Shown here piece after piece: positions 1 through 38,766 of a DNA stretch of 38,766 nucleotides. Source of the DNA: Planctomycetia bacterium. Lineage in GTDB: Bacteria > Planctomycetota > Phycisphaerae > Phycisphaerales > SM1A02. Location of the stretch: assembly GCA_005790565.1 (NCBI GenBank), contig SXUJ01000048.1:1-38766 (forward strand). The letters run 5' to 3'. The translations under genes and the position numbers were made by a program. Position 1 is the first letter of the stretch. Every line of letters begins with the position of its first letter. The notes under the pieces are model-generated. The model searched no databases, was not told the origin of the DNA, and saw only the letters and a list, made by a program, of their open reading frames with translations.

Positions 1-506
1 ATCGCAAGGCGGCCAGCAGGATCGGGAATGCCCACTTCTTTGAGTGCTTGGATCGCGAGATTTTCCGCCTCTTTTCCTCGAGCATCTTGGTGGAGGTAGA
101 TCGCCTCGAGAATCTGATCGCCGATCGTGTAGACAGGATTCAGACTCGTCATCGGCTCTTGAAAGATCATCGCGATCTTTCCGCCACGAATCGTCAACAT
201 CTCGCGCTCGCTCATCGAGAGCACATCGCGACCTTCAAAGAGAATCGATCCGCGATCGAAGCGGCCAGGCGGGCGCGGGATCAGTTGCATCGCACTCATC
301 GCCGTCACGCTCTTGCCACAGCCACTCTCGCCCACCACCGCGAGCGTTTGGTTCGCGTGCACCGTCATCGACACGCCCGCGACCGCTTGGATGCGCGGTC
401 CACCCGCGGAGTTTGCGAAACTCACAGCGAGATCCGCGACTTCAAAGATCGGCTTCGTGGCGCAGTTCTCGGGGGCATGGAGAGATGCTTGGACTTGCAT
501 CGACAT
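1..506 (-). CDS. Peptide/nickel-type ABC transporter ATP-binding protein (OppD/DppD-like), 3' end beyond the window
   Basis: This is the N-terminal 168 residues of the ATPase that would energise the permeases encoded just upstream. In the translation I see a Walker A motif GESGCGKS about 60 residues in and a Q-loop IFQEPMTSLNPVYTIGDQI, which is the wording typical of the OppD/DppD branch. The signature and Walker B motifs would lie past position 1. The ATG at 506 overlaps the stop of the preceding permease by one base (TGATG), so translation is very likely coupled. A second in-frame ATG lies two codons further on, at 500. Family assignment is firm; the transported substrate is unknown. Confidence 0.93.
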   Translation of the reverse strand, partial: MSMQVQASLHAPENCATKPIFEVADLAVSFANSAGGPRIQAVAGVSMTVHANQTLAVVGESGCGKSVTAMSAMQLIPRPPGRFDRGSILFEGRDVLSMSEREMLTIRGGKIAMIFQEPMTSLNPVYTIGDQILEAIYLHQDARGKEAENLAIQALKEVGIPDPAGRLA

Positions 507-2029
507 CAGTGCGCGGCCTTTCGGAGCTTCGGGTCAATTGCGTCGCGCATGGCTTCGCCGAGCATGTTGTAGCTGAGGACAGTGAAGAAGATTGCGAAGC
601 CGGGGAAAATCGCGAGCCACCAAACGAAAGTGCCTGTCGTTCCAGTCGCGCTCGAGAGGAGCTTGCCCCACGAGGCCTGTCCATCAGGACCAAGTCCGAG
701 GTAAGACAGCGTTGCCTCGGCGATGATCGCCGCCGCAACGGCGAACGACGCGTCGACGAGCACCGGCGTCACCCCATTGGGAAGCATGTGCCGGAACAAC
801 ACGGAGCGAAGCGGAAGACCCGCCGCTTGCGCGCCCTGCACGAAGTCCTGCCGCCGTAGCTTCAAGAACTCCGCACGAGTAAACCTCGCCGCACCCGTCC
901 AGGAAACGCAGCCGATGATCGCCATCATTACATAGGTGTCGCGCGGAAGAACGGCCGCGGCAACGATGAGTAGGAACAGCACTGGGATCGCCATAAACAC
1001 CTCGACGACGCGATAAAGCAGGAGATCCACCCATCCCCCGAAGTAGCCCATCAACGCACCGAGCGTCACCCCAATCGACACCGCAATCCCAGTGGAGAGC
1101 AATCCAATCGAAATCGAGAGACGACAAGCCCACAGCATCTGCGAGAGCACATCTTTGCCAACGGCGTCACTCCCGAGCAACAGCGTCTTGGAGCCAATCC
1201 CGCGATCCGCGAGCGCCGGAACGGCGTCACTCACTTTCGTCATCGGTTCGAGGACATAGAGATCGCTCCGCCCGTAGTCGGGCGAGAACGGGATGAGCGT
1301 ATAGACCATTGAGAAAGCTCCCGATGCTTCCTGTTCATCGTAAACATCGAAATTCACAAGCCGATCGCTCCAGCGCGATTGGCTCGCCGTGACGCTGACG
1401 ACCGCGGCAAGCAGAATCAACCCGCTCCGCGTGGAGAGTCGGCTCAACGAGCCGCACGATGCGACAAACGCAACGATCGCCAACACGAGTCCGACGAGGA
1501 GGGACGCAACGAGCGGGAAGTGCGACATCCCCGCGAGGCTACGAATCCACGGCGCGCTCTCAGCGTCTCGACTCCAGGCGCTCACCGCGCCACAGACGAC
1601 GATCGTCGCGCCCGCCTGCAGCGCGACCAACAACAGCAGGCCGAGACGAGTCGATCGTTGCGCAACTCCGCAGGCGGACGCGAGCCGCTTCGGGAGAGCG
1701 ATCCACGGCAATGCGAAGACGCCCGCGCACAACAGCGCGAGATCGACGCTCGTGAGTGAAGTCCAAAGCGGGGAATCCCACTGACCGTTAGAGGTATTCG
1801 TGCGAACGATGGGGTGCGCATTGGCGATCACCGGCGCGAACACCGCGAAGAACGCAATCACCGAGATCCATCCAAGCGCGACCTTCGCGCCTACGCGAGC
1901 GACCACACGATCCCACGCGTCGGCCCAAAAACCCTTCGCCTGTTGCGCGCCCACACCACGCATCGCTTCGATGCCGGAGATGCTGGTCACTGCGCCATCG
2001 CGCACGCTGCCGTTGATCGCATCACTCAT
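506..2029 (-). CDS. OppC/DppC-type ABC transporter permease with extra membrane helices
   Basis: Inner-membrane permease subunit of an oligopeptide/dipeptide/nickel-type importer, 507 aa where ordinary OppC is about 280-310. TM1 lies near residues 50-70. Four additional hydrophobic segments follow (about 93-113, 128-150, 171-192 and 202-218) before the canonical core, which begins at GSDAVGKDVLS (286-296). The ATPase-contacting EAA loop is near 395-419 (QAAGLPLRSVLFRHMLPNG). The C-terminal core is well conserved. The start overlaps the 3' end of the OppB-like gene by 8 bp and the stop overlaps the ATPase start, so it is the second permease of a tightly coupled B-C-D unit. The role of the inserted segment is not known. 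Confidence 0.9.
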   Translation of the reverse strand: MSDAINGSVRDGAVTSISGIEAMRGVGAQQAKGFWADAWDRVVARVGAKVALGWISVIAFFAVFAPVIANAHPIVRTNTSNGQWDSPLWTSLTSVDLALLCAGVFALPWIALPKRLASACGVAQRSTRLGLLLLVALQAGATIVVCGAVSAWSRDAESAPWIRSLAGMSHFPLVASLLVGLVLAIVAFVASCGSLSRLSTRSGLILLAAVVSVTASQSRWSDRLVNFDVYDEQEASGAFSMVYTLIPFSPDYGRSDLYVLEPMTKVSDAVPALADRGIGSKTLLLGSDAVGKDVLSQMLWACRLSISIGLLSTGIAVSIGVTLGALMGYFGGWVDLLLYRVVEVFMAIPVLFLLIVAAAVLPRDTYVMMAIIGCVSWTGAARFTRAEFLKLRRQDFVQGAQAAGLPLRSVLFRHMLPNGVTPVLVDASFAVAAAIIAEATLSYLGLGPDGQASWGKLLSSATGTTGTFVWWLAIFPGFAIFFTVLSYNMLGEAMRDAIDPKLRKAAH

Positions 2030-3599
2030 AGCTCACCCGTGGGTCCGCCACCGCGTAGAGGATGTCAGCAAAGAGCAGTGCGGAGAGGTTTACGCACGCG
2101 ATCATGAATGTGTTGGCGAGAATGAGTTCCCGATCGCGCTGGGCGATAGCGTCGAGGATCAGACTTCCCATACCAGGCACGCTGAAGATGCGCTCAATCA
2201 CGACGGATCCTGCGAGCGTGGCAGGGAAAACCGTCACGAACATCGTGATGAGCGGCAAGAGACTGTTGCGGAAGACATGGTGAATCACGACATCCTTTCG
2301 CGAAACCCCCTTCGCCTTCGCCGTGCGGACATAGTCAGCGTTGAAATTGTCGAGCATCGCCGCGCGAGTTTGCTTGGAGAGCACCGCAAACCCACCGTAG
2401 ACCAAGCATGCAACCGGCAACACCGCATGCCAGCCCATATCGAGTAGCCAACCCATCTGCCAAGTGCCATTGAACTGCACGCCTGGGAGAAATGTCCAAC
2501 CATCTGCCGCACGGTCGTGCATGCCCGCCACGGGAAACAGCCCGAGATACTGCTTGTTTGACAAGTAGCCAATTGCAAGCACGCCGGCCCACACGGTTGG
2601 GATCGACCACAGCGCGACATAGAGTGCGCCGGATGCCTTATCAAACCACGAGCCCTTACGCGCACTTGCGAGGACGCCGGAAGGAATTGCGATCAGATAG
2701 ATGATCGGAAACGCAATGAGATTCAAGAGCAGCGTCACAGGCAGAGCGGCCAGAATCAGACTTGAAACGGGACGGCTCTTCGAAAATGCCGTTCCGAGGT
2801 CGGGCGGTCCGATCCATACCGTCTCCGGAATGATCGTGAAGCCAGACTCAGGAAAGGGACGCTCGGAAAATGCAACGGCGAGGACTTCTCGTTCCGCGCG
2901 CGCGATTCGCCACGCAGTGAGCATCGCCTGCGCCGACGCTTCCACCTTGGGCCACGCCGCATTCGAGCGATCGACCGTCATCGTGCTGAGTGCATCGAGC
3001 TTGATCTTGCCCTTGCGATCCAAGAGTTTTCCATCGGCCTCGCCATGACCACTTGCGGCCGCGTAGGCAGCGAGTGCGCTCTCAAACGTGCGTTTTGATG
3101 CGAGAAACTTCGACCGCGCCGTGAGTGCATCATTCGCGATCTTTCGATACTGTCGCGCGCAGTCCTGGTCTGCATTGGGAAGAAGGACCAACCCTCCCGT
3201 CCCCCTTCGCGCAGCGACCACGCTCGCGACATGCTCGTCGACGGATGGATAGAAGTCGGTTACTCCAAGCCACTCGACCATCGGTGGTGGCGCAAGTTCT
3301 TTCGGAGGCTGCAGCCGCTCGCCGGCTGGCGTGACCTGATCGCGGGTCCCAAACTTCAGTGGCGAAATGCGATGGAGCCAACGCCCGTACTGCACGAGGA
3401 CCGGATCATTCAAGCCGTAGCGGTCTTCGAGATACGCCTGCAGCATCGCGGCCTTCGACGCATCTTGCTGCCCACCGGAGACACTCGCAGCCGCGCCAAT
3501 GCCGCCCGGCGAAAGCGCGAGTAGGAGGAACACGACAAAGGTGATGCCGATGATGGTCGGCAGCATGAAGAGGATGCGCCGGAGGATGTAGTTCAGCAT
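2022..3599 (-). CDS. OppB/DppB-type ABC transporter permease with a large extracytoplasmic insertion
   Basis: Inner-membrane permease partner of the downstream OppC-like protein, 525 aa against about 305-340 for typical OppB. TM1 (about 11-30) and the YGLNDPVLVQYGRWL segment (61-75) are standard. About 180 residues (roughly 84-266) are then inserted before the conserved DLGTAFSKSRPVS segment (268-280), after which the usual TM core resumes and ends with the EAA loop (KAKGVSRKDVVIHHVFRNS). By family topology the insertion faces outside. GAGG sits about 9 nt upstream of the ATG. It lies 54 nt downstream of the solute-binding protein gene and overlaps the next permease gene by 8 bp. Confidence 0.91.
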   Translation of the reverse strand: MLNYILRRILFMLPTIIGITFVVFLLLALSPGGIGAAASVSGGQQDASKAAMLQAYLEDRYGLNDPVLVQYGRWLHRISPLKFGTRDQVTPAGERLQPPKELAPPPMVEWLGVTDFYPSVDEHVASVVAARRGTGGLVLLPNADQDCARQYRKIANDALTARSKFLASKRTFESALAAYAAASGHGEADGKLLDRKGKIKLDALSTMTVDRSNAAWPKVEASAQAMLTAWRIARAEREVLAVAFSERPFPESGFTIIPETVWIGPPDLGTAFSKSRPVSSLILAALPVTLLLNLIAFPIIYLIAIPSGVLASARKGSWFDKASGALYVALWSIPTVWAGVLAIGYLSNKQYLGLFPVAGMHDRAADGWTFLPGVQFNGTWQMGWLLDMGWHAVLPVACLVYGGFAVLSKQTRAAMLDNFNADYVRTAKAKGVSRKDVVIHHVFRNSLLPLITMFVTVFPATLAGSVVIERIFSVPGMGSLILDAIAQRDRELILANTFMIACVNLSALLFADILYAVADPRVSYE

Positions 3600-3653
3600 C
3601 CGACCGTACCTCGGCAGTGTTCACGGGACATGATTCGACACATGCGCATGCAA

Positions 3654-5525
3654 TCAGTTGGCGGGGACGGATTGTTCGCCCGCGCGGAAGAACTCCCACG
3701 GTTCAAGCGCCGTCTTGTACATGTGCACATTGCCGATCGACTTCTTCACGAATCGAAGCCAAGGCGCGACGCGGACAAACGTATAGGGCTGCTCCGCATG
3801 CAGCGTGGCTTCAAACTCATGCCATGCCTTCATTCGCTCGTCATAGTCGATCGTCGTGCGAATCTTGTCAATAAGCGCATCCGCTTTGGGACTGTTCCAC
3901 TGCACGAAGTTGTCTCCGCCCTCCTTGATAGAGTCCGAGTGGAAGATCTGCTTCGGATCACTCTCCGGCGCAGTGGCGGACCAACCCATGATGAGCGCAT
4001 CAAAGTCTCGCGCCTTCTGAATCTCCTGCATCACCGACCAGTCAATGACCTTGATCTCGACGCGAATACCGACTTTGGCATACGCATCCTTCACGAAATT
4101 CGCGATGCGTTCGGCGATCTCGCCGCCGCCGGCACGAGTGAACTCAAAGACAAATGGTTCGCCCTTGTCATTTTCGAGCACCCCGTCACCGTCGCGATCC
4201 TTCCACCCCGCCTCTTCAAGCAACGCTTTGCCCCGTGCTCGATCAAACGGCCACGGCTTGAGCGCGTGATCAGACGCCGGACTCTCAGGATTCACTGACC
4301 CCTTCGCGACGATGCCAATACCCTCCCAAATGTCCTTGATCATGCGCTCGCGATCGAGGCAGAGCGTCATCGCGAGCCGCACACGCACATCACTAAACGG
4401 AGTGGGCTTGCCGTTGCGCAGCCCGCCGTTCCATGCGATGAACGAGTAGCCGCTTCGCATGTTGATCCATTTGAGTGACTGATTCTCAACCTCCCAGTCT
4501 GGTTCCTTCGTCACCTTCACGAATTGCGGGCTTGTCGGAAGCGTCTGATCGCCTTCGCCATTGGTGTACGCAACCAAGCGAGCCAGGTCATCCGTCACGA
4601 CGCGATAGCGCAGCTTTTCAAGCGGAGATCGTGGGCCCCAGTAGTTTTCGTTACGCACGAGCACGATGTCTTGGCCTGGCGTCCACTGCGCACTCGGATC
4701 CAATCGTTCCATTCGGTATGGACCAGATCCCATCAACAGCCCAGTGGCAGCATTGATCTGTGCCGGCTCAAACTTCGAATAGAAGTGCTTGGGGAGCACA
4801 TACACCCCGAGCGTGTAGGGAAGGTTGAAGGAGAGCGCTTTCGAAAACTTGAACTCGACGGTGTGCGGGTCAATCACCACCACATCGGTGATCTGATCAA
4901 GGGTGGACCGAGCGCGCTCGTTCTCAATGGACATGTTGAAGACATAGTCCTGAAACGTGAATCGCACATCCTCAGCAGTCAATGGTTCGCCGTCGGAAAA
5001 GCAGGCATCGTCGCGAATCCTGACACGGATCCACAAGCCGGCTGGGTCTTGTTGCCATGCCGAGGCGAGCACGCCGCGAAACCGCAGAGTGTTTGAGTCA
5101 AAGGCGCCAAGCGACTCACAAACTCGGTCGCCCACGCGCGTCGCGTATACATCACCGCCGATGATCGGCGTCAGCTTCGCGGGCTGCGCTTCAAAGAGAT
5201 CCGTGAACTCCCCACCTTCTTCGAAGCCCGGCTCGTTTCTCGGGTCCGTCGCAAACTCCCACGGAGGCTGCCATTCAATCTCGACCCCCGGACGCGCCCA
5301 CGACGTGTCTCGCGTCGAGTTGTTCGGAGCGGCAGAGGCGCGTGCCGCAGCACCACTGATGACGCCGTTGGCAAGACTCTTTTCCATCGCGGCGAGTTTG
5401 GCGAGCACATCCTGCTGCAGAATCCGATCGCGATCCTGTTGCACCAGTTGCAACCAACCGAGCACGACGACGACAAGGAGCAAGAGGAACTGAATGAAAT
5501 CCTTGAATCCAAAGCGGTTCTGCAT
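3654..5525 (-). CDS. Family 5 extracellular solute-binding protein, membrane-anchored
   Basis: Peptide/nickel-type (SBP_bac_5) binding protein that should deliver ligand to the adjacent permeases. The ATG at 5525 gives 623 aa and has TGAGG at a good distance upstream. A longer in-frame start at 5618 would add 31 residues ahead of the hydrophobic segment and is less likely. The N-terminus has one hydrophobic helix (about 10-28) with no lipobox and no obvious cleavage site, followed by a charged, helix-prone QQDRDR...LAAMEKS stretch (29-55), so it reads as a signal anchor with a stalk. Conserved family blocks include FSDGEPLTAEDVRFTF and the RLVAYTNGEGD region. Ligand unknown. Confidence 0.92.
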   Translation of the reverse strand: MQNRFGFKDFIQFLLLLVVVVLGWLQLVQQDRDRILQQDVLAKLAAMEKSLANGVISGAAARASAAPNNSTRDTSWARPGVEIEWQPPWEFATDPRNEPGFEEGGEFTDLFEAQPAKLTPIIGGDVYATRVGDRVCESLGAFDSNTLRFRGVLASAWQQDPAGLWIRVRIRDDACFSDGEPLTAEDVRFTFQDYVFNMSIENERARSTLDQITDVVVIDPHTVEFKFSKALSFNLPYTLGVYVLPKHFYSKFEPAQINAATGLLMGSGPYRMERLDPSAQWTPGQDIVLVRNENYWGPRSPLEKLRYRVVTDDLARLVAYTNGEGDQTLPTSPQFVKVTKEPDWEVENQSLKWINMRSGYSFIAWNGGLRNGKPTPFSDVRVRLAMTLCLDRERMIKDIWEGIGIVAKGSVNPESPASDHALKPWPFDRARGKALLEEAGWKDRDGDGVLENDKGEPFVFEFTRAGGGEIAERIANFVKDAYAKVGIRVEIKVIDWSVMQEIQKARDFDALIMGWSATAPESDPKQIFHSDSIKEGGDNFVQWNSPKADALIDKIRTTIDYDERMKAWHEFEATLHAEQPYTFVRVAPWLRFVKKSIGNVHMYKTALEPWEFFRAGEQSVPAN

Positions 5526-5637
5526 GCGCAACCTCAGGCGAGTTTTTCGGACAACCGAAACAGCGAACGACCCCGCGTGTCGCAAAGACAGCGGGGATTG
5601 GGAGCCTATCAGATACACGATGCAGACTCGCGGCGGA

Positions 5638-6669
5638 CTACCTTTTGGCGCGTATCGGATCGAACCGCGATTGCAACTCGTCCCCGAGGAAATTCAGTGA
5701 TACCAGCGTGCATGCGATCATGACACATGGCGCAGCAAGCAGCCACCATCGACTCTCGATCGGATTCAGTTCAGGTAAACCGTCCGAACAAAGATTGCCC
5801 CAACTCGGCAGCGGCTCCTTTACGCCAATGCCGAGAAAACTCAGGAATCCTTCCGACAAGATCGCAGCGGGAACAGCGAGCGCAGCGTAGACGGTGATCG
5901 GTCCGATCAGATTTGGAAGAAGATGTCGAAAAAACTGGCGCGTGGGAGAAACGCCAATCGCGCGGCAACTTTCCATGAATGGTTGCGCGCGCAAGGAGAG
6001 CACCTGGCCGCGAATCACCCGCGCCATCGTGAGCCACGAGACACCGCCGATTGCGACGAGAAGCGTTGCAAGATTGAGGGCCTGTCGCGCGACGGGACCA
6101 AGATCCTCGCCCCTGCGTTCAAGCAACCCGTCCACCGCGACCGCGAGGAGCACGACGAGCAGAATCGACGGAAGTCCGAAGAGAATGTCGACAATGCGCA
6201 TCAGCGCCGAGTCCGTCTTTCCACCCGCCGCGCCCGCCACCGCTCCGTACAGGGTGCCAATGACGACCGCCACGAGCGCAGCGGAGAGTCCCACGAGCAG
6301 GCTCACAGCGCCGCCCGCGAGTAATCGTGCGAATACATCGCGTCCGAGGCGGTCGGTTCCAAGCAACCGACCAGGAATGTACTGACCCCCGTCGGCGGCG
6401 ACCTGCACCCGAGACGCGTCGCTTGCGTCGAGTGCAATCCAAAGCGGCGGGAGGAGATTGAGCGAGAGATTCGACGCTTCGCTGCGCGCAAGTCGCGCTG
6501 CGGAACTCGTCCCGCCAACCGGCCCCAAACTCCACGGTAGGCTCAGCGCGCACGCACCGAGCATCAGAAGAAACACGAAAAGACCAATGCGCCCAGTGAT
6601 GCCCATGCGTTGACGCACACGCCCTCTCGCGTGCATGGGTTCAACTACAGAAGTCGAAATCGCGCTCAC
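5638..6669 (-). CDS. OppC/DppC-type ABC transporter permease, standard length, second C-type subunit of the cluster
   Basis: Membrane permease of 343 aa with the ordinary OppC plan: TM1 near 27-47, the periplasmic stretch, then GTDRLGRDVFARLLAGG (104-120) and the EAA loop at about 230-255 (ESCRAIGVSPTRQFFRHLLPN). It belongs to the same family as the gene at 506-2029, so the cluster encodes two C-type permeases but only one visible B-type. Its ATG overlaps the stop of the upstream exported-protein gene by 4 bp (ATGA), and the solute-binding gene follows after 112 nt. Whether it pairs with the OppB encoded here or with a B subunit elsewhere cannot be told from sequence. Confidence 0.9.
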   Translation of the reverse strand: MSAISTSVVEPMHARGRVRQRMGITGRIGLFVFLLMLGACALSLPWSLGPVGGTSSAARLARSEASNLSLNLLPPLWIALDASDASRVQVAADGGQYIPGRLLGTDRLGRDVFARLLAGGAVSLLVGLSAALVAVVIGTLYGAVAGAAGGKTDSALMRIVDILFGLPSILLVVLLAVAVDGLLERRGEDLGPVARQALNLATLLVAIGGVSWLTMARVIRGQVLSLRAQPFMESCRAIGVSPTRQFFRHLLPNLIGPITVYAALAVPAAILSEGFLSFLGIGVKEPLPSWGNLCSDGLPELNPIESRWWLLAAPCVMIACTLVSLNFLGDELQSRFDPIRAKR

Positions 6670-7421
6670 GGCGCGGAGGGTACAGCTTCCTGTTGCGCTG
6701 GGCGCCGAGGTGCGCGCGGCGCCGAAAGCAACCGATCGTGGAGCGCTTGCGCGAGTGCCTCCTTGCGCGAGGCATCCGCATCAAGTTCATTCTTGAATCG
6801 GGCGAGTGCCTCTTCGAGCGCAGACAGTTCTGCCACGCGTGTGGCGAGTGATCGGTCGACTTCCTCACGAGTCGCGGCAACAAGTTGTGCGCCCAGCGCT
6901 TCGATCTCGTCGCCGTTGGCATGGCGCGACCGCGCGTTCAGCAGCTCTTCAACCAAGCGTTGCGAGTGCGCCGCAGCACGCAGTTCGGCCACCTTCGCTT
7001 CAAAGACCGCTGGTGCCTTCTCGCGAAGAATCAGCATCGCCGCCATGCGACGGCCTCCACCTCGCAATGCGCGACGCATCTCCTCTGGATCCGCGTCGAA
7101 TCGCGCCTGCAACGACTCACCCCAGCGCGGCGAAATCTGCGATCCGATCTCGATGATGCTCTTGAGATCCGCGTCGGACCATTTTCGTTGACTTGTGTCG
7201 CCGACTATGGAGTCCATAAGGTTTCCGCCACTGCCGGGCAACCCAATCGCGTGACCTGCCGGACCGAATCCTCCCGCACGCGGCCAATCCGGCGGCGTGG
7301 TTGGAGGAGCAATCGCGGACGCGGTCGGCGCACAGAGCACGCACATTGCGATGAGCGGCGCTGCGTACTTAGCCACCGACCGTGCGTAGAAGGATTGCGC
7401 GAATGGTTGCTTGCGATGCAT
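6666..7421 (-). CDS. Exported helical protein of unknown function in the ECF sigma/Opp operon
   Basis: A 251-aa protein I do not recognise. The ATG at 7421 is preferred over an upstream ATG at 7439 because AAGGA stands about 8 nt before it. A basic start and hydrophobic stretch (about YAAPLIAMCVLCAPTASA) look like a cleavable signal peptide. A Pro/Gly-rich linker follows, then about 170 residues of charged, Ala/Glu/Arg-rich, strongly helix-prone sequence with likely coiled coil, and a Pro/Ala-rich tail. The architecture recalls periplasmic helical stress proteins of the Spy/CpxP kind, but I see no LTXXQ motif. It overlaps the downstream permease gene by 4 bp and lies 45 nt after the putative anti-sigma gene. 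Confidence 0.75.
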   Translation of the reverse strand: MHRKQPFAQSFYARSVAKYAAPLIAMCVLCAPTASAIAPPTTPPDWPRAGGFGPAGHAIGLPGSGGNLMDSIVGDTSQRKWSDADLKSIIEIGSQISPRWGESLQARFDADPEEMRRALRGGGRRMAAMLILREKAPAVFEAKVAELRAAAHSQRLVEELLNARSRHANGDEIEALGAQLVAATREEVDRSLATRVAELSALEEALARFKNELDADASRKEALAQALHDRLLSAPRAPRRPAQQEAVPSAP

Positions 7422-7466
7422 GGTGGAGTTCCTTTGCATGATGCGCTTCAGAGAGCCTCGCGAAGC

Positions 7467-8117
7467 CTAGAAGGAGGAGCGCTCGCCCGCAAGCACTCGC
7501 AATTCTGCTTCAAACTCGTCGAAATGCACCGCGCGCGAGGCAAGGACGACCCCGAATGGATCGGCGCTTGGCGATGACTCACATGCCTCACAAGAAATGC
7601 GCAGCAATGCGGCTTCGGCGGTGTTGCTGCGCGCGAGGCCATCTGCGACAGCGACTTCTCGCGCAAGCGCACTCTCGAGATGCGCGGGGAGGATCGCGCC
7701 GACTCGGAGCGCCGGCTCTGGCGCGCTCGATGAGTCGCGGGGTGTTTCAATCGCGAGTTCGCGCGAGGGCTCGAATGCGCGAGGCTTCTCTCCCTCGCGC
7801 AACATGACAAATGCGGTCGCGAGAGCCGCAACGCCCACGAGCGCGGCCGCGAGTGCGTAACGAGCGAACGAAGTTGAGAGAGTGAAGCGGCGCGCGAACT
7901 CGTGCGAGCGGCGCCGCTCGGGTGATGCTCCAACGGATGCCCCACCGGAGGATGAGTGTCGAGCCTGCGCGAGAGGGAGCGAGGCCGCCGAGATCCGCGC
8001 GATGCGCGCGAGTGCGTCGGGCGAGCATCGCCGTGCCTCGCGTCCCAATGCATCGAGACTCGCGAGCATCCGCGCGTCAAACTCATCCTGGGGTTCGAAG
8101 GGAGAATCCTGCTTCAT
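7467..8117 (-). CDS. Putative single-pass membrane anti-sigma factor
   Basis: A 216-aa protein with an N-terminal cytoplasmic region of about 88 residues, one TM helix (about YALAAALVGVAALATAFVML) and a C-terminal outside domain of about 110 residues with two Cys near SCEACESS. Its position directly after the ECF sigma gene on the same strand, together with this topology, suggests it holds the sigma factor at the membrane. I see no HxxxCxxC zinc anti-sigma motif in the N-terminal part, so the role is inferred from context and topology only. It ends in TAG, which shows that amber is a normal stop codon in this genome. Confidence 0.7.
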   Translation of the reverse strand: MKQDSPFEPQDEFDARMLASLDALGREARRCSPDALARIARISAASLPLAQARHSSSGGASVGASPERRRSHEFARRFTLSTSFARYALAAALVGVAALATAFVMLREGEKPRAFEPSRELAIETPRDSSSAPEPALRVGAILPAHLESALAREVAVADGLARSNTAEAALLRISCEACESSPSADPFGVVLASRAVHFDEFEAELRVLAGERSSF

Positions 8118-8224
8118 CGCGACACTTCAGTTCTCAGTCGGACAAACTCTGCACTCTTGAACGCTGCACTACTCCCCAAATTGCGCCCCGCCCCTGCGAG
8201 TGCCAAAAAAAGAAGGCGTCGCAG

Positions 8225-8243
8225 GAAGGGCGGAACGCCCTTC
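8225..8243 (-). terminator. Hairpin between ECF sigma and anti-sigma genes, possible attenuator
   Basis: A perfect 8-bp inverted repeat, GAAGGGCG and CGCCCTTC with a 3-nt loop, lies in the 174-bp gap. Read on the minus strand it is followed about 15 nt later by a run of seven T (CTTCTTTTTTTGG). The spacing is longer than in a textbook terminator, so partial termination or mRNA processing between the two genes is possible but unproven. Confidence 0.35.
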
Positions 8244-8291
8244 TTCTCGGCCTCGCCCGCGCAAATCGGCGCTAGCGTTGATCCAGCGGCC

Positions 8292-8948
8292 CTACGCATC
8301 GTTCACCCCGAGCCTTTCAAGCATGCCTCGTAGTTTTTTCAGCGCTCGGTGATGGCGGGCGAGCAGCGTACCAAGAGGCTCCTCAAAGTACTCCGCCAAC
8401 TCCTTGAAGCTCATCCCACCGAAATGCCGCAGATCAATGACCTCGCGGTCGCTCTCGGACAACTGTTCAAGCGCGGCGCGAAGTCTATCCGCCGTCATCG
8501 CGCGATCCATCGCGGCGCCTGCAACCTCGTCTCGTTCGGGAGCGCCGACTTTGCGCGCACCGTCGAAGAGACCGTGATCCATCGGCTTCGCGTGTCGCTT
8601 GCGTCGACGCATTTCGTCGCGCAAGCGGTTCATGGCTATTCGGAAGACCCAAGGTTCAAATCGCCCACTCTCGACATACTCCACGAGTTTCATCGCAACC
8701 GTCGTAAAGGTCGACTGCACGATTTCCATCGCGAGGTCGGCGTCGTTCACATGCGCGCGGACAAGTCCGTGGATGCGCGGCGCAAAGCTGGACACCAGCT
8801 TCTCCCACGCACTCGCGTCACCCCGAACCGCGTCTGCGAGGACCCGCTCAAGCGCGTCACCGGCAAGCCCGAAATCCGAGCGATCGTCGCCGGCAGCCGC
8901 AGGCGATCGGGTGAGTCGGAGAGGGCGCGAATCAGAATCCGGTTCCAT
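8292..8948 (-). CDS. RNA polymerase ECF-type sigma-70 family factor
   Basis: A 218-aa sigma factor with an N-terminal extension of about 35 residues. Region 2 contains DLAMEIVQSTF and the RFEPWVFRIAMNRLRDEMRRRKR segment used for -10 recognition. Region 4 contains LSESDREVIDLRHFGGMSFKELAEYF followed by the HRALKKLRGML helix for -35 recognition. There is no long regulatory C-terminal domain. It leads a same-strand cluster of putative anti-sigma, exported protein and peptide-type ABC transporter, so autoregulation and control of the transporter are plausible inferences. I see no convincing Shine-Dalgarno before the ATG at 8948. Confidence 0.92.
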   Translation of the reverse strand: MEPDSDSRPLRLTRSPAAAGDDRSDFGLAGDALERVLADAVRGDASAWEKLVSSFAPRIHGLVRAHVNDADLAMEIVQSTFTTVAMKLVEYVESGRFEPWVFRIAMNRLRDEMRRRKRHAKPMDHGLFDGARKVGAPERDEVAGAAMDRAMTADRLRAALEQLSESDREVIDLRHFGGMSFKELAEYFEEPLGTLLARHHRALKKLRGMLERLGVNDA

Positions 8949-9033
8949 CGGCAGGCGATCGAGGCGCTTCCCCTCGAGGCGAAGATGAAACGCACATCCA
9001 CGCCCAAGGTTGCATCAGAATAGAACAACCCCA

Positions 9034-10557
9034 TCAGCCCGAGTAACGGGAAGCGCCACTGCCCTCGACGCTCGAATACGCCATCGTCTTGAATCGCGTC
9101 GTATCACCGTCCCAGACGAGATGCACGGTGCCGGTTGGTCCGTTTCGCTGCTTGCAGATGATGAACTCAGCGGCGTTTTCCTTCTCCGGATTCGCGTCGA
9201 GCCAGTCTTGATCCTGCTTGTGGTAGTACGACTCGCGATGAAGCATGGCGACCACATCGGCGTCCTGCTCAATCGAACCAGACTCGCGAAGATCACTCAT
9301 GCGCGGACGATGACCCTCCCGCTGCTCGGCCGCGCGATTGAGCTGCGACAGGCAGAGCACTGGAATCTCCAATTCGCGCGCCATGGCCTTGATGCCACGG
9401 GAAATCTCCGAGACTTCGATCTGCCGACTCTCCACTCTCGTGCCGCTCGACATCAACTGCAAATAGTCGATGGCGATGAATCCAATCCCAAACTTCTCTT
9501 TCATGCGTCGCGCCTTGGAACGCATGCCAAGGAGAGAGAGCCCAGGCGAATCGTCGATGAAGATCGGTGCCTTAGAAAGATCGTCGCATGCACTCATCAG
9601 GCGACGGTGATCATCTCCGCCGAGCATATGTCGGCGCATCTTCTGTCCGTCAATGCCGCCGCGCGAACTGAGCATGCGCTGCACGAGCTGCTGACGGCTC
9701 ATTTCAATACTGAAAAGCGCGGAAGGCACTCCGAGGAGCGCGATATTCTCGATGAGATTGAGCGCCATCGCTGTTTTTCCCATCGAAGGGCGCGCGGCGA
9801 GGATAATCAACTCGCCATTCTGCAAGCCGTTGGTCACCTCATCGATGGCGGCGAAGCCCGTGCGGACGCCCATGAATCCCTTGCCATCGCTCGCCTCGAT
9901 GATGCGCATGGTTTCATCAATAAGGTCGCGCATCGAAGCGAAGCTCGCGCCCTCGCGGCGTTGCGCAATGCGAAAAATGCGCTGTTCCGCCCGTTCGAGC
10001 ACCTGCTGCGCTGGATCATGGCTCTGATGCGCCTCCGCAAGAATCTCTCCCGCGGCCTCAATGAGTTCGCGAACCGTCGCCTTCTCGCGAATGATGCGCG
10101 CGTAGTGAGGCGCGTGGACAGGACTCGCCACTGCTTCCGCAAGTGAGACGACATACTCCATGCCGCCCACCTCTTCGAGAATGCCACGATCGCGCAAGAG
10201 GTTCTGCAGCGTCACGGCATCGACGGACGCCGTCTTGTCGTAAAGTTCGATCATCGCGTCGTACACGCGCGCGTGTCGAGGCTGGGAGAAGTCAGCGCCG
10301 CTCCGAACGATTTGCAATACATCCCCGAGGACCTTCGGATCCCAAAGCACCGATCCAATCAGACTCTGCTCTGCCTCGATCGCCATCGGCGGCGTCGCTG
10401 CAAACAAATCAGCGACCTGCTGCAACGCAACGCCATCCGCCACAGGCTTCCGCTTCTTGAAGCGCCCGCGCTGCGAAGGGTCTTGGCCGAGGCCACCGTC
10501 CTTTGTTTCAAATGCTTCCACGGTGGTCCACCGTACCCGCGATTCACACGACCGCAC
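9034..10557 (-). CDS. dnaB: Replicative DNA helicase DnaB
   Basis: Hexameric 5'-3' helicase that unwinds DNA at the replication fork. The N-terminal primase-interaction domain (AIEAEQSLIGSVLWDPKVLG onward) is followed by the RecA-like domain with Walker A RPSMGKT (256-262), Walker B FIAIDYLQLM and the later motifs LSQLNRAAEQR and DLRESGSIEQDADVV. At about 507 aa the length is normal, with a basic N-terminal tail of about 55 residues. The start is uncertain: GTG at 10557 is used here, and GTG at 10521 (starting VEAFETKD) is equally possible. No intein or insertion is seen. It follows the HU-like gene by 47 nt and may share its promoter. Confidence 0.97.
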   Translation of the reverse strand: MRSCESRVRWTTVEAFETKDGGLGQDPSQRGRFKKRKPVADGVALQQVADLFAATPPMAIEAEQSLIGSVLWDPKVLGDVLQIVRSGADFSQPRHARVYDAMIELYDKTASVDAVTLQNLLRDRGILEEVGGMEYVVSLAEAVASPVHAPHYARIIREKATVRELIEAAGEILAEAHQSHDPAQQVLERAEQRIFRIAQRREGASFASMRDLIDETMRIIEASDGKGFMGVRTGFAAIDEVTNGLQNGELIILAARPSMGKTAMALNLIENIALLGVPSALFSIEMSRQQLVQRMLSSRGGIDGQKMRRHMLGGDDHRRLMSACDDLSKAPIFIDDSPGLSLLGMRSKARRMKEKFGIGFIAIDYLQLMSSGTRVESRQIEVSEISRGIKAMARELEIPVLCLSQLNRAAEQREGHRPRMSDLRESGSIEQDADVVAMLHRESYYHKQDQDWLDANPEKENAAEFIICKQRNGPTGTVHLVWDGDTTRFKTMAYSSVEGSGASRYSG

Positions 10558-10604
10558 CCGACGCGACAGCTTTTCCGCACGGAGTGCAGAAACTCCAGTA
10601 GGAC

Positions 10605-10928
10605 TCAGACGTCGACGGTTGGCGCCGTACTGGCGAGTTGCCCGCGCGTGTCAAGCGAGTCCTGCATGAGCCGCCCCACCTTGAATCGCACACTGCGTCG
10701 TGGCGGAACGCTTACGCGCTCAAGGGTCTTTGGATTCTGCGCAACCCGACCCGCACGATCCTTGATCTCGAAGACACCGAAATCGCGGAACTCCAAGCGA
10801 TTGCCCGTGCCAAGCTCTCGAATGACTTGATCGAGAAAGGATTGGATCGCTAGCCGCACATCGCCGCGTGCAAGCCCAGTTTCCTGCGCGACGCGATCAA
10901 TGAGTTCTTTCTTTGTTGTGGTGGACAT
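10605..10928 (-). CDS. HU/IHF family DNA-binding protein
   Basis: Small nucleoid protein of 107 aa that bends and compacts DNA as a dimer. The N-terminal helical body (KKELIDRVAQETGLARGDV) and the beta-arm region (FRDFGVFEIKDRAGRVAQNPKT then VPPRRSVRFKVG) match the family; the NPKT segment sits at the arm tip. A Thr/Ala/Asp tail of about 15 residues extends past the usual end. GGAG lies 7 nt upstream of the ATG. HU versus IHF subunit cannot be decided from sequence alone. A good promoter lies upstream at 11011-11040. Confidence 0.93.
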   Translation of the reverse strand: MSTTTKKELIDRVAQETGLARGDVRLAIQSFLDQVIRELGTGNRLEFRDFGVFEIKDRAGRVAQNPKTLERVSVPPRRSVRFKVGRLMQDSLDTRGQLASTAPTVDV

Positions 10929-11010
10929 TCAGTTGCTCCGGCTGCAAGCGGGTTTCGATGCACAACACAAAGCTCAGCAGGGACGCCTGTGAGCATTGCA
11001 CAGACTGTGA

Positions 11011-11040
11011 AGTATGCAGAGTCCCCTAGGCGCAAGTCAA
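11011..11040 (-). promoter_or_regulatory. Sigma-70-type promoter of the HU/IHF-like gene
   Basis: On the minus strand TTGACT (11040-11035) and CATACT (11016-11011) are separated by 18 bp. This gives 5/6 and 4/6 matches to the housekeeping consensus and a leader of about 75 nt before the ATG at 10928. It also separates the HU gene from the envelope operon that ends at 11063. Confidence 0.55.
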
Positions 11041-11062
11041 GTGGCATACGCAAGTCACTCGC

Positions 11063-11434
11063 TTATCGCACGAGGTGCTCGCGCGCCGACGTCGTCAGTT
11101 GGAAGTTGTCGTAGGTGCGGCCGTTCACAATCCAATACTGATCGTACGCCCAGTAACGATTGCTCTCGCTCACTCGAATGAACGGCTGTCGATCCGCTCC
11201 GAGGCGCGCGTCGTTACGGTTTTCAACACGCACGTCGACAAGCATCGCACGCTGCACCGCAGGAGGCGCAAAGACGAGGGAAGGCAAATCACGCTGCTCG
11301 CTCGCATCTCGAATGCTGCTCACAGTCGGCAAATGCTTCACGCCCGTTGACGACGCACACGCGCTCAACAGCGAAGCCGCAAGAATGACGCACGAAACAC
11401 TGAGTTCCGGGCGCGCACGAAAGTTCCTTCTCAT
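11063..11434 (-). CDS. Small predicted lipoprotein of unknown function
   Basis: A 123-aa protein starting at the ATG at 11434, with GGAGA a few bases upstream. A longer in-frame start at 11596 would overlap hldE and add 54 residues ahead of the signal peptide, so it was rejected. The N-terminus is basic, then hydrophobic, and ends in a lipobox LSAC with the lipidated Cys at residue 26. The mature part is about 97 residues; its middle (VDVRVENRND...YDQYWIVNGRTYDNF) looks beta-rich. I do not recognise a family. It lies 134 nt after hldE on the same strand and may be the last gene of the LPS operon. Confidence 0.8.
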   Translation of the reverse strand: MRRNFRARPELSVSCVILAASLLSACASSTGVKHLPTVSSIRDASEQRDLPSLVFAPPAVQRAMLVDVRVENRNDARLGADRQPFIRVSESNRYWAYDQYWIVNGRTYDNFQLTTSAREHLVR

Positions 11435-11568
11435 CGTTCTCTCCGAGCGCAAATCTGCCTCGGAAACGATGGGATGCAAGCCGATTTGCCACGAAGTCAC
11501 GGAACAGCCCGCAGAACGCCATGAACGCCGAATTATCCTCGCCTGCCTCGAAGTGAGAGCGGCTCGGC

Positions 11569-13107
11569 TCAGGAATGGCTTGAGTTCTCGGCGCATTCAG
11601 CCGCTCGAACTCGCTCGATGATGACGCGCGAGCCGAGCCCCTCGCGATGCGCGAGCGTCCGCAAGGAGATTCCCATTTCTTCAACGATGTCGATCTCCGC
11701 AATCTCGTGTGGCTTGTAATCACCGCCCTTGACATAAAAGTCGGGGTGGACGGCGCGAATGAGCGCGTGCGCGGTGGGCTCCTCAAACACGACCAAGTAG
11801 TCGATACTGCGGCACTCCGCGAGCATCTCAAGCCGCTCCGATTCCAGAAAAATCGGCCGCATCGGACCCTTCTGGCGGCGCACTTGCGCATCACTATTCA
11901 CGCCAACCACCAGAATGTCACCCAGGGACTTGGCATCGCGCAGATAGGCGACATGCCCTGCGTGGAGGACATCGAAGTTTCCATTCGTCAACACGATGCG
12001 TTTGCCCGCCGCACGATGCACATCAAGTTCAATACAAAGGTCGCCGAGACTTCGCACGCGGCCTTGCGCCCGTGTCGTGCGTCCAAGAATACTCTGCCGA
12101 ATCGAAGCGAGCGGAATTGGTTGGACGCCGAACACTTCGACTTCGAGCCCCGCAGCGTGGTTGGCGAATGCCACTGCATCGCGCAGCGGAATGTTGTTCG
12201 CGATGGCCGCCGCGAGCGCCGCAAGCACCATGTCACCTGCACCCGTCACGTCGTAAATCGTGCGAGCCACGGTCGGGACAACCACAACCTCGCCGCCCTT
12301 TTCGAGCAGCAGCGCGCCATGCCGATCGAGCGTCAACACCACTGCGTCGAGCTCGCACGAAGCGAGAATCTTCTCCGCCAGCTTCGCATTGTGCGGAGTG
12401 CTCGCATCAAGCGGCGTGTCCATGCCGGTCGCAAGTTCCGCCTCCGTTCGATTCGGCGTGACGAGGTAGGCGCCTGTGTACTTCGCGTAGGACTCGATAG
12501 CCGCAGGATCGACCAAGACTCGTTTTCCGGCGGCCCGAGCGAGACGCATGAGTTGCGCGCAGCATCGCTCGGAGCAGACCCCCTTGTTGTAATCCTCAAG
12601 CGCGACGACATCGCACCAGCGTAGTTCGCGCTCAATGGCTACAAGCAACTGTGATTCGATGGAGTCCGAGAGCGGAGCATGACTCTCGAAGTCGAGGCGA
12701 AACATCTTCTGCGGATGGCGATGTTGCGCGAGTCCAACAAGTGAACGCTTGACCGTCGTCGGTCGGGTGTCGTCCGCCACAAGCATGGACGCGTCGCAAC
12801 CCGCGCGCTCGAGCGCTGCGCGTAATCCACGACCATCGGCGTCGTTTCCAGTCACGCCGATGCATCGCACTTCGCCGCCAAGCGCCGCAGCGCACACGGC
12901 GACATTACTCGCGCCGCCTGGCGACTCCTTCACATTGCTCGCACTATCGACGCGTAAGACCGGTACCGGCGCGTCGGGACTGAGCCGCTCCGCGGCACCC
13001 ATCACCATTTGGTCAAGCATGAAATCGCCCACGACGAGCAACTTGAAGCCTGACCATTTCGCGAAATGACCGAGGAGTCGTTCTTCAGGCGAAGGCATTG
13101 GCGTCAT
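11569..13107 (-). CDS. hldE: Bifunctional heptose 7-phosphate kinase / heptose 1-phosphate adenylyltransferase
   Basis: Makes ADP-heptose for the LPS inner core by catalysing two steps of the pathway. The first two thirds of the 512 aa is a PfkB/ribokinase-type kinase (GGASNVAVCAAALGG, and the catalytic DVTGAGD loop). The last third is a cytidylyltransferase-fold nucleotidyl transferase with GNFDVLHAGHVAYL and the late KGGDYKP segment. Both halves look intact and the length is somewhat longer than the 477 aa of the E. coli enzyme. The ATG at 13107 overlaps the lpxK stop by 4 bp (ATGA); an alternative ATG lies three codons further in. The neighbouring heptosyltransferase gene would use its product. 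Confidence 0.96.
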   Translation of the reverse strand: MTPMPSPEERLLGHFAKWSGFKLLVVGDFMLDQMVMGAAERLSPDAPVPVLRVDSASNVKESPGGASNVAVCAAALGGEVRCIGVTGNDADGRGLRAALERAGCDASMLVADDTRPTTVKRSLVGLAQHRHPQKMFRLDFESHAPLSDSIESQLLVAIERELRWCDVVALEDYNKGVCSERCCAQLMRLARAAGKRVLVDPAAIESYAKYTGAYLVTPNRTEAELATGMDTPLDASTPHNAKLAEKILASCELDAVVLTLDRHGALLLEKGGEVVVVPTVARTIYDVTGAGDMVLAALAAAIANNIPLRDAVAFANHAAGLEVEVFGVQPIPLASIRQSILGRTTRAQGRVRSLGDLCIELDVHRAAGKRIVLTNGNFDVLHAGHVAYLRDAKSLGDILVVGVNSDAQVRRQKGPMRPIFLESERLEMLAECRSIDYLVVFEEPTAHALIRAVHPDFYVKGGDYKPHEIAEIDIVEEMGISLRTLAHREGLGSRVIIERVRAAECAENSSHS

Positions 13108-14162
13108 TGTAGCGGGACGCTCGCACGAATAGCCGCAAGGAGTCCTTGCTCATCACTCGCGGAAAACTGCAGCGAGAGCTTTGGGACGATGAGCGTGCCA
13201 CGCACGACACCTTGAAGTTTGACGAAATCCTTCCGCGTAAGGACACACCCCTGCGCGCTTGCGTTCTCGCGCAGCGCTGTCTCGATTTGATGCAGCGCAA
13301 ACCGTCGATGATCTCCCTGTCGGAACTCCGCAAGGATCTCTGCGCCCGCGAGTTCGACGGCTACGCGAAACTGTGCAGGATTTCCAATCGCGCTCGCGAC
13401 AATCACTCGGCGTCGCGTAAGCCAGTCCACTCGCTCGATGCGTTCGACTCCATCTTCGTAAACCGACAATGCACTCCAGGTACTACGGCAAGTTGCGTCC
13501 GGCGCGCAACCTCTCACCCGCGCGACTGCTGCGCACGCCTGCTCGCGCTGTGCGTCGTCGTTCGCCTTCGTCACGATCACGACCGCGGCGCGTCGCAGCG
13601 CGCCCGCTGGTTCCCGCAACCATCCGTGCGGCAAGAGGTCCCCGTCGAGGGCGTGGCGCGTCGCGTCGACGAGGACGATGTCCATCGTGCGCGCGAGTTG
13701 CCGATGCTGGAACCCATCATCAAGCACCACGACTGCATCGTGAATCCACTGCGCCACCGTGGGGCACGAGAGCACCTCACGCAATCGCGCGAGGCGTCGC
13801 GCACCAACAACCACCAGGGCGCTCGGCGCCGACAGTGCGTATTCCTGCGCCTCGTCACTCACCCGCGCTCCCTGCGCATTCGCCTGCGATCGATAGCCGC
13901 GCATCGCAATCACTGGTCGCTTTCCCATCCGAGTGAGTTCGTTGCAAATCCACGCGACAAATGGACTCTTTCCGGTTCCGCCCGCGGTGACATTCCCCAC
14001 GGAAACAACGGGGACTCGACAACCGTGCACTTCGAGAATCTCAATTCCCTCTGCGGAGTCAAACCCCTGATTGCGAAGCCGAACCCCCAAGCCGTAGCAG
14101 CGGGCCGCGAGCCACGACGCGGGTGCAAGGAGTCGAGGAAGTGGGCCATGCTCGCGCGTCAT
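13104..14162 (-). CDS. lpxK: Tetraacyldisaccharide 4'-kinase
   Basis: Phosphorylates the 4' position of the lipid A disaccharide precursor at the inner face of the membrane, using ATP. In this 352-aa protein the Walker A loop reads VTAGGTGKS (58-66), the distinctive LpxK form, preceded by VPVVSVGN. An N-terminal hydrophobic/amphipathic segment (LLAPASWLAARCYGLGV) fits membrane association. Later blocks VVVLDDGFQHRQLARTMDIVLVDA and DLLPHGWLREP are typical of the family. It overlaps its neighbours on both sides by 4 bp (ATGA). Presence of lpxK implies real lipid A rather than a vestigial envelope. Confidence 0.97.
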   Translation of the reverse strand: MTREHGPLPRLLAPASWLAARCYGLGVRLRNQGFDSAEGIEILEVHGCRVPVVSVGNVTAGGTGKSPFVAWICNELTRMGKRPVIAMRGYRSQANAQGARVSDEAQEYALSAPSALVVVGARRLARLREVLSCPTVAQWIHDAVVVLDDGFQHRQLARTMDIVLVDATRHALDGDLLPHGWLREPAGALRRAAVVIVTKANDDAQREQACAAVARVRGCAPDATCRSTWSALSVYEDGVERIERVDWLTRRRVIVASAIGNPAQFRVAVELAGAEILAEFRQGDHRRFALHQIETALRENASAQGCVLTRKDFVKLQGVVRGTLIVPKLSLQFSASDEQGLLAAIRASVPLQ

Positions 14163-14602
14163 GGTCTCGCCTCGCGTCGTGGTGTCGCCTCGCGTCGTGG
14201 TGTCGCATGCACTTCACGGTGCAACGAGCGCAGTTCACGAACGCCTTCGCGGCCGACGAAGATTAGGTCAAGAGTTGCCAGGAGCACCGCGGCGGCAACG
14301 CCCGTGCCCGCCGCAATCCAGGAGACCAGGAAACTCATGCGCTCGGATTTACTCTGAGCGTCTGGGTCGAAGACGCACATGCCAAGAAACATCGCCGTAA
14401 ACGAGAGCGAGAGCGTCAGGATCGAACAGTGGCGAAGCAGCTTGGTCTGCGTCGGAAGTTCAGCGCGCTGCAACTTTCGCGCGTACCACCCAAGCACGGC
14501 GATTGCGATGAGTAGAGCGCCGACGCCAACAGGCATCGGCACGAGCATCCACGGAGCGGGCGCGGGCGGAGTGGAAGGAAGCACTGCGTGCATCAGCGTC
14601 AT
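14159..14602 (-). CDS. Small membrane protein of unknown function in the LPS operon
   Basis: A 147-aa protein I do not recognise, with three probable TM helices (about 22-41, 61-78 and 91-113) separated by short charged loops, and a basic C-terminal tail. The tail contains a tandem ATPRRE repeat encoded by an 18-bp DNA repeat. The gene is locked into the operon by ATGA overlaps with maf upstream and lpxK downstream, so it is surely translated. Context suggests an envelope role, but nothing in the sequence shows which. Confidence 0.8.
   Translation of the reverse strand: MTLMHAVLPSTPPAPAPWMLVPMPVGVGALLIAIAVLGWYARKLQRAELPTQTKLLRHCSILTLSLSFTAMFLGMCVFDPDAQSKSERMSFLVSWIAAGTGVAAAVLLATLDLIFVGREGVRELRSLHREVHATPRREATPRREARP
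14167..14206. repeat. 18-bp direct tandem repeat, 2.2 copies
   Basis: The unit TCGCCTCGCGTCGTGGTG occurs twice back to back (14167-14184 and 14185-14202) and is followed by four bases of a third copy. It encodes a six-residue in-frame duplication at the C-terminus of the small membrane protein and lies a few bases from the lpxK start. Copy number could change by slippage without breaking the frame. Confidence 0.9.
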
Positions 14603-15237
14603 GTGATTTCACCCGCGGGCTGCACCTGAGAAACCGAGCCACACGCAAGTGCCTTCGTCAACGCTGGAGCAATTCGCACGAGGGGAAGGCCCACAACGGT
14701 CTCCCACAATCCCTCGCATCGAAGCGGCCAACCTGCCGCAATCGCTTCGGGATAGTTGTATCCACCGGCCTTGCCTCGCCACGCGCCGGCCGCAAGGTGT
14801 GCGCTGCGCTGCGTATGGGTCAATGGATCAAGATGCACGATCGCGCAATCGACTTCCAGTACTCGTGTGCCATCCGGTGCCGCAATACACCACGCTGTGA
14901 CGACCTCATGAGCGCGTCCTTCGAATGCACGAATCATGGACTCTGCGTGCGCCACCGTGTCCGGCTTCCCAATCAAGTCCCCATCGACTGCGCACATTGT
15001 GTCGGCACCGAGAATGACGGCCGTGTCTGCACCCCGATTGCGTCGTGCGGCCTCGACTCGCCGAACCTTGAAGAGCGCCAAAGCCAGCGTGAGGGCGCGA
15101 GGAGACTGTGTTTCGAGCACCACTGTTGCATCGTCGATATCCGCCGCCTCGAGTATCGGCGAGTACCCCGCTTCACGGAGCATGGCCGCGCGACGAGCGG
15201 AACCGCTCGCAAGCACAAGTGGCCACCGAGTGATCAT
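14599..15237 (-). CDS. maf: Maf-family nucleotide pyrophosphatase
   Basis: House-cleaning enzyme of the Maf/HAM1 superfamily that hydrolyses nucleoside triphosphates, typically dTTP/UTP or modified pyrimidines depending on subfamily. In 212 aa I see the N-terminal LASGSARRAAML motif (usual form LASxSPRR), the central ILGADTMC motif with its conserved Asp, GKP, and the late KAGGYNYPEA segment (family KAGaYxiQ). The last differs from the dTTP/UTP form, so the substrate subfamily is open. It overlaps the heptosyltransferase gene and the small membrane protein gene by 4 bp each. A second house-cleaning enzyme of the same superfamily, rdgB, lies at 27307-27930. Confidence 0.92.
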   Translation of the reverse strand: MITRWPLVLASGSARRAAMLREAGYSPILEAADIDDATVVLETQSPRALTLALALFKVRRVEAARRNRGADTAVILGADTMCAVDGDLIGKPDTVAHAESMIRAFEGRAHEVVTAWCIAAPDGTRVLEVDCAIVHLDPLTHTQRSAHLAAGAWRGKAGGYNYPEAIAAGWPLRCEGLWETVVGLPLVRIAPALTKALACGSVSQVQPAGEIT

Positions 15238-16334
15238 GGCGCCCCCACTGCGTCACCCGCGAGCGTTCGAGTCGGCAATCCCGCGAGGTGCTTGCCTGCG
15301 TCGAGAGCTGTCAGCACAGCGTCCACTGAAATCGCCTGCATCAACGCATCCCCAAGCCCTCGATCGCGATAGTGACCCCCTTTCTCAAGAAACACACGCG
15401 CCGATTCGCTTGTGACAACGGATTCGGGGCGCCCAAACGGCGCGGCTTCTCTCGGATCTGTCGGGCCGAACAATCCGAGAAGTGGTCTTTGAAGTCCTGC
15501 CGCGATGTGCATCGCCGCTGAATCATTGGAGACGACGACTGCGGTCGACTCCATCGCCGCCATCATCATGCCGAGGTCAATGCGTCCGGTGAGATCAATC
15601 GACAGTTGCCGAGCGCGGCCTTGCGGCATGGCTGCTTCGACCGCCGCGCGATCACTCGCAGTCCCCGTGAAGAGGACGCGCTCATAGCCTCGCTCGATCA
15701 GCGCGCAAGCGAGCACACTCCATCGCTCTCGGGGCCAATCCTTGCTCGCCCACCGCGAAGTCGATGCGAGAAGCGCGGTCTTTCCGCCCACTCCCTCGCG
15801 CCTTGCAAAGTCATCCCACCGGTCTCGCGAATCTGGCGGCGTATAGAGTCGAACATCCGCCACGGTAGGAATACCCGCGCCTTCGAGCAACGCGAGCATA
15901 CGACCCACGGCGTGCCTAGTTTGCTCGTTTTGCGGAATCCTCACTCGCTCATTGTGGAAGATCCAACTGCACTCACGCGCGTCGAGAAACCCGATCCGCC
16001 GCCGCGCCCGAGTTGACCACGCGAAGATTCCCGATCGCAGCAACCCCTGCGCGTCAACGACCAAATCAAATCTTCCACGCAAGGAATTGCAATACCGGAG
16101 GCTATCGCGCAACCCACTTGGCGACCACCACTTCGCAAGCCCAGCTCTTGGGAAGGAGACGATTTCGGACAGCGCCGGATGCGCTCGAACCACATCGTCG
16201 AATCCTCCTTGCACGAGCCACGCGATATGCGACGACCCAAACGCTGCTCGAAGCGAAGCGAGAATTGGCGCACTTCGCGCGACATCACCGAGAGCACTCG
16301 GTCGAATGAGGAGGATCCGTTCAGGTACTGACAC
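15234..16334 (-). CDS. Glycosyltransferase family 9, ADP-heptose:LPS heptosyltransferase-like
   Basis: Transfers heptose from an ADP-sugar to the LPS core (WaaC/WaaF/RfaF family). The protein begins at GTG 16334, giving VPERILLIRPSALGDVARSAP, which matches the start of the family. The same frame stays open to 16862, but the extra 176 residues are antisense to the kinase gene and unlike any GT9. The C-terminal ADP-sugar site is present: SNDSAAMHIAAGL then GLFGPTDP. Length 366 aa is normal. It is the first gene of an operon that also makes ADP-heptose (hldE) and lipid A (lpxK). No clear Shine-Dalgarno is visible. Acceptor position is not predictable. Confidence 0.9.
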   Translation of the reverse strand: MSVPERILLIRPSALGDVARSAPILASLRAAFGSSHIAWLVQGGFDDVVRAHPALSEIVSFPRAGLAKWWSPSGLRDSLRYCNSLRGRFDLVVDAQGLLRSGIFAWSTRARRRIGFLDARECSWIFHNERVRIPQNEQTRHAVGRMLALLEGAGIPTVADVRLYTPPDSRDRWDDFARREGVGGKTALLASTSRWASKDWPRERWSVLACALIERGYERVLFTGTASDRAAVEAAMPQGRARQLSIDLTGRIDLGMMMAAMESTAVVVSNDSAAMHIAAGLQRPLLGLFGPTDPREAAPFGRPESVVTSESARVFLEKGGHYRDRGLGDALMQAISVDAVLTALDAGKHLAGLPTRTLAGDAVGAP

Positions 16335-16461
16335 AATCAGAAGGGTACGGGAAGCGGCGAGCGCTCCGCCAATAGCGACTCGCCGCCACGCTGGGTTGAT
16401 GATCCGAAGATTCGGTTCAATGAGTCGGATCCTCCCCCGCGATGCAGCGTATCCATGAGCG

Positions 16462-17916
16462 ATGAATCCGCTCTCCGTAAGTTGCGAGTTGACATCTGCG
16501 GCTGATGTCAGCACTATTGCCCCCTCCCACTCCACCGACCCGTTGCCTCGCCAATCGGGGACTCGACAGAACACACTCGTGACAACGCCAGACAGCCAAC
16601 CCGAGATCGGACTAACCGACAACGATCCAACGCCACTACAGGATGGCGCAGCGGCCAAGGATGCAGCCGCCAGAAACCCAAACGAGAGCAGTCGCTCCTC
16701 GACCGGATTCGACACGCTCATTGGAAAAATCGTGGTCGAACGCGGGCTCGTCACGCAAGACGAATTGCAGCAGTGCACGCATGTGGCTCGTAGCCGAACG
16801 CAGGCGCACGGCGTACCGGTCTCCATTTCCGAGCTCCTTGTTGAGAATGAGTATGTCACCAAGCGACAACTCGATCGCCTGCGAACCGATCTTGAGGCGG
16901 TTCGCTCGACGCAGCAGATTCCTGGCTACCAAATCATTCGAAAGCTCGGCGCGGGCGCGATGGCGACCGTGTTTCTTGCGAAACAACTCTCGCTTGACCG
17001 ATTCGTGGCGATCAAGGTGCTCCCTAAGAAGTTTTCGTCAAACCAGACCTTTATCGATCGCTTCTATCGAGAAGGCCGCGCGGCCGCCAAACTGAATGAT
17101 GCCAACATCGTCGGCGCGCTTGATGTCGGCCAAGCGGGCGAACATCACTATTTCGTGATGGAGTTCGTGGATGGCGACACACTGCACGATCGAATCCTCG
17201 AGCGCAAACGCCTCCCCGAACGCGAGGCCATTCAGATCATTCGCCAGGTTGCCTCAGCACTCAAGCACGCGCACGACATGGGCTTCGTCCACCGCGACAT
17301 CAAGCCCAAGAACATCATGTTGACCAAGGCGGGCGTCGCGAAACTCGCGGATTTGGGACTCGCACGCGCGCTCAGCGACCGCGAGGCTGCGGAAGCCGAA
17401 GCCGGCCGGGCGTTCGGCACGCCTTACTACATCTCGCCTGAGCAGATTCGGGGCGCCGTCGAGATTGGCCCACCCGCAGACATTTACGGGCTTGGGGCGA
17501 CCTTCTATCACATGCTTACGGGACGAGTCCCGTTTGACGGAACCACTCCGTCACAAGTGATGCACAAGCACCTCAAGGTCACTGCAACGCCGCCCGATCA
17601 TGTGAACCCATCCCTGAGTGAGCCCGTTGCATTGATTGTGGAGATGATGCTTCGCAAAGAAGCGCGTGACCGCTATCAGAGCGCAGCTGAGTTACTCGTG
17701 GACCTCGACTGCGCGGCGGCTGGACGAAACCCCGAGTACGCGCGACCCGCCGTGGATATCGCCAAGCTCGCGAGCGACACGGCCCCGACCGGCGAAGAGG
17801 CAACGGCGATTCGCCGCGTCGGCGAGCCAGTTTCAGGGACTGTGATCACACTTATCGTGATCCTCTGCGTCAGCGTGCTCTTGAACCTTGTGTTGATCGC
17901 GGTTCAGGCGATCTGA
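16462..17916 (+). CDS. Membrane-anchored Ser/Thr protein kinase with N-terminal MshEN-like domain
   Basis: Bacterial Hanks-type kinase of 484 aa. Residues 1-80 are Ser/Pro/Asp-rich and probably disordered; GTG at 16579 is an alternative start. Residues about 86-145 contain two similar helical motifs (IGKIVVERGLVTQDEL and ISELLVENEYVTKRQL) like the N-terminal domain of GspE/MshE ATPases. The kinase domain (about 155-420) has a P-loop GAGAMATV, Lys185, the catalytic HRDIKPKN (277-284), DLG in place of DFG (297-299) and SPE (325-327), so it should be active. A C-terminal TM helix (about 460-481) anchors it. It is divergent from the LPS operon, and its stop lies 5 bp from that of the Rid-family gene. 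Confidence 0.93.
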   Translation: MNPLSVSCELTSAADVSTIAPSHSTDPLPRQSGTRQNTLVTTPDSQPEIGLTDNDPTPLQDGAAAKDAAARNPNESSRSSTGFDTLIGKIVVERGLVTQDELQQCTHVARSRTQAHGVPVSISELLVENEYVTKRQLDRLRTDLEAVRSTQQIPGYQIIRKLGAGAMATVFLAKQLSLDRFVAIKVLPKKFSSNQTFIDRFYREGRAAAKLNDANIVGALDVGQAGEHHYFVMEFVDGDTLHDRILERKRLPEREAIQIIRQVASALKHAHDMGFVHRDIKPKNIMLTKAGVAKLADLGLARALSDREAAEAEAGRAFGTPYYISPEQIRGAVEIGPPADIYGLGATFYHMLTGRVPFDGTTPSQVMHKHLKVTATPPDHVNPSLSEPVALIVEMMLRKEARDRYQSAAELLVDLDCAAAGRNPEYARPAVDIAKLASDTAPTGEEATAIRRVGEPVSGTVITLIVILCVSVLLNLVLIAVQAI

Positions 17917-17921
17917 CGCGG

Positions 17922-18407
17922 TCAGTCGACCTCAACGAGGAACTCGATCTCGACCGTCGCATTGAGCGGAAGCGCATTCGTCCCAACCGCGGCGCGAGCG
18001 TGTCGACCCGCCTCTCCAAACACCTCTGCGCAAAGTTCACTCGCTCCATTGGCGATCTTGGGTTGGTCCCCGAATCCGTCGTCGGACTGCACAAAGACCC
18101 CGAGGCGCACGACGCGGCGGACGCGCTTGAGGTCTCCGCCAAGCTGATCCGCGATCACGGCGAGACCATTCAAGAAGCATTGCCTGGCTGCTTCCCGCGC
18201 CGTCTCGACGCTCACAAGTGATGGAACTGCCCCTGTGGCAAGGAGTTGGCCATTTTGAAACGGAAGTTGACCGGAGACATAGAGCAGGTTGCCTGATCGC
18301 ACCGCCGGGACATACGCCGCGACTGGCTTAGGGGCAGTGGGGAGCGAAAGCCCCAATCGAGCCAGCTGCGCGTGCGGGTCGGTAATGATCAAAGCGTCTG
18401 AGGTCAT
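17922..18407 (-). CDS. Rid family (RidA/YjgF/YER057c/UK114) protein
   Basis: The family hydrolyses reactive enamine/imine intermediates released by PLP enzymes; this 161-aa member is of the longer subtype. The ATG at 18407 with GGA just upstream is preferred over a longer frame reaching 18584. Family blocks are AVRSGNLLYVSGQLPFQNG near the N-terminus and HARAAVGTNALPLNATVEIE near the end, whose Arg is at the place of the substrate-carboxylate-binding Arg of RidA. The gene converges with the kinase, and the two stop codons are contained in a small inverted repeat, CTGAC-GCG-GTCAG. No neighbouring metabolic gene hints at the substrate. Confidence 0.9.
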   Translation of the reverse strand: MTSDALIITDPHAQLARLGLSLPTAPKPVAAYVPAVRSGNLLYVSGQLPFQNGQLLATGAVPSLVSVETAREAARQCFLNGLAVIADQLGGDLKRVRRVVRLGVFVQSDDGFGDQPKIANGASELCAEVFGEAGRHARAAVGTNALPLNATVEIEFLVEVD

Positions 18408-19060
18408 GGAAATCCTTGCGGGAATACGGGAAATCGGGCTGTTCCGTTGGCGCGAGAGCATACCAACCCCAACGAGGCAAACCGAATTTCTCTCATTCCA
18501 ACCGATTGTGGGAACTTGACAGATCGTCGAAACGCAATACTCTCTGTACCTGACGACTGCGACTATTCCGAGACTTGTTCTCAACCCGTTCTGATTGTCG
18601 GTTCAACCGACGCCCTCATCCGCCGCAGCCGCCGACATCCTGAATCGCCCTGCCTGAGCTCCTTGCATTGACTAGATTCGAAGTTTTCTAGTTTCGAGGA
18701 TCGAAGGACTCCTTCGGGTTTCTCTGAGCGCGCGCGCTGCTGGCCGATTCCACTCAAACTGGGATTCGTCAATCCTATTCGCGACACGCGTCACATTGAC
18801 GCTTTCAGAGTTTCCGCGAACGATTCCCTTGAAGACGCTGGTCGGATCAACTCCGAGATCGCGTCCTTTTCCTAGGCACGGCACGCTGGAACGCCTGTGG
18901 CTTTCGCGATGAACCTCCAGATTCGCGCGCGGGCACTCGCTCCCCATCATCCACTCATGGGTCACTCTTATCGTGTGGCCAACTATCTCGCACCGGTTCG
19001 CAACACGCATTTCGTTTCCGTGTTTCGAACATAGCCTTAGGAAGTCAGGAGAGTCCGCAT
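18408..19060. other. 653-bp gene-free region with several perfect inverted repeats
   Basis: No credible gene is seen on either strand here. It holds the promoters of the Rid-family gene (leftward) and presumably the pseudopilin pair (rightward). Perfect short inverted repeats are GTCGGT-TCA-ACCGAC (18597-18611), ACTAGA-10 nt-TCTAGT (18671-18692), CGAAGG-ACT-CCTTCG followed by GGGTTT (18702-18716), and GCGTCA-CAT-TGACGC followed by TTTC (18788-18802). A perfect TTGACA sits at 18516 but has only a poor -10 (TACTCT, 16 bp on). The region could be a long structured leader, or hold a small RNA or operators. Confidence 0.5.
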
Positions 19061-19993
19061 ATGCGAACCAACCGTCAGAAGAACGGGTTCACCCTCGTTG
19101 AACTCCTCGTCGTTGTGGCGATCATCGCCCTTCTCATCAGTCTGCTCCTTCCCGCTCTGAGCAAGGCTCAGCGCAACGCGAAGGCGCTGCAGGACACCTC
19201 GAACATCTCGCAGATCCACAAGGCGTTCCTCACCTGGTCGAACCAGGACGACAAGGGTCGCTTGCCGCTGCCGGGACGCATCGCGCGCCTCGCGGTTCCA
19301 GGCATCGGCTTCGTCTCTGGACAGGGCGAAGAGAACATCTCATTGAACAACACTGCGAATCTCTACGCCTGCATGATCCAGAAGGACTTCATCAACCCGA
19401 AGCTCGTCGTGAGCCCGATTGATCCAAACTCAGTCGTCGCTGAAAAGTCCGACTACAACTTCAACGCTGCGCAGCCAGGCGCGACGACCCCAACCTACTG
19501 GGACACCTCGGCGACCGCGGGCTTCAAGGCCAACATCCATCAGAACACGCCTGGTGCGTGCAACACTTCCTACGCGACGCTCGCGTTGGTTGGCGATCGC
19601 AAGAAGTTCACTTGGTCGAACAAGACCGATGGCACTCGCCCAATCATGGGTAACCGCGGCACTTACTGCGGCGCGCTTTCGGGCCCCAACTACCAGAAGG
19701 CATACTGGAACCAAGCGATCTCTCCTGATGACACATGGGAAGGCAACATGTGCTACGGCGACAATCACACGCAGATTGAAAAGTCCATGATTCCTGACAC
19801 GGTGCAGTATGAATGCGGCAGCGTGAACCTCCGCAAGGACAACTGCTACAAGTGGGACTTCGTTGGAAACCTTTGCAAGGGAATGGCTGAGAACGACACT
19901 TGGATGTGCATCGTGATCGGCAATCCTTCTGCGGCTTCCGCCACCGAAGCGCCTGAGCGCCTCACCGATGGCACGACCCCAACCTGCCAGTGA
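19061..19993 (+). CDS. Type IV pilin-like / pseudopilin protein with prepilin N-terminal methylation motif
   Basis: Exported 310-aa protein with a textbook class III signal: a short basic leader, G, then FTLVELLVVVAIIALLISLLL, where cleavage would follow G and Glu5 is in place. The long C-terminal domain contains several Cys (likely disulfides) and ends with the block WEGNMCYGDNH, resembling the C-terminal DGH-type motif of planctomycete pseudopilins. AGGAGA about 8 nt upstream fixes the start. Codon use is strongly biased toward AAC, AAG and GAA, suggesting high expression. It is followed after 49 bp by a homologous gene. No pilus assembly ATPase or prepilin peptidase is nearby, so whether it forms a pilus or a secretion pseudopilus is open. 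Confidence 0.92.
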   Translation: MRTNRQKNGFTLVELLVVVAIIALLISLLLPALSKAQRNAKALQDTSNISQIHKAFLTWSNQDDKGRLPLPGRIARLAVPGIGFVSGQGEENISLNNTANLYACMIQKDFINPKLVVSPIDPNSVVAEKSDYNFNAAQPGATTPTYWDTSATAGFKANIHQNTPGACNTSYATLALVGDRKKFTWSNKTDGTRPIMGNRGTYCGALSGPNYQKAYWNQAISPDDTWEGNMCYGDNHTQIEKSMIPDTVQYECGSVNLRKDNCYKWDFVGNLCKGMAENDTWMCIVIGNPSAASATEAPERLTDGTTPTCQ

Positions 19994-20042
19994 TTTCATG
20001 ATTTTCACGTACAACTTCTTCCGTTCAGGAGTACTTACTCAG

Positions 20043-20894
20043 ATGAATCAGAACAAGACACCCCGCGCTTCGAAGGGCTTCACGCTCATCGAACTCCTCG
20101 TCGTGATGGGCATCATCGCCCTTCTCCTCGCAATTCTCCTTCCTGCCCTCAACAAGGCTCGCGCGACCACTCGTCGTGTGAAGGATCAAACGCAAATCCA
20201 ACAGATCCACAAGGGATTCCTCACCCTCGCGATTGATCGAAACGGCCTGTTTCTCACACCAGGCCTCGTGAATCGTTTCGGCACGGTGCCAGGCCGTGGC
20301 GCTGAAGATCAAACCAAGAATGATCACGGCGCGCTCTACTCCGCTTGCATTATGGATAACGCGTTCGACGCGCAAGTGCTCGTCTCCCCTTCCGAGGTCA
20401 GCACCAATGTCCTCGCGATGGCGAACTACAACTTTCAATCGAAGAATGTCGCGCAAGACATCTGGTGGGATCCCAACCTCCGAGCGGACCTCACCGCACT
20501 CTCCAATGTGTCCTACGGAACCCACCTCCTCGGTGGTAGCCGCAAGACCAAGGAGTGGCGCGACACCAAGAACTCGCGTTATGCGGTGCTCGGCAATCGC
20601 GGTGTGCAGAACGGCGATCTCACCGACGCCATCTACAACGCTTCGCGCACCCTCGGCATCCACGGCAATGACAAGTCATGGGAAGGCGGCATCGTCTACA
20701 ACGACAACCACGTGATGTACGAAGAAGGATTCACCCCCATCGATCATCAGAAGGCTCGTGTCAACAATGTCAATGTCGATGACAACATCTTCAAGGCCGA
20801 CGAAGGCGACACTGGTGCCGACGCATTCCTCACCGTCTGCAAGACGGTGACCGGCGGCGGAACCAGCTACACCTACAACATCACCTGGGATTGA
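20043..20894 (+). CDS. Second pseudopilin-type protein, tandem paralogue of the preceding gene
   Basis: A 283-aa protein with the prepilin motif KGFTLIELLVVMGIIALLLAILLPAL and a C-terminal domain alignable by eye with its neighbour: QIQQIHKGFLT, LVSPSEV, MANYNF, LGNRG and WEGGIVYNDNH recur in the same order. It lacks nearly all the Cys of the first protein, having about two, so the pair has diverged in stabilisation. The ATG at 20043 is taken because it directly precedes the basic leader, with AGGAG 10 nt before it; a frame extension to 19968 overlaps the upstream gene. No terminator separates the pair, so both are cotranscribed and end at the strong terminator at 20952. Confidence 0.92.
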   Translation: MNQNKTPRASKGFTLIELLVVMGIIALLLAILLPALNKARATTRRVKDQTQIQQIHKGFLTLAIDRNGLFLTPGLVNRFGTVPGRGAEDQTKNDHGALYSACIMDNAFDAQVLVSPSEVSTNVLAMANYNFQSKNVAQDIWWDPNLRADLTALSNVSYGTHLLGGSRKTKEWRDTKNSRYAVLGNRGVQNGDLTDAIYNASRTLGIHGNDKSWEGGIVYNDNHVMYEEGFTPIDHQKARVNNVNVDDNIFKADEGDTGADAFLTVCKTVTGGGTSYTYNITWD

Positions 20895-20909
20895 TTTTCC
20901 CTCGGTGCC

Positions 20910-20935
20910 GTTTCCAGGCTGTCGTGCGTGGAAAC
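20910..20935 (+). repeat. Inverted repeat just downstream of the pseudopilin genes
   Basis: GTTTCCA (20910-20916) and TGGAAAC (20929-20935) form a 7-bp stem with a 12-nt loop, with further GCC/GGC pairing outside if one base bulges. It precedes the main terminator and may protect the 3' end of a highly expressed mRNA. Confidence 0.55.
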
Positions 20936-20951
20936 CGGCCGACGCAAACAT

Positions 20952-20988
20952 GAACCAAGGCGGCGCCTGCGCCGCCTTGGTTCTTTTT
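20952..20988 (+). terminator. Strong intrinsic terminator of the pseudopilin operon
   Basis: A 15-bp perfect stem (GAACCAAGGCGGCGC at 20952-20966 with its complement at 20969-20983) is followed immediately by TTTTTG. It is one of only two textbook terminators in the window. Its minus-strand reading has no strong T run, so it acts rightward. Confidence 0.93.
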
Positions 20989-21034
20989 GTCGTCCAGTAG
21001 GGCACGACGCGAAGCGCGTATCCTTCCACCCTGC

Positions 21035-22648
21035 ATGGATCAGACTCGTCGTGACTCTTGGATTGGTCGAATGCACCTGAAGACATGGTGCATCTGTCTC
21101 GCGACCCTAGGGGTGAGTGCCGCGCCACAGGTGAGCATTGGAGTGCCAGCTGACCGACAAGCCACGCGCGTTGCGATCGTGCCGATTAGCGGCGTAATCG
21201 ATGATCTCACCGTCCAATCCGTCGAGCGCCGACTCCAAGCAGTCCGCGCACAAGGCTTCGATGCTGTCGTGATCGAACTGAACACGCCTGGTGGCGAAAT
21301 CAACTCGATGCTCGACATCATTCAGCGCATCAAGAGTGATGCGCCTGCCAACACCATCGCGTGGGTCCATCCGAAGGCGTACTCCGCAGGAACGCTCATC
21401 GCGCTGAGTTGCCGCGAGGTGGTGGTTTCCAAGGGCGGCGTCTTTGGTGATGCGGCGCCGATCGCCATCTCCGAGTTCACGGGGATCGAATCACTCTCAG
21501 AAACCGAACGCGCGAAGTTGGAGTCGCCACTGCTTGAAGTGCTTTCGGAGGCTGCGCAACGCCGTGGCGACGACTCCCGCTTGCTTGACGCGTTTGTCCG
21601 AACCGGCAAGCCTCTCTGGCTCGTGGCACGCGAACGCGATGGAAGCCTTCGCATCGCAGACTCGGACGACCTCGCCCGCTGGGGATTGTCATCCACATCG
21701 ACGCCGATGAACCTCGCGGCGAGCGCGTCTCCCTCCCGCAAGCCCGCTCGCGCGAGCGAAACCGACTTCTCCGATGGCGACTCTTGGCGCGTCGTCGAAC
21801 CCATCGTCGCGAGCGACGCCTTGCTGGTCATTCGCGATGCGGAGGCACTTCGCTATGGACTCGCGACCGCAATCGTTGACGATGACGCGCAACTGCGGGC
21901 GTACTTCGGCGCGCAAGAGAGCGCGCGGTTCTCCGAGAGTTGGATGGAACCCGTCGTGCGCTTCCTGATGAGTTGGCCGATTCGGATTCTGCTCGTTGCT
22001 GCGTTTCTGGTGTTCGTGGCAATTGAGTTTCTTCACCCGGGCTTTGGCGTGTTTGGGGTGCTCAGCGCATGTTGCTTGGTGCTGCTTGTCGGAGCGCCCG
22101 CACTCATTGGTATCGCCGCGTGGTGGCATGTACTGCTCGTCGGAGCAGGTGTCCTGCTGCTGCTCGCGGAGATTTTCATCGCCCCAGGGATCGGCGTTGC
22201 GGCGATCGCGGGAAGTGCGATGCTCATCGTTGGGCTCGTGCTGACCTTTGCTTCCACGGACCCAGAAACCGCGCCGTCTCGCACTGCACTGACGAATTCA
22301 CTCGCCATCCTCGCCGCCGGCGGCGTTGTCGGGGTCCTGATGTTCTGGTTCCTGTCGCGAACCTTCCGCGAATCTCCGCTTTTCCGGCGAGCGATGCTCG
22401 CCACCACACTTGGCGGACCCAACGACGGGCCACCGAGCGCGGCGCCGAGTGTCCCACGAATTGGCGCGACGGGCATTGCGCTCACCGACCTCCGGCCGGC
22501 GGGGCGGGCGGAGTTTCATGGAAACCCCTTTGATGTGCAATCGACGGGCGGGTACATCGATCGCGGTGCGCCGATCGAGGTGCTCGGCATGAGCACCGGC
22601 ACCCTCATCGTGCGCAGCGCGCAGACGAATGCGAGTGAGAATCCATGA
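21035..22648 (+). CDS. NfeD-family membrane-bound ClpP-class serine protease (long form)
   Basis: A 537-aa protein of the NfeD1b/STOPP type, which act with prohibitin/flotillin-like partners in membrane quality control. The ATG at 21035 gives a basic start followed by a signal-like segment; ATG 21071 is an alternative. The outside ClpP-like protease domain has PGGEINSMLDII and the nucleophile region AYSAGTLIAL, where the Ser in YSAG is the likely catalytic residue. A cluster of TM helices follows (about 310-445), then a C-terminal OB-fold NfeD domain starting near RIGATGIALTDLRPAG. Its stop overlaps the next nfeD gene by 4 bp, and floA follows. Confidence 0.92.
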   Translation: MDQTRRDSWIGRMHLKTWCICLATLGVSAAPQVSIGVPADRQATRVAIVPISGVIDDLTVQSVERRLQAVRAQGFDAVVIELNTPGGEINSMLDIIQRIKSDAPANTIAWVHPKAYSAGTLIALSCREVVVSKGGVFGDAAPIAISEFTGIESLSETERAKLESPLLEVLSEAAQRRGDDSRLLDAFVRTGKPLWLVARERDGSLRIADSDDLARWGLSSTSTPMNLAASASPSRKPARASETDFSDGDSWRVVEPIVASDALLVIRDAEALRYGLATAIVDDDAQLRAYFGAQESARFSESWMEPVVRFLMSWPIRILLVAAFLVFVAIEFLHPGFGVFGVLSACCLVLLVGAPALIGIAAWWHVLLVGAGVLLLLAEIFIAPGIGVAAIAGSAMLIVGLVLTFASTDPETAPSRTALTNSLAILAAGGVVGVLMFWFLSRTFRESPLFRRAMLATTLGGPNDGPPSAAPSVPRIGATGIALTDLRPAGRAEFHGNPFDVQSTGGYIDRGAPIEVLGMSTGTLIVRSAQTNASENP

Positions 22649-23139
22649 CTCCTGATGATTCCATGCTCCCCGCGCTCGCGCTCATTCTCGGAGGAGCAGC
22701 CCTCGCGATTTTCGTCATCGAAATCTTCATTCCAACTGGGGGTCTGCTCGCGCTGCTGTGCGGTTCACTCGGCCTTGCCTCGATCATTGTCGGATTCATC
22801 TATTCTCCAACCTTCGGGATGATTCTGCTTGCGACCTACTCCATCGCCGCACCGGTGCTGATCATGGTCGGTCTCAAGTTCTGGGCGAGATCACCCCTCG
22901 GAAAACGGATGATCCTCACCTCGCACGATGAAACGAGAGCATCAACCGCCCCCATGTTGCTTCCGCGAGTCGGGGAGCGATGCCAGGCAATCACGGCGCT
23001 TCGCCCCATCGGATTCGTCGAGTTTGAAGGCTTGCGCATCGACGCCACCACCGAAACCGACTTTGTGGAGGCCGGAGAATGGGTGGAAGTCACTTCGGTT
23101 CGCGAAGGAGCGCTCCGCGTCCGCCGTGCAAGGGTCTGA
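22645..23139 (+). CDS. Short NfeD domain protein
   Basis: A 164-aa membrane protein without a protease domain. It has two or three TM helices (about 7-30, 33-55 and 58-77) and a C-terminal OB-fold domain beginning [25 protein letters not shown] and ending [17 protein letters not shown]. It overlaps the long nfeD gene by ATGA and lies 68 nt before floA. In the family, short NfeD proteins partner with flotillins, so the three products probably form one membrane complex. Confidence 0.9.
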
Positions 23140-23156
23140 CTGACCTTTCAGATTCC

Positions 23157-23174
23157 TCCGAAGAGTCCTTCGGA
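23157..23174 (+). repeat. Inverted repeat between the short nfeD gene and floA
   Basis: TCCGAAG (23157-23163) and CTTCGGA (23168-23174) form a 7-bp stem with a tight AGTC loop in the floA leader. There is no T run, so a terminator is unlikely; an mRNA processing or stability element is possible. Its core resembles the hairpin at 18702-18716. Confidence 0.5.
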
Positions 23175-23207
23175 TACGATTCGCGCCCGCGACGGCGGAA
23201 CACACTC

Positions 23208-24284
23208 ATGCTCACCATGCCATCCACCACCACGGAATTTTCTTCGACCCTCGCGCAAGCGACTGGCGGTGCAGCCCCCACGCCTGGCGACATTGTGCTT
23301 TGGGCCGTACTCGTCATCCTCGCGATCTTCGGCCTGATTCTGCTTTTCATGGTGCTGCAAGTGCTGAAGCTCTTTGTGCAGGCACTGTTGAGCGACGCTC
23401 GCGTTTCCCTCCTAGACCTCGTGATGATGCGCTTCCGAAAGGTGCCACCGGAACTCATCGTTATCAATCGCATCAGCGCGAAGAAGGCCGGTCGCGACAT
23501 CGCGACCAACATGCTCGAAGCCCACTTCCTCGCGGGCGGCAATGTCACACGCGTCGTGCGTTCGATGATTGCGGCCGACAAAGCACAGATTGATCTCACC
23601 TGGGATCGCGCCACCGCCATTGATCTCGCGGGGCGCGACATTCAAGAAGCCGTCAAGACGAGCGTTGATCCCAAGGTGATCGATTGCCCAAGCGTGCAAT
23701 CAGGCCGGATGACGATCGATGCCGTTGCGAAGGATGGCATCCAACTCAAGGCGCGCGCGCGAGTCACCGTGCGCACGAATATCGCGAGACTGGTTGGTGG
23801 CGCGACCGAGGAGACGATCATCGCACGCGTGGGCGAAGGCATCATTTCCACGATTGGTGCCGCCGACGATCACAAGAGTGTGCTTGAGAATCCAGATCGG
23901 ATTTCGAAAACTGTGCTCGCGAAAGGTCTCGACAGCGGAACCGCCTTCGAGATCCTTTCGATCGACATCGCCGACATTGATGTGGGCGAAAACATCGGCG
24001 CGAACCTGCAAACCGCGCAGGCCGAGGCAGACACCAAGCGTTTCCAGGCGCAGGCGGAACAACGACGCGCCCTCGCCATCGCGCTGGCTGCCGAACACGA
24101 CGCCGACGCTGCAAAGAATCGTGCGCTGGTTGTACTCGCAGACAGCGAAGTACCCAAGGCCGTCGCGGAGTCGCTCCGTACAGGCAAGCTTGGACTAATG
24201 GACTACTACCGCATGCAGAACTTGCAGGCGGATACGGGTATGCGAAGCGCGATCGGTGGGCATCCGGCGGACAAGCAGTCCTAA
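23208..24284 (+). CDS. floA: Flotillin-like protein FloA
   Basis: Membrane scaffold protein that forms flotillin-type microdomains. In 358 aa I see one long hydrophobic segment (about 25-52), then the conserved FloA body: [58 protein letters not shown] and [20 protein letters not shown], and the Ala/Glu-rich helical tail [20 protein letters not shown]. The ATG at 23208 (or 23217) replaces a longer frame from 23079 that would overlap the upstream gene. It follows two nfeD genes, a conserved pairing in many bacteria and good support for the assignment. Confidence 0.96.
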
Positions 24285-24347
24285 CGCGATCCTCGCGACC
24301 GTCCTCAGGAACGATCTCGCGTAGAGTCTCGCGCGAAAGCTCGACGC

Positions 24348-26045
24348 ATGCCCAAGCTCTATGCGATTGTTCCTGTCTACAACGAGCCTGACACTCTCGA
24401 CACATGCATGCAGCGCGTCCTCGCGCAGCAGCCATGCGGCTACGAGGTAGAGGTCGTCCTTGTCGACGACGGTTCGGACGAGCCCACGCGAGACGAGACC
24501 GAGCGCATCGCGAACTCCGCCGCTCGCGTGACGCTGATTGTGCACCCCAAGAATCGCGGCAAAGGAGCCGCGATTCGCACCGGATTTGCCGCGGTACTTC
24601 CCCATCTGCATGAAGACGACCTTGTCATCATTCATGATGCCGATGCGGAGTACGACCCCGCGGACTGGGCTGGTGTGCTCCTCCGGCAGCGAGAAACCAA
24701 AGCTGGCCTCACCCTCGGAAATCGCTGGGCCAACGGCGTTCCCGCGTCCGCGCATCGCCGCATCCATCGAATCGCGAATGGTCTCCTCACGCTCGCGAGC
24801 AATCTCACGACCGGTGTACGCGTCAGCGACATGGAATGCTGCACCAAGTTGTTCACTCGAACGGCGCTGCAAACGATCTATCCGGATCTCGACGAGGAGC
24901 GATTCGGCATCGAGCCACAAATCGTCAGTGCCGCTGCCCGCCACGGTGTCGCGATCGCGCAAGCACCGGTGTCCTATACCCCGCGCGGATTTCGAGAAGG
25001 GAAGAAGATCCGGGCGAAGGATGGCGTGCGCGTCTTTATCGTGCTTGCAAGAGAGCGAGTCCGCAGTTGGCAGCGAGTTGTTCCGAGCATGACACCCACG
25101 CGGATGGCGCTCCAACTCGTCGGTTTTCTCCTTGGCTGCGCACTCATCGCGTGGTGCGCGAGGACAGCGTTCGAAGGTGGAAATGATGGATTCGCGAAGT
25201 TGCGAGATGCAGATCCAATCCTGGTTGGCGCGCTTCTTGGCAGCACGCTCGGTTCGATCCTCGTCTCTGGAATGACCTTCTGGTCGGTCGCTCGGCCGCT
25301 GCGCCGATTCAGCATCGTTCAAATGCAGGCCGTCAACCTGATGGCCTCGTTGTTCAATTACGCGCCGGTACGGCTTGGATTGCTGCTTCGATGCGTGTTT
25401 CACTGGCGTGTCGATCGCATGCCACTGCTCGACATCGGCTCGTGGATTGCAGGAGTCGCGATCGTCACACTCGGCGCGCTCGGGGCGGCACTCGCGGCAG
25501 GGCTCATCCAAATCCCGTGTGGTCGCGCCGAACTCTCGCTCGACTGGCTTTGGTTCGCGACCTACTTTGCGTGCCTCGTCGTCGGATCTGCGCTGACGAT
25601 GCTGATCGGCCGCACTCCCCTGCTCGCGCGATTCCTCAGAGGAGGCGAGCGCGTCCTCACGAATCCGCGAGCACTCGGTGAGAGCCTTGCCTTCCGCACC
25701 ATTGACCTATCCATGTGGGCGTTGCGTATGTGGGCAGCGGCCAAGATCGTGGGCATCGAGTTACATCCCGCACAGGCCGCCTTACTCGCGGCGGTCGCGA
25801 TTCTCGCGGCAGGAAATCCACTCGGCCGCATCGGTTGGAGAGAAGGACTCGTCGCCCTTGCTGCGCCGTACATTCTGCAGAACACCGCGAGTCCGGGCGG
25901 GAACACGGGCGAGAGCCTTGAGATTCTCACAAGTCAGCTTGCGCTGCTTGAGAGCGCGGGGGAAGCCATCCTCACGATTCCACTCGGCGTGCTCGGCACG
26001 ATTTGGTGCGCCGCCCCGTGGCGCCGTGCTCGCGACTCAAAGTGA
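24348..26045 (+). CDS. Glycosyltransferase family 2 fused to a multi-TM flippase-like domain
   Basis: A 565-aa two-part protein. Residues 1 to about 235 are a dolichol-phosphate-mannose-synthase-like GT2: IVPVYNEPDTL, VVLVDDGSD, NRGKGAAIRTGF, IIHDADAEYDP and SDMECCTKLF. Residues about 250-560 hold some eight TM helices with an organisation like the UPF0104/lysylphosphatidylglycerol-synthase TM family, as in archaeal AglD. It probably charges a polyprenyl phosphate with a sugar and helps transfer or flip it, for glycan or glycolipid assembly at the envelope. It lies 63 bp after floA and converges with the YkgJ-type gene, the 3' ends overlapping by 9 bp. Sugar and acceptor unknown. Confidence 0.88.
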   Translation: MPKLYAIVPVYNEPDTLDTCMQRVLAQQPCGYEVEVVLVDDGSDEPTRDETERIANSAARVTLIVHPKNRGKGAAIRTGFAAVLPHLHEDDLVIIHDADAEYDPADWAGVLLRQRETKAGLTLGNRWANGVPASAHRRIHRIANGLLTLASNLTTGVRVSDMECCTKLFTRTALQTIYPDLDEERFGIEPQIVSAAARHGVAIAQAPVSYTPRGFREGKKIRAKDGVRVFIVLARERVRSWQRVVPSMTPTRMALQLVGFLLGCALIAWCARTAFEGGNDGFAKLRDADPILVGALLGSTLGSILVSGMTFWSVARPLRRFSIVQMQAVNLMASLFNYAPVRLGLLLRCVFHWRVDRMPLLDIGSWIAGVAIVTLGALGAALAAGLIQIPCGRAELSLDWLWFATYFACLVVGSALTMLIGRTPLLARFLRGGERVLTNPRALGESLAFRTIDLSMWALRMWAAAKIVGIELHPAQAALLAAVAILAAGNPLGRIGWREGLVALAAPYILQNTASPGGNTGESLEILTSQLALLESAGEAILTIPLGVLGTIWCAAPWRRARDSK

Positions 26046-27299
26046 CGCGCCGAGAATTCTGCGCAAACCGTCGTCGAGGCGTAAGTACTCGAGTCGCACT
26101 CGTTCACCGACCGCTCCGAGCCACGGAGCTCGACCCGCCGCTCGATCCACCCGTCCAAGCGCATCCTCCACATCGCACAGAAGCGCAATGCTTCGACCTT
26201 GACTCGCCGCGCGCGCGCGCGCGACCCACGCCGTACACGCGACATTCAGCGCGAGCGCTTGCAGCCCGCGGACCGCGGGCCAACCGTAGTAGCCCGCGCC
26301 CCACGATCGTCCCCCGAGCACCATCGCCCTCGCGTAACGCGCGAGCAGCAGGTCAATCTCATTTGCGTCAGGCGAGTCAGAAAGCGGCGCGCTCGCGGCA
26401 ATGACTTCAAACCGAACTCCGTGAAGGAATCCCTGCGCGACTCGCGGAATCTCGCCCTTGCCTCGCGAGAACTTCGAGGATCGCCAGAGTTGCGCAAGGA
26501 CAGTACGAATGCGCCCTCGCGATATGGCGTCGCTGATCTTGATGTCTTCAAGGCGCGCGAACACGCCCTGCCTGAGCAATCGCAGCTGGCGTTTCGACGC
26601 AGGCTCGACGCGAAGTTGATGCAACTCCTCCGGCAGCGCGGATGCGAGGAGTTGCAGGAGATCTTTGAACCGTGTCTCGCGCACACTCTTCAGTTGTGCG
26701 CGAGCAAGCGAAGTACAGAGCCAAGCAAATCCGTCCCAGCGATCTCGAAGCGTAATGTCCGTCCGCGAGAACCACATGTCCACCACCGACTCAATGCACG
26801 CGAGTTCACCCGACTTCGCGTGCAATCCATCCGCGAGCAGGATCGTGTCTGTCGCGCGACGAGTCTCGGGAATGTCTGCGCTCATTCGTTCGAGTTCCGC
26901 CAGATGCGTCGACAGCGCTGCGCCCTTGTTCTCACGAACACTCTGACACGCAAAGCTCAGGCCCGCGCGCGATCGCGTGGGATCCGGAACGAGGACAAAG
27001 GGAAAGAGTTGACAGGCCGTCGGTTTCTCCGCGAAACCAAACTCTGCATGAATGCGACACTTCCCGTCCTCCTGCAAGAACACGCACGCCCCATCGGCGC
27101 GCTGTCGAAGCCAAGTGCGGCCCCGGAACTCGACTGTGACAGGCTCGCCTAGCCGCTCCTCCCATTGCTGAACGCGCAACTTCTCAAGGTCTCGCGCTCG
27201 CAACTGCACCGTAAAGTCCTTGCAACAATTCCCGCACCCGTGACAGCTGTAGCGCTGTTCGCGCACCCCGAGCGTGAGAATGGGAAGTGGTCGATCCAT
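26037..27299 (-). CDS. YkgJ-family cysteine cluster protein with a long C-terminal extension
   Basis: The ATG at 27299 gives 420 aa; the frame extends to 27515 but that part is antisense to rdgB. The first ~100 residues form the YkgJ/Fe-S oxidoreductase-like zinc/iron cluster domain: CHGCGNCC (Cys19, 22, 25, 26), Cys72, GKCRIH with Cys81, and TACQLFPF with Cys96. Typical YkgJ proteins end soon after this, whereas here some 300 helical, Arg/Leu/Ala-rich residues follow that I cannot assign. The gene starts 7 bp after the rdgB stop and is surely cotranscribed with it. The metal (Zn or Fe-S) and function are unknown. Confidence 0.85.
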   Translation of the reverse strand: MDRPLPILTLGVREQRYSCHGCGNCCKDFTVQLRARDLEKLRVQQWEERLGEPVTVEFRGRTWLRQRADGACVFLQEDGKCRIHAEFGFAEKPTACQLFPFVLVPDPTRSRAGLSFACQSVRENKGAALSTHLAELERMSADIPETRRATDTILLADGLHAKSGELACIESVVDMWFSRTDITLRDRWDGFAWLCTSLARAQLKSVRETRFKDLLQLLASALPEELHQLRVEPASKRQLRLLRQGVFARLEDIKISDAISRGRIRTVLAQLWRSSKFSRGKGEIPRVAQGFLHGVRFEVIAASAPLSDSPDANEIDLLLARYARAMVLGGRSWGAGYYGWPAVRGLQALALNVACTAWVARARAASQGRSIALLCDVEDALGRVDRAAGRAPWLGAVGERVRLEYLRLDDGLRRILGASL

Positions 27300-27306
27300 G
27301 ACTGCG

Positions 27307-27930
27307 TTATGCGCGAAGGAGGAGCCCCTCGCGAAGGGACTTCGCGAGGGCCAGCAGTGCGACGCCGCGATGGCTCCGCGCGTTTTTCTCCGCCGCGGAG
27401 AGTTCGGCACTGGTGCGACCATCATGCAACACAAGCAGCGGGTCGTAGCCAAAACCGTTGCCCCCTCGGGGCGCGTGACCGACCGCGCCCTCGAAAGTTC
27501 CGCGCGCAGCGGCAAGCTCGACGCCCTCTGGAGATGCGATGCTCAACGCGCACACGAACCGCGCACTTCGCTTGGAGTCGTCAATCCCCGCGAGTGCCCT
27601 CAACAGCTTCTCGTTGTTCGCCGCATCGCGTTCCGCTCGACTCGCCCCAATCCCCGCCTAGCGCGCACTGTGAATCCCCGGCGCGCCACCGAGCGCGTCA
27701 ACTTCCAGTCCCGAATCATCCGCGAGCGCGACGCGGCCGCTCTGTTGCGCATACCAGCGCGCTTTGAGGAGCGCGTTTGCCTCGAACGACGCGCCCGTCT
27801 CCTCCGGCTCAGAAATCGCGGTCGCAAGCGCGTGCAAGGATTCGCAGGTTATCCCGAGCGGACCAAGAACTGCGCGAATCTCCTCAACCTTATGAGGATT
27901 TGAAGTTGCAATGAGCAGTGCGGTTGGCAT
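27307..27930 (-). pseudogene. rdgB: rdgB/HAM1 dITP/XTP pyrophosphatase interrupted by an in-frame TAG
   Basis: RdgB removes dITP, XTP and dXTP from the nucleotide pool. The reading frame is intact from MPTALLIATSNPHKVEEIRAV through LADDSGLEVDALGGAPGIHSAR, then meets TAG at 27660-27658 and continues in the same frame with AGIGASRAERDAANNEKLL through GGNGFGYDPLLVL and SHRGVALLAL to a TAA at 27307. In the family the next residue after SAR is Tyr (SARYAG), so a single change of TAC or TAT to TAG explains it. Without the stop it would be 207 aa, normal for the family. The cause could be a recent null mutation, a base-call error or readthrough. The gene is divergent from the DNRLRE-like gene and precedes the YkgJ-type gene by 7 bp. 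Confidence 0.88.
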
Positions 27931-27986
27931 AGCGAGAAGTTCATGTCAGAGTAGCACGCGCCCGTTGGGCACGACCACGCCTGCCT

Positions 27987-28760
27987 ATGCAATACACGCA
28001 CTCCATCGCCATGTTCGCACTGCTCGGCCTCAGCGCCTCGAATGCGTGGGGCGAGTTTGTCACCGTCTATGCAGTGCAGAGCGCGACGATTTATCAGGAA
28101 GATACGAACGCCGCGAATGGGAGTGGGCAGTATCTCTTCGCCGGAAGGACCAACCAAGGCTTTGCCCGTCGATCCCTCCTGCGCTTCGATCTAAGCGCGC
28201 TTCCAATTGACGCGCTGCTGCAGTCGGTCAGCGTGGGGATGAATGTGGCGCAAGGCAATGGCGGCATTCGCCCGATGTCTTTGCATCGCGCGACGCAGCA
28301 ATGGACAACCGGCGCGAGCGATCCTGCGGGCACAGAGTCGGTGGGTGTTGCGGCGATGATTGGAGACTGCTCATGGGCATGGGCTTCGTCGAATGGCGCA
28401 CTCGGCGGAACCCCTTGGAACGACGAGGGGGGGAGTTTCCAATCGGTTGCCAGCGCGACGAGCAGCACGACCGTCATGGGCATGCAGTCATGGACGAGCG
28501 AGACGCTCCGAGCAGATGTCGAATCCTGGCTCGCAAACCCGAACGAAAACTTTGGATGGTTCCTCCTCGGAGATGAGACCGTCGCTGGGACATCACGACG
28601 ACTGGACAGCGCGCATGCGGTCGCTGGCGGCTTCCTGCCAAGCCTTCAACTGGAGTACACGCTCGCTCCTGCTCCAAGCGCGATTGCGATGCTCGGCATC
28701 TCGCGACTTCTGATCAGGACTCGAAAGCGAACATCAGGGCAAGCGCGCACTCAGGTTTGA
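27987..28760 (+). CDS. Exported DNRLRE-like domain protein with PEP-CTERM-like tail
   Basis: A 257-aa protein with a cleavable signal (hydrophobic core IAMFALLGLSASNAWG) and a domain whose start, ATIYQEDTNAANGSGQYLFAG, and core, RSLLRFDLSALPIDALLQSVSVGMN, match the pattern of DNRLRE surface domains. The C-terminus is a short APAPS motif, a hydrophobic helix and a basic end (RTRKR), the layout of PEP-CTERM sorting tails though with PAPS instead of PEP. It is thus likely sorted by an exosortase-type system or kept at the cell surface. Its stop overlaps the 3' end of the convergent carboxylase gene by 10 bp. Ligand unknown. Confidence 0.82.
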   Translation: MQYTHSIAMFALLGLSASNAWGEFVTVYAVQSATIYQEDTNAANGSGQYLFAGRTNQGFARRSLLRFDLSALPIDALLQSVSVGMNVAQGNGGIRPMSLHRATQQWTTGASDPAGTESVGVAAMIGDCSWAWASSNGALGGTPWNDEGGSFQSVASATSSTTVMGMQSWTSETLRADVESWLANPNENFGWFLLGDETVAGTSRRLDSAHAVAGGFLPSLQLEYTLAPAPSAIAMLGISRLLIRTRKRTSGQARTQV

Positions 28761-30445
28761 ATGACGCCGGTGCGAAAGGGAGCTTCGCCCACAACCGGAC
28801 CTGCGGGGGACTCCACCGGCGCCTGCGCGGCAACGCGCAGTGCGGTGATCAGCTCGTCTCGCGTTTGATGCGGCTCGATGATCCGATCCACCCATCCTCG
28901 GCTCGCGGCGTATCGAATATCTTGTTGCTCGTTGTAACTCGCGCTGACGGCGGTGTGTAATGCCTTCCGCGTCGCGTCATCGATCTTCTCGCCGCGCTTC
29001 TCTCGCGCCGACAGATCAATCTGCAAGAGCGTGCCCGCCGCTTGCGCCGCACCCATCACCGCGAACTTCGCCCCCGGCCACGCGAGCGTGAAGAGTGGAT
29101 CAAACGCGCGACCGCACATCGCGTAGTTCCCCGCGCCATAGGAACCTCCCACGACAAGCGTGATCTTGGGAACCGCGCAATTCGCCATGGCGTTCACCAT
29201 CTTCGCTCCGGCGCGAATGATGCCGCCCTGTTCACTGTCTCGTCCAACCATAAATCCGGTGGTATCGGACACGAACAGGATCGGGAGTCGCTTCTGATTG
29301 CAATCCATGATGAAGCGCGCGGCCTTGTCGGCACTGTCGTCGTAGATGACGCCTGGCATGGACGCCGCCATCGATGGCCCCGCCTTTCCGCCTGGCATTT
29401 TCCGCTGCGTGAGTTGCTTCTGATTCGCGACAATGCCACAGGGAAACCCGCCAATGCGCGCATACGCGCAGACCATACTCATCCCATATTCCGCGCGGTA
29501 CTCGTCAAATGCCCCTTCGTCGACAATACACGCGAGCAGCGCAACCATGTCGTACTGCTGCCCAGGCTCACTCTTGAAAATGTCGTACACCTGATGCGCG
29601 GGCAATCGCGAATTGCGCATGGCAATCGGCGGAGCAGCAGCGGCGGGAGAACTGCGATTCGCCGCGATGACTTTACGGAGACGGGCGATGCAGGCTGCGT
29701 CGTCCTTCTCGCGGAAGTCAATCGTTCCAGCGATTTGCGCGTGCATCTGCGCGCCACCAAGGTCTTCGCTCGTCACCTCTTGTCCGATTGCGGCCTTCAC
29801 GAGGGCGGGACCCGCGAGGTAAAGCCCGCTCCCCTCCGTCATGAGCAAGGTGTCACACATCACCGGCAGGTATCCGCCGCCCGCCACGCAGTTACCCATG
29901 ATCGCCGCGAGTTGGGGAATGCCCTTGGCACTGATGACCGCGTTGTTGCGGAAGATGCGACCGAAGTCGTCCGTGTCAGGAAAGATGTCTTCCTGCAAAG
30001 GCAGAAAAACTCCAGCGCTGTCCACTAAGTAGAGCAGCGGAAGTCGCGCGCGTTCGGCAATGGTCTGTGCGCGAATAACTTTCTTACAAGTCATTGGAAA
30101 GAACGCGCCAGCTTTCACGGTCGCGTCGTTTGCGACAATCATCGACAATCGCCCGTCCACCTTCGCGATCACCGTCAAGACTCCAGCCGCAGGCGCGCCT
30201 CCATACTCCGCATACATTTTTCGCGCGACAAACAGTCCGCACTCGAAGAGTTCCGAGTCCGCATCCACGAGTTGTGCAATGCGTTCGCGTGCCGTGAGGC
30301 GACCATTCGCATGTTGCCGCTGAATGCCACTCGCCCCTCCACCCTGCACGAGGGTGGCCGCTTCCGCTAGGTACTCCACCGTTGCAGCCCCAAGAGGCGT
30401 GGAAGGCGGGGTGAAGGAGGGAGGCGGATTGCGGGACAACGACAT
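28751..30445 (-). CDS. Acyl-CoA carboxylase carboxyltransferase (beta) subunit, MccB/PccB-like
   Basis: Transfers CO2 from carboxybiotin to an acyl-CoA. The 564-aa protein has the two crotonase-fold halves: [30 protein letters not shown] and [15 protein letters not shown] in the first; [31 protein letters not shown] and [16 protein letters not shown] in the second. [12 protein letters not shown] is close to the methylcrotonyl-CoA carboxylase form, but propionyl-, acyl- or geranyl-CoA cannot be excluded. No biotin carboxylase/carrier subunit is encoded nearby. No strong Shine-Dalgarno precedes the ATG at 30445. It is divergent from rpsO. Confidence 0.93.
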
Positions 30446-30570
30446 GGGGAGTGCGAGCCTTCGGTTGGGTGCGCCACGCGGTGTGGGGCAAGAAAACGCG
30501 TTGGCAGAATAACTGCAGGGGGTATCTCAATCCGGAAACTTGCGCCGAACGCGAGAAACCGCGGAAGTGC

Positions 30571-30599
30571 TTGCAAGCAGGCGGCGGAATCACTATCCT
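30571..30599 (+). promoter_or_regulatory. Candidate promoter of rpsO
   Basis: TTGCAA (30571-30576) and TATCCT (30594-30599) are spaced exactly 17 bp, with 4/6 matches each to the housekeeping consensus. The start of transcription would fall near 30606, leaving a leader of about 50 nt that contains the hairpin at 30630-30647. Confidence 0.5.
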
Positions 30600-30622
30600 C
30601 CTCGATTCGCAACCACGAGCAC

Positions 30623-30647
30623 AGGAGCCGACGGCGGGATTGCCGTC
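30623..30647 (+). promoter_or_regulatory. rpsO leader: Shine-Dalgarno followed by a hairpin, possible S15 autoregulatory site
   Basis: The only good ribosome binding sequence, AGGAG (30623-30627), is 31 nt before the rpsO ATG, too far to work directly. A perfect 6-bp stem GACGGC/GCCGTC with a GGGATT loop (30630-30647) lies between them and would bring the effective spacing to about 13 nt when folded. S15 is known to repress its own mRNA through structured leaders in several phyla; that this one does so is inference. Confidence 0.45.
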
Positions 30648-30658
30648 CATACCAGTCC

Positions 30659-30928
30659 ATGACCATCTCAGCAGCAAAAAAGTCCGACACCATCAAGACG
30701 AGCGCACGACACGGCAAGGACACCGGTTCACCGGAAGTCCAAGTGTCGATTCTGACCGAACGGATCACCGCCCTTCAAGACCACTTCCGCACCAACGCGA
30801 AGGATCATGCCTCGCGTCGTGGATTGCTCCTGATGGTGGGCCAGCGCAATCGCCTTCTCAAGTATCTCGCGCGCACTGATCGCACGGTCTACCAAGACCT
30901 TATCAAGCGACTCGGTCTGCGCAAGTAA
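30659..30928 (+). CDS. rpsO: 30S ribosomal protein S15
   Basis: Primary-binding protein of the 30S platform that contacts 16S rRNA helices 20-22 and bridge B4. The 89-aa product has the full family pattern: [21 protein letters not shown], then [28 protein letters not shown] and the end LIKRLGLRK. Length is exactly as usual. It is followed by pnp on the same strand, the conserved rpsO-pnp order in which the two are often cotranscribed and the transcript cut by RNases. The upstream leader is described separately. Confidence 0.98.
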
Positions 30929-31097
30929 TCGCGTTCTTCGTCACGCGCCGCAGATTGATGTACGGGCGGCAGTAGGCATCGAACAGATTACGGGTGCTTG
31001 GTAGGGAGCCGCGAACTCGCGCCCTTCCGCAATCACTTGTTTCCCACCTGTTCTGTGCCTGCTTCCGTCCCGACGCGGCGCATCGTGCGTGAGTGAA

Positions 31098-31114
31098 TTG
31101 ATCCGTCTGATCAA
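31098..31114 (+). repeat. Perfect inverted repeat in the rpsO-pnp intergenic region
   Basis: TTGATC and GATCAA flank a CGTCT loop about 75 nt upstream of pnp, within a 260-bp gap that contains no gene. In the well-studied case this gap carries RNase III processing hairpins that control pnp; here the stem is short (6 bp), so the comparison is only suggestive. Confidence 0.45.
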
Positions 31115-31188
31115 CTTCATGTGAATCGCGCCCGAGCCACTTCACTCCATTGCTCCCCGGAATGGGAAGCAGGAAGCTCAGTTCATTT

Positions 31189-33351
31189 ATGCCAGTCACA
31201 ATCGTTGAAAAGCTCATCGGCGGGCGCACGCTCCGCCTTGAAACCGGCCGCGTCGCGAAACTCGCGCACGGATCCGTGCTCGCCACCTACGCCGACACCG
31301 TCGTCCTCGCCACCGCCGTGCGCGCGAACCCGCGCTTGGGTATCGACTTCTTTCCGCTCACCTGCGACTATCGCGAGAAGACTCCCGCAGCCGGCAAGTA
31401 CCCCGGCGGATTCCGGAAGCGAGAGGGACAGCCTTCAGAGAAGGAAGTCCTCACGATGAGAATGATGGATCGTCCGATTCGCCCGCTCTTCCCAGAGGGG
31501 TTCCTCGACGAGATCCAACTGCAGTCGATGGTCTTCAGCCACGACGGGCAAAACGACGCCGATGTGATTGCGTGCACCGCTGCCGCTGCCGCACTCCACC
31601 TCACCGACGCGCCATTCTTGGGCCCGGTCGCGACTGTTCGCGTCGGCCGCATCATCACAGAGACCGGCGAAGCCTTCGTCCTGAATCCAACCCAAGCGCA
31701 GATGGACTACTCGGATCTCGACCTTGTGCTCTCTGGGCACAAGGACGGCATCAACATGATCGAAGTCGGCGCGGCCGAAGTGCAGGAAGCGACCATGCTT
31801 CGCGCCATCAACTTCGGATACGAGGAAGGCATCAAGCCAATTCTAGAACTCATGGAAGAACTGCGCACGAAGTCGGGCGCGCCCGCCAAGCGGATGGGCG
31901 AATTGCAACTCCCCGCGGAAGAGGTTACGGCACTCGTCACTGCCAAGGCCTACGACCGAATGATCGAAGCGCGCAAGATTCACGGCAAGGCCGAGCGCAA
32001 CGCTGCGGTTGCGGCCCTGCGCGACGAGTTGCTTAAGACGCACTTCTCGATCGCGGAAGGATTGACCTACAGCGAGCATGTGAAGGCGGAGAAGCGACAG
32101 CGACAGGCAAAGGAAGCCTTCCAGAAGCTCGAGAAAAAGGTGACGCACAAACTCGTCTCGCAGTACGGCATCCGCGCGGATGGTCGTGGGCTCGATGAGA
32201 TTCGACCGCTCGACATGTCGACAGCGCTCTTCCCCCGCGCGCACGGATCGGCGTTTTTCCAACGAGGCGAAACGCAGAGCCTCGTGACCTGCACCCTCGG
32301 GACGAAGAAGGATGAGCAGATCATCGATGGACTGCTCGCCGAGTACGCCAAGAAGTTTTACCTGCACTACAACTTCCCCCCCTTCTGCACGGGCGAAGCA
32401 GGCCGCATCGCGGGACCTGGCCGACGCGAAGTCGGGCACGGCGCGCTCGCGGAGCGATCGCTCTTGGGAATTCTCCCCTCGCCTGAGGATTTCCCCTACA
32501 CGATTCGTGTCGTCAGCGACATCACGGAGTCGAATGGATCCTCGAGTATGGCCAGCGTCTGCGGTGGGTGCCTCGCACTCATGGATGCGGGCGTCCCCAT
32601 CAAGGGTACTTGCGCGGGAATCTCCGTCGGTCGTTTCACCGACACCGATGGCAAAGTCACCCACGTCACGGACATCATCGGCGAGGAAGACTTCTTCGGC
32701 GAGATGGACTTCAAGGTCTCCGGCACGCGCGAGGGCATTACGGGCATTCAGCTTGACCTCAAGGCTCGCGGGCTTTCGGTCAAGGAGATCGAAACGATCT
32801 TCGCGCAAGCGCTCCGTGGTCGTTTGAGCATCATCACCCTGATGGAAGGCTGCATCGCGGCGCCCCGCGCCGACATTTCGCCACTCGCCCCCCGCATCAC
32901 CATCGTGAAGATCGATCCAGAGAAGATCGGCAAGCTCATTGGGCCTGGCGGCAAGACGATTCGTGGCATTCAGGAGTCGACGGGCGCGCAAATCGACATC
33001 GAAGAAGACGGAACCGTCTTCATCGCGTGCTCGAACGCCGAGTCAGCGTTGCGCGCGAAGGCGGCGGTCGAAGCTCTCGGCGCGGAAATCCGCGTCGGCG
33101 CCGTCTACACTGGGAAAGTCGTCGCGATCAAGGAGTTCGGATGCTTCGTCGAACTCGCGCCGGGAACCGATGGCATGTGCCATGTATCTGAACTTGCCGA
33201 TGGCTTTGTGAAGAATGTGGGCGAGGTTGTGAAGCTCGGCGACTCCATCACTGTGAAAGTCGTGCAAGTCGACGAGAACGGCCGCATCAAACTTTCTCGC
33301 AAGGCGATCCTCCGCGAGCAGAAGGCCGAAACCGCTCCCGCCGGAACCTAA
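31189..33351 (+). CDS. pnp: Polyribonucleotide nucleotidyltransferase (PNPase)
   Basis: Phosphorolytic 3'-5' exoribonuclease and degradosome partner. The ATG at 31189 gives 720 aa beginning MPVTIVEKLIGGRTLRLETG, which lines up with the family start; in-frame ATGs at 31162 and 31150 are less likely. Domains in order are RNase PH 1 (FFPLTCDYREKTPAAGKYPG, MMDRPIRPLFPEGF), the helical linker, RNase PH 2 (GSAFFQRGETQSLVTCTLG, DITESNGSSSMASVCG with the active-site region), KH (KIGKLIGPGGKTIRGIQ) and S1 (GAVYTGKVVAIKEFGCFVEL to IKLSRKAI). Complete, ending at a strong terminator. Confidence 0.98.
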   Translation: MPVTIVEKLIGGRTLRLETGRVAKLAHGSVLATYADTVVLATAVRANPRLGIDFFPLTCDYREKTPAAGKYPGGFRKREGQPSEKEVLTMRMMDRPIRPLFPEGFLDEIQLQSMVFSHDGQNDADVIACTAAAAALHLTDAPFLGPVATVRVGRIITETGEAFVLNPTQAQMDYSDLDLVLSGHKDGINMIEVGAAEVQEATMLRAINFGYEEGIKPILELMEELRTKSGAPAKRMGELQLPAEEVTALVTAKAYDRMIEARKIHGKAERNAAVAALRDELLKTHFSIAEGLTYSEHVKAEKRQRQAKEAFQKLEKKVTHKLVSQYGIRADGRGLDEIRPLDMSTALFPRAHGSAFFQRGETQSLVTCTLGTKKDEQIIDGLLAEYAKKFYLHYNFPPFCTGEAGRIAGPGRREVGHGALAERSLLGILPSPEDFPYTIRVVSDITESNGSSSMASVCGGCLALMDAGVPIKGTCAGISVGRFTDTDGKVTHVTDIIGEEDFFGEMDFKVSGTREGITGIQLDLKARGLSVKEIETIFAQALRGRLSIITLMEGCIAAPRADISPLAPRITIVKIDPEKIGKLIGPGGKTIRGIQESTGAQIDIEEDGTVFIACSNAESALRAKAAVEALGAEIRVGAVYTGKVVAIKEFGCFVELAPGTDGMCHVSELADGFVKNVGEVVKLGDSITVKVVQVDENGRIKLSRKAILREQKAETAPAGT

Positions 33352-33418
33352 AGCCCGTTCTCGACGATTCTTCCGGTTCTCGGGATGGCGTCGAATCGGC
33401 AATAAGTGCACCCCCCTT

Positions 33419-33447
33419 GCGGGCCGAGGTTGAAATCCTCGGCCCGC
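33419..33447 (+). terminator. Strong intrinsic terminator after pnp
   Basis: An 11-bp GC-rich stem, GCGGGCCGAGG (33419-33429) with CCTCGGCCCGC (33437-33447), and a TTGAAAT loop is followed by TTTACTT. An outer GTGCA (33406-33410) / TGCAC (33454-33458) pair could extend the structure. It ends the rpsO-pnp unit. Confidence 0.92.
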
Positions 33448-33529
33448 TTTACTTGCACGAGCCACTTTTTCACCGCACAATCACCCATGCTGACTGGGTA
33501 CTGAGGAGTCCCCTAGAGCGAGTGGCGTG

Positions 33530-33548
33530 AACACTTTCTGGGAGTGTT
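33530..33548 (+). promoter_or_regulatory. Hairpin overlapping the ribosome binding site of the cold-shock gene
   Basis: AACACT (33530-33535) and AGTGTT (33543-33548) form a perfect 6-bp stem with loop TTCTGGG. The Shine-Dalgarno GGGAG spans loop and 3' stem and ends 7 nt before the ATG at 33552. Such a weak stem could gate translation by temperature or by the cold-shock protein itself. Confidence 0.45.
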
Positions 33549-33551
33549 GTG

Positions 33552-33872
33552 ATGGCAGACGGACAACCGACCGGCAGCAACTCGGATTCCTCCAATCCAA
33601 TCGTCGAGATGGAAGGCGTTGTGAAGTGGTTCGATCCCCGAAAGGGATTTGGATTCATCACGGGTCCACAGAACCAAGACATCTTTCTGCACTTCACCGT
33701 CATCGAACAGTCCGAAGGCTTCAGGACGGTTCGTGACGGAGAGCGCGTCGTCTACTCCGCGCATGAATCAGAGAAGGGTTGGTCGGCAACGATGGTTCGC
33801 TCACTCGGCTCTCGCGTGCCACGCGCAGAGCGCACGAACCCATCAGGCGCAAAGGGCATCGCTGAAGCCTGA
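33552..33872 (+). CDS. Cold-shock domain protein
   Basis: A 106-aa protein with a flexible Ser/Asn/Gly-rich N-terminal tail of about 17 residues, one cold-shock OB fold and a basic C-terminal tail. RNP1 (KGFGFI) and RNP2 (DIFLHF) are both present after MEGVVKWFDPR, so it should bind single-stranded RNA/DNA; the usual Val of RNP2 (VFVH) is Leu here. The start is ATG 33552 with GGGAG seven bases before it; the adjacent in-frame GTG at 33549 is less likely. It is a single gene between the pnp terminator and the histidine kinase gene. Confidence 0.95.
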   Translation: MADGQPTGSNSDSSNPIVEMEGVVKWFDPRKGFGFITGPQNQDIFLHFTVIEQSEGFRTVRDGERVVYSAHESEKGWSATMVRSLGSRVPRAERTNPSGAKGIAEA

Positions 33873-33949
33873 GCCGAGCGCGTGATCGCTCGATTACTCT
33901 CGCGCCAAACCGCGCGCTCCTGAGCACCTTGCGCCTAGGCTCACCCACA

Positions 33950-34882
33950 ATGGATTCTTTCTTTCTTGGCCTCGCGATCGGAGTGAGTGTCACTTTGGTC
34001 GCGACCGCGATGGTCGTTCGACGCCGGCTTCGACGCTTGCGATACGCGGAGGACCGTGCGCGGCGGCAAGAACGGCTCGCGGAACTGGGTTCCATGACGG
34101 GTGGACTTGCCCATGAGATAAAGAATCCGCTCTCGACAATTCAGCTAAATGTGCAACTCGCACTGGAGGCGATCGACTTCGCTCTGCTTCCGGCGGAGGA
34201 TCGCGAGCAACTCTCCCGTAAGGTCGCGACGGTGGGGCGAGAAGCGGCGCGTCTACAGCACATCCTCGAAGACTTTCTGAAATTCGCGGGTCGCATTCAT
34301 CTCGCGCCCCTTCCGACGAATCTCTCGGGAACCCTCCAAGATCTCGCTGAGTTCTTCCGTCCGCAAGCAGAACGTAGCGGAGTGGTGCTTCGAGTAAGCG
34401 TTCCGAGTGCGCCTGTAGAGGCGCTCGTCGACGAGCAACTTCTCAAGCAGGCACTCCTGAATCTCATGATCAATGCGCTGCACGCACTGTCGACCATGCC
34501 ACCCGAGTCCAACCGCGAGTTGTTGCTGGTACTTGAGGCCCCTGATGCGACAAGCGCGAACCAGTCGGCCGTGCTTCATGTCGTCGACACTGGTCCGGGA
34601 ATCGCCATCGAACGCCGCGCAGAGATCTTTCGCCCCTATGTCGGGAGTCGAAAGGGTGGCGGCTCAGGACTGGGGCTCGCGGTCACGCGCCGGATCGTGG
34701 AGGAGCACGGCGGAAACATTGCATTGTCGAGTGAGCTTGGAAAGGGCAGCGACTTCTGCATCCGGCTTCCTCGCGAAGGTCCACCGGCAACGAAGGGCCT
34801 GAGCCTAGAAGACAACGCCCGCCGAGGAGTTCTCGACGCACTGCTTCGCCGCGCGGAACCACCCACTCCTTCTGCACGCTAG
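33950..34882 (+). CDS. Sensor-type histidine kinase, no partner regulator nearby
   Basis: A 310-aa kinase with one N-terminal TM helix (about 5-24) and no outside sensor domain. The H box is GGLAHEIKNPLSTIQLNVQL, with the phosphorylated His in AHEIKNP near residue 52, a form typical of NtrB/AtoS-like kinases. It is followed by the N box LLNLMINALHAL, the G1 box DTGPGI, the F box EIFRPY and the G2 box GGGSGLGLAV. The start is ATG 33950; an upstream in-frame TTG at 33929 is rejected. A 35-residue Arg/Pro-rich tail follows. No response regulator is encoded in the window. Its stop directly abuts that of the convergent topoisomerase gene. Confidence 0.92.
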   Translation: MDSFFLGLAIGVSVTLVATAMVVRRRLRRLRYAEDRARRQERLAELGSMTGGLAHEIKNPLSTIQLNVQLALEAIDFALLPAEDREQLSRKVATVGREAARLQHILEDFLKFAGRIHLAPLPTNLSGTLQDLAEFFRPQAERSGVVLRVSVPSAPVEALVDEQLLKQALLNLMINALHALSTMPPESNRELLLVLEAPDATSANQSAVLHVVDTGPGIAIERRAEIFRPYVGSRKGGGSGLGLAVTRRIVEEHGGNIALSSELGKGSDFCIRLPREGPPATKGLSLEDNARRGVLDALLRRAEPPTPSAR

Positions 34883-36034
34883 TCAATCAATCCAGTCACG
34901 CGCTTTGAGCCGCTCCGGGACATAGGTGTCCGTCACATAGGAGATGTCCTTGGTGATGAGCGACTCGACCTCCATCTTGAATCCGTTCTTCAAGAGTTGA
35001 TCAATCTCCCTCTGCCAACCCTTGTGATGCTCAAACCATGGGTACGCGGCGATTTCGCCGGCGCGCTTGATGTCGTTTTCAGTCAAGTCAATTTTTACGG
35101 CGTCGTCGAGGTCGCAGGCACGGAAGTCCTTCGCGCGAATGCCGAGAAACTTCGCCTCGGGAATCGCGAGTCGCGAACTCTCGAATGCGAGGGAGATGGA
35201 ACCCTGTTTGATCACGCTGTAGATGTAATGTCCCCACGGATCACAATCGAGGACGCAGATGAGTGGCAGTTTGAGTTCCTGCGTCATCCGTTGCAGTAGG
35301 CGACGACAGCCGCGAGGCGGCTGCCCGGCGCCGTGCGTGAGAATGCAATTGTTCTTTTCCCAGAAGCGATCCTCGTTGAAGCGATTCCAAACCGTGCCCT
35401 TCTCGACATGCAGAATGAACTTCGCTTCACACTTTTTGAACTGAATGATGTCTGGTTCGACAATCGAAGGGAGGGCGTAGCCGCCGGATCCCATCTTTCG
35501 GCAGTTGATCTCGTCGCCACGGTCAACAATCGTGATGTTGCCCACCATGGAACCGCGATTCTCTGCGAAGACATGAAGTTCTTCGCGCAGCGCCCCAAGC
35601 GCCACTTCCAGATCCTCCAGGATCGGATCGGACTCGTCCTGCCCATCGAAGGTGTTCTCGCGAGTCCCCGCGACGGTGTGTTTGGCTTTGTAGAACACGC
35701 CACGGAGACTGCTTGTCTTGCCTGCCGCGATCAGGTCATTGATCGTGTTGGAATGCAACATCGTCTGCATGAACTGCTTTGCTGTCTTGAGATCGAAGAG
35801 CGGGCGAGCAGCTGTTGCTGAGCCCATCTCGAGGATCCCCCGCTTCTTGTTCCAAATCGTGTTGGATTTCGCGCGCGTGGGAATCTGGATGATTGGGTCT
35901 TGCCCGCTGAGTGCGCGGCGCGCCATTTCCTCCGCAAGCTCCAAGATCTTCTTCGTGGTCTTGGCGTCGCGCTCCTTCAATCTCCCGGTGGCGGGTTGCG
36001 CAGCATCAGATGTCGTTGTTTTCTTGGCGGCCAT
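34883..36034 (-). CDS. top6A: DNA topoisomerase VI subunit A (Spo11/Top6A family)
   Basis: Catalytic subunit of a type IIB topoisomerase that makes double-strand breaks with 2-nt 5' overhangs to pass DNA. In 383 aa I see the winged-helix active site SLRGVFYKAKH with the catalytic Tyr115, and a TOPRIM domain with the Mg-binding Glu211 (HVEKGTVWNR) and CVLDCDPWGHYIY (Asp263, Asp265). All key residues are in place. AAGGAG lies 10 nt upstream of the ATG. It follows the B subunit gene by 32 nt. The first 25 residues are a Lys/Thr/Ala-rich tail. Topoisomerase VI is typical of archaea and plants and rare in bacteria. Confidence 0.95.
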   Translation of the reverse strand: MAAKKTTTSDAAQPATGRLKERDAKTTKKILELAEEMARRALSGQDPIIQIPTRAKSNTIWNKKRGILEMGSATAARPLFDLKTAKQFMQTMLHSNTINDLIAAGKTSSLRGVFYKAKHTVAGTRENTFDGQDESDPILEDLEVALGALREELHVFAENRGSMVGNITIVDRGDEINCRKMGSGGYALPSIVEPDIIQFKKCEAKFILHVEKGTVWNRFNEDRFWEKNNCILTHGAGQPPRGCRRLLQRMTQELKLPLICVLDCDPWGHYIYSVIKQGSISLAFESSRLAIPEAKFLGIRAKDFRACDLDDAVKIDLTENDIKRAGEIAAYPWFEHHKGWQREIDQLLKNGFKMEVESLITKDISYVTDTYVPERLKARDWID

Positions 36035-36066
36035 AGCTATCGAACTCCTTCGAACTCAAACATGCA

Positions 36067-38130
36067 TCAAAAGAGGCTGGGCGTATCGGCGACGCTGCGC
36101 TTGTTCGGCTTCTTCACACTTGGCGCTGATGAAACGGCGGGCGCGGAAACTTTGCGAGCAGTCGCGTCCTTTGGCGCTCGCGCGCGCCTTGGCGCGCTGG
36201 CGGGGACATCGAACTCCACGGGCGCCGCTGGAATCACCGCTCCAGAACCGAGGTTGGGGATCGCTCCCTCGACAATGATCACGCCTTCGTCATCCTGCTC
36301 CTCACTCGGATCGGGCGCTTGCTTGCGCACGCGGCCTTCATCATCGAGTTCCACATCCGCAACCGCCGTTTTCGCCCGCGCCTGGAGGAGCAGCGCGTCA
36401 TAGATCGGCTTGGGATTGCGACCGGTGATCTGATGCAGCGCCTTCGCGATTTCCCCGATGTATCGCTCGAAGACATCGCGCCGATCACTCTCGCGCTTCA
36501 TCTTCAGGCGCTTGCGAAGATACGTTCCGAGCTTGCGACCACACTCCATGAGCGCGAGCTTCATTTCCTTGCGAATCTCGTCGTAGTCGGCGATTGCTTC
36601 CTTCGATTCACTCGTGAATGGAACCCACACGCTCGCCATGTGAATCATCACCACCAAGGGCCCGGTAGGCACATTGCCTCGCGGCTGCTGGAGGCCGTAG
36701 TTCTTCCATGCCGTTTCGGCGATCGCCTTGAAGGAACTGCACGCTGACTGTTGGAAGAGCAACGGTACGCGATTGGCAAACCGGATCACTCGAGCGGACT
36801 CTTCGCATGGAAGATCGCCGCCGAACGCAATCGCCGCTTCGATTTGGAATGGCCGTCCGCGATACACCGCTGCATCGCGGCTCGAAGCCGCGTAAAACTC
36901 CGCGCGCACACCCTTCAACATTCCCGCGAGCATCTGCCGCACACCAATGGGGGCGAGGCAATCCGTTGGTGGCGGTGCCAACTTGGTGGTTTCAAACTCT
37001 TTGAACAACTTCTCTGCAACCGGCGGATCGATGTCGCCCGCCCGCGTGCGTGTGGTCACGCCGACCTTCTTGCACATCGCCGCAGCTGTGACCGCCGAAA
37101 CTCGGCAAAATCGCTCTTGCAAGAAACTGAAAAGTGACCCCTTTTCTGTCGCCTCGTAGTCCTTCAACATCTGCAACAGAATCCCGAGTTCGATGCCCTT
37201 GGGGTGAGGTTGGATCTCCTGCGTCTCTCGCGGCAACTCTTGCACGCCGCGCGGAAAAATGATCACCCCATGGGTGTCAGTCGTGGTCGTCGCACTCGAG
37301 GCCGCGCTCGCCGCGCCTTGCGTCACAAGCGGAACATCATCCTCTTCCGTCGCACTCTCGCGCGAGGGCGGAACAAAGACGAACTTCGCGTGCGGGTTCG
37401 CGATCGCCGTAAGTTCGAGAAACTCATCAACCGAACCTCGGCCGCGCTGATATCGCCCTTCCAACTCGATCGAAACACTCGTCCCCGTCGGAAACTCGAT
37501 CGCATCGAGAAACCCCTTTTCACTCGCGAGAGCGCGAGCTCCGAGCGTGACACCGCGCAATCGCTCAGGAGGGAAATCCTCCGTCTCGACATCGGTGATG
37601 ACCTCTGCGCGATTCGTTTTCGTGTTCATCGCAAGTTCAATGCGATGCGCGAGTGCGTTGGGCTTGGGCCGCGTCACGATTGTCATCGGACGGCCGGTCG
37701 TAATCAATCCGTACATACCAGCCGCAGAGATGCCAATCCCCTGCTGACCACGAGACATTTTCAATCGATGGAACTTCGATCCGTAGAGCAATCGTCCGAA
37801 AATGTTCTCGACCTGCTTGCGCACAATCCCAGGACCGTTGTCCACGATGGTGACGCGATAGCGAGAACTCTTCACGGTCGCGGCGCGATCGGGTTGGAGG
37901 TCCTCAATGACCACTGCGAGTTCAGGGAGAATGCCGCCCTCCTCGCACGCGTCGAGTGAGTTGTCGACAGCCTCCTTCACCGTCGTTAGGAGCGCCTTTC
38001 GCGGGTTGTCGAATCCCAAGAGGTGCCGATTCTTTGCAAAAAACTCGCTCACCGAGATGTCGCGCTGCCGCGCGCCCATCTCCTCAGCGTTCGAACCTCG
38101 TCGCTTCACATCCTTGGCTGCACTGGTCAT
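36067..38130 (-). CDS. top6B: DNA topoisomerase VI subunit B (GHKL ATPase)
   Basis: ATP-driven clamp subunit of topoisomerase VI. The ATG at 38130 gives 687 aa; a frame extension to 38223 is rejected because the conserved start begins later (ISVSEFFAKNRHLLGFDNPRKAL). The GHKL ATP site has KEAVDNSLDACEE (catalytic Glu53, Asn57), VDNGPGI (97-102) and GQQGIGISAAGMYGL (128 on). The H2TH and transducer regions follow, with the invariant-type Lys in the RGNVPTGPLVVMIHMASVWVPF region still to be placed. An acidic then Ser/Thr/Ala-rich insert (near residues 265-300) and a basic Pro/Ala-rich tail of about 80 residues are additions to the archaeal plan. It precedes subunit A in an operon and is divergent from ndk. 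Confidence 0.95.
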   Translation of the reverse strand: MTSAAKDVKRRGSNAEEMGARQRDISVSEFFAKNRHLLGFDNPRKALLTTVKEAVDNSLDACEEGGILPELAVVIEDLQPDRAATVKSSRYRVTIVDNGPGIVRKQVENIFGRLLYGSKFHRLKMSRGQQGIGISAAGMYGLITTGRPMTIVTRPKPNALAHRIELAMNTKTNRAEVITDVETEDFPPERLRGVTLGARALASEKGFLDAIEFPTGTSVSIELEGRYQRGRGSVDEFLELTAIANPHAKFVFVPPSRESATEEDDVPLVTQGAASAASSATTTTDTHGVIIFPRGVQELPRETQEIQPHPKGIELGILLQMLKDYEATEKGSLFSFLQERFCRVSAVTAAAMCKKVGVTTRTRAGDIDPPVAEKLFKEFETTKLAPPPTDCLAPIGVRQMLAGMLKGVRAEFYAASSRDAAVYRGRPFQIEAAIAFGGDLPCEESARVIRFANRVPLLFQQSACSSFKAIAETAWKNYGLQQPRGNVPTGPLVVMIHMASVWVPFTSESKEAIADYDEIRKEMKLALMECGRKLGTYLRKRLKMKRESDRRDVFERYIGEIAKALHQITGRNPKPIYDALLLQARAKTAVADVELDDEGRVRKQAPDPSEEQDDEGVIIVEGAIPNLGSGAVIPAAPVEFDVPASAPRRARAPKDATARKVSAPAVSSAPSVKKPNKRSVADTPSLF

Positions 38131-38233
38131 ATCGCGTGTGGCGCTCCATCGCCTTTGCTGTTTTGCGAAGGGAACATAGCTCAGATGGCGCGTCGAGGAA
38201 ACAACGCGCACACGAGATACCAATGGATTCGGT

Positions 38234-38255
38234 GAGGGCTATACTGTCCGCCCTC
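38234..38255 (+). promoter_or_regulatory. Candidate ndk -10 box enclosed by an inverted repeat
   Basis: TATACT (38240-38245) matches the -10 consensus in five of six positions and lies 27 nt upstream of the ndk ATG. It is flanked exactly by GAGGGC (38234-38239) and GCCCTC (38250-38255). No good -35 is seen at the right distance, so an activator or a different sigma factor may be needed; the palindrome could be an operator. Confidence 0.4.
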
Positions 38256-38271
38256 CCAAACGAGATTCACT

Positions 38272-38742
38272 ATGGAAACAACACTCCTCATCCTCAAGCC
38301 AGACGCCGTTCAACGCGGCCTCATGGGTCGAATCATCACTCGCTTCGAAGAGAAGGGTCTCCAGATTGTCGGAGCCAAACTCGCGATGATCTCTCCCGAA
38401 ACCGCCGCGACGCACTACAAGGACCACCAAGGCAAGGGCTTTTATGCTGGACTTGTCGGATTCATGACAAGCGCGCCGGTGCTCATCCTCGCTGTTCGCG
38501 GGTTGGGTGCGATTACGATCTGCCGGAACCTCATGGGAGCAACCTTCGGCTCAAAGGCAGCCGCAGGAACGATCCGTGGCGACTTCGGGGTTTCAAACTC
38601 GTTCAACCTCATCCACGGGTCCGATAGTCCAGAAGCTGCGACTCGTGAGCGTGGTATCTTCTTTGGGCCTGGCGAAGTGCTCGACTACAGCCGCGCGGGT
38701 GATCGATGGGTCTACGACAGCTCGTCTGGAAAGCCAGAGTGA
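38272..38742 (+). CDS. ndk: Nucleoside diphosphate kinase
   Basis: Moves the gamma phosphate from ATP to other nucleoside diphosphates through a phospho-His intermediate, balancing NTP/dNTP pools. The 156-aa protein shows TLLILKPDAVQRGLMGRII at the N-terminus (Lys9), RNLMGATFGSKAAAGTIRG for nucleotide binding and the catalytic His115 in NLIHGSDSPE. It is 10-15 residues longer than usual, the addition being a C-terminal end. No ribosome binding site stands out before the ATG. Complete and divergent from top6B. Confidence 0.97.
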   Translation: METTLLILKPDAVQRGLMGRIITRFEEKGLQIVGAKLAMISPETAATHYKDHQGKGFYAGLVGFMTSAPVLILAVRGLGAITICRNLMGATFGSKAAAGTIRGDFGVSNSFNLIHGSDSPEAATRERGIFFGPGEVLDYSRAGDRWVYDSSSGKPE

Positions 38743-38766
38743 CTTGTGTGAGTAATGACTGCGAAA

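Follow-up and report, generated by a model that had tools for sequence, protein, structure and literature searches.

The operon described here probably encodes a working A2B2 topoisomerase VI (topo VI), hybrid by descent, which serves as a dedicated decatenase while gyrase handles supercoiling. It lies in the window, by which is meant the whole 38,766-nucleotide stretch of DNA analysed, and its features are as follows.

36067..38130, minus strand: top6B, topo VI subunit B (687 aa), with GHKL ATPase, H2TH region, transducer and tail
34883..36034, minus strand: top6A, topo VI subunit A (383 aa), winged-helix and TOPRIM, a type 1 (Sulfolobus-like) A
36035..36066, minus strand: intergenic gap of 32 bases from the top6B stop to the top6A start, operon order B-A
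35690..35692, minus strand: codon of the Top6A catalytic Tyr115 (by alignment, codon placed by arithmetic)
35240..35248, minus strand: codons of the Top6A TOPRIM Asp263-x-Asp265 (by alignment, codons placed by arithmetic)
36070..36405, minus strand: Top6B C-terminal tail, residues 576-687, poorly conserved, the model being of low confidence beyond about residue 604
36070..36087, minus strand: Top6B terminal DTPSLF with the conserved LF motif, clamp-binding-like by sequence comparison

Identity of the Enzyme

The preliminary description had claimed a complete top6B-top6A operon with all catalytic residues, beside gyrase, and this is what was found: both genes are on the minus strand, B comes first, and the short gap places the two subunits of a topo VI together. 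The start of top6B was taken as the ATG at 38130, an in-frame TTG also being present upstream at 38223. Top6A is recognised by the Pfam families TOP6A-Spo11_Toprim (189 bits), TP6A_N (55) and Topo_VI_alpha (37), and Top6B by Topo-VIb_trans (188 bits) and HATPase_c (31), while three NCBIfam equivalogs score over their cut-offs, namely NF003333 (507 bits, cut-off 465), NF003218 (590, 274) and TIGR01052 (432, 381). Counted by alignment columns, Tyr115 and the TOPRIM residues Glu211, Asp263 and Asp265 of Top6A are identical in 58/58 aligned A rows; the GHKL residues Glu53, Asn57, Asp97, Gly99, Gly101, Gly131 and Gly133 of Top6B are identical in 55 of 56 aligned B rows, the 56th being cut off by the end of the sequence retrieved, and Lys510 is identical in all 56. 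The functional roles of these residues are those which we take to be general for topo VI. Top6B therefore has the GHKL ATPase, transducer and interdomain region of a topo VI B subunit, and its span 291-567, aligned to 2q2e_B, presumably includes the H2TH.

A Spo11-like protein can be ruled out, and with it the Spo11/MutL-like proteins without partners that the preliminary description had named as one contrary outcome, as the GHKL residues and the interdomain region of B are intact. In the Spo11/topo VIB-like complex, the B-like partner lacks H2TH and its GHKL is degenerate (PMC11302465).

Host and Origin of the Operon

The flanking genes scanned, which encode PNPase, a cold-shock protein, a histidine kinase and NDK, are all bacterial, and relatives of Top6A up to 96% identical occur in contigs titled Phycisphaerales or Planctomycetota. 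For these two reasons archaeal contamination is very unlikely as the source of the operon, and was dismissed; the host is an uncultured planctomycete. The GC3 of the topo VI genes is 0.69-0.72, as against 0.63-0.76 in five neighbours, which bears out the earlier remark on neighbour-like codon use, and the accompanying view that any transfer was old was rightly taken; of the seven genes measured, top6A has the lowest overall GC (0.561).

A phage origin was rejected on searches with Top6A, which matched none of 50,697 phage records and gave one relative in total in two scans of viral contigs. A plasmid origin was likewise rejected, as matches in plasmid records are few: Top6A has three, all haloarchaeal, and Top6B has the same three and two more partially. 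Among 80 related loci, B immediately precedes A, less than 300 bases away, in 42, and the four flanking genes scanned in the window are matched (1e-12) in 27 (PNPase), 28 (cold-shock protein), 34 (histidine kinase) and 39 (NDK); this neighbourhood gave no hint to function.

Distribution Against a Second Type IIA Enzyme

The survey of gyrA/B and parC/E that the preliminary description proposed found one PF00521 (GyrA-type) protein in the window's genome, with the GyrA box QGRGGVG (identified by sequence pattern), and one PF00204 (GyrB-type) protein, which make up a single gyrase. This profile search gave no sign of a second type IIA topoisomerase, that is, of a topo IV made up of a box-less type IIA homologue and a ParE partner, so the general statement that gyrase and topo IV do the job in bacteria fails in this genome. 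The enzyme had also been called sparse in bacteria, which is the wrong emphasis for this phylum: Top6B was found in 191/392 sampled Planctomycetota genomes, and in the window's family in 10/10, with Top6A in 9/10. The earlier interpretation as a whole is thus partly supported. Bacterial topo VI has been published before, the planctomycetes Pirellula and Thermogutta included (PMC11302465), and Allen and Maxwell (2024) describe the same enzyme in 17 bacterial families, among them planctomycetes with gyrase and no topo IV.

Across the phylum, topo VI is largely mutually exclusive with a second type IIA enzyme, and switches occur inside families. Among the 384 of the 392 genomes that have a PF00521 match, 167 have topo VI and one PF00521 copy, 19 have topo VI and at least two, 92 have one copy without topo VI, and 106 have at least two without topo VI. 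The corresponding counts are 112, 10, 33 and 62 in genomes with a completeness of 90% or more and a contamination of 5% or less (n=217), and in those at least 95% complete (n=111) they are 50 with topo VI and one GyrA-type copy, 1 with topo VI and two, 17 with one copy and no topo VI, and 43 with at least two and no topo VI. When labels were permuted within families, 10 two-copy topo VI genomes were observed against 16.1 expected (9 informative families, p 5e-5), and 4 against 7.3 in high-quality genomes only (6 families, p 0.004). Independent pairs on a GyrA tree that leaves out three extra GyrA-clade copies (G245, G300, G119) differed the same way in none of 14, in opposite ways in about 7 and not at all in about 7 (median p 0.016); for the box-less clade alone these values are 0, 5.2 and 8.8 (median p 0.06). 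Within the window's order, topo VI is missing from all seven genomes of family f4, each of them with two PF00521 copies, while a single copy is found in 13/13 of the genomes that carry topo VI and lie outside the window's family.

In the genomes chosen for classification, the second copy falls in a GyrA-like clade in 16 genomes of 12 families, none of which has the GyrA box in that copy (0/16), and a second GyrB-type gene is present in 13/13 tested genomes of this box-less clade and in one further f4 genome. In the type IIA trees, a second-copy fragment of G116 was left out, and the ORFs of four ParC rows were chosen by profile.

Topo VI is neither a strict excluder of topo IV nor strictly needed, because ParC-type genes coexist with it and many genomes have gyrase alone. 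Of the 19 topo VI genomes with at least two PF00521 copies, the second copy is of ParC type by score in 12 and a fragment beside GyrA in 2 more (families f26, f32, f41, f63 and f71, fragments counted in); of the others, one (G186, with 6% contamination) has the box-less GyrA-like enzyme, two carry a pair of GyrA-clade copies and two have split genes. Gyrase alone is found in 33 of the 217 genomes within the 90% completeness and 5% contamination limits. In one genome (G172), topo VI is absent, although it is present in three genus mates, and no replacement was found.

Proposed Role

From the reciprocal distribution of topo VI and the second type IIA enzyme, chromosome decatenation in place of topo IV is therefore the likeliest role of topo VI, an idea already in print (Allen and Maxwell 2024). 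The enzyme would be the cell's dedicated decatenase, doing the job that topo IV does in most bacteria and leaving supercoiling to gyrase; its role would thus be that of topo IV (ParC/ParE), while its architecture is type IIB as opposed to type IIA. By the established biochemistry of topo VI, two B subunits, with ATP bound, would close on the transported duplex; the other duplex would be cut by two A subunits via Tyr115 with TOPRIM-bound metal, and after passage of the transported duplex the break would be resealed. Both enzyme activity and decatenation in vivo are what we infer for the window's proteins. The topo VI of Methanosarcina mazei is a preferential decatenase (PMC8837201), and Allen and Maxwell (2024) mention unpublished complementation of an Escherichia coli parE mutant by M. 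mazei topo VI.

It is unlikely that topo VI is instead an accessory enzyme for a special task, such as DNA repair or plasmid or prophage maintenance. Such a role would suit the genomes in which it coexists with ParC-type genes (12 by score, 14 with fragments) and the many relatives that live on gyrase alone, but it accords poorly with the near-constant presence of both subunits in the window's family, with gains and losses of topo VI within families that run against the second type IIA enzyme, and with flanking genes of which 0/4 scanned are of a mobile-element kind.

Probable Mosaic Descent of the Two Subunits

Phylogeny of both subunits, likewise proposed beforehand, divided planctomycete A into two types and gave type 1 A and B discordant archaeal affinities. 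The type 1 A appears to be allied to the Sulfolobus Top6A lineage and its B partner to be of the Methanosarcina kind, so that the enzyme would be a subunit mosaic; by sequence, this B kind is common to planctomycetes with a different, Methanocaldococcus-like A (type 2). A would descend from a Sulfolobus-allied lineage and B from a Euryarchaeota-like one to which the B of the phylum's other topo VI type also belongs, and we infer that the exchange of A took place within bacteria and not within an archaeal donor.

Against an archaeal sample of 5 A rows and 4 B rows, the latter without Methanococcales, 22/22 type 1 A rows are nearer to Sulfolobus shibatae A (mean identity 40.2%) than to any type 2 A, 31/31 type 2 A rows are nearer to M. 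jannaschii A than to any type 1 A, and 52/52 B rows are nearer to M. mazei than to S. shibatae. Type 2 A resembles S. shibatae and M. mazei to about the same degree, with 12/31 rows nearer the former. One loop of A, of length 24 in both type 1 and S. shibatae, reaches 29-31 in type 2 and also in M. jannaschii, M. mazei and haloarchaea. Tree distances of A relative to B are in the ratio 1.21 and 1.04 within types and 3.12 between them. Type 1 A and type 2 A were not seen together in any of nine genomes checked.

The characterised enzymes reflect the same discordance. The window's B matches M. mazei topo VI (PDB 2q2e; 2q2e_B, E=3e-130, residues 15-567 in three pieces) and has the same GQQGIG box, whereas the window's A is only 32% identical to that of M. 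mazei, which has a loop of 30 as against 24; M. mazei B also has an immunoglobulin-like domain (PMC11302465), unlike the window's tail, which has no predicted fold. Conversely, the window's A matches S. shibatae topo VI (PDB 2zbk; 2zbk_A, E=2e-73), which shares the short loop and a mean identity of 40% with type 1 A, whereas its B is 35% identical and has GMYGLG in place of GQQGIG.

A rather unlikely alternative is that two whole operons were transferred from two archaeal donors, the type 1 donor having already paired this A with a Euryarchaeota-like B, with no exchange in bacteria. Transfer of both A and B is how the bacterial clusters are read by Allen and Maxwell (2024), in whose work two clusters appear in both the A and B trees, one A cluster lying near Methanococcales and the other near a few DPANN and Euryarchaeota; our B tree also separates the two types (22 vs 30 rows, SH-aLRT 99.9). 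However, two such transfers should leave both subunits far apart, unless the donors had similar B, and B is barely more distant between types (52.2% identity, branch 0.13) than within them (54.8/55.6%), while A is far more so (33% vs 55/64%). That the two A types are a single lineage, in which fast evolution makes type 1 look foreign, is highly improbable: an AU test rejects a single planctomycete A clade (p 5e-5) and does not reject it when the long S. shibatae row is removed (p 0.29), the tree program having given a long-branch warning, but a fast type 1 A should resemble everything less, and instead it resembles S. shibatae above type 2 and shares its loop length, with ordinary distances within types.

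The mosaic reading, like the tail motif below, was absent from the earlier reading of the sequence, and no published description of either was found in the literature searched; the accessible text of Allen and Maxwell (2024) does not describe the A/B discordance, the box-less GyrA-like enzyme or the tail motif.

A Candidate Clamp-Binding Motif in the Top6B Tail

An LF motif is found in the tail of 15/22 sampled type 1 B, exactly as QxxLF in 8/22, and is absent from 7/22. The QxxLF of these tails resembles the client motif of the sliding clamp (DnaN), QLxLF, which lies mostly within a disordered end (PMC4549789), although L at position 2 occurs in 0/8 of the QxxLF rows. The window's own motif, TPSLF, is degenerate, with positions 4 and 5 of QLxLF matched and Q1 and L2 not. 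The AlphaFold model of Top6B, which is poor with the transducer included (mean pLDDT 56), weakly hints that the tail may be unfolded. Motif-bearing ends were found in 4/75 ParC, G058 among them, and those of some planctomycete ParC in genomes without topo VI are at or near the consensus (QLKLF, QLQLF, QMELF, QMDLF).

Tentatively, the type 1 hybrid enzyme may be linked to the bacterial replisome by a putative clamp-binding motif in a disordered tail of Top6B, which would tether decatenation to DnaN behind the fork. Possible too, if on balance doubtful, is that the LF motif binds another partner, for example in the manner of the acidic C-terminal tip of SSB (DDDIPF), or is a mere tail end. The protein ends exactly in LF in 52/61 Phycisphaerales loci, often behind acidic residues, which would fit this alternative, as would the missing Gln in the window and the rows without LF; an SSB-like end would, however, leave unexplained the internal motifs of other type 1 B rows (QPTLFDTG, QRNLFAED, QGTLFDES).

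Implications

The reason why bacteria retain topo VI is a subject on which Allen and Maxwell (2024) call for further work. The repeated swaps between topo VI and a second type IIA enzyme, even inside families, constitute a natural experiment that makes the replacement of topo IV by topo VI testable. If distant A and B do work together as a hybrid, this would show how loosely matched the subunits need to be. Clamp binding by the tail motif, if it occurs, would connect a decatenase directly with the replication fork, and clamp tethering would be a convergent solution of the topo VI tail and the ParC ends.

Topoisomerase VI operon and its distribution in Planctomycetota

The topoisomerase VI (topo VI) operon placed at 34883-38130 by the preliminary description has been confirmed on the minus strand, with top6B followed by top6A, and the catalytic residues of both subunits, described there as complete, are intact in the alignment columns. 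The operon and the genes considered with it are:

38130-36067, minus strand: top6B (687 aa), the 5' gene of the pair
36034-34883, minus strand: top6A (383 aa), 32 bases after top6B
33929-34882, convergent to the operon: histidine kinase gene, flanking the top6A side
38272-38742, divergent from the operon: NDK gene, flanking the top6B side
9034-10557: DnaB replicative helicase gene (Pfam match), with 24 kb between it and the operon

Top6A and Top6B both score above the curated topo VI cut-offs, and each matches solved topo VI subunits. The operon encodes a genuine topo VI, which is nothing unusual in this lineage. In a census of 392 genomes sampled evenly across Planctomycetota, Top6B is present in 191 and Top6A in 187, the latter figure including a weak match in one genome lacking Top6B (G065). 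The window's family has Top6B in 10/10 genomes and Top6A in 9/10 (G364 being without A), and outside this family Top6B is found in 13/21 genomes of the remaining order and 10/10 of the remaining class. Because of these counts, the earlier remark that topo VI is sparse in bacteria is untrue of this lineage. Among the best 80 of 557 Top6A loci on GTDB contigs, relatives are mostly titled Phycisphaerales, Planctomycetota or related labels, with a few from uncultured or evidently mislabelled bins. The source of the window is accordingly taken to be an uncultured Phycisphaerales bacterium.

One genome (G172) has neither topo VI nor a second type IIA enzyme, although topo VI is present in three genus mates (G002, G034 and G095), which may reflect a recent loss or an assembly gap. 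Separately, genomes of families f72, f81, f98 and part of f53 each give two Top6B transducer matches (~1e-34), which suggests a domain-internal insertion or two genes.

Topoisomerase VI and type IIA enzymes

The window's genome (2.66 Mb in 177 contigs; listed completeness 100%, contamination 2.89%) was surveyed for gyrase and topo IV, as had been proposed, and holds one GyrA-type and one GyrB-type gene, the GyrB-type (PF00204) match sitting at a contig end. Across the phylum, topo VI tends not to share a genome with a second GyrA/ParC-type (PF00521) gene. Among 217 good genomes, those with topo VI have one copy in 112 cases and two or more in 10, and those lacking it have a single GyrA-type gene in 33 and two or more copies in 62; the corresponding figures for the 111 genomes at least 95% complete are 50 and 1, and 17 and 43. 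This avoidance still holds after permutation within families and in a test by independent pairs. In the latter, on a GyrA tree of 64 hand-chosen rows, enriched in two-copy genomes, 0 pairs were the same, ~7 opposite and ~7 without difference (median p 0.016), and for the box-less clade alone the values were 0, 5.2 and 8.8 (median p 0.06).

When 75 GyrA/ParC-type proteins of chosen genomes were assigned to clades, 47 fell into a GyrA clade (GyrA box in 45/47), 16 into its sister clade and 12 into a canonical ParC-like clade, the box being absent from all members of the last two. The third clade may be read as canonical ParC because it scores lower against PF00521 and branches deeply, in a tree without an E. 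coli row. The sister-clade proteins come from 16 genomes in 12 families, 15 of them without topo VI and the sole topo VI genome (G186) having 6% contamination. Two GyrB-type genes are present in 13/13 sister-clade genomes tested for them, as well as in G185 (f4), a two-copy genome outside the clade assignment; in 11 of these 14 genomes the second gene has a frame of 639-696 aa, and in the remaining three the frame is 385 aa (cut by a contig end), 762 aa and 931 aa. This second gene lies within ~3 kb of the GyrA-like gene in 8/13 sister-clade genomes. Together with this second GyrB-type protein, the sister clade looks like a topo IV derived from gyrase inside the phylum.

By contrast, ParC-type genes occur alongside topo VI in 12 genomes by score, or 14 counting fragments, belonging to families f26, f32, f41, f63 and f71, with five included in the tree. 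A GyrA-like protein without the box (L236, on G245:C45) stands next to the GyrA clade on a long branch; its genome (5% contamination) carries gyrase, ParC-type and topo VI genes. In G337 (C16, 189558-192404), a gyrB-type gene lies ~1.8 kb downstream of a top6A match on the same strand, resembling the way gyrase and topo VI genes lie close together in some archaea.

Differing histories of the A and B subunits

Subunit histories were compared using 53 A and 52 B rows of chosen genomes across the phylum, plus 5 A and 4 B archaeal rows. Planctomycete Top6A divides deeply in two. Type 1, with 22 rows, covers all ten topo VI genomes taken from the window's order as well as nine further families; type 2, with 31 rows, includes the remaining families of the window's class. 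Type 1 A shares 40% identity with S. shibatae A but 33% with type 2 A, and type 2 A shares 55% with M. jannaschii A. Each type 1 row is nearer S. shibatae A than it is to any row of type 2, and each type 2 row is nearer M. jannaschii A than it is to any row of type 1. A loop of 24 residues is shared by type 1 and S. shibatae, being 29-31 residues in all others. In B, this two-way split is absent: for either type, identity is 48.5-48.6% with M. mazei but 35% with S. shibatae, and type 1 and type 2 B share 52% with one another. The A/B distance ratio is 1.21 and 1.04 within types, as opposed to 3.12 between types. By these identities, loop lengths and ratios, the two subunits of at least one type do not share a common history. 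With S. shibatae included, the AU test rejected a single clade of planctomycete A (p 5e-5), but not without it (p 0.29); because the result hinges on this row, similarity, loop length and distance ratios carry the case to the same degree as the tree. The exchange may have happened in a planctomycete or in a donor archaeon.

Additional Top6A genes were also observed. Three f53 loci (L284, L285 and L286, in G076, G171 and G141) are second, divergent Top6A-like genes, 31-36% identical to type 1 A over ~200 residues, in genomes that also have a normal type 1 A, and G054 has two type 2 genes on separate contigs (L088 and L089). A contig filed as viral (L205, IMGVR_UViG_3300037657_000197) encodes a type 1 Top6A with 62% identity to the G121 protein, and could be either a piece of a planctomycete genome or a provirus.

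A C-terminal motif in type 1 Top6B

In 25 aligned Phycisphaerales Top6B proteins, the mean majority share is 0.41 over residues 620-681, as opposed to 0.84 for D and P and 1.0 for L and F in the terminal D.P.LF. Of 61 B ends in Phycisphaerales loci, 52 terminate exactly in LF, eight carry one to three residues after it, and one (L169) is a broken reading. Across the phylum, [LM]F past the transducer is found in 15/22 type 1 B rows (8/13 families), including 10/10 of the window's order, and is absent from the other seven. QxxLF is present in the tail of 8/22 type 1 rows from six families; 5000 shuffles, which ignore kinship, gave 0.06 rows on average and 2 at most. No such tail motif occurs in type 2 B (0/30), whose chain ends 32-39 residues past the same point after the transducer. 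As controls, 2/52 planctomycete B rows have QxxLF within the body of the protein, and Q..[LM]F is present in 0/53 A rows.

The published beta sliding clamp-binding consensus is Q-L-x-L-F, frequently located in a C-terminus that is disordered (PMC4549789). The window's TPSLF matches it at positions 4 and 5 only, and is tied to the QPTLF of remoter type 1 rows through PTLF forms in its kin (DGPTLF). In DnaE from five genomes of the order, QDTFF, QSTFF, QLSMF, QGGLF or ADFLF stands at one aligned place, presumably the clamp site. In the set of 75 GyrA/ParC-type proteins, QxxLF occurs in the last 120 residues of four, all in the ParC-type clade (4/12) and all from genomes without topo VI, and in none of the GyrA clade (47) or sister clade (16):

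ParC-type proteins with a clamp-binding consensus, or nearly so
L201 (G088): QLKLF, within the last 15 residues
L247 (G374): QLQLF, within the last 15 residues
L251 (G354): QMELF, within the last 15 residues
L253 (G058): QMDLF, at the very end

Binding of the sliding clamp by the Top6B tail is a prediction.

Relation to published work and role of the enzyme

What is new in the finding is the subunit mosaic together with the tail motif. In the titles and abstract starts of the open-licence papers listed by literature searches, no A/B mosaic in bacteria, GyrA-like alternative enzyme or clamp binding by topo VI was found. Archaeal A and B trees are described as broadly matching archaeal taxonomy (Villain et al., 2022; PMC9348778). 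Another study reports topo VI in 17 bacterial families, all with gyrase, and topo IV alongside it only in Pseudomonadota and Terrabacteria, and suggests that A and B were transferred at least twice and that topo VI has a decatenase role where topo IV is lacking (Allen and Maxwell, 2024; PMC11302465). Compared with that study, the present census differs in that some Planctomycetota genomes carry topo VI and ParC-type genes together, but agrees on the decatenase role, and the topo VI of the window is most likely the decatenase acting in place of topo IV.
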